From the NCBI RefSeq assembly GCF_013087515.1, contig NZ_JABFCN010000009.1, forward strand, positions 186,001 to 250,000: DNA of 64,000 bases, in the 5' to 3' direction. The stretch comes from Rhizobium sophorae. Lineage in GTDB: Bacteria > Pseudomonadota > Alphaproteobacteria > Rhizobiales > Rhizobiaceae. Shown here one piece after another: positions 1 through 64,000 of this stretch. The position numbers were made by a program, and so were the translations under genes. The first letter of the stretch is position 1. Every line of letters begins with the position of its first letter. The notes beneath the pieces were generated by a model. It did not search any database and was not told the origin of the DNA. It was given only the letters and a program-made list of their open reading frames with translations.

Positions 1-1
1 C

Positions 2-982
2 GATCCCGTCGTCGCCGAGGTGACCCGACGCTGCGACTGGCGCATCGCAGATGTCGTCGGCGGCAAGCGGCCATCGACGCTTTACCTCGTGGTTCCGCCC
101 TCGGACATCAACCGGACAAAGCCGCTGATCCGCCTGATCCTCAATCAGGTCGGCCGTCGCCTCACGGAGGACCTGCAGGCAAAGGGCGGCCGACACCGCC
201 TGCTGCTCATGCTGGACGAGTTTCCGGCGCTCGGACGGCTCGACTTCTTCGAGTCCGCGCTGGCGTTTATGGCGGGCTACGGCCTCAAAAGCTTCCTGAT
301 CGCCCAGTCGCTGAACCAAATCGAGAGGGCCTATGGGCCTAACAATTCGATCCTCGACAACTGCCATGTCCGGGTCAGCTTTGCGACCAACGACGAGCGA
401 ACCGCCAAGCGCGTGTCGGACGCGCTCGGCACCGCGACCGAGATGCGGGCGATGAAGAACTATGCCGGCCATCGGCTTTCGCCCTGGCTCGGCCACATGA
501 TGGTGTCGCGGTCGGAAACCGCCAGACAGTTGCTCACGCCCGGCGAGATCATGCAGCTTCCGCCCTCCGACGAGATCGTCATGGTCGCAGGCACGCCGCC
601 GATCCGGGCGAAGAAGGCGAGGTATTACGAGGATCGCCGCTTCCAGGACCGAGTGCTGCCGCCTCCAAAGATCACCAAGCCGGATGGGGCCTCGTCCGAT
701 GACTGGAGCAAGCTGGCGTTGCCGCCGTCGCCAGAAATCCTGACGGTCACGGCGGGGATCGACCCAGATGAGGAGGACACGACCGATTCCGAGCGCCGCC
801 GCCAGCCCGAGCTGAGCCACGTGCAGCCGATCGCCAAAGTGGCGCCGATCGAGAACGAGTTCGAGATCGACCCGGCGGACGACGCGGATGACGACGCCGC
901 GCGCCTCAGCCGGATAAACCAGAAAATGCGGCAGGTCGCCCGCCAGGCTTCGCTCGACCCGGGCGACGGCATCGAGCTTTAG
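2..982 (+). CDS. traG: TraG/VirD4-type coupling protein, C-terminal part
   Basis: This is the 3' end of a gene that begins before the window; the frame is open from base 2. The 326 visible residues hold a Walker B strand (LLLMLDEFPALG) and the following ATPase-core segment with FLIAQSLNQI, as in type IV secretion coupling ATPases of the TraG family. TraG/VirD4 proteins are inner-membrane ATPases that hand the relaxase-DNA complex to the mating channel. The C-terminal 100 residues are acidic and of low complexity. The N-terminal membrane segments and the Walker A motif must lie upstream. A CopG-like gene follows after 10 bases. Family assignment is secure; only the start is missing. Confidence 0.93.
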   Translation, partial: DPVVAEVTRRCDWRIADVVGGKRPSTLYLVVPPSDINRTKPLIRLILNQVGRRLTEDLQAKGGRHRLLLMLDEFPALGRLDFFESALAFMAGYGLKSFLIAQSLNQIERAYGPNNSILDNCHVRVSFATNDERTAKRVSDALGTATEMRAMKNYAGHRLSPWLGHMMVSRSETARQLLTPGEIMQLPPSDEIVMVAGTPPIRAKKARYYEDRRFQDRVLPPPKITKPDGASSDDWSKLALPPSPEILTVTAGIDPDEEDTTDSERRRQPELSHVQPIAKVAPIENEFEIDPADDADDDAARLSRINQKMRQVARQASLDPGDGIEL

Positions 983-992
983 GAGTGCCGCG

Positions 993-1427
993 ATGACGAA
1001 ATCCCCGAAGAAGCAGCGGCTCTCCGTCTATCTTGAGCCCGACGTCATGAAGGCGCTCTCCGCCCACGCGGCCAGGCGTGGTCACTCACTCTCGCTCGTC
1101 GCCGAGGCCGGCATCGCTTCCTTCCTGTCGCCCGACGCGGCTGAACGCCAGGAGGCAGCGATCACCAAGCGCCTCGACCAGATTGACCGACGTATGACCC
1201 GCATGGAGCGCGACGTCGGTATCGCCGTCGAGACGCTGGCCATCTTCGTCCGCTTCTGGCTGACCACGACGCCGGCCTTGCCCGAGCCTGCCGCTCAGGC
1301 CGCTCGAGCCAAGGCCGGCGAACGATACGAGGTGTTCATCGCGGCTCTGGGTCGTCGACTCGCGACCGGGCCGAAGCTCAGGCAGGAGATCTCGGAGGAC
1401 GTCGATCCGTCGCGCGACGCTGACTAG
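993..1427 (+). CDS. CopG/ribbon-helix-helix-like protein next to traG
   Basis: A 144-residue protein. Its first 45 residues (RLSVYLEPDVMKALSAHAARRG) look like a ribbon-helix-helix DNA-binding unit of the CopG/Arc class. The middle (EAAITKRLDQIDRRMTRMERD) is likely coiled coil, and the rest is helical. An AGGAG ribosome binding site lies 7 bases before the ATG. Proteins of this kind commonly sit between traG and trbB in alphaproteobacterial Trb loci and are presumed to regulate transfer or assist the coupling protein. Here trbB is more than 11 kb downstream, so the usual neighbour has been displaced. Confidence 0.8.
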   Translation: MTKSPKKQRLSVYLEPDVMKALSAHAARRGHSLSLVAEAGIASFLSPDAAERQEAAITKRLDQIDRRMTRMERDVGIAVETLAIFVRFWLTTTPALPEPAAQAARAKAGERYEVFIAALGRRLATGPKLRQEISEDVDPSRDAD

Positions 1428-1502
1428 CGCAATCAGACCGAGCCTTGTTGATGCCGCGTTGCGGATCTACCACAACACGAATACCTGCTGTTGAGGTTCG
1501 TT

Positions 1503-1949
1503 ATGCGTATCCGGTCATCGCTCTATTTCCTCGGCATGGCAGTCACGTTCATGCCCGCCATGATCAGTTGCACGTCCGCAGAGGTGGCTCCGGTTGCGGC
1601 TTCTCCGCTTGCCACGCCGAATGTCGTGATGGTTGCCGATCCGCGGCCGCCATTCACGTATTGGGCTCCTGAAAACTCGACAGTCCGAAATCATCCGCGT
1701 GAGCCGGGTATCTGGATCGCGGAGTCCCCAAATGGCTCGCGCAAATTTTACTACGGCGACCAGTGCCGTGCGTCGGAATTCCAACGCTTCATCGGTCAGA
1801 GCGTCGATGCGCTTCCGGAAAAGCCAGCCAATGCGACGTGGCGTCTGTCCTGTTCAGCGTGCGCACGAACTTCAGATCTGGGTTGGACAAGAATGAACGT
1901 CTCCTACAATCAGGAAACGCGAAGGATTGACGACATCTCGTGCGGCTAG
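1503..1949 (+). CDS. Putative lipoprotein with I78-inhibitor-like C-terminus
   Basis: The predicted protein has 148 residues if it begins at the ATG (MRIRSSLYFLG); an in-frame TTG lies 12 bases earlier. A hydrophobic signal region ends in AMISC, a plausible lipobox, so export and lipid anchoring are likely. The C-terminal 70 residues resemble peptidase inhibitor family I78: a conserved QCRASEFQRFIGQ start, a DLGWTRMNV strand, and an end of the type GxIxxIxCG (here RRIDDISCG). If right, it would bind proteases at the membrane. The resemblance is by motif only. It stands alone between the tra genes and the cytochrome operon. Confidence 0.5.
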   Translation: MRIRSSLYFLGMAVTFMPAMISCTSAEVAPVAASPLATPNVVMVADPRPPFTYWAPENSTVRNHPREPGIWIAESPNGSRKFYYGDQCRASEFQRFIGQSVDALPEKPANATWRLSCSACARTSDLGWTRMNVSYNQETRRIDDISCG

Positions 1950-2332
1950 CCGGGCACTGGGCCTGCGTTGCGAGCCTCTTCAGCGCGATGCAACCACGGC
2001 TACGCGTGTGGCTCGCGGAGGAGTCGGCGAACACGCTCGCAAGGACAATGTGTCCGTCTAGGACAACGGCCTCAACTGCCAGAATAGTGATGGCGAGCAC
2101 GCAAACTCGGTCTGGCGGGAGAGACCGCACCGTGCGTTAACATTGGCGAAACAGTCGCCGAGACGTCCTGCATATCGGCGGAAACGTGTTGCCAACACGG
2201 CTACAGTAGTGAGCGCATCCATCAGGATATCAAACATCAAGTTCGGACGATCAAAAAGATATCACGGATTTCCGAGCATAGATCGTTTCTACAGGCATAA
2301 CTATCGTATCGCCTGACTATGGAGGCGATACA
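1950..2332. other. Intergenic region without recognised gene
   Basis: About 380 bases with only short open frames on both strands, none with a convincing ribosome binding site or recognisable protein. The last 60 bases are more AT-rich and probably hold the promoter of the cytochrome c operon; a GGAGG ribosome binding site lies about 8 bases before its ATG. Confidence 0.5.
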
Positions 2333-2761
2333 ATGATTTGCACCACGATCCATTCCATACCCGCGCCGGCAGCAGATCGGATCAAAGGACCGGCGGGCGC
2401 TCTGTTTACAATTCTTTTGCCTATCGGGCTGTTCTCTGCGTCTTCAGCCGCCGCTCAGGAGGCAGATGGAGAGCGCTTGTTCCGGCAGCGTTGCGCCGCC
2501 TGCCACAACATCGAGCCGGGACAAACCAAAATGGGACCCCCACTCCTTGGCGTTATCGGCCGGACTGCCGGCACCGTCGAAGGCGCGAACTATTCCCAGG
2601 CCATGCAATCTTCCGGGATCACCTGGGATCCCCAGTCACTCGAGACCTTTCTCGCCGCGCCGCGCCAAATGATCCGCGGGACACGGATGACCGTCAGCAT
2701 CCCCGATGGCGCACAACGGGCTGCAATCATCAATTACCTCGAGAGCCAATCACCAGATTGA
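2333..2761 (+). CDS. Class I c-type cytochrome
   Basis: A 142-residue protein with an N-terminal signal segment (hydrophobic about residues 22-41, likely cleavage after AAAQ) and one haem-attachment motif CAACH at residues 54-58. GTRM toward the C-terminus supplies a candidate axial methionine. It therefore looks like a periplasmic monohaem cytochrome c. It is the first gene of an operon with a 2Fe-2S subunit and a molybdopterin-binding subunit, spaced by 12 and 3 bases. Its likely role is to accept electrons from that molybdenum hydroxylase and pass them to the respiratory chain. Confidence 0.88.
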   Translation: MICTTIHSIPAPAADRIKGPAGALFTILLPIGLFSASSAAAQEADGERLFRQRCAACHNIEPGQTKMGPPLLGVIGRTAGTVEGANYSQAMQSSGITWDPQSLETFLAAPRQMIRGTRMTVSIPDGAQRAAIINYLESQSPD

Positions 2762-2773
2762 GGAGAAGCATTT

Positions 2774-3226
2774 ATGACGACCTTCACGATCAACGGGCGA
2801 GCGGTTGATGTCGCCGCCGAACCCGATACGCCGCTCCTTTGGGTGATCCGCGAGCATCTGAAGCTCACCGGCACCAAATTCGGCTGTGGGATTGCGCAAT
2901 GCGGCGCGTGCACTGTCCATATCGACGGAGAACCGACACGCTCATGCCAGACCTTCCTGGAAGACGTTGCGGGCCGAGAAGTGACCACCATTGAAGGTCT
3001 GTCGCCGGACGCAAGCCATCCACTGCAGAAGGCTTGGATCTCCGAGCAGGTGCCGCAATGCGGATACTGTCAGTCCGGCCAGATCATGCAGGCGGCAGCA
3101 CTCCTCGAACACACTCCCGCCCCCACTCGCGAGCAGATCATCGCTCACATGGACGGCAACATTTGTCGTTGCGGGACCTACGTCCGCATCATCAGCGCGA
3201 TCCAACGCGCCGCACAGGAGGGCTGA
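2774..3226 (+). CDS. (2Fe-2S)-binding subunit of a xanthine dehydrogenase-family hydroxylase (copy 1)
   Basis: A 150-residue small subunit of the isoquinoline 1-oxidoreductase alpha / CoxS type. The plant-ferredoxin domain carries the pattern [12 protein letters not shown] plus a later Cys. The all-alpha domain carries CGYC and CRC. All eight cysteines for two 2Fe-2S clusters are therefore present. It moves electrons from the molybdenum centre of the large subunit to an acceptor, here probably the cytochrome encoded just upstream. There is no signal peptide of its own; partners of this kind are usually exported with the Tat-signal large subunit. Confidence 0.93.
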
Positions 3227-3229
3227 GCC

Positions 3230-5449
3230 ATGACCCACATCTTGCAGCCTCAGAGCCGCGCACTGTCGCGCCGCAGCTTCCTCGTCACTGTCGGTGGCTT
3301 AGGCATCGCAGTCGCGTTCGGGAGATCGCCCGGCCTTGCATACGGTGCAGACATGGCCCCCTCCGCCCAAGGTGACTTCCGTCCTAACGCCTGGGTCACG
3401 ATCGCGGCGGACGGCACCGTCAGCATCATCTCACCTGCGGTCGAGATGGGCCAAGGCATCACAACGACACTGCCGCTCCTCGTCGCCGAGGAGCTAGATG
3501 CCGATTGGAACCGTGTGCGGGTCGTGCAGGCGCCCTCCGATGCCGAGACCTACGGTAATCCCGGTTTCTACGGGATACAACTCACCGGTGGTAGCGAGTC
3601 TACGCGCGGCTACAATGCACTGCTCCGGCTAACCGGCGCCCAGACCCGCTTGGTCCTTCTTGCAGGTGCGGCTGGCATGCTGAACGTGCCAGTGAAGGAG
3701 CTCGAGACCGAGCCCCACAGGGTCGTGCATCCACCCTCGGGCCGCTCGCTCGACTACGGTGAGATCGCTGTCAGGGCAGTGCTTCCGGATCCAATGCCGC
3801 AGGCGACTGAGGCTGATCTAAAGCCAAGCGACAGGTGGCGCTATATCGGAAGCAGGACAATCCGGCGCATCGACGTGCCCTCCAAGGTCAATGGAACCGC
3901 CGTCTTCGGTATCGACGTCCAGCTTCCGAACATGCTCTTTGGAGCGGTTCTGCGGGCGCCGGTTCAGGACGAACGGCCTGAGACCATCGACGACGCCGAA
4001 GCGCGAAACGTGCCCGGCATCACCCAGATCGTCCCGCTGCCCTACGGCGTCGGCATTATCGGCGAAACGGTCGAAGCTACGAAGCGTGCGAAAGATCTGC
4101 TCAAGGTGACCTGGAGCACCACATCACGGGTCAGAAATTACACAAGCCAGCGGCTGATCGACGAGTATCGCGCCGTCGGCCGCGACCTTGGCCAGCAAGG
4201 TGTTCCTGCACACACCAATGGTGACGCCGAGGCTGCAATTGCCGGGGCCGCGAGGGTAATCGAAGTCGACTACATGAGCGACCATGTCGCCCACGCGACC
4301 ATGGAGCCGATGAACGCCACGGCGCTTGTCACCGGCGACAGGGTGGAGATCTGGGCGCCGACCCAGGGTCCGACGGGCACACAGGGTTTCGCGGCAAAGG
4401 TGGTGGGCACTACGCCCGACAAGGTCAAGGTCAACACAACCCTGCTCGGCGGCGGGTTCGGACGCAAGGCGGAGGCGGACTTCATCATCGATGCGGTGTC
4501 GCTGGCCAAGGCCGTGGAGGGCCGGCCGGTTAAGGTCATTTGGAGCCGGGAAGATGACGTCCGGCACGACACGTTCCGGCCACTCGAGGCACAGCACGTT
4601 AAGGTCGGACTCGATGCCGAGGGGAACATCGTCGGCTGGCGGCATCGCATCGTAGCGGACTCGATCTTTGCACGCACATTGCCGCCCGTCTTCGCGGAGG
4701 CAGGCGGTCACGACGACGTCGTGACCGAGGGCGCAAAATTCAATTACGCAGTGCCGGCCCACCAGATCGAATACCTGCGGCAAGACAAGGGTCTCGCCAT
4801 CGGATTCTGGTTCGCGGTGGGGGTCGGCTATACGAGGTTTGCGATCGAATGTGTCATCGACGAGATTGCAGCCGCCAGGGGCATCGATCCCGCCGCGTTG
4901 CGGCTGGAACTTCTCAAGGACCAGCCGCGCGCGCGAAAGGTGATCGAGACCGTTACCCGGATGGCTGAGTGGGATCGCACCCGGGACGGTCGGGGGCTCG
5001 GCCTGGCCTACTCCGATGCCTTCGGCTCGCATTGCGCCCAGGTCGCCGAGGTTTCTCTCAACCGCGACACTGGCGAAATCCGGGTGCACAAGGTCTGGTG
5101 CGCGATCGATCCCGGCGTGGCGATCCAGCCCCTCCATATCGAGGCCATGATGATGACCGGAATCACCAACGGTACCGGCCATGCCCTCTTTGAGCAAATC
5201 AACGTCGTCAATGGCGAGGTTCAGGAGTCAAATTTCGACACGTATCGAGTGATCCGCATGTCCGAGGCGCCTGAGATCGAGGTCGCCGTGGTGCCGACGC
5301 CCGGGAGTTCGTTTGGCGGCATTGGTCAGGCTGGCCTCCCTCCCACGGGTCCGGCAATCGCCAACGCTGTCGCGCGCCTCACCGGGGGTGTGCGACTTCG
5401 GCACTATCCGTTCACGCCAGACCGAGTTAAGGAAGCACTGGAAGCCTGA
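3230..5449 (+). CDS. Molybdopterin-binding subunit, isoquinoline oxidoreductase beta type (copy 1), atypical active site
   Basis: A 739-residue large subunit, full length for the family, with a twin-arginine signal (SRRSFLVTVGG, from about residue 14). The molybdopterin-binding motif LLGGGFGRK is intact near residue 405. Two signature positions differ from the family and from the second copy in this window. The usual Trp-Arg-Ser-Val-Gly loop reads GFWFAVG (Phe528 in place of Arg). The C-terminal Gly-x-Gly-Glu motif, whose Glu is the catalytic base in xanthine oxidase relatives, reads GIGQAG (Gln700, codon CAG). The protein may be inactive or catalyse another reaction. A terminator-like hairpin follows the stop. 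Confidence 0.9.
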   Translation: MTHILQPQSRALSRRSFLVTVGGLGIAVAFGRSPGLAYGADMAPSAQGDFRPNAWVTIAADGTVSIISPAVEMGQGITTTLPLLVAEELDADWNRVRVVQAPSDAETYGNPGFYGIQLTGGSESTRGYNALLRLTGAQTRLVLLAGAAGMLNVPVKELETEPHRVVHPPSGRSLDYGEIAVRAVLPDPMPQATEADLKPSDRWRYIGSRTIRRIDVPSKVNGTAVFGIDVQLPNMLFGAVLRAPVQDERPETIDDAEARNVPGITQIVPLPYGVGIIGETVEATKRAKDLLKVTWSTTSRVRNYTSQRLIDEYRAVGRDLGQQGVPAHTNGDAEAAIAGAARVIEVDYMSDHVAHATMEPMNATALVTGDRVEIWAPTQGPTGTQGFAAKVVGTTPDKVKVNTTLLGGGFGRKAEADFIIDAVSLAKAVEGRPVKVIWSREDDVRHDTFRPLEAQHVKVGLDAEGNIVGWRHRIVADSIFARTLPPVFAEAGGHDDVVTEGAKFNYAVPAHQIEYLRQDKGLAIGFWFAVGVGYTRFAIECVIDEIAAARGIDPAALRLELLKDQPRARKVIETVTRMAEWDRTRDGRGLGLAYSDAFGSHCAQVAEVSLNRDTGEIRVHKVWCAIDPGVAIQPLHIEAMMMTGITNGTGHALFEQINVVNGEVQESNFDTYRVIRMSEAPEIEVAVVPTPGSSFGGIGQAGLPPTGPAIANAVARLTGGVRLRHYPFTPDRVKEALEA

Positions 5450-5475
5450 CCTTCTTCGGGCCTCGCGGTGGATTG

Positions 5476-5520
5476 GCCCAGCCCACATAGCCGCGCTACA
5501 TCGCAGCTATGTGGGGGGCC
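5476..5520 (+). terminator. GC-rich hairpin after molybdenum hydroxylase copy 1
   Basis: CCCACATAGC (5482-5491) and GCTATGTGGG (5506-5515) form a perfect 10-bp stem with a 14-base loop. It is flanked by GGCC at 5476 and again at 5517, which can lengthen the stem. It begins 26 bases after the stop of the preceding gene. The following T-run is weak, so termination is inferred. Confidence 0.5.
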
Positions 5521-5922
5521 CGTTTCAATCTCTGCGCCGCCTTACCTGCAGGCCATGATCATCTTGTCTCGGTGGCGTTCCCACCGCTTGATGCTGCTTG
5601 ACCTATAACGCGCATTACCTTGCTGCTGGATTACGACATCGTGGGACATGCGCCGACCACCCGCCTCTTGTCCACGCTACGGCAGAAGGCTTTCGATTAA
5701 AAGCGACTCTCCCCAACTTTATCGAATTGAAGGGTTCGGCAATTCCTCGCTCTTCTTCTCACTAGCCCCTGCGTCCCAGGTAGGCCGTCCACTTTGCGTC
5801 CCGTAAAGGCGGCCAATCACGCATTTGTAGGAATGAGCAATTTATTTGAAGGATCGCGCGTGTTCGTCTGAGCCGGAACAGAATAGCCTCTCAGGTGAAA
5901 TAGCAAATCCCGAGAGTTGTTC
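5521..5922. other. Intergenic leader of the second molybdenum hydroxylase operon
   Basis: About 400 bases with no credible coding frame. The stretch around 5825-5860 is AT-richer than its surroundings and is the probable promoter region. No operator could be identified with confidence. Confidence 0.4.
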
Positions 5923-6390
5923 ATGCCGTATGCGATCTCCGTCAATGGCCAGGTTCACCACGTCGAAGATGACGGGGAGACTCCCCTCCTCTGGGTGCTT
6001 CGCGATACGTTAAAGCTGACCGGCACGAAGTATGGCTGCGGTGCTGCGCAATGCGGCGCATGCACGGTGCATGTCGATGGCGAGCCGATGCGTTCCTGTA
6101 CGCTCCCGCTGGAGGTGGCTTCGTCCGCGCGAATCACCACGATCGAGGGTGTAGAAGGCGCCGACGTGAGAGCAATCCAGAATGCCTGGGTTGCGCACGA
6201 CGTCCCACAATGTGGCTTCTGTCAATCCGGGCAGGTGATGAGCGCGATCGCGTTGCTTCGCACCATCGAGAAACCAACCGACCGCGATATCGATCTAGCC
6301 ATGAGCGGCAACCTCTGTCGATGCGCGACCTATAACCGGATACGTGCCGCAATCCACGACGCGGCGTCGAAGTTGGGTATACCGACATGA
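5923..6390 (+). CDS. (2Fe-2S)-binding subunit of a xanthine dehydrogenase-family hydroxylase (copy 2)
   Basis: A 155-residue small subunit from the ATG; a TTG two codons upstream is an alternative start. It has the same architecture as copy 1: a ferredoxin domain with [12 protein letters not shown], then CGFC and CRC, giving all eight cluster ligands. Its stop overlaps the start of the cytochrome gene by 4 bases (ATGA), so the two are translationally coupled. It should relay electrons from the molybdenum centre of the subunit encoded at 7112 to the dihaem protein between them. Confidence 0.93.
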   Translation: MPYAISVNGQVHHVEDDGETPLLWVLRDTLKLTGTKYGCGAAQCGACTVHVDGEPMRSCTLPLEVASSARITTIEGVEGADVRAIQNAWVAHDVPQCGFCQSGQVMSAIALLRTIEKPTDRDIDLAMSGNLCRCATYNRIRAAIHDAASKLGIPT

Positions 6391-7079
6391 GTTCCGAGGC
6401 AACCACCTTCGGGAACTGGCGTCGCCGACTTAAGGTTGGCGTCTTATCGTTACTTGGGCTGATCGTGGTGGTGGGTGCGGGCGGCCTTGCCTACGCGCTA
6501 TACCCCCGGACCATGCCGCAGACACAGATCCTCGCGGCCAAGCTGCAGCCTGTCGAGATCGAGCGCCTGCGCCTTGCGGCGGACTTCGATACGATCGCCG
6601 ATCCACGGGCGCGGTCGGTCGCGCTGTTCGAGGAAGCGGGTCGCGTGATACAGCACCCGCGCTGCATGAACTGTCATCCGCGAACAGATCGGCCGACGCA
6701 GACGGATGGCATGCGGGCCCACACGCCTTGGGTGACGCGCGGCGTTGATGGTGGTGGCGCGTCGACGCTGCGCTGCAGCACCTGCCACCAGGCTGAAAAT
6801 TTCGTGGCGTCCGGTGTGCCGGGCAATATCAATTGGAAGCTCGCTCCAATCGAGATGGCCTGGCAGGGCAAGACGCTCGGCGATCTCTGCAGGCAACTTC
6901 TGGATCCCGCACGCTCGCACATGACACGACAAGAACTACTCCACCACATGACAGAGGACGAACTGGTCGGCTGGGCATGGCATCCGGGCGCAAACCGGCG
7001 GCCTGTGCCCGGCACTCAGGCGGAGTTCGGCGCGCTGATCAAAGCCTGGCTGGAAACCGGTGCAGCCTGCCCGCCATGA
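6387..7079 (+). CDS. Membrane-anchored dihaem c-type cytochrome-like protein
   Basis: A 230-residue protein with one N-terminal membrane segment (about residues 17-38) and two haem-attachment motifs, CMNCH (93-97) and CSTCH (130-134), placing its bulk in the periplasm. It lies inside the hydroxylase operon, overlapping the 2Fe-2S gene by 4 bases and ending 32 bases before the large subunit. It is a natural electron acceptor for that enzyme. It does not resemble an ordinary class I cytochrome c elsewhere, and the family name is unknown to me. It replaces, in position and probably role, the monohaem cytochrome of operon 1. Confidence 0.82.
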   Translation: MSSEATTFGNWRRRLKVGVLSLLGLIVVVGAGGLAYALYPRTMPQTQILAAKLQPVEIERLRLAADFDTIADPRARSVALFEEAGRVIQHPRCMNCHPRTDRPTQTDGMRAHTPWVTRGVDGGGASTLRCSTCHQAENFVASGVPGNINWKLAPIEMAWQGKTLGDLCRQLLDPARSHMTRQELLHHMTEDELVGWAWHPGANRRPVPGTQAEFGALIKAWLETGAACPP

Positions 7080-7111
7080 GCAGGCCGCGCACCCCCGACA
7101 AGAGGATACCC

Positions 7112-9313
7112 ATGACGGATTTGCCCGAACAGAAATCGCGCTTCCGGATGACGCGCCGCCGGTTAATCCTGGGTGGATCGCTGATCGGCGGCGCACTGGT
7201 CGTCGGCTACATCGCAGCCAACCCGATGCAGGTCGCCGGCGCAATCCTGCAAGGCGGCGGCGGCGATCCCGAGCCCAGCGCCTTTGGACCCTTCATCCGT
7301 ATTACTGAGGACGGTTGGGTAACGATCGTTAGCAGGCAGCAGGAACTGGGTCAGGGCATCCATGCCGGTCTCGCCGCGATCGTCGCCGAGGAGCTCGACG
7401 CGGATTGGGACAAAGTGCGCGTCGTCGATTCGCGCAGCAATTTTCGCGCCTACGGCCCGCAGATGACAGGAGCGTCAAACGGCATTGCATCCAATTGGGA
7501 CCTGATGCGCAATGCCGGTGCCGCGGCACGTACTATGTTCGTGGCCGCGGCCGCTCTCCGGTGGGGCGTTCCGAGCGGCTCAATCGATGTCCGCGACGGC
7601 ATTGTATCTCACCTCGACTCTCGCCGCACTGCCACCTTCCCGGAACTCCTCGCCGACGCTTCGCGCCAGCCGCCGCCGGAGTCGCCCATGCTTAAACAGC
7701 CGGCGGACTATCGGCTGATCGGCACCGACAAGGTGCGGCGCAAGGATAGCCTTTCGAAGAGCACGGGCGCCCAGGTCTACACGCAGGACATCCAACGCCC
7801 GGACATGCTGGTCGCGATGGTCGCGCATAGCCCCCGCTTCGGCGGCACGCTGGCGCGGTTCGATGCATCCGACGCGCGCAAGGTGAAGGGCGTCGTCGAT
7901 GTCTTCGCGATCGAAACCGGCGTTGCCGTGGTCGCCGACACGACTTTTGCCGCATGGAAGGGGCGCGATGCGCTTCGCATTGAATGGGACGACAGCGAAG
8001 CCGAAACGCGCTCCACGCACGAACTCGTCCGCTACTATCACGATATCGCGGCAGGACGCAGCGATGTGGAACCGGCCGAGTTCGATTCCAAGGGCGACGA
8101 TCCTGAGGTCCCGTTCGATGGTGATGTCGCGGATTTCGCCTTCGACTTTCCCTATCTCGCGCATGCGCCGATGGAGACACTCGACTGTGTTGCCCAGGTG
8201 AACGGCTGGGACGTCTCGATCACATCGGGCGCGCATCTGGCGACGGTTGACCAGGTCTATGCGGCGTTTGCCGCCCGCACCATTCCCGGCAAGGTCGACA
8301 TCGAAGTGGTGCCTGCCGGCGGGTCGTTCGGCCGCCGCGGCGTTCTGAGCTCCGACTATCTCGTCGAATGTGTGCGGATCGCCAAGCGGACCGATGGCCG
8401 CCCTGTCAAGCTGATGTGGAGCCGCGAGGACGAGATAGCATCCGGCTATTTCCGGCCGATGTCGCATCACCGTGTGTGGGTTCAATTGGGTCCGGACGGG
8501 TTTCCGACGCGCTGGCGCATCCACAGCGTCTGCCAATCGCTTCTTCCCGTTGGGCCGAACTCTCTGGCAACCGAAGGGATCACCCACTCGCCCTATTTCT
8601 CGACCGCTTCGACCGTCGATGGCAAGATCTTCACCCCAACTTTTCCGGTCGTCGTCGGCTTATGGCGCTCGGTCGGTCATTCCTATACCGCGCTGGTGAT
8701 GGAGCATATCGTCGATCAACTTGCCCGGCGGGCCGGCCTCGACCCGGCAGGATACCGACGTGTGTTCTATGAGAAGGTGGGGGATAGGCGACGGCTGGCA
8801 GTTCTTGACGAGCTTTGCCTGAAGGCAGGCTGGGGCACGGCCGTCGAAACCGGGTGGTCACGGGGTCTCGCCATTCACGAAGCCTTCGGCACGATCGTTG
8901 GCCATGTCGCCGAGGTGCGATTGGTCGACGACCGGCCCATCGTCCGCCGCGTTGTTGCTGTCGTCGATTGTGGTATCGCAATCGCGCACGACCAGATCGC
9001 AGCGCAAATGGAGGGGAGCATCGGCTTCGGTCTGTCTGCTGCCCTGTATGGCGCCATCACGCTAAAGGACGGTATCGTTCAGGAAACCAATTTCGATCGA
9101 TACCTGGTTGTGCGTATGAACGAGATGCCGGTCGTCGAAACCCACGTTATCCCCTCCACGGGCCGACCGACCGGTATGGGGGAGCCGGGGGTAGCGCCAA
9201 TTGCACCGGCGGTCGCGAACGCGATCCTGGCATTGACTGGGCAGCCAACGTCACGCCTGCCCTTCCTCGACGGAAACGCGCGCAGCAATTCGGACGTGTC
9301 CGTGCAGTCCTAG
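7112..9313 (+). CDS. Molybdopterin-binding subunit, isoquinoline oxidoreductase beta type (copy 2)
   Basis: A 733-residue catalytic subunit. The ATG at 7112 has an AGAGG site 6 bases upstream; an ATG at 7076 overlapping the previous stop is possible. A twin-arginine-like segment (MTRRRLILGGSLIGG) precedes a long hydrophobic stretch. Hallmarks are intact: GGSFGRRG for cofactor binding, GLWRSVGHSY with Arg519, and TGMGEPG with the catalytic Glu691. It should hydroxylate an N-heterocycle or oxidise an aldehyde in the periplasm; the substrate cannot be told from sequence. Its last 4 bases overlap the convergent AraC gene. Confidence 0.93.
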   Translation: MTDLPEQKSRFRMTRRRLILGGSLIGGALVVGYIAANPMQVAGAILQGGGGDPEPSAFGPFIRITEDGWVTIVSRQQELGQGIHAGLAAIVAEELDADWDKVRVVDSRSNFRAYGPQMTGASNGIASNWDLMRNAGAAARTMFVAAAALRWGVPSGSIDVRDGIVSHLDSRRTATFPELLADASRQPPPESPMLKQPADYRLIGTDKVRRKDSLSKSTGAQVYTQDIQRPDMLVAMVAHSPRFGGTLARFDASDARKVKGVVDVFAIETGVAVVADTTFAAWKGRDALRIEWDDSEAETRSTHELVRYYHDIAAGRSDVEPAEFDSKGDDPEVPFDGDVADFAFDFPYLAHAPMETLDCVAQVNGWDVSITSGAHLATVDQVYAAFAARTIPGKVDIEVVPAGGSFGRRGVLSSDYLVECVRIAKRTDGRPVKLMWSREDEIASGYFRPMSHHRVWVQLGPDGFPTRWRIHSVCQSLLPVGPNSLATEGITHSPYFSTASTVDGKIFTPTFPVVVGLWRSVGHSYTALVMEHIVDQLARRAGLDPAGYRRVFYEKVGDRRRLAVLDELCLKAGWGTAVETGWSRGLAIHEAFGTIVGHVAEVRLVDDRPIVRRVVAVVDCGIAIAHDQIAAQMEGSIGFGLSAALYGAITLKDGIVQETNFDRYLVVRMNEMPVVETHVIPSTGRPTGMGEPGVAPIAPAVANAILALTGQPTSRLPFLDGNARSNSDVSVQS

Positions 9314-10380
9314 CTGTTGGCGGATCCTGCAGGTCTTTGATCCAACGCAAGTCGTCCACCCGCTGCCGCCACAGCAATCTTGTGCTGAATGCGACGGCTC
9401 TCATTATCGGTATCCGGGCGCCGCTCATGGGACAGCAAGCTTGCGGCAACAGACCTTGTCTCAGGCTCAACCTTCCGCCAGCGCCCATATTGACGGGGCG
9501 AGCAGCCCATGACGCGTTTGAAGGCCGTGCTGAACGCGCTTTCCGACTCATAGCCGAGCCAAGCGGCAACCGTCGCGACGGGATCGCTTGAATTTTCCAG
9601 CCTCTCGCAGGCAAGCAGCATCCGCCATCGCGCCACGTACTGCATCGGCGGCTCCCCGACGCGCTCCTTGAACCTGAGCGCGAAAGTCGAGCGCGACATG
9701 CCGGCGATCGTACCAAGCTCTTGAAGGGTCCATTGGTAAGCGGGTTCGGCATGGATTGCCTTGATCGCGGCACCAAGCTGTTTATCCGCCAGAGAGAAGA
9801 ACCAGCCGACTCGGTCTCCGCCGCCCGTGTCCAGATGCACACGTAGTGCCTGCACCAGCATCATATGGGCCAAATGCTGCGCGACCAGGGCGTTGCCAGG
9901 CTGCTCTTCTCGCAGTTCCTTCATCATTTGCTCGACAGACCAGCGCAGGGCTGCCTGCTCTGGCTGTTCGTGGATGTGCACGATCGGCGGAAGCATGCCC
10001 AGCAGCATATCGGCCTGATTGCCTCTCACGCCGAAGCGGCTTCCGACAAGAAACAATCCGCCGCCGCCATTGAGCGTGACGACACCACCCCTTCGCGCGG
10101 CCGGGAATATCTCCCCGGCCCCAACCGCGCCGCCATCGATGCTGCTGCCAAGCCGGAAGGGGCGACCAGTCGGCAGCACGAAGCAATCCCCAGCCACCAG
10201 GCGCACCGGGTCGGCAACGCCGTCGACGGTGAGCCAGCAGTCACCGGACACGACCGCATAACATTTGATGAGCTTGTGCTGGTCGCCGAACTGGACAGCC
10301 CAGTCGCCGCCAGCGTCGAAGCCCGATGAGACGTAGGCATGTGGCTTGAGCAGAGAAAGGACGTCTGAAAGTGGATCCAT
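9310..10380 (-). CDS. AraC family transcriptional regulator (cupin type)
   Basis: A 356-residue regulator. An N-terminal cupin-like sensor domain (about residues 30-200) has the pattern GDCWLTVDG and AGDCFVLPTG. Two helix-turn-helix units follow at about 215-310 (LQELGTIAGMSRSTFALRFK and VATVAAWLGYESESAFSTAFKR). The C-terminal 45 residues are an extra tail. It is divergent from the NmrA-like/SDR/DUF1097 operon across 167 bases and is the natural regulator of it. It is not closely related to the two AraC proteins at 29684 and 47573, which have another type of N-terminal domain. Confidence 0.9.
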   Translation of the reverse strand: MDPLSDVLSLLKPHAYVSSGFDAGGDWAVQFGDQHKLIKCYAVVSGDCWLTVDGVADPVRLVAGDCFVLPTGRPFRLGSSIDGGAVGAGEIFPAARRGGVVTLNGGGGLFLVGSRFGVRGNQADMLLGMLPPIVHIHEQPEQAALRWSVEQMMKELREEQPGNALVAQHLAHMMLVQALRVHLDTGGGDRVGWFFSLADKQLGAAIKAIHAEPAYQWTLQELGTIAGMSRSTFALRFKERVGEPPMQYVARWRMLLACERLENSSDPVATVAAWLGYESESAFSTAFKRVMGCSPRQYGRWRKVEPETRSVAASLLSHERRPDTDNESRRIQHKIAVAAAGGRLALDQRPAGSANS

Positions 10381-10547
10381 GGCTATCTCGGACGATTGCG
10401 AAGATAATGAGGATTATGCAGCATAGACCGTCCTAATGCAACGGCGTAATTTCGAGGCCGAACGTAAATGCTGGCGAGGCACATTTGCTGGTCAGCCGGT
10501 GCGAGACGCGTCGGCCGAACTTGCGCCTTCAAACACTGGAGTAAAAC

Positions 10548-11456
10548 ATGATCGTTATAACTGCCCCCACTGGCAATATTGGCCGTCAAGTCATTCAACA
10601 TCTTCTCATGTCGAGCGCGCCAATCCGAGTGATTGTGCGAGATCCATCACAGTTGGCCGAAGATGTGCGAGATAGCGTCGAGGTCGTCAAAGGCTCTCAC
10701 GGGGATCCTGGCGTCGTCAATGAAGCGTTCAGCGGCGCCGACGCGGTATTCTGGCTCGTGCCTCCCGACCCGAAGGCCGTTTCCGTCAAGGCGGCCTATG
10801 TCGATTTCACCCGTCCCGCGGCAGCGGTTTTGAAGGAGCACCATATCAAGCGCGTTGTTTCGATCACGGCGCTCGGGCGCGGTTCGCCGGTCGCAGACCA
10901 GGCGGGCTTTGTCACCGGCTCGATGGCGATGGATGACTTGATTGCCAGTACGGGCGTCGCATTCCGCGGCTTGGCCATGCCGTCCTTCATGGACAACATA
11001 GCCCGTCAGGCGGCAGCGATCAGGGATCAGGGCAAGTTCTTCCTGCCGATCTCGGGCGGTCTCAAGCTTCCCAGCGTCGCCACACGTGACATCGCAGCGG
11101 TCGCGGCACGCTGGCTGCTCGATGAGAGTTGGACAGGCCAGAGCGAGGTGCCCGTCCTCGGACCCAAGGACATTTCGTTCAACGACATGGCCGAGATCAT
11201 CTCCGATGTGCTCGGCAAGGCAGTCAGCTACCAGCAGATCAGCTTAGACGCCTACAAGGCGCGCTTCGTGCAGTTCGGCATGTCCAACGCGATGGCGCAG
11301 GGCATGATGGACATGGCCTGGGCCAAGGATCAGGGCCTCGACCTGGCAGTGTCGAGGACGCCGGACAACTCAACGCAGACAAGTTTCCGCCAATGGTGCG
11401 AGGACACGCTCAAGCCCGCGTGCTCGGCTGAACCGATCTTCCCAATACGCCATTAA
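10548..11456 (+). CDS. NmrA-like NAD(P)-binding family protein
   Basis: A 302-residue Rossmann protein starting MIVITAPTGNIGRQVI, the dinucleotide-binding loop of atypical SDRs of the NmrA/HSCARG class; FWLVPPDP and IKRVVSITALG are also typical. Family members bind NAD(P)H and act as redox sensors or as quinone/azo reductases, and no catalytic YxxxK is obvious. A GGAG site precedes the ATG. It is the first gene of a three-gene operon under the divergent AraC regulator, followed by an SDR after 15 bases. Confidence 0.85.
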   Translation: MIVITAPTGNIGRQVIQHLLMSSAPIRVIVRDPSQLAEDVRDSVEVVKGSHGDPGVVNEAFSGADAVFWLVPPDPKAVSVKAAYVDFTRPAAAVLKEHHIKRVVSITALGRGSPVADQAGFVTGSMAMDDLIASTGVAFRGLAMPSFMDNIARQAAAIRDQGKFFLPISGGLKLPSVATRDIAAVAARWLLDESWTGQSEVPVLGPKDISFNDMAEIISDVLGKAVSYQQISLDAYKARFVQFGMSNAMAQGMMDMAWAKDQGLDLAVSRTPDNSTQTSFRQWCEDTLKPACSAEPIFPIRH

Positions 11457-11471
11457 CAGGAGCATCAAGCC

Positions 11472-12227
11472 ATGCATTTGACGGGCCACACAATTCTCAT
11501 CACCGGCGGGACGAGCGGCATCGGCCGAGGGCTCGCCGAGGCGTTCCATCAACTCGGCAACCGGGTCATCATCGCTGGACGTCGCCAGGCGCTCATCGAC
11601 GAGATTACCGCAGCGCATCCCGGGATGCATGGCCTGCAGGTAGATGTGCAGGATCCGGCGGCGATTGCCTGCCTAGCCGAAAAGACTCAGTCGCTTTTTC
11701 CCGACCTCGACGTTCTCGTGAACAACGCAGGCATTTCCCGTCTCGAGGCCTTGGATGGCGATGAAATCGACATCGACACATCGCTCTCGATCATCGAGAC
11801 CAACATTGTGGGTGTCCTGCGGCTAACGGCGGCCCTGCTGCCGACACTCGCGAGGCAGCGGGCGTCGACCATTATAACCACCACTTCAGGCCTCGCCTTC
11901 ATACCCCGCTCCAACTACCCCACCTATTGCGCGAGCAAGGCCTTCCTCCATTCGTGGCTACAGTCCCTGCGCCACCAGCTGCGGCATAAGCCGATCGAGG
12001 TCATCGAGCTTCCGCCGCCATACGTTCAGACTGAACTCGCGGGTCCTCAGCAGGCGAGCGATCCCGCCGCCATGCCGCTCGCGGACTATATCGCCGAAGT
12101 CATCAAACTTCTCGGGGAGCCAGCGTCGTCCAACGGCGAGATCCTGGTCGAGCGGGTCAAGGCTCTGCGCATGGCGGAGCAGCGGGGCGCGTATGCGGAA
12201 ATCTACGCGCATCTAAACCCGGCATAG
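11472..12227 (+). CDS. SDR family oxidoreductase (DltE-like)
   Basis: A 251-residue classical short-chain dehydrogenase. It has TGGTSGIGRGLAE for NAD(P) binding, VNNAGIS, a catalytic Ser in TTTSGLAF, and YCASK as the YxxxK pair. The shape resembles DltE-type SDRs. The substrate is unknown. An AGGAG site lies before the ATG. It is the second gene of the operon controlled by the AraC gene at 9310, with the NmrA-like gene upstream and a DUF1097 membrane protein downstream. The same SDR-DUF1097 pairing recurs at 34504-35823. Confidence 0.9.
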   Translation: MHLTGHTILITGGTSGIGRGLAEAFHQLGNRVIIAGRRQALIDEITAAHPGMHGLQVDVQDPAAIACLAEKTQSLFPDLDVLVNNAGISRLEALDGDEIDIDTSLSIIETNIVGVLRLTAALLPTLARQRASTIITTTSGLAFIPRSNYPTYCASKAFLHSWLQSLRHQLRHKPIEVIELPPPYVQTELAGPQQASDPAAMPLADYIAEVIKLLGEPASSNGEILVERVKALRMAEQRGAYAEIYAHLNPA

Positions 12228-12332
12228 GCGTCGGTGTGTTCGCGGGGTCGGATCGATACCCCGAAGCATAGCTCGACTCGCACACCCCTCGTCTCGACCG
12301 GGTTCTGGAGACTTATGAAAGGAAACATCACA

Positions 12333-12854
12333 ATGAGCAGTGCACAATTTCAAGAAGCGCAAAGGCTGCCGCAGGCCAATCACCGCCTGCACCGCAGGAA
12401 ATTCATCCTCTGGACAGTCATCGCCTCCGTCGTAGCGGCCTTCGCCGCGTGGCTCAGCGCAGCGCTCAACCTCGAAGTCTGGGTGATGTTCATCGGATTC
12501 ATCGCGTGGTTCACCCGCCCAACATCCGTGAGGAATAGCTCGGCGGCGATGCTATGCCTCTGGCTCGGTATTGCGGTCGGCGCGGTCTCACATATCATGA
12601 CCGGCGCCCTCTTCCCTTTGCTCGACCATATGGCGCTGCCTGCCGTTGTGTTCCTCGTCGCGATCCTCATCGTCGGCCTGCGCACCCACAGTATCGTAGG
12701 CAACATGCTGGCATGGTTCCTCGGCATGGTGACCTACTTCGCGGCCGAACTCGATCTTGCCGTCGCCTCCTTCATGCATCTGGCCATCGCGACCGGGATC
12801 GGCGGATTTGCCGGCTATACTTGCCAAGCTTTGAACCGGCGCTTCGCCGAGTAA
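12333..12854 (+). CDS. DUF1097-family membrane protein
   Basis: A 173-residue protein with about five hydrophobic segments (from residue 22 on). The pattern VWVMFIGFIAWFTRP and IVGNMLAWFLGMVTYFA is shared with the protein at 35296, so the two are paralogues. DUF1097 proteins are inner-membrane proteins of unknown function. The start at 12333 has AAAGGA about 9 bases upstream; an ATG at 12315 is possible. It closes the NmrA-SDR operon and is followed by a hairpin. Confidence 0.75.
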   Translation: MSSAQFQEAQRLPQANHRLHRRKFILWTVIASVVAAFAAWLSAALNLEVWVMFIGFIAWFTRPTSVRNSSAAMLCLWLGIAVGAVSHIMTGALFPLLDHMALPAVVFLVAILIVGLRTHSIVGNMLAWFLGMVTYFAAELDLAVASFMHLAIATGIGGFAGYTCQALNRRFAE

Positions 12855-13186
12855 CCTCGTCCTTCCGGATCGCGAAGAAATGCCAAGCGCAACAGGACTG
12901 AGCACAAGATCACTCGTGCTCAGTCACACATTTTGAAGCAACGCATCTGCGGCCCAGATGGCCTGCAAGATTATTTCATCTGACCAAGACTAAATCATCC
13001 AGGATCGCCCAGCTGTCTCCAGCATCACACCGCCATAGTGAGCTATGCGGCCCGCCATCTCCCTGTCTTTGTACGCCACAGTACGACGACCACATTTCGG
13101 TTGTTGTCATGCCCTGATTTCTGCCTCTTCTACTTATCCCCGATCCAGGGCCGCACTTCGCGGGCCCGCACGAGAACGGGGACGAC
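12855..13186. other. Junction between cargo and trb operon
   Basis: About 330 bases without a gene. The first part holds a terminator-like hairpin (12896-12925). The 90 bases before trbB turn GC-rich again and end with a GGGGA ribosome binding site before the GTG start at 13187. If a trb promoter exists it should be here. The left limit of the segment native to the conjugation module cannot be fixed by eye. Confidence 0.45.
12896..12925 (+). terminator. Perfect 10-bp hairpin after DUF1097 gene
   Basis: GACTGAGCAC (12896-12905) pairs perfectly with GTGCTCAGTC (12916-12925) around a 10-base loop, 41 bases after the stop at 12854. Only a short T-run (TTTT) follows after some bases, so intrinsic termination is likely but not certain. 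Confidence 0.5.
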
Positions 13187-14170
13187 GTGGCGGCCACTCA
13201 CCAGAAATCGGAGGCAATCCTTCGCGGCGCGCGCATGCTGCGCACGGCCCTCGGGCCGGCGATCGCCCAATTCCTGGAAGATCCCGCGATCGTCGAGGTG
13301 ATGCTCAACCCTGATGGGCGGCTCTGGATCGACCGCCTGTCCGAGGGACTCTCCGACACGGGTGAACGGCTGTCGCCGGCCGACGGCGAACGCATCGTTC
13401 GCCTCGTCGCGCACCATGTCGGCGCCGAGGTTCATCCAAGCAGCCCCCGCGTCTCTGCCGAGTTGCCGGAAACGGGAGAGCGGTTCGAGGGCCTTCTGCC
13501 CCCCGTCGTCGCCGCGCCGGCCTTCGCGATCCGCAAGCCTGCGGTCGCTGTGTTCACGCTCGACAACTATGTCGCGGCCGGCATCATGGCGGACGACCAG
13601 GCTGAAGCGCTGCGGGTCGCCGTCGCCGAGCGCCGCAATATCCTGGTCGCCGGCGGCACCTCGACCGGCAAGACCACGCTCACGAACGCGCTGCTTGCCG
13701 AGGTGTCAAAGACGTCCGACCGCGTGGTGCTGATCGAGGACACGCGCGAACTGCAATGCGCCGCCCCGAACCTCGTTGCCATGCGGACGAAGGACGGCGT
13801 GGTCACGCTGTCAGATCTCGTCCGATCCTCGCTGCGTCTGCGCCCTGATCGTATCCCGATTGGCGAGGTGCGCGGCGCTGAGGCGCTCGATCTGCTCAAG
13901 GCCTGGGGCACCGGCCATCCGGGTGGCATCGGGACCATTCATGCCGGCACCGCCATCGGCGCGCTCCGCCGCCTCGAGCAGCTCATCCAGGAAGCCGTCC
14001 TCACCGTTCCGCGCGCCCTGATCGCCGAGACGATCGATCTGGTCGCCGTGCTCTCCGGCCGCGGCGCCTCGCGCCGGCTCGCCGAACTCGCTCGCGTCGA
14101 AGGGCTCGGCCCCGACGGCGACTACCGCGTCATACCCGCCAGCCAGCACCTCACAGGAGATCCGTCATGA
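13187..14170 (+). CDS. trbB: TrbB, conjugal transfer ATPase (VirB11-like)
   Basis: A 327-residue type IV secretion traffic ATPase starting at GTG (MAATHQKS), with GGGGA just upstream. It has an N-terminal domain followed by a RecA-like core with Walker [10 protein letters not shown] (from residue 156), [11 protein letters not shown], and a [21 protein letters not shown] stretch typical of VirB11/TrbB. It forms a hexamer at the inner membrane that powers pilus and channel assembly. It opens the trb operon and its stop overlaps trbC by 4 bases. Confidence 0.97.
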
Positions 14171-14499
14171 TCCAGCATACCATGCGTATCCGCCGTCATA
14201 TCGCGACGGCGGCCTCCCTCACCTTCCTCACCTTGGCGCTCGCGCCCGCCGCCCACGCGTCCGGTTCGTCCATGCCGTGGGAAGCGCCGCTGCAGTCCAT
14301 CCTCGAATCCATCGAAGGCCCTGTCGCCAAGATCGTCGCGGTGATCATCATCATCGTGACTGGCCTCACGCTCGCCTTCGGCGACACCTCCGGCGGCTTC
14401 CGGCGTCTGATCCAGATCGTCTTCGGCCTGTCGATCGCCTTCGCCGCGTCCAGCTTCTTCCTGTCCTTCTTCTCGTTCGGCGGCGGAGCGCTGGTCTGA
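14167..14499 (+). CDS. trbC: TrbC, pilin subunit (VirB2-like)
   Basis: A 110-residue protein with a long signal peptide ending near AAHASG and two hydrophobic segments (IVAVIIIIVTGLTLAFG and IVFGLSIAFAASSFFLSFF). This is the layout of TrbC/VirB2 major pilins, which form the conjugative pilus. It overlaps trbB and trbD (the latter by one base), consistent with tight co-translation. Confidence 0.93.
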   Translation: MIQHTMRIRRHIATAASLTFLTLALAPAAHASGSSMPWEAPLQSILESIEGPVAKIVAVIIIIVTGLTLAFGDTSGGFRRLIQIVFGLSIAFAASSFFLSFFSFGGGALV

Positions 14500-14780
14500 T
14501 GGCGACGTCCGCGGAGACGGCAGGCGAAGTGCCGGGTTTTTCGGTGCCGGTCCATCGCGCGCTGACCGAGCATATTCTGCTCGGCGGCGCGCCGCGCTCG
14601 ATCGCTATCCTGAACGGGACGCTGGCGGCAGCGCTTGGCCTCGGCCTGCGCCTCTGGCTGGTCGGCCTCGGTCTTTGGGCGATCGGTCACTTCGCCGCCG
14701 TCTGGGCCGCCAAACGCGATCCGCAGTTCATCGACGTCGTGCGCAGGCATCTGCGCATCCCCAGTCATCTGTCGGTTTGA
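14499..14780 (+). CDS. trbD: TrbD, mating-pair formation protein (VirB3-like)
   Basis: A 93-residue inner-membrane protein starting MATSAETAGEVPGF. The conserved PVHRALTEHILLGGAPR motif comes before two membrane segments (residues about 37-70), and a basic end follows (VRRHLRIPSHLSV). This is the usual TrbD/VirB3 form. Its start shares a base with the trbC stop, and trbE begins 13 bases downstream. Confidence 0.92.
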   Translation: MATSAETAGEVPGFSVPVHRALTEHILLGGAPRSIAILNGTLAAALGLGLRLWLVGLGLWAIGHFAAVWAAKRDPQFIDVVRRHLRIPSHLSV

Positions 14781-14793
14781 GGGGCGCGCGGCC

Positions 14794-17232
14794 ATGATGA
14801 ACCTTGCCGAATATCGCAACCGCAACACCCGGCTCGCCGACTTCCTCCCCTGGGTCGCGCTGGTCGGCGAAGGCGTCGTCCTCAACAAGGATGGTAGCCT
14901 GCAGCGCACCGCCCGGTTTCGCGGCCCCGATCTCGACAGCGCCGTGCCGGCCGAGCTGATCGCGGTCGCGGGACGGCTGAACAATGCCTTCCGCCGCCTC
15001 GGCTCCGGCTGGGCGATCTTCGTCGAGGCGCAGCGGCACGGCGCCGCCACCTATCCCGACAGCATGTTCGCCGACAGCGCCTCCGCGCTGGTCGACGCCG
15101 AACGCAAGGCCGACTTCGAGGAAGCCGGCGCGCATTTCGAGTCGAGCTACTTCCTGACCTTCCTCTATCTGCCTCCAGCCGAGGACGCCGCGCGCGCCGA
15201 AACCTGGCTCTACGAGGGCCGCGACCATGCCGGCGTCGATGCACGCGAGGTCCTGCGGGGTTTTGCCGACCGCACCGATCGCATCCTCCAGCTCATCGAC
15301 GCCTTCATGCCTGAATGCGCCTGGCTCGATGACGGCGAGACCCTGACCCATCTGCATTCGACGGTCTCGACGAAGCGGCATCGGGTCCGGGTGCCCGAGA
15401 CACCCATGTATCTCGACGCACTGCTCGCCGATCAGCCGCTCACCGGCGGGCTCGAACCCCGGCTCGGTGACGCACATGTCCGCATCCTCACCATCGTCGG
15501 CTTCCCCACCGCGACCACGCCCGGGATCCTCGACGAGTTGAACCGCCTGGCTTTTCCCTATCGTTGGTCGACGCGCGCCGTTCTCCTCGACAAGACCGAC
15601 GCGACCAAGCTGCTGACCAAGATCCGGCGGCAATGGTTCGCCAAGCGCAAGTCGATCGCCGCCATCCTCAAGGAGGTGATGACTAATGAGGCGTCAGTGC
15701 TGGTCGACACCGACGCGGCGAACAAGGCCGCCGACGCCGACATGGCGTTGCAGGAGCTCGGCGCGGACTATGCCGGCCAAGCCTATGTGACGGCGACGAT
15801 CACTGTCTGGGACGAGGATCCACGAATCGCGGCCGAGAAGCTCCGCCTCGTCGAGAAGGTCATCCAAGGCCGCGACTTCACCGCCATGCCCGAGACGATC
15901 AACGCGGTGGACGCCTGGCTCGGGTCGCTGCCCGGCCATGTGTACGCCAATGTCCGGCAACCACCCATCAACACGCTCAATCTCGCCCACATGATCCCGC
16001 TGTCGGCGGTATGGGCGGGACCGGAACGGGACGAGCACTTCGCAGCACCCCCACTGCTGTTCGGCAAGACCGAAGGCTCGACCCCGTTCCGGCTTTCCAT
16101 CCACGTCGGCGACGTCGGTCACACACTGATCGTCGGCCCGACCGGCGCCGGCAAATCCGTGCTGCTGGCGCTGATGGCGCTGCAGTTCCGCCGCTATGCG
16201 CGCTCCCAGGTCTTTGCGTTCGATTTCGGTGGGTCGATCCGGGCCGCGGCGCTCGCCATGCGTGGCGATTGGCACGATCTCAGCGGTGGACTCACCGAAG
16301 GTGCCGACGACAGCGTGTCGCTGCAGCCGCTGGCACGCATTGACGATGTCGCGGAACGCGCCTGGGCGGCGGACTGGCTCGCCGCCATCTTGGGACGCGA
16401 GAGCGTTTCGATTACGCCCGAGGTCAAGGAGCATCTCTGGTCGGCGCTCTCGTCGCTCGCCTCCGCGCCGATCGGCGAGCGCACGCTGACGGGCCTGTCG
16501 GTCCTGCTGCAGTCAAACGACCTTAAGCAGGCGCTGCGGCCGTTCTGCGTCGGCGGCCCCTATGGCCGGCTGCTCGACGCCGAAGCCGAGCATCTCGGCG
16601 AAGCCTCGGTTCAGGCGTTCGAGACCGAAGGACTGATCGGGACTGGCGCCGCGGCCGCCGTGCTCGCCTATCTCTTCCATCGCATCGAGGATCGTCTCGA
16701 CGGCCGGCCGACGCTGCTGATCGTCGATGAAGGCTGGCTGGCCCTCGATGACGAGGGCTTCGCCGGCCAGATTCGTGAATGGCTGAAGACGCTGCGCAAG
16801 AAGAACGCCAGCGTCATCTTCGCCACCCAGTCGCTTTCAGACATTGACGGCTCGGCAATCGCGCCGGCCATCATCGAGAGCTGCCAGACCCGCATCCTGC
16901 TGCCGAACGAACGCGCGATCGAGCCGCAGATCACGGCGATATATCGCCGCTTTGGGTTGAACGACCGGCAGATCGAGATCCTCGCCCGGGCCATGCCCAA
17001 GCGCGACTATTACTGCCAGTCGCGCCGCGGTAATCGCTTGTTCGAGCTCGGCCTGTCGGATGTGGCGCTCGCCCTCTGTGCAACATCTTCAAAGACCGAT
17101 CAGGCTGCGATCGCGCAGACGGTCGCAGCGCACGGGCGCGAGGACTTCCTGGCGGCATGGCTGCGCCAGCGCGGCCTCGGCTGGGCCGCCGATCTCATCC
17201 CCAACCTCAACAACATGGAGACGTCCTCATGA
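14794..17232 (+). CDS. trbE: TrbE, conjugal transfer ATPase (VirB4-like)
   Basis: An 812-residue VirB4-class ATPase (MMNLAEYRNRNTRLADFLPW). The N-terminal half is the CagE/TrbE/VirB domain. The C-terminal half holds Walker A GPTGAGKS (residues 448-455) and Walker B TLLIVDEGWLAL (about residue 640), followed by ATQSLSDI. It is the largest energy-supplying subunit of the transfer channel. The true start is the ATG pair at 14794/14797; the frame is open upstream but that stretch belongs to trbD. The stop overlaps trbJ by 4 bases. Confidence 0.97.
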   Translation: MMNLAEYRNRNTRLADFLPWVALVGEGVVLNKDGSLQRTARFRGPDLDSAVPAELIAVAGRLNNAFRRLGSGWAIFVEAQRHGAATYPDSMFADSASALVDAERKADFEEAGAHFESSYFLTFLYLPPAEDAARAETWLYEGRDHAGVDAREVLRGFADRTDRILQLIDAFMPECAWLDDGETLTHLHSTVSTKRHRVRVPETPMYLDALLADQPLTGGLEPRLGDAHVRILTIVGFPTATTPGILDELNRLAFPYRWSTRAVLLDKTDATKLLTKIRRQWFAKRKSIAAILKEVMTNEASVLVDTDAANKAADADMALQELGADYAGQAYVTATITVWDEDPRIAAEKLRLVEKVIQGRDFTAMPETINAVDAWLGSLPGHVYANVRQPPINTLNLAHMIPLSAVWAGPERDEHFAAPPLLFGKTEGSTPFRLSIHVGDVGHTLIVGPTGAGKSVLLALMALQFRRYARSQVFAFDFGGSIRAAALAMRGDWHDLSGGLTEGADDSVSLQPLARIDDVAERAWAADWLAAILGRESVSITPEVKEHLWSALSSLASAPIGERTLTGLSVLLQSNDLKQALRPFCVGGPYGRLLDAEAEHLGEASVQAFETEGLIGTGAAAAVLAYLFHRIEDRLDGRPTLLIVDEGWLALDDEGFAGQIREWLKTLRKKNASVIFATQSLSDIDGSAIAPAIIESCQTRILLPNERAIEPQITAIYRRFGLNDRQIEILARAMPKRDYYCQSRRGNRLFELGLSDVALALCATSSKTDQAAIAQTVAAHGREDFLAAWLRQRGLGWAADLIPNLNNMETSS

Positions 17233-17999
17233 CCCCGCGTCGTTCGCGCGGCGTGCGCCTTGCCGCCGCGCTGCTCACCGCTTCCGTTGCCACGACCCCG
17301 TTCCTGGCGGCTCCCGCACACGCACAGTTCGGACGCATCGTCTATGATCCCACAAATTACGCGCAGAACGTCCTGACGGCGGCCCGCACCCTTCAGCAGG
17401 TCAATCAGCAGATCACCCAGCTTCAGAACGAAGCCACGATGCTGATCAACCAGGCCCGCAATCTCGCAAGCCTTCCCTATTCCTCGCTCCAGCAGCTACA
17501 GCAGTCCGTGCAGCGGACCCAGCAGCTCCTGCAACAGGCGCAGCGCATCGCCTACGATGTCCAGAACATCGATCAGGCATTCCAGACCACCTACGGCAAC
17601 GCCTCGATGTCGGCGTCCGATCGGCAGCTCGTCGCCGGAGCCCGGGAACGCTGGCAGAATACCGTCGGCGGCTTGCAAGACGCCATGCGCGTGCAGGCCG
17701 GTGTCGTCGGCAATATCGACACCAACCGGTCCGAGATGTCGTCACTGATCGGACGCAGCCAAGGGGCGACCGGCGCGCTGCAGGCGACGCAAGCCGGTAA
17801 TCAGCTCCTCGCGCTGCAGGCGCAGCAACTCGCAGACCTGACCGCCGTGGTGGCCGCCAACGGTCGTGCGCAGGCGCTCCAATCGGCCGAACAAGCTGCG
17901 GCCGCCGAACAGGGTCGCGAGCAGCGCCGCCGCTTCCTTACGCCGGGCTCCGGCTATCAGGCGGGCAACGCCCGCATGTTCCCGAACAGTGGCAACTGA
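17229..17999 (+). CDS. trbJ: TrbJ, mating-pair formation protein (VirB5-like)
   Basis: A 256-residue secreted protein with a signal peptide cleaved near AHAQFG. A very glutamine-rich region with coiled-coil character follows (residues about 55-115), as in TrbJ/VirB5 minor pilus components. The characteristic FGRIVYDPTNYAQN begins the mature part. It lies between trbE (4-base overlap) and the small trbK gene. Confidence 0.94.
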   Translation: MTPRRSRGVRLAAALLTASVATTPFLAAPAHAQFGRIVYDPTNYAQNVLTAARTLQQVNQQITQLQNEATMLINQARNLASLPYSSLQQLQQSVQRTQQLLQQAQRIAYDVQNIDQAFQTTYGNASMSASDRQLVAGARERWQNTVGGLQDAMRVQAGVVGNIDTNRSEMSSLIGRSQGATGALQATQAGNQLLALQAQQLADLTAVVAANGRAQALQSAEQAAAAEQGREQRRRFLTPGSGYQAGNARMFPNSGN

Positions 18000-18011
18000 G
18001 GGGGCGCGGCC

Positions 18012-18374
18012 ATGGACGGCAAGATCCTCGCCCGACTTGGCGCGGTGGTATTCGTCGCGGTGGCCGTCACCGCGACGGCGATCGAGTTCAGCCGGGATGA
18101 GGAGTCGGCGGAGAGCTGGGCTTCGTCACGACCGGGCACGGCCCCGTCCGACCCCTTACGCGACGAGCTGTTCCGCTGCCAGGCCCTCGGAGAGGCCGGC
18201 CCGCGCGACGCGGCCTGCCTGCGTGCCTGGGCGGAGAACCGCAACCGCTTCCTTGCGCCGGGCGCTCGACCGGCAGAGCGGCTGCCAGAAGCGGCGCCGG
18301 CTCCCCATCCGCAAGCGGACCCGGCCATGCCGGCCCATCCGGCGCCGGTCTCTCCGCCGGCCGAGACGCGGTAG
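18012..18374 (+). CDS. TrbK-alt, putative entry-exclusion protein
   Basis: A 120-residue protein with one N-terminal membrane segment (MDGKILARLGAVVFVAVAVTA). The short conserved region has the pattern DELFRCQALGEAGPRDAACLRAWAENR, with a Cys pair, and a proline-rich tail follows. This matches the small TrbK-alt proteins found between trbJ and trbL in alphaproteobacterial systems, assumed to exclude redundant transfer. Function is by position and motif only. Confidence 0.8.
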   Translation: MDGKILARLGAVVFVAVAVTATAIEFSRDEESAESWASSRPGTAPSDPLRDELFRCQALGEAGPRDAACLRAWAENRNRFLAPGARPAERLPEAAPAPHPQADPAMPAHPAPVSPPAETR

Positions 18375-18378
18375 CGTC

Positions 18379-19746
18379 ATGGGCAACACCGGCGTCATTG
18401 ACCACTTCCTTGAAGTCTTCACCCGCTACATCGATTCCGGCTTCGGGCTGCTCAGCGGTGAAGTCGCGTTCATCGCCACGACGCTGATCGTGATCGATGT
18501 GACGCTGGCGGCGCTCTTCTGGTCCTGGGGCGGCGACGACGACATCTTCGCCGCCCGACTCGTGAAGAAGACGCTGTTCGTCGGCGTGTTCGCTTACATC
18601 ATCGGCAACTGGAATAACCTCGCGCGGATCGTCTTCGAGAGCTTCGCGGGTTTGGGCCTGAAGGCCAGTGGCACCGGCTTCACGACCGCCGACCTGCTGC
18701 GGCCCGGCAAGGTGGCCCAGACCGGTCTCGATGCCGGGCGGCCGCTCCTGGAATCGATCTCGGGCCTGATGGGTTACTGGTCGTTCTTCGAGAACTTTAT
18801 CCAGATCGCCTGCATGTTCCTCGCCTGGGCGCTGGTGCTGCTCGCCTTCTTCATCCTCGCCATCCAGCTCTTCGTCACGCTGATCGAATTCAAGCTGACG
18901 ACGCTCGCGGGCTTCGTCCTCATTCCGTTCGGCCTGTTCGGCAAGTCCGCCTTCATGGCCGAACGTGTGCTCGGCAACGTCATCTCGTCCGGCATCAAGG
19001 TGTTGGTGCTCGCCGTCATCATCGGCATCGGCTCGACACTGTTTTCCGAATTCACCGCCGGCTTCGGCGGCGCCACGCCTTCGATCGACGAAGCCATGGC
19101 CATCGTCCTGGCCGCGCTGTCGCTCCTCGGCCTCGGCATCTTTGGCCCTGGCATCGCCAGCGGCATCGTCTCCGGCGGCCCACAGCTCAGCGCCGGCGCG
19201 GCGGTTGGTACAGGTCTCGCGGCCGGCGGCATGATCGCCGCGGGAGCCGGCGCGGTCGGCGCCGTCGCCTCCGGCGGTGCGGCACTTGCCGGAGGCGCAG
19301 CAGCCGCGGCCCGGGGCGGCGCCGCGATGGCGGGTGGCGCGTCCACTGCGTACAGCCTCGGCGCAGCCGGCCAGTCAGGCGCCAGCGGCATCGCGTCAGG
19401 TCTCGGCGGTGTTGCCCGCGCCGGCGGTGGCGCGGCTGTTTCGCCGCTGCGCCGTGCCGCCTCACGCGCCGCAGAGAGCATGCGCTCCAGCTTCAATGCC
19501 GGCGCCAAGGCCGCGTTCGAAGCCACTGGCGGCTCCTCGACGATGGGATCGGTCGGTGGCGACGCAGCCGGCGATGGCGGCGGCTCGGCCGCTCGGGCAG
19601 CCGCGGGCGGACCGCCCGCATGGGCGCAGCGCATGCGCCGCTCCCAACGCATGACCCACGCCGTCCAGGCGACCGCCCATGCCGTGCGCTCCGGTGACGC
19701 CCATGGCGGCGGCTCCTCTGTCAATCTCTCCGAAGGCGACCGCTGA
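18379..19746 (+). CDS. trbL: TrbL, mating-pair formation membrane protein (VirB6-like)
   Basis: A 455-residue polytopic inner-membrane protein. The start is the ATG at 18379 (MGNTGVIDHFLEVF); the longer open frame upstream overlaps trbK in another frame. About six membrane segments occupy residues 25-290, with GGDDDIFAARLVKKTLFVG between the first two. The last 160 residues are a low-complexity Gly/Ala/Ser-rich tail, common in TrbL. It forms part of the channel base. The stop overlaps the trbF start by one base. Confidence 0.95.
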   Translation: MGNTGVIDHFLEVFTRYIDSGFGLLSGEVAFIATTLIVIDVTLAALFWSWGGDDDIFAARLVKKTLFVGVFAYIIGNWNNLARIVFESFAGLGLKASGTGFTTADLLRPGKVAQTGLDAGRPLLESISGLMGYWSFFENFIQIACMFLAWALVLLAFFILAIQLFVTLIEFKLTTLAGFVLIPFGLFGKSAFMAERVLGNVISSGIKVLVLAVIIGIGSTLFSEFTAGFGGATPSIDEAMAIVLAALSLLGLGIFGPGIASGIVSGGPQLSAGAAVGTGLAAGGMIAAGAGAVGAVASGGAALAGGAAAAARGGAAMAGGASTAYSLGAAGQSGASGIASGLGGVARAGGGAAVSPLRRAASRAAESMRSSFNAGAKAAFEATGGSSTMGSVGGDAAGDGGGSAARAAAGGPPAWAQRMRRSQRMTHAVQATAHAVRSGDAHGGGSSVNLSEGDR

Positions 19747-20429
19747 TGTTTAAACGACTCTCCACCCACTATGGAAAATCCCCCGAGCCTGAGACGCCCT
19801 ATCAACGCGCCGCGCAGGTCTGGGACGAACGGATCGGCGCGTCGCGCGTCCAGGCGAAGAACTGGCGGCTGATGGCCTTCGGCTCGCTAGTTCTCTCGGC
19901 CGCCTTCGCCACCGCGCTGGTCTGGCAATCGGCGCGCGGCACGATCGTCCCCTGGGTGGTGCAGGTCGACCGGCTCGGCCAGGCCCAAGCCGTGGCGCCT
20001 GCCGTCGCCGACTATCGCCCGACCGATCCGCAGATCGCCTTCCACCTGGCGGGGTTCATCGAGCAGGTCCGCTCGATTCCGGCCGACGCCATCATCGTGC
20101 GGCAGAACTGGCTGCGCGCCTACGACTTCACAACCGACCGCGGCGCGGCGGCGCTCAACGACTATGCGCGGGCAAACGACCCGTTCACCAAGGTCGGCCG
20201 CCAGCAGATCGCCGTTGAAGTCTCGAGCGTCATCCGCGCGTCTCCAGACAGTTTCCGCGTCGCTTGGGTCGAGCGCCGCTACGAGAACGGCCAACTCGCC
20301 ACGACCGAGCGCTGGACCGCGATCCTGACAATCGTCGTGCAGGTCCCGCGCAACGCCGATCGGCTCAGGGCGAACCCGCTCGGCATCTACGTCAACGCCA
20401 TCAACTGGTCACGGGAGCTTGAGCAATGA
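19746..20429 (+). CDS. trbF: TrbF, mating-pair formation protein (VirB8-like)
   Basis: A 227-residue protein with a short cytoplasmic N-terminus (PYQRAAQVWDERIGASRVQAKNWR), one membrane segment at about 40-60, and a periplasmic VirB8-fold domain (PWVVQVDRLGQ through NPLGIYVNAINWSREL). It is a core assembly factor of the transfer channel. It overlaps trbG by 4 bases. Confidence 0.95.
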   Translation: MFKRLSTHYGKSPEPETPYQRAAQVWDERIGASRVQAKNWRLMAFGSLVLSAAFATALVWQSARGTIVPWVVQVDRLGQAQAVAPAVADYRPTDPQIAFHLAGFIEQVRSIPADAIIVRQNWLRAYDFTTDRGAAALNDYARANDPFTKVGRQQIAVEVSSVIRASPDSFRVAWVERRYENGQLATTERWTAILTIVVQVPRNADRLRANPLGIYVNAINWSRELEQ

Positions 20430-21475
20430 AGCCGTCTTTCCGTAAAGCCGGAAACCCGGCTTCACACAATTCCTCAGCTCCGGCTTTGCGCCGAGGCGCA
20501 CTGCCGCTCCTGCTGCTGGCGACGTCCGCGCTTGCCGGCTGCGCCACCAGCACGCCGCCGCCGGGAATCTCCTACGATGCTGCCGCGCCCGCCGTGCAGA
20601 CCGTCGACCCACCGGCGCCAGTCACCGTGGTCGAGATTCCGCGACCGCTTCCGCTGCCTGGCCAGATGCAACGCGTCGAACCGTCCCGATCGACACCCGA
20701 GCCGACCGACCCGATGGCGCGCGTCAACCAGGCCAACGCCGCCGCGCGCATCCAGCCCGTGCGCAACGGCTTCATCAACTCGATGCAGGTCTACCCCTTC
20801 ACTCAGGGCGCACTCTACCAAGTCTACACCGCCGTCGGGCAGATCACGGACATCGCGTTGCAGCCGGGCGAGCAGCTCGTTGGCTCGGGTCCCGTCGCCG
20901 CTGGCGACACGGTGCGCTGGATCATCGGCGACACACAGAGCGGCGCCGGGCCGACGCTTCAGATCCATATCCTGGTGAAGCCGACCCGGCCGGATTTGAT
21001 GACCAACCTCGTCATCAACACCAACCTGCGCACCTATCACATGGAGCTGCGGTCGACCGAGCGGACCTACATGGCCTCGGTCTCCTGGCAGTACCCGCAG
21101 GACCAGCTCATCGCGCTGCGCCGCCAGAACCAACAGGCTGAGGCCGCGCAGCCGGTCGCATCCGGCGTCGACCTCGCCAACGTCAACTTCCGCTACGCGA
21201 TCAACGGCGACCGCGCGCCGTGGCGGCCGCTGCGCGCCTTCGACGACGGCCGCCAGGTCTTCATCGAATTCCCACGCGGTATTGGCCAGGGAGAAATGCC
21301 GCCACTATTCGTGGTCGGCCCGGAGGGCAACACCTCGGAGCTGGTGAACTACCGGGTGCGCGGCCATCACATGATCGTCGATCGGCTCTTCGCCGCCGCC
21401 GAGTTGCGGTTCGGCTCCGGCGACCGCCAGAAGCGCGTCCGCATCGTGCGCAGCGATGGGAGGCCAGCGTCGTGA
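20426..21475 (+). CDS. trbG: TrbG, outer-membrane channel component (VirB9-like)
   Basis: A 349-residue protein with a signal peptide containing a lipoprotein-like SALAGC site (about residue 38), a proline-rich linker, and the VirB9/CagX domain (YPFTQGALYQVYTAVGQITDIALQPGE to the end, including the C-terminal YRVRGHHMIVDRLF strand). It forms the outer-membrane ring with TrbI and TrbF. The stop overlaps trbI. Confidence 0.95.
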   Translation: MKPSFRKAGNPASHNSSAPALRRGALPLLLLATSALAGCATSTPPPGISYDAAAPAVQTVDPPAPVTVVEIPRPLPLPGQMQRVEPSRSTPEPTDPMARVNQANAAARIQPVRNGFINSMQVYPFTQGALYQVYTAVGQITDIALQPGEQLVGSGPVAAGDTVRWIIGDTQSGAGPTLQIHILVKPTRPDLMTNLVINTNLRTYHMELRSTERTYMASVSWQYPQDQLIALRRQNQQAEAAQPVASGVDLANVNFRYAINGDRAPWRPLRAFDDGRQVFIEFPRGIGQGEMPPLFVVGPEGNTSELVNYRVRGHHMIVDRLFAAAELRFGSGDRQKRVRIVRSDGRPAS

Positions 21476-22698
21476 GCGAGACGGAGCCCCGGAAAGAGGA
21501 AGGGCCGGACGAGGAGGCTCGGCCGTTGACAGGCGAGCCCGTCGGTCCCGCGCCGATGCGGCTGCGCACCGAACCGCCGCGCGTCACCCGAGTGTCGCGC
21601 AAGGTGCTGGCGGGTCTCGGCCTGGTCGCGAGTGTCGGGATCGGCGGTGCGCTCATCTATGCCCTACAGACCCGCGATGGCGGTCGGCCGAACGAGGAAC
21701 TCTATTCGACCGAGAACCGCTCGACAGCCGATGGCATCGCCGGTTTGCCGCGCGACTATAGCGGCGTGCCTCAGCTTGGCCCGCCGCTTCCGGGCGACCT
21801 TGGTCGCCCCATCCTTGGCGCACAGAATCGCGGCCAACCCGTGCCGACACCCGGCATGGCCACCCCGAGCCCCGGCCCCAGTCCGGAAGAGCAGCGGCGC
21901 ATTCAGGAGCTTGAATCGGCACGCACGGCGCGTTTGTTCGCCGCCACCGAAACCCGGACGGCGACGATGACACCGTCCCAGGCAACGCCCGGTGTGCTAC
22001 CGACGCCCGATCTAACCAGTCTCGGGCTGGCCCCGCCGCCAACGACGCCGACGGCGCAGGATCGGCAAAACGCCTTCCTCAACGCCGCCGCCGATCGGCG
22101 CACCGTCGCGCCGGACCGCGTCGCCGCGCCCGCATCGCCGAACATCCTCCAGGCAGGCGCCGTTATCTCGGCGGCTCTGATCACCGGCATCCGTTCGGAT
22201 CTCCCCGGCCAGATCACAGCTCACGTGACTGAAAATATCTATGACAGCCCGACGGGGCGCATCCTGCTCGTGCCTCAGGGCACGCGGGTAATCGGCCAGT
22301 ACGACAACAACGTCCAGTTCGGGCAGAGCCGCGTGCTTCTAGTTTGGAACCGGCTGATCTTCCCGAACGGTCGCTCAATCGTGCTCGAGCGTCAACCAGG
22401 CGCGGACGCGGAAGGGTTCGCCGGGCTTCAGGACGGCGTCGACTACCATTGGTGGGATCTAGCCAAGGCGGCGGGCCTCTCGACGCTGCTCAGCGTCGGT
22501 GCAGAACTCGCCGTGGACAATGACGACCGTCTGATCCAGGCAATCCGTGACGGCGGGCAAGACACGATCAACGACGCCGGCCAGCAGATCGTCCGGCGCC
22601 AGCTCAACATCGCCCCGACGCTCACCATCCGCCCGGGCTTTCCCGTCCGCGTGATCGTCACGCGAGATTTGGTGCTCGAACGCTACGGAGCCTCCTGA
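21472..22698 (+). CDS. trbI: TrbI, channel scaffold (VirB10-like)
   Basis: A 408-residue protein starting at GTG inside an ATGA-like overlap with trbG (MSETEPRKEEG). A charged cytoplasmic stretch and one membrane segment (about 44-62) precede a long Pro-rich spacer, followed by the VirB10/TrbI beta-barrel domain (AGAVISAALITGIRSDLPGQITAHVTE onward). It spans both membranes in the type IV secretion channel. The DUF2274 gene begins on its stop codon. Confidence 0.95.
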   Translation: MSETEPRKEEGPDEEARPLTGEPVGPAPMRLRTEPPRVTRVSRKVLAGLGLVASVGIGGALIYALQTRDGGRPNEELYSTENRSTADGIAGLPRDYSGVPQLGPPLPGDLGRPILGAQNRGQPVPTPGMATPSPGPSPEEQRRIQELESARTARLFAATETRTATMTPSQATPGVLPTPDLTSLGLAPPPTTPTAQDRQNAFLNAAADRRTVAPDRVAAPASPNILQAGAVISAALITGIRSDLPGQITAHVTENIYDSPTGRILLVPQGTRVIGQYDNNVQFGQSRVLLVWNRLIFPNGRSIVLERQPGADAEGFAGLQDGVDYHWWDLAKAAGLSTLLSVGAELAVDNDDRLIQAIRDGGQDTINDAGQQIVRRQLNIAPTLTIRPGFPVRVIVTRDLVLERYGAS

Positions 22699-22916
22699 TG
22701 ACAAAGCTGAAGCTCGGCCCGATTACGGATGACAAGCCGGTCAAGGTGACAGTGGAACTGCCGCCATCGTTACACCGCGATCTTATCGCCTATGCCGAAA
22801 TACTGTCACGTGAGACCGGCCAGGCGGTGGCCGACCCGGCAAAGCTGATCGCGCCAATGGTGCAACGCTTTATCGCCACCGATCGAGGTTTTGCGAAGGC
22901 GCGCCGCTCGTCCTGA
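22698..22916 (+). CDS. DUF2274 protein, last gene of the trb operon
   Basis: A 72-residue protein (MTKLKLGPITDDKPVKVTVELPPSLHRDL). The short beta strand followed by helices looks like a ribbon-helix-helix fold, so DNA binding is possible. Proteins of this family regularly end trb operons in Alphaproteobacteria. Its start is coupled to the trbI stop by 1 base. Role unknown. Confidence 0.85.
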   Translation: MTKLKLGPITDDKPVKVTVELPPSLHRDLIAYAEILSRETGQAVADPAKLIAPMVQRFIATDRGFAKARRSS

Positions 22917-23046
22917 GCGAACAGGCAGACCCTGCAATCACGGCCGTTGCGCAAGACCTTGCATCGTCTCCGCGACGAGAGGTTGGCATGGCCGTCCGAC
23001 ACCAGTGTAAGACTTGAATATCAGAAAGCGAGCCGACTCGTCGAAA

Positions 23047-23961
23047 CTATGTATGTTCTCGCCGACGCGCTGTTGAGCTTGCAAGTTGCTCCCCTGTCTG
23101 AAGGAACTTGTGAAACGCCGGATTGTCGTTTTCGTACAACCAGACTGCGCTGAACGGTACGATGTCGGCGCGAGCGGTCAACGGCCGTAGCACCAACCCC
23201 GGCACCTTGACAGCGGCCCATGCCGCCGAGACCAGGGTGATGCCTTGGCCAAGGCTGACGAGGTTCATAAGCGTGTCCTGCAGCGCCGCCTTCTCTTCGA
23301 TATAGGGGTAGTTGCTGTAATCGGCGGATCGCCGAACAATATAGTGATGAACCTCGGGCCCCGGTTCTCCACGGCTCACGAGGAAGTGCTCCTCTTTGAG
23401 GTCGGGCCAATCGAGCTTGTGTTTTTCAGCCAGCGGATGGCTTTCCGGCAATGCGACATGGACGCGCTCGCGCCACAGCTCCCGTGTCTCACAGCCAGGT
23501 ATCGCTCCCGAACCTGTAACGATGGCGGCATCCAATCGACCGGTCCTCACCGCTGCGAGATGCTCCAGTCGGCCGCCGTCACGAACGTCAATGATCACGC
23601 AGGGATGGCGTTCCGCATAGCTTTGAACGAGTTCTCGCAGAAATCCGCCTGCCAGCGAGGTCAGTATGCCAATGCGTAACAAGCCTGACTCAGCCGCCCG
23701 CGTTGTGCGGGCAGAGCGTCTTGCGGATTCAAGCTGCTCGATCACGGGCGAGACATCAGCCAAGAAGTGCCGCCCCGCCGGGGTCAGCCGCACCCCACTG
23801 CGTGCCCGCTCGAACAATGACACGCCGAGGTCATCTTCCAGTTGCTTCAGCGCGCGGCTGACACTTGATTGATCGACATCGCACATTTCCGCTGCGCGCC
23901 TGAAGCTCCCTACTTGCGCGGCGACTGACAGGTATCGCAGTTGTCGAAGCGCGTTCCTCAT
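23047..23961 (-). CDS. LysR family transcriptional regulator
   Basis: A 304-residue LysR protein with an N-terminal winged helix-turn-helix (LRYLSVAAQVGSFRRAAEMCDVDQSSVSRALKQLEDDLG) and a periplasmic-binding-like effector domain from about residue 90. It converges on the trb operon end. The nearest possible target is uncertain, because the gene behind its promoter (24160) runs in the same direction and ends 198 bases away. A LysR gene in this place beside trbI-DUF2274 is a recurrent arrangement in related elements and may belong to the transfer module. Confidence 0.9.
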   Translation of the reverse strand: MRNALRQLRYLSVAAQVGSFRRAAEMCDVDQSSVSRALKQLEDDLGVSLFERARSGVRLTPAGRHFLADVSPVIEQLESARRSARTTRAAESGLLRIGILTSLAGGFLRELVQSYAERHPCVIIDVRDGGRLEHLAAVRTGRLDAAIVTGSGAIPGCETRELWRERVHVALPESHPLAEKHKLDWPDLKEEHFLVSRGEPGPEVHHYIVRRSADYSNYPYIEEKAALQDTLMNLVSLGQGITLVSAAWAAVKVPGLVLRPLTARADIVPFSAVWLYENDNPAFHKFLQTGEQLASSTARRREHT

Positions 23962-24159
23962 GGCCGCGGCTCGTCGCGGTCGACGACGCCGATCAGCGGC
24001 GCATCGCTGGGGCGAACCCGCGCTCTGGAGCCAATATGCAGACTTTCGTACGGACGGCGGCTCATTTGGGCACCCCGTCAGTTCAGCGGTTCGGGTGTGA
24101 CCGGGCCGGCTTCGTCGGTATTGGCGGCAGGCTTCAAAGAGGTGCCCATCCCAAAGGTC

Positions 24160-25074
24160 TCACGCGAGGGTAACGTTCGTGAGCTGCAAGGATGTCTCCC
24201 ACAGACGGGCGGCAACGGCGGTATCGAGCGCCTGCTTGGGAGGCTTCTCCTCGGTCGGATAGCCACGCGTCCCTCCCAGCCTGTCAGGTCCGTAGTAGGC
24301 GCCGTCGCGCGCTGCCGGATCGGTCGCTGCATAAAGCGTGGGCAGTGCGCCCTGCCACACGGGCTGAAACAGAAATGGCAAGAAGCGGCGCGCCATCCCG
24401 GCTGCGCTCGTCTTCCCCGCTCCGTTCGGAAGCAGATCAGTGCGCGAGACGCCGGGATGTGCCGCAAGGCTCTCGACGCCCCATCCGGCCGCTTTGCTGC
24501 GCCGGCTCAGCTCAAACGCAAACATTATGCAAGCGAGCTTAGACTGGCTGTAGACCGGCCCCGGTTTGTAGCCGCGCTCGGCTTGCAGGTCGTTGAAGTT
24601 GATCGCGCCTTGCCGCGCCGCAATGCTGCCGAGGGTCACGACCCGCGAATTCCGGCCCTCCTTCAGCAGCGGCAGCAAATGCCGGGTAAGAGCGAAATGG
24701 CCGAGATAGTTGGTGCCGAACTGCAGCTCGAAGCCGTCGGCGGTCTCGCGACGCGTCGGCGGCGTCATAACGCCGGCATTGTTGATCAGGAGATCGAGGC
24801 TGTCCTGCTCCTGCGCGAGTTGCTCGGTGAACGCCGCGATAGAAGCGAGGTTGGCAAGATCCACCTCCCCGAACCGCACTTGTCCGCCTGGAACAGCTTG
24901 CTTGATCGCTGCCACAGCTTCAGCGCCCTTGCGCGGGTTCCGCCCGGCGATCACGACACTTGCACCGGCTCGAGCCAAGGCCAGGGCGTCTTCGTAGCCC
25001 AATCCTCCAGTGCCCGTGACGACCGCTGTACGGCCGTGTTGCGGTGGAATGTTACTTGTCGTCCATTTGGTCAT
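24160..25074 (-). CDS. SDR oxidoreductase (protochlorophyllide-reductase-like subgroup)
   Basis: A 304-residue SDR with VTGTGGLGYEDAL for NAD(P) binding, LLINNAGVMTPP, TLGSIAARQG with the catalytic Ser, and YSQSKLA as YxxxK. The extended C-terminal region is shared with retinol-dehydrogenase/protochlorophyllide-reductase-like SDRs. Most similar in the window is the next gene, 25274-26221, clearly a paralogue arising by duplication. Its upstream region carries the AraC-type operator at 25181, 107 bases before the ATG, matching the spacing at the paralogue. Substrate unknown. Confidence 0.9.
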   Translation of the reverse strand: MTKWTTSNIPPQHGRTAVVTGTGGLGYEDALALARAGASVVIAGRNPRKGAEAVAAIKQAVPGGQVRFGEVDLANLASIAAFTEQLAQEQDSLDLLINNAGVMTPPTRRETADGFELQFGTNYLGHFALTRHLLPLLKEGRNSRVVTLGSIAARQGAINFNDLQAERGYKPGPVYSQSKLACIMFAFELSRRSKAAGWGVESLAAHPGVSRTDLLPNGAGKTSAAGMARRFLPFLFQPVWQGALPTLYAATDPAARDGAYYGPDRLGGTRGYPTEEKPPKQALDTAVAARLWETSLQLTNVTLA

Positions 25075-25180
25075 TTATGAGGTCCACGCCTTCTCGAAAC
25101 TTCAGCGAGACGTCTCGGAAGGGTTGTCTCAACGCGCTCGCTTTTCACGTTCCTCAATAGAATGGCTACGGCTCCAAGCT

Positions 25181-25221
25181 ACCATGCCCGAACCGGCAAA
25201 AAACGTGCCTATTTCTACATT
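25181..25221 (-). promoter_or_regulatory. AraC-type operator copy D (upstream of SDR 24160)
   Basis: On the plus strand ATGCC and TGCCT are separated by 17 bases, followed by an ATTTCTACATT end. This is the same spacing as four other copies (26329, 28056, 42173, 47234). The two TGCC elements are 21 bases, two helical turns, apart, as expected for direct half-sites of an AraC-type activator. Confidence 0.55.
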
Positions 25222-25273
25222 CGTTCCGCATGCGAGGAGTATCTGACGGGAGTGGATGCCGAACTTGGTGCGC

Positions 25274-26221
25274 CTATGTTGGCGCGATCAAAGCCTGCGG
25301 GCGTGCTACATCTATGTTCACGTTGGTCAGTTCCAGCGAGGTCTCCCAGAGGCGAGCTGCGGCGGCTGTGTCCAGTGCCTGGAAAGGAGGTTTCTCCGCG
25401 GCCGGATAGCCCCGCGTCCCAGCCAGCCTGTCAGGGCCGTAATAGCCGCCGTTCCGCGCTTCCGGATCTGTCGCAGCAAAGAGCGTGGGCAAGGCGCCCT
25501 GCCATGCAGGCTGGTAGAGAAACCATAGATAGCGTCGCGCGAAACCAGGTAAGCTCGACCAGCCGGGTCCGTTCGGAATGAGGTCGGTGCGTGAGATACC
25601 GGGATGCGCCGCCAGACTCTGCACGCCCCATCCGGCCGCCTCGCTGCGTCGGCTCAACTCGAAGGCGAACATGATGCAGGCAAGCTTCGACTGGCTGTAG
25701 ACCTGCATCGGCTTGTAACCACGCTCGGCTTGCAGGTCGTCGAAGTTAATCGCTCCCCACCGTGCTGCCACACTGCCCAGGGTCACGACGCGCGGCTTTT
25801 TCGCCCTCTTCAGGAGCGGCAGCAGATGGGCGGTAAGAGCGAAATGACCGAGATAATTCGTGCCCAACTGGAGCTCGAAGCCGTCGCTGGTCTCGCGACG
25901 CTCCGGCGTTCTCATGACGCCCGCGTTGTTCACCAAGAGCTCGACGCTATCTTGCTCCTGTACGAGCTGGGCGGCAAATTCCGCGATCGAAGCAAGATTT
26001 GCGAAATCCGCCTTGCCGAACCGCACCTGCGCGCCAGGGACAGTTTCTCTGATCGCCTCGACCGCTTTAGCGCCCTTATCGGGATTGCGCCCGGCTATCA
26101 CGACACTCCCGCCCGCGCCCGCCAGGGCGAGCGCGGTCTCGAAACCCAGCCCACCGGTGCCGGTGACGACCGCTGAGCGGCCGCGCTGTGATGGAATGTT
26201 CCGGAATGTCCACTTTGACAT
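25274..26221 (-). CDS. SDR oxidoreductase, paralogue of 24160
   Basis: A 315-residue SDR from the ATG giving MSKWTFRNIPSQRGR, matching the start of its paralogue (MTKWTTSNIPPQHGR); a longer frame begins at 26278. The motifs are VTGTGGLGFETAL, LLVNNAGVMRTP, TLGSVAARWG and YSQSKLA. Similarity to the 24160 protein runs along the whole length, including the end (ARLWETSLELTNV). Its operator copy (26329-26366) lies 108 bases before the start. The two genes probably duplicated together with their promoter and are regulated alike. Confidence 0.9.
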   Translation of the reverse strand: MSKWTFRNIPSQRGRSAVVTGTGGLGFETALALAGAGGSVVIAGRNPDKGAKAVEAIRETVPGAQVRFGKADFANLASIAEFAAQLVQEQDSVELLVNNAGVMRTPERRETSDGFELQLGTNYLGHFALTAHLLPLLKRAKKPRVVTLGSVAARWGAINFDDLQAERGYKPMQVYSQSKLACIMFAFELSRRSEAAGWGVQSLAAHPGISRTDLIPNGPGWSSLPGFARRYLWFLYQPAWQGALPTLFAATDPEARNGGYYGPDRLAGTRGYPAAEKPPFQALDTAAAARLWETSLELTNVNIDVARPQALIAPT

Positions 26222-26328
26222 CAATCGTTCTGCCTTCTCTAACGCTGGGCGGAGCCTTCGACTAATGATGGTTTCCAAGCCCGCCTTTCTTCTTCATTGC
26301 CAGCATGCCCGGGGCACGGCAGACCTCC

Positions 26329-26366
26329 ATGCCGGAACCCGCAAAAATCATGTCTGATCCTGCATT
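26329..26366 (-). promoter_or_regulatory. AraC-type operator copy E (upstream of SDR 25274)
   Basis: ATGCC, 17 bases, then TGTCTGATCCTGCATT on the plus strand. The second half closely matches the TGCCTGATCCT of copies A and B. The site is 108 bases upstream of the leftward ATG at 26221. Confidence 0.6.
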
Positions 26367-26475
26367 GGTGCGGTTCATGACGGGATGTCGGAGGCAAGCC
26401 ATCGCCCAGCTTCGGCCGTGCTTAGGATTCGCACGAGGCCGATCATCTGCAACTGCGATATCGCCTGATGGATGC

Positions 26476-27363
26476 CTAAAGCCACGCTTCCGTGACGCCG
26501 CTGATCATCCTCGGGCCCCAACTGCGGACGGTGAAGTTCCACGTCGCGAAGAGAATGAAGACGCTTGCAGCCAGGAGCACCGTTGCTGCTCCAAAGTGAA
26601 TAACCCGTCCGCGATTCTGGCGGCACACCCGGATAAACAGTTCGGCGACGATGAGATTGGGGACATAGAAAAAGAAGATCATGATCGCGTCGAACCAACC
26701 GGTAAAGCCGGGTCCGATTCCGACACCGCCGCTCAATAGGAACCAGGCGCCATATTCCATCCGGTACAGCCAGGAGCCGACCGTCAGCGCGAAAAGCCTG
26801 ATCGCCCAGGCACGGTGCTGATCGAAACTGCCGGCCCGGGCTCGGGCATAGGCCATCGCGGCGCAGAGCACCATCAACGCGCCGTAGATGCCAAAGCCCG
26901 TATCCATCAGTGGCCCACCGATCGTGCCTCTTCCTAGTATGAAGCCAAGCCCACCCAGCCCGGCCACGCCGGCGCAAAAGACGTAGGTTCGGCCCAACCA
27001 GCGATGGAGGGCGGGAACGCTGCGGCGCACGCTCCCTATCAGCTGAACAGGCCCGAGCAACAGGAGCACGCCCCCAGCCATGAAATGTGCACCGATGGCT
27101 GCCGTGGGAAGCAACGCGCGGCCATCGTACAAGTCGGGAAGGGATTCGTTCCATTGCTCACCGGCACCGCTCAAGGCCGTTCCTCCGAAGAAGGCGATGA
27201 TATAGGTGGCGAAGATGGCGCCGCTGATCCAACTCGCGGCCACGAGCAGCCGAGCGCTCCAGCGCAATGCAGCACCATGAGAGGCTCCGCTCTGCCTGGC
27301 GAGTTGCCGAGCTATGGTCGGGGAACTGCCCGCTATGGTGATTGTGTTAGATCGCACACCCAT
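26476..27363 (-). CDS. DUF2306-family membrane protein
   Basis: A 295-residue protein with about seven to eight membrane segments. It contains the DUF2306 pattern HFMAGGVLLLLGPVQLIGSVRR.VPALHRWLGRTYV, with spaced histidines, and FDQHRAWAIRLFAL later. These resemble haem-binding transmembrane cytochromes, though binding has not been shown for the family. It lies 52 bases downstream of the DUF2147 gene in the same direction and probably shares its promoter and operator copy A. Confidence 0.8.
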   Translation of the reverse strand: MGVRSNTITIAGSSPTIARQLARQSGASHGAALRWSARLLVAASWISGAIFATYIIAFFGGTALSGAGEQWNESLPDLYDGRALLPTAAIGAHFMAGGVLLLLGPVQLIGSVRRSVPALHRWLGRTYVFCAGVAGLGGLGFILGRGTIGGPLMDTGFGIYGALMVLCAAMAYARARAGSFDQHRAWAIRLFALTVGSWLYRMEYGAWFLLSGGVGIGPGFTGWFDAIMIFFFYVPNLIVAELFIRVCRQNRGRVIHFGAATVLLAASVFILFATWNFTVRSWGPRMISGVTEAWL

Positions 27364-27415
27364 TGCGCGCTCCTCTTCAAAGGCATGGCTGTCCCCCTGG
27401 TACCTTCGCCCGGTT

Positions 27416-27886
27416 TCATTGCGCGCGGCGAAGCACCATGGTCCGACCGAGAAGGGCGGTGCCCATATAGGCGCGAAGCTCCAGTTTTCCGCTCACGAGC
27501 GTTGCTTGTGCTGAATGGGTCCGACCGGTCGCTCCGCTGTAGAAATTTCCGCCTTCCCAGCGATCGTCAGCTGGATCCCACTTGAGGTTGGTCACAAGGA
27601 CGGCTCGTTCCAGCGAACGGCTTCTGAGCTTCGGATCCGGATTGAGGGTATCCTTCTTGAAGGTCTTGCCGTCAGCCTCCATCAAAAGCTTTCCGTGGAG
27701 GACCCGGGCCGCATAGCTTCCTCCGGCGTCAAACATCTCGAGTTTGAGGTTGCCGTCATCGGATTCCCAGACGCCGACAATCTGATCCGGCGAATACGTC
27801 TGTGCGAAAGCCTCTCCAGCCGGGAGACCTGTCATTCCTGCCGAGAGCACTGCGGCCAGCAACGGGCCCACTAGTGATTTCACCAT
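27416..27886 (-). CDS. DUF2147-family exported protein
   Basis: A 156-residue protein with a signal peptide (cleavage near EAFAQT) and the DUF2147 pattern: VGVWESDDGNLKLEMFDAGGSYAARVLHGK, DTLNPDPKLRSRSLERAVLV, WEGGNFYSGATGRTHSAQATL, LELRAYMGTALLGRT. Family members are periplasmic lipocalin-like proteins of unknown role. The ATG at 27886 has AGGA upstream; the longer frame is not needed. Operator copy A is about 170 bases before the start. Confidence 0.85.
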   Translation of the reverse strand: MVKSLVGPLLAAVLSAGMTGLPAGEAFAQTYSPDQIVGVWESDDGNLKLEMFDAGGSYAARVLHGKLLMEADGKTFKKDTLNPDPKLRSRSLERAVLVTNLKWDPADDRWEGGNFYSGATGRTHSAQATLVSGKLELRAYMGTALLGRTMVLRRAQ

Positions 27887-28227
27887 TCCATGCTTCCTTT
27901 TTACGGTTTGAGGCGGACATCGACAAGAGAGTCGTCGCGCGCCAGACGCTGTGGATGCCAATGATCCAGCGGCTCTCCTCAAAAGGAGCTCGGTCTTGGA
28001 ACCATCCGGACAACTGACATTGCGCCCTTGAAACTACACGCTCGCGGCGCGGCGCCGAATGCCCAGAAGCTCAAATTTCCTGCCTGATCCTACAGTTGAG
28101 CAAAGCGAGGATGGGTCATCCCAGCTCGCTCAGCAGTTCGTGAAGAGGCGAGGAAACTGGCCTTCGTTCGATCTGCCAATGCTGCCTCCTCTCCTCCCGC
28201 CAGTGATCTAAGCAAAGCGGATCCCCC
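27887..28227. other. Divergent control region between DUF2147 and MarR genes
   Basis: About 340 bases without a gene. It carries operator copy A (28056-28093). To the right of that copy lies a stretch (28120-28175) resembling the flank of operator copy B at 42240-42290; both contain GTGAAGAG followed by GGAAAC-GGCCTT. Confidence 0.45.
28056..28093 (-). promoter_or_regulatory. AraC-type operator copy A (upstream of DUF2147)
   Basis: CGAATGCC followed 17 bases later by TGCCTGATCCTACA on the plus strand. The centre TCAAATTTCC is shared with copy B. It lies about 170 bases upstream of the leftward gene at 27886. Confidence 0.6.
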
Positions 28228-28272
28228 TTGACATTTATTTGGTACCTCACATATTTGCTAGGTAGCTAGCAA
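28228..28272 (+). promoter_or_regulatory. marR promoter with overlapping dyad operator
   Basis: TTGACA (28228-28233) and TATTTG (28252-28257) form a -35/-10 pair spaced 18 bases. Overlapping and following the -10 is the perfect dyad TTGCTA-N6-TAGCAA (28255-28272), a good candidate operator for the MarR protein encoded just downstream, implying autorepression. Confidence 0.55.
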
Positions 28273-28289
28273 GATTGGAGCCTGCGTTG

Positions 28290-28751
28290 GTGGATCGGGA
28301 GCGGAAAGATACAGGTCGCGACCGTATCGGAGCCTGGACAAAGCGATGCTACTTTGCCGGACGGGCGGTCATGGACTCTGCCCTGCGTCCTTACGATCTC
28401 GGATCCGTGCAGTGGTACGTGCTCTACCAGCTCGCAACTGCCGGACCGACCATGCAACGTGATCTCGTGCGGTTGCTTACGATCGAACGCGCCACAATGA
28501 CCGGCATCGTCGCGACCCTCGTGCGCAAGGGTCTCGTGGAGCAAGAGCCCGACCGGGTTGATCAGCGCCAGAAGCTTCTACGCATTACCGCCACCGGCGC
28601 CAAGTTGTGGGGCGAGCTGCCCGATCTCTCATTCATCCGCTCGGTCGCGTTCGACGGCATCGACGAGGCCGACGTCGCGGTCGCGGTCCGGGTTCTTCAG
28701 ACCGCAACGGAGCGTCTCGAAAACCTGCTACAGAAAGGAACAGCGTCATGA
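28290..28751 (+). CDS. MarR family transcriptional regulator
   Basis: About 153 residues with a winged helix-turn-helix: VLYQLATAGPTMQRDLVRLLTIERATMTGIVATLVRKGLVEQEPDRVDQRQKLLRIT. There is no ATG; TTG at 28275, TTG at 28287 and GTG at 28290 are in frame. The GGAG at 28277-28280 favours 28287 or 28290. Its stop overlaps the epimerase start by 4 bases, so repressor and enzyme are one operon. The dyad over the promoter suggests it represses its own operon until a phenolic-type ligand binds, as is usual for the family. Confidence 0.85.
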   Translation: MDRERKDTGRDRIGAWTKRCYFAGRAVMDSALRPYDLGSVQWYVLYQLATAGPTMQRDLVRLLTIERATMTGIVATLVRKGLVEQEPDRVDQRQKLLRITATGAKLWGELPDLSFIRSVAFDGIDEADVAVAVRVLQTATERLENLLQKGTAS

Positions 28752-29563
28752 CAGTCTTGGTAACCGGCGCAACAGGGCTCGTCGGAGCCCGCCTTCTTCC
28801 GCGCCTTGTCGACGCAGCGGTGAATTGCCGTGTCCTGATGCGCGGCGCGAAGCAGGCGCCCCCCGGCGTCAGCGCGGCAGAAGCGGACCTACTCGATCCC
28901 GCGTCCGTCATGCGGGCGGTGGAGGGCGTTTCGGCGATCATCCATCTTGCTGCGGTTTTCCGCACCTCCGACACCGATCTTATCTGGAAGAGCAACCTCG
29001 AAGGCACGCGCAACCTTATCGCCGCGGCAAAGGCGCGTGCGCCCGAGGCACGTTTCATCATGGCAAGCACGTCCAATGTTTATGACGCGGACAGCCCGCG
29101 CCCTGGCCGTGAGGACGATGCGGCCAACCCGCAACAAGCCTATCCGGCCAGCAAGCTCGCCGCCGAGAACGCGCTACGTGAAAGCGGGCTAAACTGGGCG
29201 ATCCAGCGGTTCGGCTTCGTTTATGGCGATAAGGACGGACATCTCGAAGAGTTGCCGCGATTGGTCACAAACTTCAAAATGCATCCTGCCCAGAGGATGA
29301 GCCTCATACATCATCTCGACATCGCCACCGCCATGAACCTCGCCCTGACCGGCACGATGGATGGGCGCATCGTCAATATCGCTGATGAGGCGCCGACCTC
29401 GATCTACGAGCTCGTCGCCCTGGTCGGCGGCACAATGGAACCGTCCTCAGCGCCGCTCGGCAATCCCTGGCGCCTGCACATGGATGTCTCGCTCGCTCGC
29501 AGTGTTGGTTTTCGGCCAATCGTGAGGACCGTTTATCAGGCAATGCAGGAAAACCTGATGTGA
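28748..29563 (+). CDS. NAD-dependent epimerase/dehydratase family protein
   Basis: A 271-residue extended SDR: MTVLVTGATGLVGARLLPRL for NAD binding, ASTSNVYD with the catalytic Ser/Thr region, and YPASKLAAE as YxxxK. Substrate is unknown; family members act on nucleotide sugars or small carbonyl compounds. The ATG at 28748 overlaps the marR stop, so it is co-translated with its likely repressor. Confidence 0.88.
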   Translation: MTVLVTGATGLVGARLLPRLVDAAVNCRVLMRGAKQAPPGVSAAEADLLDPASVMRAVEGVSAIIHLAAVFRTSDTDLIWKSNLEGTRNLIAAAKARAPEARFIMASTSNVYDADSPRPGREDDAANPQQAYPASKLAAENALRESGLNWAIQRFGFVYGDKDGHLEELPRLVTNFKMHPAQRMSLIHHLDIATAMNLALTGTMDGRIVNIADEAPTSIYELVALVGGTMEPSSAPLGNPWRLHMDVSLARSVGFRPIVRTVYQAMQENLM

Positions 29564-29683
29564 CGCCGCCGGTCGGCATCTGACGGCCCGAGGCATATCC
29601 GCGCCACTCACAATGGCATTCCTTCATATCAGGACGGCCGCTCCGAACCGAGGCGGCAAGGAGCGACCTGCTGCAAACGGTGT

Positions 29684-30718
29684 CTAGGCTGTTCGCGCCT
29701 TGCGGCTGGCGTACTGGCTATACATGCGCTGGTGGTTCAGCGCGTCCTGCTTTGGGGCAACGCCGAACATCCGAGAATATTCGCGGCTGAACTGCGAAGC
29801 GCTTTCGTAGCCGACCTTGTAGGCGGCTTCCTCGACGCTTGCAGCGTCCGCGACCATCAGGCGTCGCGACTCGAGGAGGCGCAACTGCTTCTGGAACTGA
29901 AGCGGTGTCACCGAGGTGAGCTGCTTGAAATGCTGGTGAAACGATGACGGACTCATGCGCGCCACCTCTGCCATTTGTTCTACACGCAGCGTCTGGGCGA
30001 AATTTGCGCGCAGGAAATAGATGGCCTTGGCAACCCGCATGAAATTCGATTCCGGCACGGCCAGGCTGCAGAGCTCGGCGCCGTGCGGGCCGGTCAGAAG
30101 CCAATAGCAGATCTCCCGCATGACAGATGGGTAGAGGATCGGAATTGCCTTCGGTGTCTGGGACATCCGGATCAGGCGCAGCACGCATTCCGCCAAAGGT
30201 TCGTCAACCTTTCCGACGAACACGGATGGACCGGGCGTGGCAGGCGAAACCGGTGGCGTCTCCAACTGCTCCAACACCTCGCGCAGCATGTTCACGTCGA
30301 GATCGATGGTAACACCGATATAGGGTGTCTGCTCACTTGCCTCGACAACCCGCCCGCTGGCCGGCATTTCCATGCTGACGACCAGGCATTCCATGGCGCC
30401 ATAGCGAAGCGTCTCTTCGCCGAAGAGAATTTCCTTTGCGCCCTGAGCCACCACGCAGAGCGACGGACGATAGATCTGCCGCATAGGCATCCGCTGCTGG
30501 TAGGAACGGATGATGTTGACGTTCTCTATCTGCGTCGGAAATAGGCCTTCACCGCCGCCCTGGCTTTCGATGTATGCGGTGATCCCGTCAAGCAGCGATG
30601 ACGACACGCGAACCTCCGGTTGGTTTCGAGGCCAGCGCAGCACTCGCCCTTCAGCCGGCAACATATCGCCGCCTGTAGGAATAGGCAAGTTTATTGAGGT
30701 ATTCGGCATTCTGGTCAT
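29684..30718 (-). CDS. AraC family regulator, AraC_N type (copy 1)
   Basis: A 344-residue protein. An N-terminal ligand domain of the AraC_N family (about residues 65-215: RPSLCVVAQGAKEILFG, YGAMECLVVSMEMPASG) is followed by two HTH units (VEQMAEVARMSPSSFHQHFKQL and VEEAAYKVGYESASQFSREYSRMF). It is about three-quarters identical by eye to the protein at 47573, the two differing mainly at the N-terminus. It is divergent from the MFS gene at 30772 across 53 bases. It, or its paralogue, is the best candidate to bind the five ATGCC-N17-TGYCT operators. Confidence 0.92.
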   Translation of the reverse strand: MTRMPNTSINLPIPTGGDMLPAEGRVLRWPRNQPEVRVSSSLLDGITAYIESQGGGEGLFPTQIENVNIIRSYQQRMPMRQIYRPSLCVVAQGAKEILFGEETLRYGAMECLVVSMEMPASGRVVEASEQTPYIGVTIDLDVNMLREVLEQLETPPVSPATPGPSVFVGKVDEPLAECVLRLIRMSQTPKAIPILYPSVMREICYWLLTGPHGAELCSLAVPESNFMRVAKAIYFLRANFAQTLRVEQMAEVARMSPSSFHQHFKQLTSVTPLQFQKQLRLLESRRLMVADAASVEEAAYKVGYESASQFSREYSRMFGVAPKQDALNHQRMYSQYASRKARTA

Positions 30719-30771
30719 GGAAGACTTCCTCTAGCTTGATGACGTCACTCACAGCCAGGGAAGCACCAAGC

Positions 30772-32097
30772 ATGACAGAAACGGCCGCTTCGTCAATAGA
30801 TAAGCACGCTGATCTGCCCACCATATCTACTGCGAGCGGGGATGAATACGTTGAGGGTCGGCGGGCCACAATGCTGCTTATTACGCTATTTCTTGTCAGC
30901 GCCACGTCCCAGATCGACCGGATGCTTCCCTTCGTCCTGGCCGAGTCAATCAAGGAAGAACTCGATCTGAGCGACACCGATGTGGGCTTGCTCACGGGCC
31001 TCGCCTTTGCGGTGTGCTACACGTTGCTGTCGATGCCCCTCGCCCGTGCCGCCGACCGAGGATCGCCCCGTTCCGCCCTCGTTTCATGCATCTTGCTCTG
31101 GAGCGCGATGACATTGCTCGGCGGCCTCGCCATGAGCTTCCTGTTCCTCGCCTTTACCCGCTTCGGTGTCGCTTTCGGCGAGGCCGGCGGAACGCCCTGC
31201 AGCCACGCGATCATTGCCCGGAAGATCCCACCCGCGCACCGCGGGCTGGCGCTCGGCATTTTCTCGATGGGCATTCCACTCGGCACTATGGTCGGTTTCG
31301 GCGCCGGCGGCGCTATCGGCGATACGCTCGGCTGGCGTACAGCGCTGGTCGGGGCCGGCGCCATGGGCGTACTGATCGGTTTGCTGGCCCTCCTCGTCGT
31401 CGGTCCGACCTCACCGCTCAAGCGCTCGGCCGCCACGAGCGAACCCTTCCTGCGGTCGAGCTTGCAACTGCTTTCGTCCCCGTCATTTCGTTGGTTGTTT
31501 ATGGGCTCGATCGCACTCGGTTTCGCCGCAGCACCGTTCTACGCTTTCGCGGTTCCTTTCCTGATCCGCACCCACGACTTCAGCGCCAGCGAAGCCGGGC
31601 TCGCGTTCGGACTGCTGCAAGGCCTGATGGGGATTTGCGGAACACTGATAGGTGGGCGCCTGTTTGACCGCGCCGTGCGCTCCCGCACCGGCAGGTTGCT
31701 CGGGCCGCCCGCAATCCTGTTCATCATCGCAAGCCTGACGACGACCGCTGCGTTGCTCGCGCCGGTCGGGTGGCTTTCCATCCTCCTTTTCGTCCCCGGC
31801 ATGTTGTCGTTCGCTTTTCTTCTGCCCTGGTGCTTCGGCGCTGCCCATTTGGTGGCAGGCAAGGGCAAGGAGGCGATGGCGACAAGCCTCGCGATGATCG
31901 GCTCCGGGCTCCTGGGGCCTGCGCTGGGCCCTCTGATCGTCGGCATAATCAGCGATGCGGCAACAGTGGCGCAAGTTCCCAATGGCCTAGGACTTGGTCT
32001 GCTGACAGTCCCGGTCGCCAGCGTTCTGACCGGCATCGCGATGCTGATCGCAAATAAGCGCATCGCAGCGGCCCTTCGCACAGCTGACATCGCCTAA
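30772..32097 (+). CDS. MFS transporter
   Basis: A 441-residue, twelve-segment major facilitator starting MTETAASSIDKHADLP; the longer frame upstream overlaps the divergent promoter. It has QIDRMLPFVLAESIKEELDLSD before TM1-2, the A-motif-like ARAADRGSPR between TM2 and TM3, and RFGVAFGEAGGTP in TM4, as in spinster-like MFS proteins common in sphingomonads. Substrate unknown. It shares a promoter region with the AraC gene at 29684. A 12-codon stump of a second copy lies at 48660. Confidence 0.9.
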   Translation: MTETAASSIDKHADLPTISTASGDEYVEGRRATMLLITLFLVSATSQIDRMLPFVLAESIKEELDLSDTDVGLLTGLAFAVCYTLLSMPLARAADRGSPRSALVSCILLWSAMTLLGGLAMSFLFLAFTRFGVAFGEAGGTPCSHAIIARKIPPAHRGLALGIFSMGIPLGTMVGFGAGGAIGDTLGWRTALVGAGAMGVLIGLLALLVVGPTSPLKRSAATSEPFLRSSLQLLSSPSFRWLFMGSIALGFAAAPFYAFAVPFLIRTHDFSASEAGLAFGLLQGLMGICGTLIGGRLFDRAVRSRTGRLLGPPAILFIIASLTTTAALLAPVGWLSILLFVPGMLSFAFLLPWCFGAAHLVAGKGKEAMATSLAMIGSGLLGPALGPLIVGIISDAATVAQVPNGLGLGLLTVPVASVLTGIAMLIANKRIAAALRTADIA

Positions 32098-32133
32098 ACG
32101 CCCGAAAATTCACCTCTGGGAGCGTATCCTGAA

Positions 32134-33255
32134 ATGACAGACTCATCGGGAGAGAACGGGACGATCAAGACCAGATCATCAGGATTGTCGCGCCGTTCGT
32201 TTATGCGATACAGTACAGTGGGAGCTGGTGTCGCGGCCGTGGGCGGCGCAATTGCGGTCAGGGCAAACATGCCACCCTTGTCCCCGCGTCAGCAGGGACT
32301 ACCGAGCATCCCCGATTGGACGGCAGCCGACATCCCCTCGCTGCAAGGACGCTCGGCGCTCGTCACGGGCGGCAACGGCTATCCCGAGGGCGACCGAAGT
32401 GGTTTGGGCTATCATGACGCCCTTCAACTCGCACGCGCCGGGGCGGACGTAACCATCGCGTCCCGGAAGCAGGAACGTGGAGAGGAAGCCGTCCGACGCA
32501 TCAAGGTCGCCGTCCCCAGCGCTTTGATCCGTTTCGAGCCGCTCGATCTTTCGGACCTCCTTTCGGTTGCCAGCTTTGCTGATCGGATGCGCGCTTCCCG
32601 GAAAAATTTGGACATCCTCGTCAACAATGCAGGCGTCATGGGGCGGAAAAACCGGGAAATGAGCGCCAACGGGTTCGAACGAGTGTTCGCCACGAACGCG
32701 CTTGGTCATTTTGCGTTGACCGCCCGGCTGTTGCCACTGCTGAGCCAAGGGAATTCCCCGCGCGTCGTCTGGGTGTCCAGCAGTCGCGCGTTCATGGGCA
32801 CAATCAACCCCGCCGATCTGCCACTCGGTCGCGACTATGACTATGGGGCGGCTTACGACAACTCCAAGCTCGCCATCCTCATGCTTGCCTTTGAGATGCA
32901 GAGGCGCAGCGCGGCGGAAGGCTGGGGTATCTCGGCCATGGCTTCCCATCCCGGCATCGCCCGCACCAACCTGGTCCCGGACGGCCCCGGCTTCGACAGC
33001 CTGGAGGGGCGCAATCATAGATACCTGCCTTTCCTGTTCCAGCCGCCTGCTCAAGGCGCTCTGCCGACCCTATATGCGGCAACATCGCCGCAAGCGGTGG
33101 CTGGCGGATATTACGGCCCCAACGGGTTTCTGGGGTTAGGTGGTTTGCCGGGCTGGGCCGGGATTCCTGAGAAAGCCGACGACCAGCAAGCTGGGACGAG
33201 ATTGTGGGCCACCCTTGAGCAGCTTGGCAACGTGACATTCGGGCGGATGAGTTGA
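32134..33255 (+). CDS. Tat-exported SDR oxidoreductase
   Basis: A 373-residue SDR with an N-terminal twin-arginine signal (LSRRSFMRYSTVGAG, about residues 18-32) followed by a hydrophobic stretch. The enzyme part belongs to the same subgroup as 24160 and 25274: LVNNAGVMGRK, WVSSSRAFMG, YDNSKLA. The glycine-rich NAD(P) loop is expanded: TGGNGYPEGDRSGLGYHDA, about 8 residues longer than in the paralogues. It lies 36 bases after the MFS gene and is probably co-transcribed. Export of an NAD(P)-dependent enzyme would require cofactor to travel with it. Confidence 0.85.
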   Translation: MTDSSGENGTIKTRSSGLSRRSFMRYSTVGAGVAAVGGAIAVRANMPPLSPRQQGLPSIPDWTAADIPSLQGRSALVTGGNGYPEGDRSGLGYHDALQLARAGADVTIASRKQERGEEAVRRIKVAVPSALIRFEPLDLSDLLSVASFADRMRASRKNLDILVNNAGVMGRKNREMSANGFERVFATNALGHFALTARLLPLLSQGNSPRVVWVSSSRAFMGTINPADLPLGRDYDYGAAYDNSKLAILMLAFEMQRRSAAEGWGISAMASHPGIARTNLVPDGPGFDSLEGRNHRYLPFLFQPPAQGALPTLYAATSPQAVAGGYYGPNGFLGLGGLPGWAGIPEKADDQQAGTRLWATLEQLGNVTFGRMS

Positions 33256-33488
33256 TGCACAATCATGTTGTCTCTATAGACTAACGATCAATCATGGCGA
33301 GCAATGAACGCCGTTAGCGAACTCGCGTTTTGCTTCCGGCTGTCACAGCCGCATTTGGCTAGCTCTGATCGGGGCTTGGACGAACGAAAACGGGATCGGG
33401 GACATCTCGCAACTCAAGATCCTACCGGCGGCCGCTGCCACCTCCTTGCCCAAGCGACTCCCGGCCAGCGCACCTGATCCATATCCGA

Positions 33489-34391
33489 CTATGACGCCAG
33501 GCCCCGGACGAAATCCAGAAAGGCCCGCACCTTGGCCGAAACCAGGTTCGAGCTGTGGTGAAACGCATAGAGCGGGAACGTTTCGTCTCCCCAGTCCGGC
33601 AGTAACTGGACCAGCCTGTTCTGGGCAATAAAGTCCCTGGCATAGATTTCCAGCAGCTGGGCAACGCCGGTACCACCCAGGCACGCGCCGAGCAGCGAGC
33701 CGGTATCGTTGACCATCAGACGGCCGGATGCGGCAAGCGGGACGACCTCCTTCCCGCGTTGGAATTCCCATTCGAACGGACGGCCCGTCGTGGGGTCGCG
33801 GATCAGCAGGCACTGATGGTCCTGGGCGAGCTGTTCGGGATGCGCCGGCGCGCCGTGCCTGGCGACGTAGGCCGGAGAAGCGCATGTCAGGACGTGCGTC
33901 TCCAGCAACAGGCGAGCCTTGAGCGAAGACGGCTCGGGCGCCCCGAACCGGACGGCGACGTCAACGCCCTCGGCGACAAGATCGCCCATGGCATCCCGGA
34001 CGCTGATCTCGACGGAGAGTTCGGGATAGTGATCCAGAAACTCCCCTAGCCGCGGCGCAAGAACATAATGTCCGAAGGTTCCGTCGACGTTCACGCGCAA
34101 TCGTCCACGCACGATTGCCTTGCTCTTGCCCGCGCTCACAGCCGCTTCTCCGATGCCCGCAAGCAACGGCGCCACGGCTTCGTAGAAACGGCGCCCTTCG
34201 TCGGTCAGCGAAATCGCCCGGGCGGTCCGATTGAAGATGCGGATGCCCACGCGCTCTTCCAAACGCGCAACGGCGCGGCTCACCGCGGGCTGGGTCAGCC
34301 CCATCGCCTCACCGGCTCGCGCAAAGCTACCGGCCTCAACCACGGCGACCACGACCCCTATTCCACTTAGCAGCCGGCTATCGAAGCTCAT
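33489..34391 (-). CDS. LysR family transcriptional regulator
   Basis: A 300-residue LysR protein with the HTH VVVAVVEAGSFARAGEAMGLTQPAVSRAVARLEERVG and an effector domain (GRLRVNVDGTFGHYVLAPRLGEFL onward). It is divergent from the SDR-DUF1097-SDR operon at 34504 with a 112-base control region containing a GTCAT-N7-ATGAC dyad. It is therefore the probable regulator of that operon. Confidence 0.92.
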   Translation of the reverse strand: MSFDSRLLSGIGVVVAVVEAGSFARAGEAMGLTQPAVSRAVARLEERVGIRIFNRTARAISLTDEGRRFYEAVAPLLAGIGEAAVSAGKSKAIVRGRLRVNVDGTFGHYVLAPRLGEFLDHYPELSVEISVRDAMGDLVAEGVDVAVRFGAPEPSSLKARLLLETHVLTCASPAYVARHGAPAHPEQLAQDHQCLLIRDPTTGRPFEWEFQRGKEVVPLAASGRLMVNDTGSLLGACLGGTGVAQLLEIYARDFIAQNRLVQLLPDWGDETFPLYAFHHSSNLVSAKVRAFLDFVRGLAS

Positions 34392-34405
34392 GACACATAC
34401 TTTTA

Positions 34406-34422
34406 GTCATTATTGGGATGAC
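34406..34422. promoter_or_regulatory. Dyad GTCAT-N7-ATGAC, candidate LysR operator
   Basis: A perfect 5-bp inverted repeat with a 7-base spacer, 15 bases upstream of the LysR start and 80 bases before the divergent SDR. Its position and partly AT-rich setting suit a LysR autoregulatory site; the motif does not strictly fit T-N11-A. Confidence 0.4.
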
Positions 34423-34503
34423 GAGTATGCATTATTTTTATTGGGCGGAAACCGCTAAATTTCCCGTCAGCCGCGGTGCGGTATATCAGGAAAGGCAGAA
34501 GTC

Positions 34504-35241
34504 ATGAGCGAAACGAACAAGGTGGCCCTGGTTACGGGCTCTTCGCGCGGGATAGGTGCTGTCATTGCGCAGCGTCTCGCGGGTGACGGCTTCAAAGTCG
34601 TCGTGAACTATGCGCGTGGCGCGGAAGCCGCGCAGGAGGTTGTGGACAGGATCGCAGCGGCAGGCGGCGAAGCGATCACGGCTCAGGCAGATATTTCCGA
34701 CCCTGCGGCGGTTGCGGCGATGTTCGACACAGCCGAGCGGTCTTTCGGCGGCATCGATGTCGCCGTGAACAACGCCGGCATAATGCGGCTGGCGCCGATC
34801 GTCGAATTTGCCGACGATACCTTCGACCAGACCGTCGCGATCAATCTTAAAGGCACGTTCAATGTCGCTCGCCAGGCCGGCAGGCAACTGCGCGAGGGCG
34901 GGCGCATCATCAACCTGTCCAGCAGCGTCATCGGCATGCGTCTTCCCTCCTATGGCGTCTACATCGCGACCAAGGCTGCGGTGGAAGGGCTGACGCAGGT
35001 GCTCGCGCAGGAAATGCGTGGCCGAGGAATCAGGGTGAATGCCGTTGCGCCGGGGCCGACCGCCACGGACCTCTTCCTCGAGGGCAAGAGCCCGGAACTC
35101 ATCGACCGGATGGCCAAGATGAACCCGCTCGAGCGGCTCGGCCAGCCCGAGGATATCGCCCGCGTGGTTTCGTTTTTGGCAGGGCCGGAAGGTGCCTGGG
35201 TGAATGGTCAGACGCTGCGGGCAAACGGCGGCATGTGCTGA
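34504..35241 (+). CDS. SDR oxidoreductase (FabG-like)
   Basis: A 245-residue classical SDR: VTGSSRGIGAVIAQRL, VNNAGIMRLAP, NLSSSVIGMRLPSYGVYIATKAA (catalytic Ser and YxxxK), VNAVAPGPTATDLF and GQTLRANGGMC at the end. It resembles 3-oxoacyl-ACP reductases but the substrate is unknown. It is first of an operon with DUF1097, SDR and NTF2-like genes. A very similar SDR stands at 48895, there with a Tat signal. Confidence 0.92.
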   Translation: MSETNKVALVTGSSRGIGAVIAQRLAGDGFKVVVNYARGAEAAQEVVDRIAAAGGEAITAQADISDPAAVAAMFDTAERSFGGIDVAVNNAGIMRLAPIVEFADDTFDQTVAINLKGTFNVARQAGRQLREGGRIINLSSSVIGMRLPSYGVYIATKAAVEGLTQVLAQEMRGRGIRVNAVAPGPTATDLFLEGKSPELIDRMAKMNPLERLGQPEDIARVVSFLAGPEGAWVNGQTLRANGGMC

Positions 35242-35295
35242 ACCGATCCCAGGCAGTCCTACATCGACAATCAGAAAGATTGAGGAGATCAAGAG

Positions 35296-35823
35296 ATGTC
35301 ACATGAAACCAACTCGACCGCGTCAACCGCACAAGGCCGCAACACAGGTACCGGGATTTATATCATACTGACCGTCACAGCGGCACTGACAGCCGCGACG
35401 GCGGCCCAGACAAGTCTGCTCCTGACACTTCCGCCTTGGGCGATGTTCATGGGCTGGGTTGCCTATTTTACACGCCGTCCCTCTGCCGCCGAGGGCTTCC
35501 AGAGCTGGGTCTGCACGGTACTCGGGCTGTGCGTCGGCGCGGCTGCCGTACTGGCGGTGCCGTTGCTCGCACCGACCCTTGGCAGCGTGGCGTTTCCCGT
35601 GGTCGTGTTGTGCGTGGCGCTTACCGTCATCTCCACACGCGGCCTTCCGGTCCTCAGCAATCTGCTCGGCTATTTCATCGGCCTGATTACCTTCTTCGCC
35701 GCCCATCTTGAGCCGGAGCTTTCTTCAATCGCGAAGCTTGGAAGCGCTACCGCAATCGGCTCGATCGCAGGATGGGTTGTTCAGACGGTGGAGAAGAAGA
35801 TCCGGAGCATCGTTGCGGCCTAG
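35296..35823 (+). CDS. DUF1097-family membrane protein (second copy)
   Basis: A 175-residue inner-membrane protein with about five hydrophobic segments, including LPPWAMFMGWVAYFTRRPS and LSNLLGYFIGLITFFAAHLEPE. These match the corresponding segments of the protein at 12333. It follows an SDR, as the other copy does. Function unknown; the repeated association suggests that the pair forms a functional unit. Confidence 0.8.
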   Translation: MSHETNSTASTAQGRNTGTGIYIILTVTAALTAATAAQTSLLLTLPPWAMFMGWVAYFTRRPSAAEGFQSWVCTVLGLCVGAAAVLAVPLLAPTLGSVAFPVVVLCVALTVISTRGLPVLSNLLGYFIGLITFFAAHLEPELSSIAKLGSATAIGSIAGWVVQTVEKKIRSIVAA

Positions 35824-35861
35824 TTGAGCCAGCACATCGAAGGCAACACACGGAGAAGACC

Positions 35862-36773
35862 ATGACCAAGGTCGTCATTATCACGGGAGCCGGCACTGGC
35901 ATGGGCCGGCTCGTAGCAAGAAGTCTTGCTCAGGCAGGGCACACCGTCTACGCCACCATGCGCTTCGTTGAGGGTCGCAACAGGGACAAGGCTGAAGAGG
36001 CCCTCGCATTCGCGAGCGACCATGAGGTTAATCTGCGGCCGCTGGAACTCGATGTGAACTCCGACGCCTCCATCGAGCAGGCAGTCCAGACCGTTACGGC
36101 GAACGAAGGCCGTATTGACGTCCTCGTGCACAACGCGGCGCATCTTTACTTCGGCATCACTGAAGCCTTTACCCCGGAGCAGATCCTGGCAAGCCTGAAC
36201 ACGAATACGGTCGGAGCCCTGCGGGTGAACCGTCGCGTATTGCCGGTGATGCGCGAACAGGGCTCGGGTCTTCTCCTTTGGATTGGCAGCGGCACATCCC
36301 GTGTCGTTCCGCCGTTCCTTGCTCCGTATACAGCGGCGAAAGCCGCGATGGACTCGTTCGCAGACAGCATCTCCTACGAGGTCGCCAGATTTGGCATCGA
36401 GACCTCAATTTTGATGCCTGGCCCATTCGTTGAAGGCACGGCCCACTTTCCGCATGCCGAATTTCCGGCGGACGAGACAGTCCAGAAGAAGTATCTCGCG
36501 CTTTACGAGGATGCCATTGCCGGAAACGAGCAGTCGACAAGGGCGCTTTTCCCCGACGATGTGACCGCAGACGTGCAGGCCGTCGCCGACGAAGCTCTTA
36601 GGATCGTCGATCTCCCGCATGGATCACGACCTTACAGATCCGAGGTGGACTTCAGCGATTTTGGCGATGCCCCAGTCAACGCTGTGGCCACTGTAATGCG
36701 CGAACGGCTCCTGAAGCGCTTCGGGCTCTCCGATCTGCTCCACCCGACGAACTTCAGATCACAGGGGAAATGA
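35862..36773 (+). CDS. SDR oxidoreductase
   Basis: A 303-residue SDR with ITGAGTGMGRLVARSLAQAG, VLVHNAAHLYFG, WIGSGTSRVVPPFLAPYTAAKAA (Ser and YxxxK) and a C-terminal extension unlike the neighbouring SDRs. NNAG is replaced by HNAA, a mild deviation. It begins 38 bases after the DUF1097 gene and ends 4 bases before the NTF2-like frame, within the operon under the LysR at 33489. Confidence 0.88.
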   Translation: MTKVVIITGAGTGMGRLVARSLAQAGHTVYATMRFVEGRNRDKAEEALAFASDHEVNLRPLELDVNSDASIEQAVQTVTANEGRIDVLVHNAAHLYFGITEAFTPEQILASLNTNTVGALRVNRRVLPVMREQGSGLLLWIGSGTSRVVPPFLAPYTAAKAAMDSFADSISYEVARFGIETSILMPGPFVEGTAHFPHAEFPADETVQKKYLALYEDAIAGNEQSTRALFPDDVTADVQAVADEALRIVDLPHGSRPYRSEVDFSDFGDAPVNAVATVMRERLLKRFGLSDLLHPTNFRSQGK

Positions 36774-36801
36774 AACCTTGCAGACGGATGATACAATCGA
36801 A

Positions 36802-37149
36802 ATGTCAAAAAACATCCCCGCCGATTTGCCGAACGTCATCCGGAACTTCGTTCTGCGCACGAACGCCGGAGATTCAGCCGGTGTCCTGGAATGTTTCACG
36901 TCAGATGCAATCCTGAGCGACGGCGATCAGAAATATCAAGGTCGGGCAGAGCTGGCGGCGTGGGATCGAAATGACAACGTGGGTGTCCAATCGCAACTGA
37001 CAATTACAACATGGGCAGTGTTCTTCCGAGGTTATCGCATCGCGGTCAAAGTCGCCGGGAACGGTTTCACCGGAACGGGCGAAATGAATTTTCAACTACT
37101 TGACGGAAAGATCGCTCTTCTCAGCATTTCGGAAGCGAACGTCAACTAG
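36802..37149 (+). CDS. NTF2-like/SnoaL-type small protein
   Basis: About 115 residues from the ATG (MSKNIPADLPNVIRNF); a TTG at 36778 extends it by 8 codons. The layout (helical start, CFTSDAILSDGDQKYQGRAELAAW, then strands) is that of the NTF2/SnoaL fold, a cone-shaped domain that binds or isomerises small ligands. It ends the SDR-DUF1097-SDR operon. Specific role unknown. Confidence 0.7.
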   Translation: MSKNIPADLPNVIRNFVLRTNAGDSAGVLECFTSDAILSDGDQKYQGRAELAAWDRNDNVGVQSQLTITTWAVFFRGYRIAVKVAGNGFTGTGEMNFQLLDGKIALLSISEANVN

Positions 37150-37357
37150 CGATGGCGTGCAGGCATGTCTTGCCTTGGCTGCGTCACCCGGCCACGTCGA
37201 AGAATCTGCCTGCTTCGCAGTTCTTGTGGTGGCGAGAAATCAAGGTCGTGACCATGTCAATAATCTGACATCCTTACGGTCCGATCGTAACTTCACTGGT
37301 CTTGTGAACTGCGACAGACTTGTTCCGGCAATGTCTCCTGAGGCTACTCCCGGTCAG

Positions 37358-37978
37358 TCAGCCCCCTCGCTGGACCCCTGCCGCCTCGAGATCGGCGACC
37401 GTGTCGATATCGATCGATTCGCAAGGATTGATCGATATCGTGCCCGCTCCGGGCAGCATGCTAAAGAGCCCGCGTGCTCCTTCATCTCCACGCAATTCCG
37501 TGAGCCGATCAAATAAATCACGCCTAAAGGCCGCCGGGGGCATAAGGATCTCGCCCTTCCTGGAGAAGACTGCTGCCCGGTCGCCTGTGATCGCCTGACG
37601 CAGGGCGAGCAGGTGGCGCTCTGATACCTCAGGCATATCCGCAAGGAGGATCAGCGCAGCACCTACGGGGTAATTGCTTGCGCAACGGATGCCTTCGGAG
37701 ATCGAGGCGGCCAGCGCCGGCACTTTCGTTCGGCAGACAGCTACCGACCAGCCCATCGCCTGCAAAGTCTCGGTGCGGGCGCGCTACCGTTCTCCAACGA
37801 CCGCGATGCGTATAGCGACGGCTTCGCCTTTTAACAGTCGCGCGCTCCGCTCTAAAATTGGAGCTCCCCGGTACATCGCCATAAGCTTGTCACCGGCCTC
37901 GAAGCGGCTCGACTTGCCGGCGGCGAGGAGAATTATGGCCGTGTCTGAAAAGGGTCGATCGAAACCTGCTTCCAGCAA
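37358..37978 (-). pseudogene. MocA/MobA-like nucleotidyltransferase interrupted by an amber codon
   Basis: One continuous frame of about 206 codons encodes a molybdenum-cofactor-type nucleotidyltransferase: IILLAAGKSSRFEAGDKL for nucleotide binding, then LILLADMPEVS and a C-terminal DTVADLEAAG. At 37784-37786 the frame holds TAG (reading VVGER-stop-RARTETLQAMGW). The family normally runs straight through here, and a single C-to-T change in CAG would explain it. Such enzymes attach CMP to molybdopterin for xanthine dehydrogenase-family hydroxylases. It overlaps xdhC-like by 46 bases. It is probably non-functional unless the stop is suppressed. Confidence 0.8.
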
Positions 37979-38877
37979 CCGAGAATCTCCGCCAAAATTG
38001 AGACAGCAAGGGATGAGGCATCGCGCATTGAAGCGACTAACCCGACAGGCGCCCTAATGCGCCGGATCTGTTGCTCACCGCATCCGAGCGCGCGCAGGCG
38101 ATTGCATCGCCGTTCATGCGTCTTGCGGCTGCCGACGGCGCCGATGAAGAACGCCGGGCCTTGCAATGCCTGAACGAGTAAAGGATCCTCCCAGTCGGCG
38201 TCATGGAGCGACAGAATAACCGCCGTCCAGGGATCGTCGTCAAGAACTGGCAACGACGTTGGTATCTGCATGCGCAATGCCCTTGAGAGATCGAGCGCTG
38301 GATCAGCATTGCCAAAATCTTGCTCCGGCATCTGAAGAAGAACCGGCAGACCGGCCGCGGTAGCGACCCTGTGCAACGCGATCGCATCGGCGCTACGTCC
38401 GGCTATCCGGATCCGCAGCTTCGGCAGATAGGTGAAGATATGATCGACCTCCCCGGTTGGAGCGAGCACGATCTCGCCGCACTCACGAAAGCCGAGGCGC
38501 TGGGGAATGCGGGCGGCAAGCAAATCGGCGCAGCGGCGCACAACCATGGGATCGGCATTTGGAACGATCAATACTTCGACCGCCCCACCGCAAGGAAGCG
38601 GCAGATCCAGAAATGGAGAGCCTGAACCATAACGCAGTTTTCTGGCCTTACCGTCTGAGAATGCGTCAAGAGCATGCCTTGCAACGTCGGCATCGAGACA
38701 GCCGCCGGAAATGTAGCCAACGCGTTGGCCCGTTCGCGAGACCGTCATCACCGCGCCTGGGGCCCTGACACCACCGCCTTCGGTCAATGTGATCGCAACA
38801 AGTGCTGCTCCACCCTCGAACCGCTGCTCAAGCCATGCCGCGAGGACGTCCTCGATATGTTCAGCATAACGAATCAT
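37933..38877 (-). CDS. XdhC/CoxI-family molybdenum hydroxylase maturation protein
   Basis: A 314-residue protein. The N-terminal XdhC/CoxI domain contains RAPGAVMTVSRTGQRVGYISGGCLDADV with the conserved Cys. The C-terminal Rossmann domain includes VILSLHDADWEDPLL and FIGAVGSRKTHERR. XdhC proteins hold the sulfurated molybdenum cofactor and insert it into xanthine dehydrogenase-family enzymes. Together with the interrupted nucleotidyltransferase it should serve the hydroxylases at 2774-9313, although it lies about 28 kb away from them. Confidence 0.9.
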   Translation of the reverse strand: MIRYAEHIEDVLAAWLEQRFEGGAALVAITLTEGGGVRAPGAVMTVSRTGQRVGYISGGCLDADVARHALDAFSDGKARKLRYGSGSPFLDLPLPCGGAVEVLIVPNADPMVVRRCADLLAARIPQRLGFRECGEIVLAPTGEVDHIFTYLPKLRIRIAGRSADAIALHRVATAAGLPVLLQMPEQDFGNADPALDLSRALRMQIPTSLPVLDDDPWTAVILSLHDADWEDPLLVQALQGPAFFIGAVGSRKTHERRCNRLRALGCGEQQIRRIRAPVGLVASMRDASSLAVSILAEILGCWKQVSIDPFQTRP

Positions 38878-39046
38878 GGCGCAAGACCGCGGGTTTTCCG
38901 CCCTCTAGCAGTTGTGATCGGCGCATTGCTTGGAGATATGGCACAGTCGGACGTCGCGCGGCCTGCCGCAGGGATGTCCGCCACGCCGGAAACCAACATC
39001 GATTGGCAGACCGCAAAATCCGTCAGGCCTCGGCTTTCCGGCCTCT

Positions 39047-39520
39047 TCATATGAAGGCAATCCAACGGCCTGAAAACACCGCGCTGGTCCAAAGGGCGAG
39101 AGACAGCCCGGCCGCGAGACGACCATGGGATGTTCCCAGTCCACCCCGCACGTCGGCCGAACCCGTACCCAGGCGCAGAACCAGCGCGTTCGTTCCAGCG
39201 ATCAACAAGAGGGCCATCTTTGCCAAAAAAGCCGGATTGAACGCATAGTTTCCAATCCGCACCGAAACGAGGAGCACTCCCGTGGTCGCGGCGACAGCGA
39301 ACCCGGCCAGCGCCACCCGGACCAGGCCTGGAAGCGCCTCGTCCAGCTTTGCGCTGACAACGCCAAGAAGGCGAAGATCGACGGTGACAATGCAGCCCAC
39401 GAGCAGGGCGATACCGAAGATGTGCAGCGCCGAGATAGCCGGATAGAGACCGGGAACAGTCACGATCATCCGAACGAGCGGTAACGCCTCGATCCAGCGA
39501 AACGCTGCACTCAGTTGCAT
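39047..39520 (-). CDS. Four-segment membrane protein (DUF6644/DUF2214-like)
   Basis: A 157-residue protein (MQLSAAFRWIEALPLVRMIV) with about four membrane segments. The pattern YPAISALHIFGIALLVGCIVTVDLRLLGV, with a conserved His, is typical of small integral proteins of this group. Function unknown. It overlaps the upstream DUF6152-like gene by 10 bases, so the two are a translational pair. Confidence 0.7.
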   Translation of the reverse strand: MQLSAAFRWIEALPLVRMIVTVPGLYPAISALHIFGIALLVGCIVTVDLRLLGVVSAKLDEALPGLVRVALAGFAVAATTGVLLVSVRIGNYAFNPAFLAKMALLLIAGTNALVLRLGTGSADVRGGLGTSHGRLAAGLSLALWTSAVFSGRWIAFI

Positions 39521-39981
39521 CCATCTACTCCTCGCGCCCAGTCCCCGGTGTAAGATACGACCTCGCCGTCCGATAACCGCACCCAGGTGCTGCGTAGCTG
39601 GTGGGGAGACAGGCAATTGCGAAGGGCAACGATGGTGACCCGATCCCCGACACGTAATCTGTCAGCGAGATCGTAAAACAGGCGCACGGGAGAAAGCTCG
39701 ACGTCGCGTTCCACGCCAACGTCCTCCGCACGGGTCCTGGGCGGCCCGAAATATTCCTCCGGTCTGCCGAGACCGCGCGCAGGAAATTCATTGGCCTCTC
39801 CTCTCACAGTGAAAACAGGATGAGGCGGACTAAACGTGGCCGCAGTCACCGTTCCGTGTAAAATGATCGGCGCAGAAGCGTCATATCTACCAGTGACGCC
39901 ATGGTGGGCGGACACGAGCCCCGTGAGTGCCAAAAATCCAATCACGGTTCCAAACGTTGTGCGACCAATCCTCTTAAGCAT
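39511..39981 (-). CDS. DUF6152-like exported protein
   Basis: A 156-residue protein with a signal peptide (cleavage after LVSA) and mature start HHGVTGRYDASAPIILHGTVTAATFSPPHPVFTV, the mark of DUF6152 periplasmic proteins. His-His at the mature N-terminus may bind metal. The longer frame upstream is unlikely because the signal peptide begins at 39981. It is the first gene of a two-gene unit with the membrane protein downstream; the pair is often found together. Confidence 0.72.
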   Translation of the reverse strand: MLKRIGRTTFGTVIGFLALTGLVSAHHGVTGRYDASAPIILHGTVTAATFSPPHPVFTVRGEANEFPARGLGRPEEYFGPPRTRAEDVGVERDVELSPVRLFYDLADRLRVGDRVTIVALRNCLSPHQLRSTWVRLSDGEVVSYTGDWARGVDGCN

Positions 39982-40218
39982 GATGCTGCCCTTTCGTTGC
40001 TGTAACTGCGAGCACGGTTTTGCGTCGATGCTACAGCGCCCATGCTGCATGCTCCATGCGCTATCATCCGGAATATTCTCGCAATCGTCCGGAAACCTTT
40101 GGGTCCGTACTGTCGCTGTTAAACCGCAAAGACACCGGCTCGAGATAGATGAAGCCGATGCAGCGATTCGAGCGGAGCGACGCCTCCTGAAGGTCAATCG
40201 GGCTCCGCTCCCAATCAT

Positions 40219-41796
40219 TCATAAGTCCTCGATGGGCGGTCCGCCGATTTCAGATGGATCGATGATCTGCAGGGCTTCCAACAGCGGTCGGCTGGATCTT
40301 AGGAATTTGACTGCAGACCCTCTGAGTTCTTTCAGGTTCGCGTCCCTCGATTCAATGCTCTGGCCGTCTCTGACGAGTCGTTCGCCGATACTGTCGAGGA
40401 ACTCCCACACGTGGTTGGCCAGGGAATCCGCATCGGTTTTACCCTCCCTCAGGCCGAGGATAAACAGTTGTGCGATATGGGGTATAGCGATCCCACCTCC
40501 CGTCACCGGCGACACCATATGATGGAGATCCATGCTGATGCGCGCCCGTTCCAGGATATGTCGGTTCAACGCCTTGCATTGCTCCTGTACCTTTTTGGAG
40601 GGATCTCGAACTGGGGCCGTAAAACCCGCGCCCGTGAGAACCGTCAAAGCTTCAACAACGTCTTGAGGTAGAAACCCGCGCAGCTTCGAATGTTGCAGAA
40701 GTTCATCGACGCCTTTCGGCCTGTATTTGTCTTCACAAAGAGCCTCGAGGATCGGATCATATTTGTCTGCCGGCAGCTCCACTTCCCCTCTGCTGAGCGG
40801 GATCTTTTTCGGGATATCAACTATTGGCGTCGACAGCACGAAGGCCAGCGAGTGCCAGGCATCTCGATGTTCCGGGCCCGACAGTTTTCGGGCGCCCTTG
40901 ACGAAAATGTCACTTCGGAAACGCCTGTTCAGCAAATAGTCGCGCACCGTCTCGCGCATGATCGGATGGCCGATCTGCGAGACGAGCTTGCGACCTTCGT
41001 CGGTGAACTGGAGGGCGTCCATGCCGTCGAGCAGGCGTGCTGATCCGACATATGTAAGTTTGGCGTCGTCAAGGCTGCGGGCCATGTCGGAAAAATGCCC
41101 AAGATGCCAGTCTGCGTTCAAATATTCATGGGCAAGATAATTGGGTCCCTGCTTCATCAAATGTTTGAGATGATGTCCGGCGATCGGGTTTTCGTTGAAA
41201 TAGATTGAACCAGCCTTTGCGACATCTCCTAAAAACTGCAAAGCCCCTTCAATCATTCCAACGGGTCCCGAGATTTTCCCTTCACCATACTCCTGATAGA
41301 GGGACATCAACTCGCGGATCGGAATGATCGGCGCCCAGCCTGGCAGGCAGTTATAGCTTATATAGGCAATCCCGCCGGGGCGGAGCTTCCGCCTGATGAT
41401 ATCCGTTATAATCTTTCGGTTCGTTTCGGATATCCAGCTCCAGATGCCGTGAAGCGCGATGACATCGAAGTCGGGAAGATCGTTCCGGCTGGCGAGTTCT
41501 TCGAAGGAGTCGTCGAACAGATGAAGGCTGGCGCCAGATGCCGCAGCTAGCTTGCGAGCTTCCACCGTTTGCGTGGGGTTGAAGTCTGTTCCCCAATACG
41601 ATCCGACAGATCCCGCCGCATGCATATTGATGGAAACCCCTTGTCCAAAACCCAGTTCAAGATAGATCGGCTCCTCGCTCAGCTGCGGCTCTACCGCCTG
41701 GCAAAGACAGGCCAGGCGCAGCATGGTTGGGTTCATTTCTGGATAGTAGCCATGGGAATAGTTCAGATCAGTAAAGTAACCGTACGACCATGCCAT
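40219..41796 (-). CDS. Class I SAM methyltransferase with regulatory domain
   Basis: A 525-residue protein (MAWSYGYFTDLNYSHGYYPEMNP). The N-terminal methyltransferase fold has YLELGFGQGVSINMHAA as the SAM-binding motif I and FDVIALHGIWSWIS as motif IV region. The next domain (about residues 210-300, including NYLAHEYLNADWHLGHFSDMA) is the methyltransferase-regulatory domain, followed by an all-helical C-terminus. Target unknown. Gene edges are clear: a GGGAG site precedes the ATG. Operator copy B lies 377 bases upstream. Confidence 0.85.
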   Translation of the reverse strand: MAWSYGYFTDLNYSHGYYPEMNPTMLRLACLCQAVEPQLSEEPIYLELGFGQGVSINMHAAGSVGSYWGTDFNPTQTVEARKLAAASGASLHLFDDSFEELASRNDLPDFDVIALHGIWSWISETNRKIITDIIRRKLRPGGIAYISYNCLPGWAPIIPIRELMSLYQEYGEGKISGPVGMIEGALQFLGDVAKAGSIYFNENPIAGHHLKHLMKQGPNYLAHEYLNADWHLGHFSDMARSLDDAKLTYVGSARLLDGMDALQFTDEGRKLVSQIGHPIMRETVRDYLLNRRFRSDIFVKGARKLSGPEHRDAWHSLAFVLSTPIVDIPKKIPLSRGEVELPADKYDPILEALCEDKYRPKGVDELLQHSKLRGFLPQDVVEALTVLTGAGFTAPVRDPSKKVQEQCKALNRHILERARISMDLHHMVSPVTGGGIAIPHIAQLFILGLREGKTDADSLANHVWEFLDSIGERLVRDGQSIESRDANLKELRGSAVKFLRSSRPLLEALQIIDPSEIGGPPIEDL

Positions 41797-42482
41797 CAGT
41801 GAGACTCCCAGGACACGTTCAGGGCGTGGGCCCGCAGTCCTTTGTTGTTGAATTGAAAGGAGAAGAACGGCCTGAGCGGCACGATGCGCAACTGGCCTTA
41901 AACCGATTGGAGACGCGCTCCATTCGCGCAAAGGAAACGGACATGTGCTGATGCTATACAGGGCATCGAACGGACCGCCCTTACCGGTTTCAGCATTATA
42001 GTTTCCCTTTCTGATGACTCGGAGCGGATGATCGACGTGAGAGGTTCGTATCGTTCGAGACTTCGATGGCTATCCCCAATGATTCAGCGTTTCTCCTCGA
42101 ATGAAGGATTGAAACGGCCCGGACAGTTGCCAAGCATTGCGCCCCGCAAGCTACGCGCCCACCGCACGATGACGAATGCCAAAAGGCGCAAATTTCCTGC
42201 CTGATCCTCCAGATCAGCAGGGAGCTTTTTGGTTCAGTCGAAACCTGCCGCGGTTGGGTGAAGAGTTGGATATCGAAGGCAGGAAACCGGCCTTAAGCCA
42301 ACTTCCGTTCTGGAGCGCCCTTCCTTCAAACCCGCGGTCAAACGGAACTGGCGATGGACGTTCGTTTGGCGTCTTGCACGGCCGAGGCCGGCGGCGTAGC
42401 TCGGCGGGGAGGATACGAGCGGCATTGCGCGGTGACGATGCGAGGATGCGACCTTCCATATCACCGGGGCAGAGCATCACGT
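41797..42482. other. Long intergenic region with operator copy B
   Basis: Nearly 690 bases with no credible gene on either strand. It contains the operator-like copy B (42173-42210) and, to its right, a flank similar to that of copy A. It may be what remains of a deleted gene or promoter. Confidence 0.45.
42173..42210 (-). promoter_or_regulatory. AraC-type operator copy B
   Basis: CGAATGCC, 17 bases, TGCCTGATCCTCC on the plus strand. It is the closest relative of copies A and C; GATGACGAATGCCAAAA and a later GGTTCAGTC are shared with copy C. It lies 377 bases upstream of the methyltransferase gene and 270 bases past the RND gene end. Confidence 0.55.
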
Positions 42483-45400
42483 TTACTCCCCGGGTGTCGG
42501 GAGAGGATGCGGCGCAGGTGCCGTCTCCTCAGCCTCACCCTTTCTCTTCGTTCGGAACAGCTTGAGCACAATAACGAAGAAGACTGGTACGAAGATGATG
42601 GCAAAGAGCGTACCGCTCAGCACCCCGCCGAGTACCCCCGTACCGATCGCATTCTGCCCGCCTGACCCTGCGCCACTGGCAATAACGAGCGGCACCACGC
42701 CAAGACCGAACGCGAGCGAAGTCATGATGATCGGCCTCAGGCGCTGGCGAGCGGCCTCGAGCGCCGCCTCGGCCAAGCTTTGCCCGCGATCGAAGCCGTC
42801 CTTGGCAAATTCGACGATCAAGATGGCATTCTTTGCGGCTAGGCCGACGGTGGTAAGCAGGCCCACCTGGAAATAAACATCGTTCGACAGCCCGCGGCCG
42901 AGCATCGCCGCCACCGCACCCAAGATGCCAAGCGGCACGATGAGCATCACCGCCGCTGGGATCGACCAGCTTTCGTAGAGCGCCGCGAGGCAAAGGAAGA
43001 CGATCAGCAGCGATAGCGCATAAAGCGTAGGAGCCTGAGCGCCCGACAGCCGCTCCTCGTAGGAGATGCCGCTCCAGTCGAAGCCGAATCCGGCAGGGAG
43101 CTGCGCGGCTAGCCGCTCCATCTCGGCCATCGCCTGGCCGCTGGTATATCCGGGTGCCGCCGCGCCGGCGATCTCCACCGAGGCGACCCCGTTGAACCGT
43201 TCGAGCCTCGGCGAACCGTAACTCCATTCGGCATGGCCGAAAGCGGAAAAGGACACCAGCTGTCCGCTGGCATTGCGAATGAACCAGCGATCGAGGTCAC
43301 CCGGCAGCATTCGGGCGGAGGCGTCGCCCTGCATGTAGACTCGCTTCACGCGGCCCCGATCCATGAAGTCGTTCACGTATGTTGCCCCCCAGGCGGTGGA
43401 GAGCGTGCTGATGATGTCGGAAACCGAAAGGCCGAGGGCGCTGGCGCGTTCCCAGTCGATCACCAAGCGGAACTGGGCTTCGTCGTTTTGCCCGTTCGGT
43501 CGCACGCCCGTAAGCACGGGGCTTTGCGCCGCCAGGCCCAGAAGCTGACCGCGAGCCCCCATGAGGGCCTCGTGTCCGAGACCGCCGCGATCGAGAAGCT
43601 GAAAGTTGAAGCCAGTGGCGTTGCCCAGCTCGCTGATCGCCGGTGGTGCGAAGGCGAAGACCATCGCATCGGGGTAGTTGGCAAAGCGGGCCATGATACG
43701 CCGCGTCAGCGCCTGCACGCTATTTTGAGAGCCGGGGCGATCCGACCAGTTGCGCAGGCTGAGGAAGGCCATGCCCGCGCTCTGACCTCGGCCGGTGAAG
43801 CTGAACCCGTTGATGGCGAACGTCGAAGCGACGACGCCGCTCTCCTCCTCACGAAGATAGCGGGAAATTTCATCGAGCGTGCGTTGCGTGCGCGCGGTGG
43901 TCGCCCCTGGGGGCGACACGACCTGAACGTACGCAGTGCCCTGGTCCTCGTCGGGCAGGAAGGCGCTCGGCAAGCGCGCGAACATTACCGCGAGTATGAC
44001 TAACAGGGCCGTGAACAACATCATCATTCGCAGCGGCCGCCTGAGCGCGTGCCGGACGCCGCTTGCGTAGCCACGAGTGGCCCGGTCAAAACCACGGTTG
44101 AACCAGCCGAAGAAGCCCCGCTGGCCCTGGCCTGGTTTGTGCGGCTTCAGAATTGTGGCGCAAAGCGCTGGGGTGAAGATGATCGCGACGAGCACCGAAA
44201 GACCCATGGCGGTCGCGACGGTGATGGAGAACTGGCGATAGATGACGCCGGTGGAGCCGCCGAAAAAGGCCATGGGCAGGAACACCGCGGATAGCACGAG
44301 GCCTATGCCGACGAGCGCTCCGGTGATCTGGTCCATGGACTTGCGGGTCGCATCGATCGGCGAGAGATGCTCCTCGGTCATCACACGCTCGACATTCTCG
44401 ACCACCACGATGGCGTCATCGACCAGGAGGCCGATCGCCAGCACCATCCCGAACATCGTTAGCGTGTTGATGCTGAACCCTGCCACCTGCAGCACCGCAA
44501 AGGTGCCGAGCAGCACCACCGGCACCGCGATGGTTGGAATCAACGTCGCCCGGAAGTTCTGCAGGAACAGGAACATCACCAGGAAGACGAGCACGACCGC
44601 CTCGATCAGCGTATAGATCACACTCTCGATCGACAGGCGCACGAACGGCGTCGTGTCCAGAGGGTAGACGGCTTCGAGACCGGCAGGAAAGGAGGGCTGC
44701 AGGCGGGCGATCGTCGCGCGTACTGCGGCTGCGGCGTCGAGGGCATTCGCACCGCTCGCCAGTCTGATGCCGATCCCAGCCGCTGGCTGTCCATTGTAAT
44801 AGCTAAGGCTTGAATAGTTCTCGCTGCCGATCTCGACCCGTGCCACGTCGTGCAGCCTCACCTGGGAGCCGTCGGCCTGTACACGCAGCAGGATGGCGCC
44901 GAACTCCTCAGGCGTTTGCAGATAGGACGGACCGACGACAGTCGCGTTCATCTGTTGGTCCGGAACTGCGGGTTCCGCGCCGAGCTCGCCGCTGGCGACC
45001 TGCACGTTCTGGGCCCGGATCGCAGCCGACACATCGGACGGCGTCATGCTGAAGTTCACCAGCTTCGCCGGGTCGAGCCAGATGCGCATGGCGTACTGGG
45101 AGCCGAACACCTGAAAGTCGCCGACGCCCGCGGTACGGCTCAACGGATCCTGCAGCGAGGAGACGATGAAATCCGAGATGTCGGTCCGGTCCATGCTTCC
45201 ATCGGTCGACACCAGACCGACGACCAACAGGAAGTTGCCAGCTGATTTCGCGACGCGAACTCCCTGCTGCTGTACGATCTGCGGCAGGCGGGGCATAGCC
45301 AGCGACAGCTTGTTCTGCACCTGAACCTGCGCCGTGTCCGGATTGGTGCCTTGCGCAAAGGTCAGTGTGATGGTGGCGCTGCCATCCTTGCTGCTATTGG

Positions 45401-45638
45401 CGGTGAAGTAGAGCAGGTTGTCGATCCCATTGAGCTGCTGCTCGATGACCTGGACAACCGTATCCTGCACCGTCTCAGCGGAGGCGCCGGGATAGCTCAC
45501 ATTGATCGAGATCGCCGGTGGGGCGATTGCCGGATATTGGGAGACCGGCAGCGTGCGCAACGATAAAACACCGAACAGCACGATCGCAATTGCGATCACC
45601 CAGGCGAAGACCGGGCGATCAATGAAAAAACGGGCCAT
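42483..45638 (-). CDS. RND efflux permease (AcrB/MexB-like, HAE1 type)
   Basis: A 1051-residue inner-membrane proton antiporter, full length for HAE1 pumps. It begins [17 protein letters not shown], and [17 protein letters not shown] (about residue 405) carries the paired aspartates for proton relay. [19 protein letters not shown] and a second 12-segment half ([22 protein letters not shown]) follow. It exports hydrophobic or amphiphilic compounds with an adaptor and an outer-membrane channel. The adaptor gene lies 13 bases upstream; no outer-membrane factor is encoded here, so a chromosomal TolC/OprM-like partner is implied. Confidence 0.96.
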
Positions 45639-45651
45639 GGGAGTCTACCTA

Positions 45652-46893
45652 TCAGCCGCCGACGCGCGGGCGCGCGGCCTGGTTTGCGTTATCGTTTCGC
45701 TCGTTGAGTGCCTGCATTGTCGTCTCGGTCGCTTTGACAGTGCCTCCCGGACGCACCCGCTGGACGCCTTCCACGATGACGCGTTCACCCTGCTGGATAC
45801 CGTCGGTGACGAGCCAGTTAGTGCCTATGGCGCGCTCGGTCGTGAGGATACGTGCTTCCACCACGCCCTGCGCGTTCACGACAAAGGCCGAAGCCTCTCC
45901 GCGCGGCGTGCGCATGACGGCCTGCTGGGGCACCAATAGAGCCCGGTCGGTAACCCCTTCCTCGACCCGGGCGCGGACGAACATGCCGGGCATCAGAGTC
46001 CCCTCGGGGTTGGGGAAGATGGCGCGCAACGTGATCGAGCCGGTGCCCCGGTCGACGATTACCTCAGAGAACTGCAGTTCGCCGGGACGAGGATATTCGG
46101 AGCCGTCCTCGAGAAGCAGCCGGGCCGGCGCTTGGTCGGCTGTGTCGCGCCTTAACGCGCCGCTCGCGATCGCCCGCTGCTGTTGCAGCAGGCGCGCGCT
46201 CGGCTGCGTCAGATCGACATAGATCGGATCCAGCCGAATAATGGTGAGCAGTGCCGCGGTTTGGTTGGCGGTGACGAGCGCCCCGGCGGTCACCGAGGAG
46301 CGGCCGGTACGACCGTCGATGGGCGAGAGGACGCGTGTGTAGGCCACGTTGATCCGTGCGGCCTCGACCGAGGCTTCGGCTGAGCGTACATCCGCATTCG
46401 CCTGGCGCAACGTTGCTTCCGCCGTGTCCAGGTCCCGCTCGCTCATGACCCTGGTGCGGGTGAGGTTCCTGGCGCGGTTGGCATTGCTTTCGGCGAGGGC
46501 AACTGCCGCCTCGGCACGAGCCAGGGCAGCTTCGGCACTGTTAAGGCTCGCTTGATAGGGTGCAGGATCAATCTGATAGAGCTGCTGGCCCGCCTTGATC
46601 TCCTCACCTTCGGTGAACATCCGCTCCTGGATCAAGCCGCCGATCTGCGGCCGGACTTCGGCAGTCTGAAAAGCGGATGTGCGTCCTGGCATCTCGGCAA
46701 AGATCGGCACCTCGTCGCGGCGAATGGCGACGACCGTGACTACGGGCGGCGGTGGGACGACCATTGTCTGAGATTGCGCGTTCTGCGGATCGTCGCAAGC
46801 CGCAAGCGTCAGCAATCCTGCAAGGGTGAAACAAGCGCGTATGCGCACAATCACCCCGGTCAGGCCGTCCTGTTTCCACTGCAATTCAAGCAT
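45652..46893 (-). CDS. RND efflux periplasmic adaptor lipoprotein (MexA/AcrA-like)
   Basis: About 413 residues. A signal segment ends in LTLAAC, a lipobox, so the protein is an inner-membrane-anchored lipoprotein. It has the lipoyl-like VRPQIGGLIQERMFTEGEEIKAGQQLYQIDP, an alpha-hairpin rich in Ala and Glu, and DRALLVPQQAVMRTPRGEASAFVV. GTG codons at 46854 and 46848 and ATG at 46923 are alternative starts; the signal segment would be closer to the N-terminus from the GTGs. It is the first gene of the efflux operon. Operator copy C lies about 340 bases upstream. Confidence 0.92.
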   Translation of the reverse strand: MLELQWKQDGLTGVIVRIRACFTLAGLLTLAACDDPQNAQSQTMVVPPPPVVTVVAIRRDEVPIFAEMPGRTSAFQTAEVRPQIGGLIQERMFTEGEEIKAGQQLYQIDPAPYQASLNSAEAALARAEAAVALAESNANRARNLTRTRVMSERDLDTAEATLRQANADVRSAEASVEAARINVAYTRVLSPIDGRTGRSSVTAGALVTANQTAALLTIIRLDPIYVDLTQPSARLLQQQRAIASGALRRDTADQAPARLLLEDGSEYPRPGELQFSEVIVDRGTGSITLRAIFPNPEGTLMPGMFVRARVEEGVTDRALLVPQQAVMRTPRGEASAFVVNAQGVVEARILTTERAIGTNWLVTDGIQQGERVIVEGVQRVRPGGTVKATETTMQALNERNDNANQAARPRVGG

Positions 46894-47572
46894 GAAGGCT
46901 CCGTGGTCCACTGCGACCAGCAAACGAGTTCGACGAGTATCGTGCCCCCCGGATTTATTGTGCGTCCCTATCGAAGGCGCGCCGAAGCTTACGCCATAAT
47001 CTCATCAAGGAGGTTGCACGCCCTCATTACAGGCGGCTCGGGAGGATTGCCGGACCGAGCAGAGGCTACCCGCCCTGCTTTTTTGGCATGAGGCGGGCGA
47101 TCGAGGCAGAGGTTCGTACCCCCCCCACAACTTTAAAGGGTCCCGAGTGCTCCAGAGGTAAACCGGCGAGGAGCGCGATCTCCTTTCCGATCCGCTCATT
47201 CCGGGGTGAGGCTAACCGCTTGTGGCTCGATGACGAATGCCAAAAAGCACAAATTCCTTGCCTAATCCTCCAATTTAGTAAAAAGATGGTGGTTCAGTCA
47301 ATTCAAGGAATCATCCGTGAAGTGTAAGAGTCGACCCGGGTCCCTGGCGTTTAGTTGTTGAACTCCCTCCCCCCTTGCTAGAGGGTAGCGAAGAGCTGTA
47401 CGCCATTAATTTTTGAGGGAAAGATTCAAGTCACCACTTCGTCGGAGCTTGGCAAGCCCTGGCTCGTCGCCGGCCAGGCGTTCATGGAGTCCGTCCCATG
47501 CGGCTGATACCATGAAAGTCGCTCCAGCAGCAGAAACTGCAAAAGAGCGACCCTTGAACACATGAATACAAA
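46894..47572. other. Control region of the RND operon
   Basis: About 680 bases without a recognisable gene. It contains operator copy C (47234-47271) and an AT-richer stretch to its right. No TetR or MarR repressor is found beside the pump, which is unusual for such operons. Confidence 0.45.
47234..47271 (-). promoter_or_regulatory. AraC-type operator copy C (upstream of RND operon)
   Basis: CGAATGCC, 17 bases, TGCCTAATCCTCC on the plus strand, with flanking similarity to copy B. Its position about 340 bases upstream of the adaptor gene and 302 bases from the end of the AraC_N-type regulator at 47573 suggests that this regulator controls the pump. Confidence 0.6.
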
Positions 47573-48607
47573 TTACGCGGTTTGCACTTTCCGGCTGGCG
47601 TATTTGCTATGCAGGCGCTGCTGGTTCATGACGTCCTGCTTTGGCGCGGCCCCAAACGTGCGGGAATATTCGCGGCTGAATTGCGAAGCGCTTTCGTAAC
47701 CAACCTGGTAGGCTGCCTCCGCCACGTTTGCAGCCTCCGCCACCATCAGTCGTCTTGCCTCGAGAAGGCGCAGTTGTTTCTGGAACTGAAGCGGCGACAT
47801 CGAGGTCAGCGCCTTAAAGTGCTGGTGGAAGGACGACGGGCTCATCCGGGCAATCTCTGCCAATTGTTCGACCCGCAGCGTCTGCGCGAAATTCACATGC
47901 AGCGTGGATATCGCCTTGACCACGCGCTCGATATTCGATTCCGGGAGCGCCAGCTTGCAGAGTTCGGCGCCATGCGGCCCGCTCAGCAACCAGTAGCAGA
48001 TCTCACGCATCACTGATGGATAAAGGATCGGGATTGCCTTCGGTGTCTTCGCCATTCGGATCAGACGCAGGAGGCAGTCTGCCAACGGTTCGTCGACCTT
48101 GCCCACGAAAACGCAGGGTCCGGGATCTGATGCCGGAACCGGCGGGGTCTCCAGCTGCTCCAGAACCTCGCGCATTGTGGCGACGTCGAAATCGACGGTG
48201 ACACCGACATAAGGCGCCTCAGGACTTGCCTCAGCGATCCGGCCCTTCGCCGGAAGCTCGACGCTCACCACCAGGCATTCCATCGCACCGTAGTCCAGCC
48301 TGTCTTCTCCGAAGTGGATTTCCTTTGCGCCCTGCAGCACGACACAGAGTGACGGCCGGTAGAGCGCCCGCATCGGCATCATCGCTTGGGAAGACCGGAC
48401 GATGTTGAAGCCTTCTATCGGCGTCGGAAACAGGCCCTGCCCGCCCCCTTGTTCTTCGATATAGGCGGTGACCGCCGCAAGAAGCGATGACGACACTCGA
48501 GCCTCCGGCTGGTTGTGAGGCCCGGGCAAAACACGGCCTTCTCGCGATAGCGTATGGCCATCTGTAGGAATAGGCAAGTTTCTTGATGGTTCAGGCATTC
48601 TGATCAT
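47573..48607 (-). CDS. AraC family regulator, AraC_N type (copy 2)
   Basis: A 344-residue protein from the ATG giving MIRMPEPSRNLPIP, aligned with MTRMPNTSINLPIP of the paralogue; GGAG lies 6 bases before it. An ATG at 48619 is less likely. The AraC_N domain (RPSLCVVLQGAKEIHFG) and two HTH units (VEQLAEIARMSPSSFHQHFKAL, VAEAAYQVGYESASQFSREYSRTF) are as in 29684-30718. It is a segmental duplicate including the upstream region, since the divergent gene start is also preserved as a stump. Candidate regulator of the RND operon and of the operator set. Confidence 0.92.
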   Translation of the reverse strand: MIRMPEPSRNLPIPTDGHTLSREGRVLPGPHNQPEARVSSSLLAAVTAYIEEQGGGQGLFPTPIEGFNIVRSSQAMMPMRALYRPSLCVVLQGAKEIHFGEDRLDYGAMECLVVSVELPAKGRIAEASPEAPYVGVTVDFDVATMREVLEQLETPPVPASDPGPCVFVGKVDEPLADCLLRLIRMAKTPKAIPILYPSVMREICYWLLSGPHGAELCKLALPESNIERVVKAISTLHVNFAQTLRVEQLAEIARMSPSSFHQHFKALTSMSPLQFQKQLRLLEARRLMVAEAANVAEAAYQVGYESASQFSREYSRTFGAAPKQDVMNQQRLHSKYASRKVQTA

Positions 48608-48659
48608 CGGACACTCCATCTAGCTTGAAAGTGCCAGCCAAGCGAGGAGTGCACTCAAC

Positions 48660-48698
48660 ATGACAGAAACAGCAGCGCGGTCAATAGATGTTCAATGA
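48660..48698 (+). pseudogene. 12-codon stump of a duplicated MFS gene
   Basis: ATG followed by codons for TETAARSIDVQ and a TGA. The intact MFS gene at 30772 begins MTETAASSIDKH at the same relative place, divergent from the paralogous AraC gene. A GAGGAG site is preserved. The rest of the transporter is missing and the sequence beyond diverges. It may still be translated as a short peptide. Confidence 0.65.
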
Positions 48699-48894
48699 GA
48701 GCAAACTCTAGCGGAAGCAGTGTCTATCACTGTGAACGGAACGAATGCCGCTGAAATACACAGTGGCTCCGGCCCTGGGATGCTGCTCCCGGAGCAACCA
48801 AGCACATCGCTCTTTAGCTTTTGGGGCAGTCACGACTAACCGGCCTCGGCCGTATCCGCGAGCTTACGCAATTCTCGAAAAGGAGACATTCCCG

Positions 48895-49746
48895 ATGTCC
48901 GATACTGACAACTCCCGGCGAACCTTCATGGCGCTTGCAGCTGCCGCACCGGCCGCGCTTGCTCTCAGTGGAACGGCTTCGGCCCAAACTTCCGCGGCCA
49001 ACCCTGGAACCGTTCCCGGCGCCGGCCGGGCTGCCGTCATCACCGGCTCGTCGCGTGGCATCGGCGCTGCCACTGCCCGCCGTCTGGCGCGAGACGCCTA
49101 TGCCGTTACGGTGAACTACCTCACCAATCGCGATCTGGCCGATCAAGTCGTAGCCGACATCAGGACGGCTGGGGGGCGTGCAATGGCGCGCCAGGCGGAC
49201 GTCGCGGATTCGGCTGCTGTCAAGGCCCTTTTCGACGCCAATGAAGAGGCTTATGGCGGCGTGGACGTGGTGGTCAACAATGCCGGGATCATGAATGTCG
49301 GTCCCTTTGCCCAGATGACCGACGATGCTTTCAATCGAATGATAGCAACCAATATGACGGGAAGTTTCAATGTTCTGCGCGAGGCGGCGCGACGCATCCG
49401 TGACGGTGGCAGGATCGTCAGTTTGAGCTCGAGCATCATTCTCCAGAAGCCGGCATATACGGGAGCCTACGCGGCCACCAAGGCGGCGCAGGAAATTTAC
49501 TCGAGCGTCCTCGCAAAGGAGCTGGCGGGCCGCAATATTTCTGTCAACGCCGTGTCACCAGGAGCGGTCGACACCCAGCTGCTGCGCCAGCATGGCGAGG
49601 AAGCACTGCGAGGCATCCCTGAAGCGACGCCTCTCCGACGTCTGGGCCAGCCGGAGGACATTGCAAACGTCATCGCGCTACTCTGCTCTCAGGACGGCGC
49701 ATGGATCGACGGTCAAAACGTCTTCGCGAATGGCGGCCTGGGTTGA
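48895..49746 (+). CDS. Tat-exported SDR oxidoreductase (FabG-like)
   Basis: A 283-residue protein with a twin-arginine signal (NSRRTFMALAAAAPAALALSG, cleavage near SAQT) and a classical SDR domain: ITGSSRGIGAATARRL, VNNAGIMNVGP, LSSSIILQKPAYTGAYAATKAA, NAVSPGAVDTQLL. It closely resembles the untagged SDR at 34504. AGGAG lies 9 bases before the ATG. It follows the MFS stump and may sit where the transporter used to be. Confidence 0.9.
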   Translation: MSDTDNSRRTFMALAAAAPAALALSGTASAQTSAANPGTVPGAGRAAVITGSSRGIGAATARRLARDAYAVTVNYLTNRDLADQVVADIRTAGGRAMARQADVADSAAVKALFDANEEAYGGVDVVVNNAGIMNVGPFAQMTDDAFNRMIATNMTGSFNVLREAARRIRDGGRIVSLSSSIILQKPAYTGAYAATKAAQEIYSSVLAKELAGRNISVNAVSPGAVDTQLLRQHGEEALRGIPEATPLRRLGQPEDIANVIALLCSQDGAWIDGQNVFANGGLG

Positions 49747-50033
49747 GAACGGGGGGCATGACCTTCGGGAGCATGAGCGAACGTGGCAGTTCCCCAGCAG
49801 GGGGATGCGCAGGCAGCGCACCCCGTCAAGTACGACCAATCTGCTTCTAACCCGGCTCCAGCCAAAACGAACTGAAATCGGATCACGGAAGCCGCCCCAC
49901 TCCCGCGGGTCCGAGAGGTCGCCACTCTTCCCCCCGAAGCAATGACGACCTCAGGCCACCGAAGGCGAACGCTAACAAGCGGCCTTCGGTGGCCGCAGCC
50001 GGAAGAGCATTTCACGGAACCGAAGGACCCAAA
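49747..50033. other. Intergenic region before the dedA operon
   Basis: About 290 bases with no coding signal I can support. The stretch 49950-50010 contains GCCACCGAAGGCGAACGCT-type runs and their partial repeats. No promoter stands out. Confidence 0.3.
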
Positions 50034-50201
50034 ATGGCGAAGAATTGGATCACCGATCATACCGCGTCCGAACACCATTGGGAGAGACGTCTCGCGGCTC
50101 GGCTCCGGAACGCGGCCCAGACGCTGAGGGGATTCTGCGAGCCGAAGGCACTGTCAGTTATCATCCGCCAGGGTGCGCCAGCTGTTACCGGAGAGGTTTG
50201 A
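50034..50201 (+). CDS. Small hypothetical protein coupled to dedA
   Basis: A 55-codon frame (MAKNWITDHTASEHHWERRL) with GAAGGA about 8 bases upstream. It stops 4 bases before the likely TTG start of the DedA gene, whose ribosome binding site lies inside its 3' end. The tight arrangement argues for translation, but the sequence matches no family I know. Confidence 0.4.
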   Translation: MAKNWITDHTASEHHWERRLAARLRNAAQTLRGFCEPKALSVIIRQGAPAVTGEV

Positions 50202-50205
50202 CGCC

Positions 50206-50844
50206 TTGGACCCGCTTGGAAGCCTCATCGACTGGATAGCGACATATGGAGTGTTCGGCCTGTTCGCGATCGGACTGGCGGAGCGATTCATTCCTGCTTT
50301 GCCGTCCTACGGCGTCCTGATCGCAATCGGCATTGCTGCTGTCGAGGGCGCCTGGTCCATCCCGGTCGCCATCATCGTTACGACGATCGGAAGCTTTTGC
50401 GGCGCGCTTGCCCTCTACTTGCTCGTTCGCGCGTTGGGACAGAACAGGTCCATCCGGCTGCTATATCGGATTGGCAGGTTCCTGGGCCTGTCATCAGCAC
50501 GCATCGATAAAACTCTCGCATCATTCCGGGCGCGGGAGCGCACCCTGATCTTTATCTCCCAACTCATTCCGACCGTGCGCCTGATCGCGCCCGTGGTCGC
50601 CGGACTCATTCACGCGGACTTCCGGCGATTTGCGAGCGGCACCGTGGTAGGCATCACCTTCTGGAATGGCCTGTTCATCGCGGCCGGCTACATTGCCGTG
50701 CTGCTAGCGCCTGGAATGACCGCATCTACCTTGGCGATCAAGATGCTCGTCTTCCTCCTCGTAACAGAGGCGCTGCTCGCGCTGACATGGCGAGTGGCCG
50801 CTCGGTACCGGTGGCGAACAGCCCCAAGGGAGAGCCGCTCATGA
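50206..50844 (+). CDS. DedA/SNARE-associated family membrane protein
   Basis: About 212 residues (MDPLGSLIDWIATYGVFGLFAIGLAERFIPALPSYG) with five to six hydrophobic segments. The SNARE-associated/DedA domain has GSFCGALALYLLVRALG and a FISQLIPTVRLIAPVVAGLIHADFRRF segment with the conserved Arg. DedA proteins are lipid transporters or scramblases supporting membrane homeostasis. TTG at 50206 with GAGAGG upstream is preferred; GTG at 50173 is an alternative. It overlaps the methyltransferase by 4 bases. Confidence 0.85.
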   Translation: MDPLGSLIDWIATYGVFGLFAIGLAERFIPALPSYGVLIAIGIAAVEGAWSIPVAIIVTTIGSFCGALALYLLVRALGQNRSIRLLYRIGRFLGLSSARIDKTLASFRARERTLIFISQLIPTVRLIAPVVAGLIHADFRRFASGTVVGITFWNGLFIAAGYIAVLLAPGMTASTLAIKMLVFLLVTEALLALTWRVAARYRWRTAPRESRS

Positions 50845-51509
50845 CAAGCAAAACGGCCGACGCCGTCCACTTCTTTCGTGCCTGGCTGTCCGAGCCCCTC
50901 CGTGTCGCCGCAGTCATCCCCTCCGGGCGCGCGCTGTCGGCTCTGATGGTATCGGAGGTCTCGCCGGAGATGGGCCCGGTTATCGAGCTCGGCCCTGGGA
51001 CGGGTGCGTTCACACGCGCTCTGATCGCTAAGGGCATAACCGAAGAGAACCTGGCGCTCATCGAATACGGATCAGATTTCGCCGCAAAGCTGAATTTGTA
51101 CTTTCCACGTGCAAAGATCTTCAGGATGGATGCGGCCAAGCTGCACGATGTCGTTCTGTTCAACGGCGTGCGGGCCGGGGCGGTCATCAGCGGCCTTCCG
51201 CTACTCTCGATGCCCCCTCGAAAAGTCCTCTCAATTCTGGATGGTGCGTTTGCGCACCTACGCGCCGATGGGGCGTTCTATCAGTTCACCTATGGCCCGC
51301 GGTGCCCGATCTCAAGGTCTCTGCTCGATCGTTTGGGCCTGAAGGCGAATTTCATTGGCCATACCTTTGCGAACATTCCTCCGGCAGCCGTCTACCGCAT
51401 TCGTCACCGCAAGCCGCGACGCACGCCAGCCCAACGCTTACTCCAGTTGCCGTTGTCGCCCGACGGCCAGCAGCCCTGGCCATGGGACCGACGGTCTAAT
51501 GACCGGTGA
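50841..51509 (+). CDS. SAM-dependent methyltransferase, PmtA-like
   Basis: A 222-residue protein: FFRAWLSEPLRVAAVIPSGRALS before motif I VIELGPGTGAFTRALI, then LIEYGSDFAAKL and VISGLPLLSMPP. This is the pattern of phosphatidylethanolamine N-methyltransferase PmtA and related rRNA-dimethylase-like enzymes in Alphaproteobacteria. Together with DedA a membrane-lipid role is likely. Its ATG overlaps the dedA stop. A broken second copy of the N-terminal part is at 54793-54990. Confidence 0.82.
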   Translation: MTSKTADAVHFFRAWLSEPLRVAAVIPSGRALSALMVSEVSPEMGPVIELGPGTGAFTRALIAKGITEENLALIEYGSDFAAKLNLYFPRAKIFRMDAAKLHDVVLFNGVRAGAVISGLPLLSMPPRKVLSILDGAFAHLRADGAFYQFTYGPRCPISRSLLDRLGLKANFIGHTFANIPPAAVYRIRHRKPRRTPAQRLLQLPLSPDGQQPWPWDRRSNDR

Positions 51510-51705
51510 CAGACATGAGATCACAACTAGTTGCCCGCTGGGGGGCCGGCGCGCCATGGCGAAGGGTGATTTGCAGACGCCCCCCGCCGCTCAGCAAGCT
51601 GTTCGTCGATTCATGGCCGCGCGACAGGGCTGCCTGATCAGATCGCCCGCGGGCAATCCGTGTCATGACGCCGACCGTTTCATCGCTGATCGAGACGTTC
51701 TTGTG

Positions 51706-52221
51706 TCACAGGATGGCAGATCCAACCTTTTGGACGCGCTCTACGGCTTTGATCTCGGTTGGCGAGGGTTCGATGCCGAGGGACACGTACAGCGTGGCGT
51801 TGGCATATTCGGCAATCCGTACGATCAGGCCGTCCTTGACGTCAAAGCGGGTGATATAGACGTTGCTGTACCGCTCGCCGGACTGGGTAACAGTCGCCTC
51901 GCCGCGGCCTTCGAGGAATGCGCGCTTCCCATCCGCCGACTCCGTCCATTCCGGATCGGGCCAGCGAAGCCCGGTGAATTTCCTGAACAGACCGTAGGTA
52001 TAATCGACGACCTCCTCTTTGCCGGAAAAAATTCCCTGCGGATCGCCGGTCGCTTCCGACGAGATGGGGAACATCTGCACCACGTCATCGGCGAGGCTAT
52101 TAGCAATGCCCTCGCGATCGCCGATCTCGATGAACCTGACATAATCCTTTGCAACTTCAAGCGCGCTCTCGCGGGCCACCGGACGGGACCAACCGACATC
52201 CTGGTCTTTACTGTCTGTCAT
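51706..52221 (-). CDS. SnoaL/NTF2-like protein
   Basis: A 171-residue protein of the SnoaL type: ALEVAKDYVRFIEIGDREGIANSLADDVVQMFP at the start and YSNVYITRFDVKDGLIVRIAEYAN near the end. Such proteins are isomerases, dehydratases or ligand carriers. It is divergent from a TetR gene (52290) with about 68 bases between and is thus its probable target. Confidence 0.82.
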   Translation of the reverse strand: MTDSKDQDVGWSRPVARESALEVAKDYVRFIEIGDREGIANSLADDVVQMFPISSEATGDPQGIFSGKEEVVDYTYGLFRKFTGLRWPDPEWTESADGKRAFLEGRGEATVTQSGERYSNVYITRFDVKDGLIVRIAEYANATLYVSLGIEPSPTEIKAVERVQKVGSAIL

Positions 52222-52289
52222 GACTTTTCCTCTCGATCAACGATATCCCTCGAATATACGGGCTAAAGCTCGCATTGGTTACTCGCATT

Positions 52290-52973
52290 ATGACGGTGCT
52301 CAAATCAGATCGGCTAATGTCCCGGAAACAGCCAACTCAGGCGCGGTCGCAGGCCACAGTGGAGGCCGTATTAGAAGCGACCATTCAGCTTCTTCTGCAC
52401 GGTGGATCAAGCGCGCTGACGACGAACCGCATTGCCAAGAAGGCAGGCGTCTCGATCGGAACGCTCTACCAGTATTTCCCGGGCAAGGAGGCGCTGCTCT
52501 ACGCGCTGGTCGGCCGGCATCTCGACAAGGCGAGTGACGCCGTCGAGCGGGCGTGCCAGGCGCATCGGGCGATGCCGCTGGCGGCGTGCAGCGACGCCTT
52601 CGTCAACTCTTACATCGATGCCAAGACAGGTAATCCGGAAGCGTCGCGCGCCTTGTACCATGCCTCGACCGAACTCGATATGAAGGACCTCGGTAGCGGC
52701 ATGATCGCGCGGTTACATCGTGCTGTCCGCGCTATGCTGTTCGCCGCTCAAGGCGGCAAGTTCGCGGATCTCGACGACGTGGTGCTGACCTGGGTCGCGG
52801 CGGTGACAGGCGGGACGCGCCAGATCTTCGAGGAGGACGACACCATCGCCCGCCTACCCGTCTTTCGGACGCAACTGCTCCAGATGTCGCGTGCGTATCT
52901 GGAGGCATCCACGGTCACGGCGGTGCTTGAGAACTGCGTTGCCATAATCGAGGCTGAGGATTTGTCTGATTGA
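52290..52973 (+). CDS. TetR family transcriptional regulator
   Basis: About 227 residues from the ATG (MTVLKSDRLMSRKQPTQARS); GTG at 52275 or ATG at 52317 are alternatives. The HTH is ALTTNRIAKKAGVSIGTLYQYFPGKEALLYALV. The rest is a helical ligand domain. It is divergent from the SnoaL-like gene; the short region between is AT-rich and holds an imperfect dyad near 52235-52260. Probable repressor of that gene. Confidence 0.88.
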   Translation: MTVLKSDRLMSRKQPTQARSQATVEAVLEATIQLLLHGGSSALTTNRIAKKAGVSIGTLYQYFPGKEALLYALVGRHLDKASDAVERACQAHRAMPLAACSDAFVNSYIDAKTGNPEASRALYHASTELDMKDLGSGMIARLHRAVRAMLFAAQGGKFADLDDVVLTWVAAVTGGTRQIFEEDDTIARLPVFRTQLLQMSRAYLEASTVTAVLENCVAIIEAEDLSD

Positions 52974-53201
52974 TATAGCCATTCGCGGCGGTCAGAACCG
53001 GACGCTCTAACCATCTGGGTTCCTTGCGCGCCAATCGTATCCCGCCTGTGCTCTGCCCTCAGCGAGCGAAGCTGCATATGCGCAAGGCTACCTCCCCTTC
53101 CCGCCCGCCGCTGTCGGGGCACGGTCGAGCGCCGTGAGAAGCGAGCATGACCGCGCCAACAACATCTCCGCTTGGATCAAAAAGGGGGGCGTGCTTAGGC
53201 A

Positions 53202-53765
53202 TCACCGCGAGAACAAGCTGACCATCAGCTCCACATTCTCCTCGACCGTCGGCAACCCTTTCTCCGCGCGAAGCTGACCCTGGGCTTCCAGAAGCACGAG
53301 GCCATGCATGGCGGCCAGCAACAAGCTTGCAAGGCTTCTGGTAGGCGCGTTGGGCAGCACGTTCGCGCCTTTGCATTCGTCGACTAACGCCATGATTTCA
53401 GCGAGACAGGCCATGCTCCGCCCCTGCAACTCGGGATGTTCCCGCGCGAGCGTCGGCGCGCCGAAGACCAGCCGGTACCGAGAGGGTCGCTCGCGGCTGA
53501 ACGCGATCAGAACGCCGATGGAGGTCAACAGCTTGACCTTGGGCGATTGGCCGGACCCACGTATTCCCGCGAAGTTTGTTGTCAGCGTCCCAAGGTCCGC
53601 CGCAGCGACGGCGGCCAGCAGGGCGTCGCGGCTTCGGAAATGCTTGTAGGGGGCATTGTGCGAAACGCCGACCGCATGGCCGACGGCCCGCAGGGTGACA
53701 GCCTGTTCGCCGCCTTCATCGAGCAAGCTGGCCGCGGCCTGAATGAGTGTGTCATGAGTGCTCAT
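53202..53765 (-). CDS. TetR family transcriptional regulator
   Basis: A 187-residue protein (MSTHDTLIQAAASLLDEGGEQAVTLRAVGHAVGVSHNAPYKHFRSRDALLAAV) with a clear TetR HTH and a helical C-terminal domain resembling the TetR/WHG group. It is the second gene of an operon with the SDR upstream (4-base overlap). The promoter of the pair holds two TTGAC-N3-GTCAA sites, so it most likely represses its own operon. Confidence 0.9.
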   Translation of the reverse strand: MSTHDTLIQAAASLLDEGGEQAVTLRAVGHAVGVSHNAPYKHFRSRDALLAAVAAADLGTLTTNFAGIRGSGQSPKVKLLTSIGVLIAFSRERPSRYRLVFGAPTLAREHPELQGRSMACLAEIMALVDECKGANVLPNAPTRSLASLLLAAMHGLVLLEAQGQLRAEKGLPTVEENVELMVSLFSR

Positions 53766-54721
53766 TTCAGGCGGTCGGGTTCTTCGTCCGGGCTGACGCC
53801 CGCCAGCTTCTTCGAATCGCGCCATAGCGCCTGAGCCAGTTCCTCGTCGTACGACATCGCGGCTGAACGTCTCTCTCTGAGGACACCGTCCTTCCATTGG
53901 TAATAGCGCCCCGTCCCAAAATTTTCCCCGATGGCGAGATCGGCAAGCGCGTGCCCAGACTGGACCAGATCGCCGAGGGTCAAACCCATCCGCCTCATCA
54001 GCCAACGGACCGGCGGCGATCCGATCATCGCCCGAGCCGGTCCTGGCAGATCCCTGAGCAACCCGGTTTCAGCGATGGCGCCCGGGTCGTAGGCGATGGA
54101 CGAGATATCGAGACCCGCAGCTTTCAGCCGCCGGTCGAGCTCATAGGCATGCAGCACGGTGCAGAGCTTTGAGGTCGTATAGCGCGTGCCTCCGGGGAGC
54201 GGTTTGCTTCCGTCCAGGCCAGTCTTTGCCAAAGCGAATGCGTCCGGCTTTGCCGCGCGGCCGATGAACTTGCCGTCGGCCGTATCGGGATCGTGCGTCC
54301 CGCTGGCGGTGAACACCACGCGGCCGTCCTCTTCGAGGCAATCGAGTAGCAGCTGGACCAGCAGGAAATGGCCGAGATAATTGGTGGCGAAAGTCAGTTC
54401 ATAGCCGTCTTCGGTATAGGTGGGGTCGCCGCGGAACGTCGCCCCGGCATTGCACAGGATTGCCTGTAGTCGACTGATCGAGCCGCTCGCGATCATTTGG
54501 CGGCACTGCGCGGCCCCGTTTCGAACCGACACGAGAGACGAGACGTCCATTTCGACGATGGCGATCTTCACGCGCGCGCCCGCGCGGATCGATGATGCAG
54601 CCTGTTCGAGGTGCGTGGGATTTCTGCCAACCAGCACGAGGTCGATTCCCTGTGCGGCCATTTGCCTGATGCACTCCAAGCCGATACCGCTGTGCCCGCC
54701 GGTGATCAAAATTGTAAACAT
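53762..54721 (-). CDS. SDR oxidoreductase
   Basis: A 319-residue SDR from the ATG giving MFTILITGGHSGIGLECIRQM. Motifs: ILCNAGATFRGD (a variant of NNAG), VVFTASGTHDP with the Ser, and YTTSKLC for YxxxK. The insertion between the Ser and Tyr is longer than usual. It is the first gene of an SDR-tetR operon. An ATG 11 codons upstream lies inside the operator and is unlikely. Confidence 0.87.
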   Translation of the reverse strand: MFTILITGGHSGIGLECIRQMAAQGIDLVLVGRNPTHLEQAASSIRAGARVKIAIVEMDVSSLVSVRNGAAQCRQMIASGSISRLQAILCNAGATFRGDPTYTEDGYELTFATNYLGHFLLVQLLLDCLEEDGRVVFTASGTHDPDTADGKFIGRAAKPDAFALAKTGLDGSKPLPGGTRYTTSKLCTVLHAYELDRRLKAAGLDISSIAYDPGAIAETGLLRDLPGPARAMIGSPPVRWLMRRMGLTLGDLVQSGHALADLAIGENFGTGRYYQWKDGVLRERRSAAMSYDEELAQALWRDSKKLAGVSPDEEPDRLK

Positions 54722-54733
54722 AATTGGATCCGA

Positions 54734-54784
54734 TAGGTTGACGTCGTCAATCAACTATAGATGGTGGTTGACGACGTCAACCTA
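54734..54784 (-). promoter_or_regulatory. Double TetR operator and promoter of the SDR-tetR operon
   Basis: TAGGTTGACGTCGTCAA (54734-54750) and TTGACGACGTCAACCTA (54768-54784) are perfect 17-bp inverted copies separated by 17 bases. Each arm contains the short dyad TTGAC-N3-GTCAA, giving two operator sites 30 bases centre to centre. On the minus strand TTGACG and TATAGT can serve as -35 and -10. Confidence 0.65.
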
Positions 54785-54792
54785 ATCGGGCG

Positions 54793-54990
54793 CTGATCGG
54801 CTTCTTCCACGCGTGGCTCAAGAACCCTCTGCGCATGGCCTCAGTCGCGCCACGGCAGGCGATCGCCAGCCTCATCGCTTCCGAAATCTCGCACGTCACT
54901 GGACCGATGATCGAGCTGGGCACTGGGAAACGGTACGTTCACGCGCCCCTGATCGCCCGAGGGGGCAGGCCGGCAAACCGCGTGCCGATC
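54793..54990 (+). pseudogene. Remnant of a PmtA-like methyltransferase (N-terminal part)
   Basis: Translation gives ALIGFFHAWLKNPLRMASVAPR, then GPMIELGTGKRYVHAPLIARG. This follows FFRAWLSEPLRVAAVIPSGR and GPVIELGPGTGAFTRALIAKG of the intact gene at 50841. One base gained after CTGGGA and one lost shortly after garble the SAM motif and restore the frame. Homology ends near 54990, where an SDR remnant begins on the other strand. No start codon or promoter of its own is evident. Confidence 0.65.
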
Positions 54991-55029
54991 CTGCGTGACA
55001 CCCCCGAATGCCCGCATCGTCAACATCTC

Positions 55030-55255
55030 CAGTTGATCTGACAACCGGAACAGCTCCGACGCTGGCGTTGTTGATGACAACGTCAGAGGTTCGGCCGCCG
55101 GCAACCAGCGCATCTAAACAGGCGGGCACGCCTTCCAGAGTGGCGAGATCGAGTTCAATCACGTCGATGCTCCCGCCACCGCTTGCACTGAAGTCGTTGT
55201 AGAGCGGGTACTTTGGGGCGACTACCCGCTCCTTTCGAACGCGCGGAAATGGCAT
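55030..55255 (-). pseudogene. SDR remnant
   Basis: A frame starting MPFPRVRKERVVAPKYPLYN gives SIDVIELDLATLEGVPACLDALVAG and DVVINNASVGAVPVV, the second and third beta strands and NNAG-like region of a short-chain dehydrogenase. The nucleotide-binding loop and the catalytic YxxxK part are missing. It abuts the methyltransferase remnant, pointing to a recombination scar. Confidence 0.5.
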
Positions 55256-55374
55256 AGCCGAGTTCCGCGTTGCTGTTTAAGCATCATCAGAACGGCGCGC
55301 CGTCACACCTGTCCTTCATGAAAGATCGCATTTTACGAACAGTTCGTGAGAGGATCTGCCTTCGAATTCGAAGA

Positions 55375-56472
55375 TCATTGGCCGATACGAGCACGAGCTG
55401 TCGCTTGTGCCGCCCGGATCAGCCCCTGATACTGGGCATCCTTGTCAGGATACCAGGGCATCCGTCCGATATCGGCGAAGCCCGGGATCGTCTCCATGTG
55501 CTGCACCATGCGCCGGCGCATCGCCTCGTCTGGTAGAGGCCCGTACATGGCCTGGACATTGTCCTCGGCATGCTCCGGATTCGAAGTACCACATAGCACT
55601 GTCGTGACGGCTGGATGGGCCATAACCCACTTCAGGAAAAACTGCGCCCAGGTCGCGGCTTCGAATTCCCGAGCGAAGTCCGGCAGCGGGCAACCTTCCA
55701 CCACCTTCATCAGGCGCGCCTTTTCGAGCGGAAGGTTTATGAGGACGCCGACCCCGCGGTCGGCGGCGGCCGGTAGCAGGCGGCGCTCGGCGCTGCGGTT
55801 GAAGATCGAATAGTTGGTCTGAACGAAATCAACACCGCCACGCTCCACGAGTTCGACGAGATGATCCTGCAGTCCGGATTCATGGTGAGTCACGCCGACG
55901 TAGCGAATGCGACCTTCCTTCTTCCAGGCCTGCATGAGGGGCAGGACCACAGGTGCGTTGACGATGCTGTGGCATTGCATGAGGTCGATCGTGTCGCGCC
56001 AGATGCGCAGCCTCGACTGCTCGAAACTTGCCACAGCATGACTCTCGTCGCCGAGATATTCGCCGGTCGACCAGATTTTGTTGGCGACAAAAATTTCGGA
56101 TGCCTCCGGGGTGCCCGCAAGGAACGCGCCAACAGAAACTTCCGCCGATCCGTAGAGGGGCGACGTGTCGATGACCCGACCACCGCCCGCGACGTAGCGC
56201 CGAAAGACCTCGCCAAGGCGCCTGCGGTCGTCACCCGGGCGGGCGTCAAAGGTCAGGAAGGTGCCAAGACCGAGTGTGGTGAGCGTCTGCTGCGTTCTCG
56301 GAATCGTTCGTGTTCGTGCGGATTTGGCGGCAGCCGTCTCCGGCACGCTCGATTGGCCTTGGGCGTTGGCCGCACCGGAAATGAACGGTGTTGCAGCCAG
56401 TATGGTGGCTCCCGTGCCTAGCGTACCGATGAAGCCGCGCCGGCTGAAGCCGGAATTCTGCCGTTCGCTCAT
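55375..56472 (-). CDS. Tat-exported aldo/keto reductase
   Basis: A 365-residue protein with a twin-arginine signal (FSRRGFIGTLGTGATILAATP, cleavage near ANAQG). The aldo/keto reductase barrel has LGLGTFLTFDA, VIDTSPLYGSAEVSVG (catalytic Asp and Tyr), IDLMQCHSIVN and RYVGVTHH. The catalytic His is expected in the MQCH region. It runs in the same direction as the dioxygenase and MBL genes; a 248-base gap before it may hold its own promoter. The exported state of an NADPH enzyme is notable. Confidence 0.87.
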   Translation of the reverse strand: MSERQNSGFSRRGFIGTLGTGATILAATPFISGAANAQGQSSVPETAAAKSARTRTIPRTQQTLTTLGLGTFLTFDARPGDDRRRLGEVFRRYVAGGGRVIDTSPLYGSAEVSVGAFLAGTPEASEIFVANKIWSTGEYLGDESHAVASFEQSRLRIWRDTIDLMQCHSIVNAPVVLPLMQAWKKEGRIRYVGVTHHESGLQDHLVELVERGGVDFVQTNYSIFNRSAERRLLPAAADRGVGVLINLPLEKARLMKVVEGCPLPDFAREFEAATWAQFFLKWVMAHPAVTTVLCGTSNPEHAEDNVQAMYGPLPDEAMRRRMVQHMETIPGFADIGRMPWYPDKDAQYQGLIRAAQATARARIGQ

Positions 56473-56720
56473 GCAATAGTCTCCTTTATTGAAAGCTTGC
56501 CTTAGGCACGGACCTCTGCGCATAGCGGGCTGGGTGACCGAACCACCTAGAACAGACCTTCGACGCGGATCGACGGCTCTCGAAGACGCCGCCCAGTGGC
56601 ATGAGATCGCGTTTGCGCGCACGACGGCTAGCTCACTGCCGCTAAGCGACGTGCGATAACCGCTCCGACCCGCGAGGAGCCGATGGCGCGGCGAGTTTGG
56701 ATGGCTGACATACCCGTGGT

Positions 56721-57305
56721 TCAGACCACAAAGTCGAATCGTGCGAACTGACCGTCGCCTGCGGGGCTAATGGTCATGAGCAGCGTTTCGTCGAAGATCC
56801 GGTCGCGCGCATTGCCCGGCTCGCCTGGGAAAAACAGCTGCGTTGTCAGGACAACTCCGCCCGGACGCTGAACCCGGAAATGAAAGTGGCGCGTGCGTCC
56901 CGGATAAAGCGCTGGCACCACGGTGTTGAACCACCACCGGCCTTGTTCATCGGCGAACTGGTGCCCACGCAGGCGGAAGCCCGAACGATCGTACTCGCCG
57001 TTTTCGTCCGCCTGCCAGATTTCAACGAGGCTACGCGACGTGGGGCGACAGCGATCATCGAGGACGTAGCCGGCCACGGTGATGCGTTCGCCGCGGGGCG
57101 CCTCCAGATATAAAACCTGCTTCAGGGGTGAGTTCGGCTTGAAGAACGGGCCGGCCTCGCGGGCGGGTGTCGGCTCGTCTCCGTCGGCGCAGGCGCGTGT
57201 CAGCGGCAGCGACGGCGCCTCCTGTCCGAAAGCGACCGCTTCGGATAGCGGCACGAGCGGCATGGCGAGAAAACCCGAAAGAAGTGCGCGCCTTGATGTC
57301 GTCAT
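56721..57305 (-). CDS. Intradiol ring-cleavage dioxygenase family protein (exported)
   Basis: A 194-residue protein with a twin-arginine-like signal (TSRRALLSGFLAMPLVPLSEA). The intradiol dioxygenase core has VLDDRCRPTSRSLVEIWQADENGEYDRSG, then ALYPGRTRHFHFRV. Two Tyr and two His of the ferric centre are in place. It is shorter than catabolic protocatechuate dioxygenases and belongs to the exported subgroup with unknown aromatic or phenolic substrates. It lies 25 bases after the MBL gene. Confidence 0.87.
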   Translation of the reverse strand: MTTSRRALLSGFLAMPLVPLSEAVAFGQEAPSLPLTRACADGDEPTPAREAGPFFKPNSPLKQVLYLEAPRGERITVAGYVLDDRCRPTSRSLVEIWQADENGEYDRSGFRLRGHQFADEQGRWWFNTVVPALYPGRTRHFHFRVQRPGGVVLTTQLFFPGEPGNARDRIFDETLLMTISPAGDGQFARFDFVV

Positions 57306-57330
57306 TGCGGGGCCTCCGTTGCTCACCGGA

Positions 57331-58326
57331 TTAGAACTGCCAATTGACCGGGACCCAGGCATAGGCCGTGTCTGTCTTGAGTATGCGACCGAGACCCGGG
57401 AATGGATAGTGAAAGCCGAGAACGAGAAGCCGGTCTGCCGCCGCCATGTCGAAGATGCGGCGGCGGGATGCGAGTGCGGTGTCCTTGTCGCGATCCGGCC
57501 CAGGCGTCCATGGCCGATCGACATTGACGATCGGGTGGTAGGCGAGATCGGCGGTCAGCAGGAGCTGATCGCCCCCCGATTGAACAAAGAAGTTTGCCAT
57601 GCCGGGGGTATGGCCGAATGCCGGAAGCGTGGTCAGCCCGGGTACGATCTCCGCGCCGGCTTCATATAACTCGATCCCGTTGGTGACCGGTTCGACGCTC
57701 CGCTTGATGGCCGCTGCGAAATTGCGACGGAAATCCTCTGGCACCGGCATATAGGAAAGGTCGGGATCGTTACGGACGAAGAAGTTCCAGTCTGCCCGTG
57801 GCGCAAAGATTGTCGCGCGTGGGAAAGCCTTGCCGCCGTCCGCGGTTCGAAGGTTGCCCACATGATCCGGATGCGTGTGGGAGACCACTACGACGTCGAT
57901 GTCCTCGGGCCGCAAACCGATGGCGGCCAGATTGTCGAAGATGCGACCGCCTTGCGGTCCCATGGTCTGCCCGGCTCCGGCTTCGAGGAGGATCCGCCTG
58001 CCGTTAGTCTCAATAAGAAGCGTGTTGAGATTGAGCGTCAGGCGGTCGGTCGGCAGGAAGGTGCGCCTCAGAACCTCCTGTAGTTCTGCCTCCGGCGCAT
58101 CGCTGGCGTAGACCCGTGGAGGGCCGCCGATCAAGCCGTCGCTCAACACGGTCGCTGAGATGTCGCCGACGCGAAAGCGGTAATGGCCGGCATTTCCACT
58201 TTGGGCTGGGGACGACACAGCGGGAGCAGCCTGCGCAATGGCCATGCCGGTCGGCAAGATCAGCCCCGTCACGGCCGACGCGGCTGTCAGCATGATCTTC
58301 CTGCGATTCAGTGTGATTTCACCCAT
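57331..58326 (-). CDS. MBL-fold metallo-hydrolase (exported)
   Basis: A 331-residue protein with an N-terminal signal containing a twin Arg (NRRKIMLTAASAVTGLILP). The metallo-beta-lactamase fold has the zinc motif VVSHTHPDHVG (HxHxDH), and later PAFGHTPGMANF and LLTADLAYHP. It resembles lactonase-like/quorum-quenching or arylsulfatase-like MBL enzymes; substrate open. It is first of a leftward unit with the dioxygenase and perhaps the aldo/keto reductase, divergent from the LysR at 58501. Confidence 0.9.
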   Translation of the reverse strand: MGEITLNRRKIMLTAASAVTGLILPTGMAIAQAAPAVSSPAQSGNAGHYRFRVGDISATVLSDGLIGGPPRVYASDAPEAELQEVLRRTFLPTDRLTLNLNTLLIETNGRRILLEAGAGQTMGPQGGRIFDNLAAIGLRPEDIDVVVVSHTHPDHVGNLRTADGGKAFPRATIFAPRADWNFFVRNDPDLSYMPVPEDFRRNFAAAIKRSVEPVTNGIELYEAGAEIVPGLTTLPAFGHTPGMANFFVQSGGDQLLLTADLAYHPIVNVDRPWTPGPDRDKDTALASRRRIFDMAAADRLLVLGFHYPFPGLGRILKTDTAYAWVPVNWQF

Positions 58327-58500
58327 AGTTTTGATCCCGTTGATATATCGGCTCGCAGGTGCTGCGCTTGATTTGAGCGTCGGCAGCAAGGGCCGCGATT
58401 ATCCGTGGTGCCGCCTCGCTTATGTTCTCCAAGGATGACACAGCCGGGGCGCGCGGATAAGCTAACGAAAATGGATCAGCCTATTAAGCAGGACTTTGCA

Positions 58501-59388
58501 ATGCGACCGCTACGCCTAGACAGCTTAGAGATCTTTGACGACGTCGTGCGCTGCGGCGGCTTTAGAGCCGCCGCGCTCGGCAGGGGCGTTTCGTCGTCCG
58601 CCATCAGCCAATCGATCAGCGTGCTCGAGGAAGCGCTGGGCATCCGGCTGCTGAATCGAACGACGCGCAGCGTCGCGCCGACGGAAGCGGGCGAGCAGCT
58701 TCTCGAGCGGCTAAGGCCCGCTCTCCACGACATCAGAACAGCGATTGACGACCTCAATCAGCTTCGCGAACGCCCATTCGGCACCGTTCGGATCAATGCA
58801 CCGGGCCCGGCGGCCGACCACGTTCTGTGCCCTCTGGCCTTCGAATTCATGAAGATTTATCCCGACATCAACGTCGAGATCGTCAGCGACGCCGCGATCA
58901 TCGATATCGTGGAACACGGTTTCGACGCCGGCGTGCGCTTCGGGAACCAACTCGCTCAAGACATGATCGCCATGCCGCTAGGTCCCGCCCTGCGATATGC
59001 GATCGTGGCCTCGCCCGATTATCTCCGCAGACGCGGTCGGCCCGAGTCACCGCGCGATCTCTTGCAGCACGCCTGTATTCGCCGCCGTTTTCCCGGCGGT
59101 ACCATGGCGACATGGAAATTCGAAAAGGACGGCGACGAGTTGGAAATCACCCCGAAAGGTCGTTTGACATTGAGTTCGGCGCATCAAGAGCTCCAAGCCG
59201 CCCTTGCGGGGTCTGGAGTCGCTCACCTGTTCGAGGATTATGTTCGCGATGACGTCGCACAGGGTAGAGTTGTCGAATTGCTCAGCGATTGGCAGCAAAA
59301 GCTGCCGAGTTGGTATCTGTATTATCCGAGCCGGCGGCACACGAGCGCGGCCATGCGGGTTCTCCTGGAATACATCCGCAATCAGTGA
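58501..59388 (+). CDS. LysR family transcriptional regulator
   Basis: A 295-residue LysR protein from MRPLRLDSLEIFDDVVRCGG; AGGA lies 7 bases before this ATG, and ATGs at 58471 and 58435 are alternatives. The HTH is GGFRAAALGRGVSSSAISQSISVLEEALG, and the effector domain starts near FGTVRINAPG. It is divergent from the MBL-dioxygenase unit and is its probable regulator. Confidence 0.9.
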   Translation: MRPLRLDSLEIFDDVVRCGGFRAAALGRGVSSSAISQSISVLEEALGIRLLNRTTRSVAPTEAGEQLLERLRPALHDIRTAIDDLNQLRERPFGTVRINAPGPAADHVLCPLAFEFMKIYPDINVEIVSDAAIIDIVEHGFDAGVRFGNQLAQDMIAMPLGPALRYAIVASPDYLRRRGRPESPRDLLQHACIRRRFPGGTMATWKFEKDGDELEITPKGRLTLSSAHQELQAALAGSGVAHLFEDYVRDDVAQGRVVELLSDWQQKLPSWYLYYPSRRHTSAAMRVLLEYIRNQ

Positions 59389-60270
59389 TGATGTCCAATC
59401 ATCAAGTAAGGCTCAGCGCGCTGCATAATTTCAGAATCATTGCAGCGCTCAAGACAATTTCCTTGGGAAATTTTTATAATACCTACTCACACGTGGACGG
59501 CCCGAAGGTCACGGTCGAGCGTGGGGAGCGTTCCGCACGAACGACGCCGAACATGTCCGCGGCGCGGTCCTCGCGGTCCCCGGCATCGCCCACCACGCGA
59601 GTTGGCCGTTCACGAATGTGCTGGCCCCCCGCTTGGGGGCTACCATATTCGCACCTCGATCGGTTGCCGCTGGTATTGTAGTTCGGATAAGGATAGTTCA
59701 GAAATGGAATATGCTCACAGCGTTGGGGTTTCAGATCGTCACGCAAGCTCGCGCCAGTCTGGCCCGGTGCTACGGTGAGCGGCTCGCGCGGCTAAGCGGT
59801 CGCGAGCAAGTCGAGTTTGCCATACTGTTAGAGAAGCTCAGCAGCTAAATGTTGATGACAGCAGTGGCGCTGGCTTCCATGCTAGCTTGCTCGGTGCTGC
59901 GAGCAGCCGGTTAGCTCGTCGGCGCACAGTGCAAAGGCGCGAAAACGCTACCTAACGCGCCCACTAAGAGCCTCCCGGGCCTGCTGCCGCCCGCCATGCA
60001 TGGCCTCGTGCTTCTAAATTAGCACCTCCAACGAGAGGCAGCGCAGTTAACCCCGCCTATGTGGCCTCTACGGTATCCGTTTCTACGACACCTGCCTCTG
60101 ACGTCTTTCGCCGCGCTGGATTGCGCAGCATGTATGTCCATGCGGAAGCGTGAGGCACCGGGCCCCGGGCGCGTGAAACACAGACCCGAAGCGAACCTCG
60201 ACAGACTACCGCGATGATCAACGCAAGACGCGGCGACACGGCCTTGGTCGTGCTGCCGAGGGAGGCGGTA
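59389..60270. other. Non-coding stretch with a MarR remnant
   Basis: About 880 bases without an intact gene. It contains an AT-rich patch (59455-59490), a GC hairpin GCCCCC-N5-GGGGGC (59624-59640) and the MarR-tail remnant at 59711. The remainder shows nothing I recognise. It separates the oxidoreductase modules from the ubiquitin-like locus and may be an old junction. Confidence 0.45.
59711..59848 (+). pseudogene. MarR-family C-terminal remnant
   Basis: The frame encodes LTALGFQIVTQARASL, then ERLARLSGREQVEFAILLEKLSS and a stop. This fits the end of the wing and the dimerisation helix of MarR proteins (LTxxG...LS..E...LLxKL). The DNA-binding helices are absent upstream. Confidence 0.45.
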
Positions 60271-60501
60271 GTGGCAGACAGCAAATTTCTTACGCCTGAC
60301 GAAGTGGCTGAACGCTACCGGGGCGGTATTTCGGTTGGGACGCTTCGAAACTGGCGCGCGATGCGTCTTGGCCCGTCCTTCGTCAAAATTGGCAAGGCCG
60401 TGCTCTACCCGCTCGACGAGCTTGATGCATGGGATGAAAAGAATAAGGTGCAGTGCCGTGCATCCAAGGGACTCGCTGAGCACAGGGGTGATCAGACGTG
60501 A
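60271..60501 (+). CDS. AlpA/excisionase-like HTH protein
   Basis: A 76-residue protein starting at GTG (MADSKFLTPDEVAERYRGGISVGTLRNWRAMRLGPSFVKIGKAVLYPLDELDAW). This is a MerR-like winged helix of the excisionase/AlpA type, common as a small regulator in phage-derived and integrative elements. GGGAGG just upstream favours this start over the ATG at 60214. A small frame starts on its stop codon. Confidence 0.75.
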   Translation: MADSKFLTPDEVAERYRGGISVGTLRNWRAMRLGPSFVKIGKAVLYPLDELDAWDEKNKVQCRASKGLAEHRGDQT

Positions 60502-60785
60502 TGGTCACGCTCGGGCGCAATCAACCGATCCCAGTGTCCGGCACCACCCCTCGTGATTCCGCCGTTTACTCAATGCAGATCAACATCTTAGCACGCAGAC
60601 AGGAATGGTCCACAACTATCCCGCTCAATACCCCACGGGCATTGTGGATCACGCATAGTACCGCACAATCACGGAAACGAATTATTTTCAATAACTTAGA
60701 GAAGACAGCCACTGATCTGAGTGGGATGATAAATTACCAGTTTTCCTCAAAAATAACGCCGCCAAAAAATTTCCATAATTGCTAA
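60501..60785 (+). CDS. Small hypothetical frame coupled to the HTH gene
   Basis: A 94-codon frame (MVTLGRNQPIPVSG) whose ATG shares a base with the stop of the HTH gene; a GTG one codon earlier is possible. The second half is AT-rich and codon use deviates from the surroundings, as does the whole stretch 60600-60800. No family recognised. Confidence 0.3.
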   Translation: MVTLGRNQPIPVSGTTPRDSAVYSMQINILARRQEWSTTIPLNTPRALWITHSTAQSRKRIIFNNLEKTATDLSGMINYQFSSKITPPKNFHNC

Positions 60786-61007
60786 TATAAATCAGCAGCT
60801 TATGGAATTTTCCCAATGAGGTCGCCATTCCCGCAAACCTCGGGGAGTTGGCACTGTCTAGCCGGCCCGGACCGCGAATTCTTTGGCGCGGAACTCAGTA
60901 TGGCGATTGATCAGATAGCCTTCGGCAACAACCGCATCCGTCCCGGTGAGCTCTGGTTCGGTTTTGCCTTTGTGCCGCTTGTAAGGCCAAACTCGAACTA
61001 GAAGCAC
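60786..61007. other. AT-richer intergenic stretch
   Basis: About 220 bases between the HTH-associated frame and the ubiquitin-like operon. A 61-codon frame (60816-61001) is open, but I recognise nothing in it. Confidence 0.3.
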
Positions 61008-61042
61008 GTTAAGCCCGACGACATGTTATCGTCGGGCTTAAC
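61008..61042 (-). terminator. 14-bp perfect hairpin at the end of the ubiquitin-like operon
   Basis: GTTAAGCCCGACGA (61008-61021) and TCGTCGGGCTTAAC (61029-61042) pair perfectly with a 7-base loop. On the minus strand the hairpin starts 2 bases after the stop of the DUF6527 gene. No clear T-run follows, so it may also stabilise the transcript end. Confidence 0.6.
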
Positions 61043-61044
61043 CG

Positions 61045-61482
61045 TCACGATCTGCCGGATATCCAGTCCCAGACCCGCCGCCAGAAGCCTGGTGCCACCT
61101 TGATAGAAGCAGGCTGAACAGAAGGCTCGACCTTTGGCGTCTGCCCGTAGAAATGCGCTTTCGCGGCGCGATCACGCCGCCGCTCGGCTTCGACCTGCTC
61201 GTCACTCCAAGGACCGGCTTCAATCACCTTACCGCAGTCGATCACATAATGTGATCGGCACTTCAAGGTCCAATTGCCAATCGACGGACGAAGCGAGATG
61301 GTCTCGCCGTCAAACGTCATTTTCCAGTCCGTCGGCGTGAAGGGCGTGACGACCTCCTCCCCGCAACCGCAGCAGCAACTGTGGGCCGATGTTGCATATT
61401 CCGTCGACACATAGAGAACGCCTGGCTCCAGGCGCTCGGGGATGTGTTCGACGAAACGATGATAGAGTCGCTTGTGCCGCAT
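61045..61482 (-). CDS. DUF6527 family protein of the ubiquitin-like operon
   Basis: A 145-residue protein (MRHKRLYHRFVEHIPERLEPG). It has the DUF6527 hallmarks: a cysteine cluster HSCCCGCG (His34, Cys36-38, Cys40), LRPSIGNW, KCRSHY (Cys75, His78) and DCGK (Cys83), which suggest a metal site or a catalytic Cys/Ser-His arrangement. In sequence surveys this family travels with bacterial polyubiquitin-like and E1 genes. Its biochemical role is not known to me; a peptidase or ligase-like role has been considered. Its ATG overlaps the E1 stop (TAATG), so it is translationally coupled. Confidence 0.85.
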   Translation of the reverse strand: MRHKRLYHRFVEHIPERLEPGVLYVSTEYATSAHSCCCGCGEEVVTPFTPTDWKMTFDGETISLRPSIGNWTLKCRSHYVIDCGKVIEAGPWSDEQVEAERRRDRAAKAHFYGQTPKVEPSVQPASIKVAPGFWRRVWDWISGRS

Positions 61483-62654
61483 TACGCTAAGTCCCCGTTG
61501 ATCAGCATGTTGCCATCCGTGGTGTAAGTGCAGTGATGCTCGCGCTCGAGATCGCGATAGAACCCGCGGATCTTCTTCCACTTCACGACCGCGAGGATGG
61601 CATTCAGGGCGTTGAGATCCGCGACCTGAATATTGGACGCGTAGATGTCCTTGGCACCGCCGCCGCCGAATGAGATACGCTGCCGGGCGTGATCTCGCTT
61701 CTCCGGCGTGCTGGCAGTCACCCGCAGGATGCCGCCGAGCGAACCATCGTCGAGCTCAAGGCCCATGCCAACATCGACGAACGCGGCACCGATCGCCTCG
61801 AGCTTCTCCACGATCAACCGCTTCGCGTCACCCGCATCGAGGGACAGGAATGCGAAAGTGACGCCGTCAAGGAGGTGGATGTTGTCGGCGCCCAGCGCGA
61901 CGTCGTGCGCCACGATGTTCCGGTGCATCCGGCTGTAGATGCCCTTGAAGTATTCGACCTTCTTGGGCGCCTCTCGCAGTTCCTCCAGGCTCGGAGCACC
62001 CGGCGCGCGAAATGCGTTATGGGTCAGGAACTCGTCACTGTCGAAGAGGCGGATTTCGCGGACCGGCGTCTTGGCGACGAAGTCCAGAATGTAGCCGCCC
62101 GTGCCCCCGCCCCCAATGATGGCGACCCGCTCGTTGATGAGCCGCTCGGTCAGGACACCTATCCCGATGCGATCGGAAGCGGTCTCAACGTAGTTGAAGA
62201 CGCTATCTTCCTCTTGTTCCGGCTCGCGGAAAGTGCGAGCCGTCGTGCCGGGTTTCAGCACTGCGGCCGGACCCGCGATGATGTTCGCGTAGCTAGTCAT
62301 CTTGTGATGGTAGTCGGTGTACCCCCCATCCGGCTTGCTAGAGAATCTGTGCGTCGCTTTCAGGCCGTGGCCGAGATCGAAGGCGCCAGCGGCATGCGAA
62401 ATGCCCTGGATGCGCGAGCCATCGGCGTGGCAGGGGAAGTCGCCGTCCCAATGGACGACATGGGTGTCGGGCGTACGCGTGTGATCTCCGGCGAGCGTGA
62501 GGCTGGAGATAAGGGCGCCGATGCGCACCTCCCGGCGCGCGTCGACATAGGGCACCTCGCGCATGACGAGATACCCGCCCCGCTGCTGGACAAAGTAACC
62601 TTCGTCCAGCAGCCGCTTGAGGTCCGGATTACGACTGAACAGTGCGCGTGACAT
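61482..62654 (-). CDS. ThiF-type E1-like adenylyltransferase with N-terminal DUF6791
   Basis: A 390-residue protein (MSRALFSRNPDLKRLLDEGY). Residues about 1-155 form a DUF6791 domain with THVVHWDGDFPCHADG. Residues 165-390 are a ThiF/E1 adenylation domain: nucleotide loop IIGGGGTGGYIL (181-187 glycines), LFDSDEF, HNAFR (Asn213, Arg216) and FLSLDAGDAKR. It should adenylate the C-terminus of the ubiquitin-like protein encoded upstream. Only two cysteines occur, Cys75 and Cys375, so a thioester Cys in the usual place is doubtful. It overlaps the polyubiquitin gene by 26 bases and DUF6527 by 1 base. Confidence 0.9.
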   Translation of the reverse strand: MSRALFSRNPDLKRLLDEGYFVQQRGGYLVMREVPYVDARREVRIGALISSLTLAGDHTRTPDTHVVHWDGDFPCHADGSRIQGISHAAGAFDLGHGLKATHRFSSKPDGGYTDYHHKMTSYANIIAGPAAVLKPGTTARTFREPEQEEDSVFNYVETASDRIGIGVLTERLINERVAIIGGGGTGGYILDFVAKTPVREIRLFDSDEFLTHNAFRAPGAPSLEELREAPKKVEYFKGIYSRMHRNIVAHDVALGADNIHLLDGVTFAFLSLDAGDAKRLIVEKLEAIGAAFVDVGMGLELDDGSLGGILRVTASTPEKRDHARQRISFGGGGAKDIYASNIQVADLNALNAILAVVKWKKIRGFYRDLEREHHCTYTTDGNMLINGDLA

Positions 62655-63375
62655 TAAACACCGTGCCTTTCTTCTTGACATCAACAGAGCCGCCAGCACC
62701 GAGCTCACCAGCGTGCGGCGTCGATGCCGCGTGCCGGTAAGTCATCGAGAAGACGACGTTGGGTTCGTGCTGGCCCGGGAAGGCGAGTTGGACAATCTGC
62801 TCGAACGTGACCGTGCGGGCGTTCACCGTGCGCGGCCGCGAATTGACGATGATCTCGAACGTCAGCGGCGCGGTGATGAACCGCTCGATGCCTGGCTGGG
62901 CCAGATCGATCAGCTCGCCATGCTCGATCAGGCGATCTTCACCGCCGGGAACCTCGAGGAAGACGGCCTCCCCCTCGCCGGGCTTGGCGAGGCCATAAAG
63001 CACCGTGCCGCTGATGACGGGCTTGCCCCAGCGCAGCTCGTCGTCGTTGAGGGTCAGTTTGAAGTCGCGGTCGGTCTGGAAGGCGATGAAGCGCTCGGCG
63101 CCGCGCTCACGCAGGTCGAACGGCTCGTTGAGCCTCACATCCTCGAAATCGCCCGAGGGCAGGATCGCGACGAGGCTGTAACCGTCCCGCGGGTCGAGTG
63201 CCGCTACCTCCAGCAACTGGCGGCCGAGCGGCACGGGATCGCTCACCACGCGAGGCTGGAAGTTGAGATCGCCCTGCGCGAGGAGAAAGCGATACCCCCG
63301 CGCCGGACGCAACGCCCGGCCTTCGCGCAGGGCGTCGCCGAGATCGTCGTAATCAAGAAGTTCTTCGGTGTTCAT
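62629..63375 (-). CDS. Multiubiquitin (polyUbl) protein
   Basis: A 248-residue protein of three beta-grasp (ubiquitin-like) repeats, roughly residues 26-101, 103-168 and 171-248. The last repeat (FEIIVNSRPRTVNARTVTFEQIVQLAFPG ... GGSVDVKKKGTVFNVT) is the most recognisable multiubiquitin unit. The chain ends NVTRTVQS rather than with diglycine. In bacteria such proteins are encoded with E1-like and DUF6527 genes in putative ubiquitin-like conjugation systems, some of which act in phage defence. Here it is the first gene of that operon. Confidence 0.88.
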   Translation of the reverse strand: MNTEELLDYDDLGDALREGRALRPARGYRFLLAQGDLNFQPRVVSDPVPLGRQLLEVAALDPRDGYSLVAILPSGDFEDVRLNEPFDLRERGAERFIAFQTDRDFKLTLNDDELRWGKPVISGTVLYGLAKPGEGEAVFLEVPGGEDRLIEHGELIDLAQPGIERFITAPLTFEIIVNSRPRTVNARTVTFEQIVQLAFPGQHEPNVVFSMTYRHAASTPHAGELGAGGSVDVKKKGTVFNVTRTVQS

Positions 63376-63437
63376 AAGATTGGGTCCTTAGGTTCGGCCG
63401 AGGCGACGCCGCGGCTCTAAGGGTCCAATCGGAGCGA

Positions 63438-63449
63438 GGTCGGCCGACC
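63438..63449. promoter_or_regulatory. 12-bp palindrome before the polyUbl operon
   Basis: GGTCGGCCGACC is a perfect palindrome in the 81-base gap between the nuclease gene and the polyUbl gene, 63 bases before the latter. It could be an operator or part of a terminator for the upstream gene. Confidence 0.3.
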
Positions 63450-63456
63450 GGTAAGG

Positions 63457-64000
63457 TCAGGCGAACTTTTTTTTCAGGGGGCCATCCGGGGTCTGGCCGC
63501 AGATGAAGAAGGCCGGACAGTTCGGGCAGGTGCGCGACGAAACCTCGGCCGGAAACCGCCCCGCCCGGATGTCGCCGAGAAACTCAATGAGCTTGTCCTT
63601 GCGCCCCTTCAACTTCCGATCCGACAACGCGATAGTATGCGTCTCGCCGTCGGAAAGATGGACAAGCTCCGCGACAGCGCCGGGCAAGGCCTGCTGGACC
63701 GCCAGCATCAGGGCCGCCGCCCCGACATCCTCGCTCTCGGCCGGCCGCATATGGCCCGTGCGAATGTGACGTACGGCACGAACGCCGTCCGGCCGCACCA
63801 GCACCTCATCCGGCCGAACCACGATCTCCTCGCCGCCGAATTTGAGGCTAAGCGCAACGGGCGTCTCGACTGCCGCGCCAGCGCGGTTCGATAGGAAGAA
63901 GCGCAGCATCGCAAGGGCCAGATCGCGAAATTCCGCGCGATAGCCATGGTCGCCCAGACCCCGATCGGCAAGCGCCGCGTCGGTGTGATCCTCTAGGTCG
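63457..64000 (-). CDS. PD-(D/E)XK nuclease-type C-terminus, gene runs off the window
   Basis: The frame is open to the right edge. The 181 visible residues end in SSRTCPNCPAFFICG, a cysteine cluster like the Fe-S cluster end of Cas4/AddB-type PD-(D/E)XK nucleases, often fused to UvrD-like helicases. Upstream the visible part includes LALAMLRFF and a region with VLVRPDGVRAVRHIRTGHMRP, compatible with the nuclease core. The start and any helicase domain lie beyond base 64000. The gene is codirectional with the ubiquitin-like operon and ends 81 bases before it. Confidence 0.7.
   Translation of the reverse strand, partial: DLEDHTDAALADRGLGDHGYRAEFRDLALAMLRFFLSNRAGAAVETPVALSLKFGGEEIVVRPDEVLVRPDGVRAVRHIRTGHMRPAESEDVGAAALMLAVQQALPGAVAELVHLSDGETHTIALSDRKLKGRKDKLIEFLGDIRAGRFPAEVSSRTCPNCPAFFICGQTPDGPLKKKFA

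Follow-up and report, generated by a model that had tools for sequence, protein, structure and literature searches.

We propose that this locus carries a six-gene mobile unit in which a DNA-triggered protease frees a sigma-like protein, which in turn switches on conjugation of the ubiquitin-like repeat protein polyUbl; we give this reading about even odds (roughly 0.5). We observe a recurrent gene content and order, a 27-base motif with fixed internal spacing, constraint at the silent sites of a motif copy that lies within a gene, co-occurrence of the motif with the UvrD fusion, and a hairpin in single sequences. The genes run in the order sigma-like protein, 192-aa partner, M78-UvrD-(degenerate) nuclease, polyUbl, DUF6791-E1 and DUF6527, and the first three would form the switch. 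If this is true, one portable unit combines the sensing of DNA with a transcription factor of its own and with conjugation of a ubiquitin-like protein. The uncharacterised DUF6791 branch gains a testable input, namely a peptidase-helicase fusion and a sigma-like protein whose putative 27-base target is defined.

Three of these genes lie wholly within the window (the 64,000-nt stretch that was analysed), and they overlap, as the sequence-only reading had proposed; all are on the minus strand: polyUbl (62629..63375, 248 aa), the DUF6791-ThiF E1-like protein (61482..62654, 390 aa, with the ATG at 62654 as the best start) and the DUF6527 protein (61045..61482, 145 aa in the best reading). By their coordinates, the E1 and polyUbl genes share 26 nt, and 1 nt of the E1 stop codon also belongs to the DUF6527 gene. 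The family assignments made in that reading are backed by Pfam: three stretches of polyUbl match Multi_ubiq (PF14452, E 7.9e-62), the E1-like protein matches DUF6791 (PF20590, E 3.5e-60) followed by ThiF (E 1.7e-6, at 27.8 bits slightly below the cut-off of 28.1), and the third protein matches PF20137 (E 2e-24). It had also seen neither an E2 nor a JAB gene, and no such family matched any of the three proteins at E<=1. Its two further expectations, a beta-grasp fold for the repeats and linkage of the three genes elsewhere, agree with what we find: a solved multi-ubiquitin protein, whose repeats we take to be beta-grasp domains, matches polyUbl residues 44-247 (E 8.6e-28), and the genes recur together in other genomes. 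polyUbl also matches structure 8u38, labelled Ubl-BilA (E 5.2e-21), and BubA only at E 0.55.

The triad itself is not new: it can be placed in the 'domain X' branch of the type 6e operons, kin to Bub. This type includes a subset with a polyUbl, an E1 whose N-terminal domain is other than JAB, and a metal-binding protein with the Cys/His pattern C-x(3)-C-x(35-38)-H-x(2)-C (Iyer, Burroughs, Aravind 2006, PMC1779556). The three Ubl repeats here compare with one to three in type 6e, and DUF6791, which occupies the N-terminus of an E1 without a JAB match at E<=1, would be the 'domain X' of that paper. The DUF6527 protein has invariant Cys, Ser and His residues; C36-x3-C40-x37-H78 is present and C75-x2-H78 is invariant, with no conserved Cys two residues past H78. 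A fold search with its predicted structure returned nothing at E<=0.001 (best 0.52), its profile had no PDB match at E<=5, and our literature search found no paper naming either DUF6527 or DUF6791. Unlike the loci described here, type 6e is presented in the main text of PMC1779556 without mention of UvrD, a helicase, a sigma factor or a caspase, and the polyUbl section of that paper describes no promoter motif.

The sequence-only reading had called the triad a compact three-gene operon, which is wrong for this locus, where it is part of a six-gene unit that is cut by the window and continues past base 64000; triad-only loci do exist. The continuing genes have the same direction: an M78-UvrD-PD(D/E)XK fusion (C-terminal part at 63457..64000, minus strand; whole gene G000:C88:249457-252858, 1133 aa) and, upstream and outside the window, the 192-aa gene (C88:252860-253438) and the sigma-like gene (C88:253435-254292). 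Of 61 related loci, 46 have all six genes, counts that are not independent because most loci are close relatives. Among the other 15, six end at contig edges (L018, L036, L043, L044, L049, L050), two have 2.0-2.5 kb before E1 and no UvrD match in that stretch (L069, L070), five have only the triad with 10 kb of upstream sequence (L056, L064, L065, L066, L068), and two have a partial UvrD (L037, L038). A separate M78 gene is found in 8 of 17 triad-only loci, and a HATPase + wHTH pair in three others; both gene classes are described in PMC13373217 as DNA-damage switches of immune operons.

Upstream of the unit, neighbours vary (an AbiE pair, a DEAD helicase, methyltransferases, pglZ-brxL), and we rejected a caspase-helicase as a fixed seventh gene on that ground; a CASPHEL match occurs in 18 of 61 loci, and several of these are weak or elsewhere in the locus. 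We likewise rejected a single conserved gene behind DUF6527, as the genes there form small unrelated groups. DNA homology usually ends near the start of the sigma-like gene and near the hairpin on the DUF6527 side. The latter, the perfect hairpin that was earlier said to close the triad, is indeed a 14-bp inverted repeat (61008..61042, 14/14 paired, arms 61008-61021 and 61029-61042, loop 7 nt); it may be a terminator without a T-run, none following it on the operon strand. The description of the region as mobile holds for relatives of the unit, which reside on conjugative plasmids and in one case in a Tn7-like neighbourhood; at this locus the setting is defence-island-like, and the sole Phage_integrase match on the contig is ~98 kb away. 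Judged from gene neighbourhood, the unit may act in anti-phage defence; for Bub operons, PMC13373217 describes protection against phage as not shown so far. Among the paper titles listed in our literature searches, none describes the six-gene unit, and its novelty relative to Gong 2025, Ye 2026, Chambers 2024, and Burroughs 2011 and 2012 is unproven.

A motif that is new here, TTACCGGY-N15-CGAT, is well supported and may be a promoter. One copy, TTACCGGTC-N14-CGAT, lies upstream of polyUbl (63428..63454, minus strand; C88:249428-249454) and is a candidate promoter of the sigma-like protein; a second lies inside the sigma-like gene, outside the window (C88:253625-253651). Where the UvrD fusion is present, TTACCG-N17-CGAT lies upstream of polyUbl in 54 of 56 loci, and where it is not, in 0 of 16; this count covers the 72 of 76 loci with a UBL match and no less than 120 nt of upstream sequence, and UvrD matches were taken at >40% identity. 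In one of the two misses (L062) the motif sits farther from a truncated UBL match, and in the other (L096) we find TTACCGGA-N15-TGATT instead; in L106 the boxes are degenerate. When the spacer of TTACCGGY-Nk-CGAT was left free at 8 to 23, 53 cases had k = 15 and 4 had k = 10. Neither TTACCG nor CGATT varies across the 36 aligned gaps upstream of polyUbl (36 of 39 distinct gaps are in the alignment).

The copy inside the sigma-like gene is constrained at silent sites. Specifically, its Arg codon is CGG in 44/44 genes (background 19%), its Ala codon GCG in 46/46 (35%), its Tyr codon TAC in 43/43 (52%), and the preceding wobble base is T in 45/46 (14%); this test used 46 of 48 sigma-like genes, L062 and L063 being without a residue match. 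The 27-mer matches three times in this 7.5-Mb genome, twice in this operon, with no match for a reversed control; the reversed control matched 0-5 times in each of nine other genomes, the listed values being 0, 1 or 2. On both strands of 2.8 Mb of locus sequence, 98 motif matches compare with one for the reversed pattern. Among plasmids fetched after the motif had been defined, the exact motif was present in four of six trio loci and in none of three others (9 of 116 matching records examined), and one Acinetobacter plasmid carries TTACCGAC at both sites, a parallel change. The motif may help to locate further regulon members.

These observations bear on the possibility that the triad works by itself, like other 6e operons, and that a separate defence module, made up of the sigma-like, 192-aa and M78-UvrD genes, simply travels with it. 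Only the triad is found in 10 of 14 DUF6791 genomes from two samples, and defence genes cluster in islands, both of which would agree with such a module. We nevertheless consider it improbable, given that the gene order is fixed in 46 of 61 loci and that loci lacking the trio have no motif in front of polyUbl. In addition, all three class genomes matched by the 192-aa profile have the first three genes together with a polyUbl gene, with different E1 types, and in L096 these three genes stand upstream of a JAB-type E1 module.

In the proposed switch, the M78-UvrD protein would engage DNA, probably infection- or damage-related ends or single-stranded DNA, and its M78 peptidase, thereby activated, would destroy the 192-aa partner, which would act as an anti-sigma. 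The M78 domain matches PF06114 (E 6.2e-15), and its zinc motif HExxH is intact in 22 of 23 sequences. The 192-aa protein belongs to no clear family: an HTH profile match has a probability of 5%, one of 18 members has a weak HTH match, and the best PDB match of its profile is at E 0.86. Another role for the fusion would be that of an effector which attacks invading DNA and whose activity is tuned by polyUbl conjugation, and its helicase part does resemble Gabija GajB and DRT helicase profiles. This is very unlikely in our view: (D/E)xK, the pattern of PD(D/E)XK-type nucleases, is not seen in 23/23 sequences, which makes DNA cutting unlikely, and an effector leaves the motif unexplained. The nuclease part has no PDB sequence match.

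Once freed, the sigma-like protein would bring RNA polymerase to the motif sites. One of these lies within its own gene, upstream of the genes for the 192-aa and M78-UvrD proteins, and the other before polyUbl. Sigma70_r4_2 matches 12 of 22 family members at E<=0.01 (best 1.1e-6) and Sigma70_r4 matches 8 of 22; other HTH families also match. For the protein of this locus, all five NCBIfam matches are sigma families (best E 3.4e-5). Its Sigma70 region 4 scores 17.9 bits, below the curated cut-off of 25.7, no Pfam match to region 2 was found in the 22 members, and NCBI labels some orthologues 'response regulator'; because of these three features it may be an activator and not a sigma factor. The best PDB matches of the family profile are at E 0.4 and 0.74, the latter to RpoE residues 14-66. 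A regulator of another kind is the basis of the most serious alternative, in which the motif is an operator: the sigma-like or the 192-aa protein, as an HTH regulator, would bind TTACCGG next to an ordinary promoter with a -10 that overlaps CGATT, and the M78 peptidase would relieve repression as in CapH+CapP. The palindrome ACCGGT, the missing region 2, the response regulator names and the M78 + HTH pairs that adjoin triad-only relatives would all suit an operator; a -35/-10 pair would better account for two boxes with a constant spacing of 15, and for the in-gene copy no role as a vegetative promoter is obvious. We regard the operator as unlikely, at something like one chance in four. The fuller version of the sigma reading, a private sigma factor with a small regulon, released by a DNA-reading protease-helicase and acting at in-gene and polyUbl promoters, with a hairpin block and a cassette that also stands before CBASS, we hold tentatively, at slightly under an even chance.

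The polyUbl ribosome site appears to be folded away by a predicted hairpin over its Shine-Dalgarno sequence (63378..63430, minus strand; arms 63378-63391 and 63417-63430). In the sigma reading, this site would stay folded in read-through RNA, and RNA started at the motif, from an assumed start that leaves out the 5' arm, would be translated. With the start assumed 6 nt after CGATT, 27 of 39 ribosome sites open by >0.2, and with it 2 nt after, 11 of 39. The hairpin is seen in folds of single sequences; RNAalifold, run on the gap alignment, did not recover it. Double-sided changes affect 7 pairs in the hairpin versus 4-7, nearly as many, in slid versions, the structure used for this count being derived from one of the aligned sequences.

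A profile search with the E1 domain ranks BubCD first by a small margin (E 1.2e-8; next family 1.2e-7), as does a fold search with the full-length DUF6791-ThiF model (Z 23.7, rmsd 2.7, 220 aligned; SUMO E1, Z 22.1), in which E1 folds fill the matches listed. We predict that the E1 adenylates the polyUbl C-terminus and that the module attaches polyUbl to targets, with DUF6527 as an accessory factor, perhaps a deconjugase. Alternatively, the E1 would not conjugate proteins and, like MccB or ThiF, would turn an adenylated polyUbl C-terminus into a small-molecule or peptide product or a sulfur carrier. The E1 domain lacks a conserved Cys, polyUbl ends in an invariant Ser (16/16) and not in Gly, and the fold matches include MccB and ThiF; with BubCD as the closest match by both fold and profile, if by a small margin, we think this option has little chance.

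The likeness to Bub, which extends to the related polyUbl, has limits. BubCD has a JAB domain fused to its E1, and here DUF6791 replaces JAB; the JAB-type relative in L096 is recognised as such. No Prok-E2 match was found with Pfam or when DUF6791 was aligned with three Prok-E2_E sequences (hhalign); a Prok-E2_B search matched nothing anywhere, its controls likewise silent, and is thus uninformative. Judged from its predicted secondary structure, DUF6791 may or may not have an E2 fold. JAB fused to E1 is also described for polyUbl operons in the 6e text (PMC1779556), and DNA-damage regulators adjoin many Bub operons (PMC13373217); here that role would fall to a sigma-like protein and an M78-UvrD fusion. 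CapH+CapP, CapW and CapK+CapS, as described in PMC13373217, resemble this unit in that an M78 peptidase and a small partner stand beside a presumed immune operon. In CapH+CapP, the partner is an HTH repressor whose cleavage is activated by ssDNA. The M78 domain here keeps the zinc motif of CapH+CapP but is fused to a UvrD helicase-nuclease, and the simple repressor of those systems is replaced by a sigma-like factor with dedicated sites. Type II CBASS and Bil share Ubl or E1/E2-type chemistry in defence loci, but no CD-NTase, separate E2 or JAB is present among the neighbours scanned here. In two planctomycete loci (L048, L052), the motif and a similar hairpin precede CBASS genes, first HNH-SAVED and then a DncV-like cyclase; if the sigma reading is true, the promoter cassette could be borrowed by other immune systems such as this one.

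The window corresponds to G000:C88:186001-250000. The coordinates and domain matches bear out the sequence-only reading of three overlapping minus-strand genes, polyUbl (window 62629-63375), DUF6791-ThiF, the E1 (61482-62654), and DUF6527 (61045-61482), with a perfect stem-loop behind them. The further claim of a compact three-gene operon holds for the triad itself and not for its completeness, as reading the contig beyond the window reveals more operon genes upstream of the window end. Specifically, upstream of polyUbl lies the gene for a 1133-aa protein (M78-UvrD) that combines an M78 (ImmA/IrrE) peptidase, a UvrD helicase and a PD(D/E)XK domain. It is preceded by genes for a protein of 192 aa, which matches no Pfam family, and for a sigma-like protein of 285 aa; these last two genes overlap by 4 nt. 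Past the stem-loop, a small HTH_17 gene occupies window 60214-60501 on the plus strand.

All six genes are present in 46 of 61 E1-bearing loci, and a UvrD-protein match in 51, in a sample found by similarity that favours close relatives. Of the 15 incomplete loci, 6 are cut by contig ends, 2 lack UvrD in the available 2-2.5 kb, 5 have only the triad despite 10 kb of upstream sequence, and 2 have a partial UvrD. In genome samples not chosen by similarity, each including our own genome, DUF6791 occurs in 7/385 class genomes and 8/398 phylum genomes; the full unit is present in 4 of the 14 distinct genomes and the triad alone in 10, and therefore the triad exists without the upstream trio. Recurrence of the triad in other genomes is supported. 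A profile of the 192-aa protein matches 3/385 class genomes, namely two six-gene loci and one (L096) in which the trio is followed by a Prok-E2_E-fused polyUbl, a separate JAB-E1 and a protein named DUF6527-like by eye.

The commonest limits of DNA homology to our contig are close to base 61012 at one end and 68302 at the other, the latter approximately where the sigma-like gene begins; only in loci L019 and L051 does the homology extend well beyond this stretch. On plasmids, the six genes adjoin traG (Cereibacter pORIO2) or lie beside Tn7-like transposition genes (Klebsiella). A relative of the E1 is found in 116/72,556 plasmid records and in 0/50,697 phage records searched.

The gap before polyUbl contains a motif, TTACCGGY-N15-CGAT, which is a candidate promoter for the sigma-like protein. 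TTACCG and CGATT are invariant in 36/36 aligned gaps around a variable spacer, and TTACCG-N17-CGAT precedes polyUbl in 54/56 loci with the UvrD fusion versus 0/16 without it; these counts, like the codon counts that follow, come from related loci and are not independent. When TTACCGGY-Nk-CGAT was sought with the spacer left free, k was 15 for 53 sites and 10 for 4. A second copy lies within the sigma-like coding sequence, ~213 nt before the 192-aa gene, where silent positions are nearly fixed relative to the rest of the same genes: Arg CGG (44/44 versus 19%), Ala GCG (46/46 versus 35%), Tyr TAC (43/43 versus 52%) and a preceding wobble T (45/46 versus 14%). The pattern largely persists where sigma-like proteins are 36-53% identical to ours. 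Our 7.5-Mb genome has three matches to the 27-mer, two of them in the six-gene operon and the third at G000:C11:43474-43500; the genomes lacking the trio in the same scan also have 1-2 scattered matches each. Two Lysobacter loci have an extra copy upstream of the sigma-like gene. Among plasmids fetched once the motif was defined, the exact motif is present in 4/6 trio loci versus 0/3 others; of the remaining two trio loci, L105 has TTACCGAC-N15-CGATT in both positions, whereas the form in L106 is degenerate. A motif-like site with a spacing of 16, possibly due to chance, lies at L059:16709, 329 nt before a DUF4011-AAA-REase gene (MTES_1575).

In two loci, a motif copy and a hairpin similar to that in the polyUbl gap, the latter read by eye, separate DUF6527 from an HNH-SAVED gene, after which comes a DncV-like cyclase gene (L048:11743-14853 and L052:11731-14848); judged from sequence, this is a CBASS arrangement. 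A third gene accompanies the pair, with a weak SEC-C match in L048.

A predicted RNA hairpin in the gap appears to cover the ribosome site of polyUbl. Folded singly, 8/8 gap RNAs show greater stability than their shuffled versions do on average (z -2.0 to -5.0). For the hairpin named from the window's own sequence, 85.3% of cells can pair, versus 82.0% in shuffles and 25-56% in slid versions, with two-sided changes at 7 pairs versus 2.4 and 4-7, respectively; RNAalifold on the whole gap alignment did not find it. Averaged over 39 gaps, the probability that the ribosome site is unpaired is 0.16 in read-through RNA, versus 0.49 if the RNA is assumed to start 6 nt after CGATT (27/39 open by >0.2) and 0.28 if the assumed start is 2 nt after it (11/39).

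Among solved structures, polyUbl matches multi-ubiquitin proteins (9cd2 at E 8.6e-28; also 8u38, labelled Ubl-BilA), with an E of only 0.55 to BubA, and ends in Ser in 16/16 aligned sequences. In the E1, the glycines of the nucleotide loop, R216 and K232 are conserved in 26/26; the sole Cys conserved in at least 90%, C75, lies in DUF6791 and is absent from L009 and L010, which have another residue there. Among solved structures, BubCD ranks first for the E1 by both profile and fold, over the E1 domain only and by small margins. In the sigma-like protein, sigma region 4 is a tentative assignment. DUF6527 has Cys, Ser and His residues invariant in 30/30, and its confident structure model has no PDB match. 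M78-UvrD keeps HExxH in 22/23 aligned sequences (L037 lacks the region) and four invariant C-terminal Cys. PD(D/E)XK-type nucleases are expected to show D-x-K-T-G; in its place, 23/23 sequences have R-x-I/V-x-T-G or similar.

A separate M78 gene is found in 8/17 triad-only loci by a profile built partly from those loci; Pfam confirms 4, 3 of them with an adjoining HTH gene. Another three of the 17 pair a HATPase gene, recognised by a weak match, with a winged-HTH gene, and triad-only plasmid loci have a WYL gene (one) or an ImmA/IrrE and HTH pair (one). PMC13373217 describes such classes as controllers that respond to ssDNA or damage and serve operons among which is Bub. Where all six genes are present, the trio occupies the place of these regulators. 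Mainly for this reason we propose, by analogy, that M78-UvrD would be a sensor and the 192-aa protein its substrate.

The triad fits the subset of operon type 6e described in 2006 (PMC1779556). The six-gene unit, motif and hairpin appear to be new within the literature searched, which yielded no description of them and left out central Bub papers.

Upstream of our sigma-like gene, and 65 nt from it, ends a gene for a fusion of a caspase (Peptidase_C14) with a Hel308-like DEAD helicase (L002:10359-13370 in our locus; G000:C88:254358-257369). Beyond it, L002:13904-19648 holds PDC-S71, a candidate defence gene from PADLOC (E 9.9e-117), on the opposite strand, two HNH genes and an AbiEi/AbiEii pair; by gene content, this setting is a predicted defence island. 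The upstream neighbours differ among loci, including the caspase-helicase, an AbiE pair, methyltransferases and pglZ-brxL, the last (BREX) directly upstream of the sigma-like gene at L071:1-4164. Copies of the caspase-helicase with 95% identity are present in L019 and L051, and in L013 and other loci relatives at 38% lie downstream of the unit. In several loci (L034:11826-17872 and others) a second pair lies downstream of the unit: one gene encodes an 884-aa PD(D/E)XK protein, the other a UvrD protein (~1150 aa) that is 27% identical to M78-UvrD.
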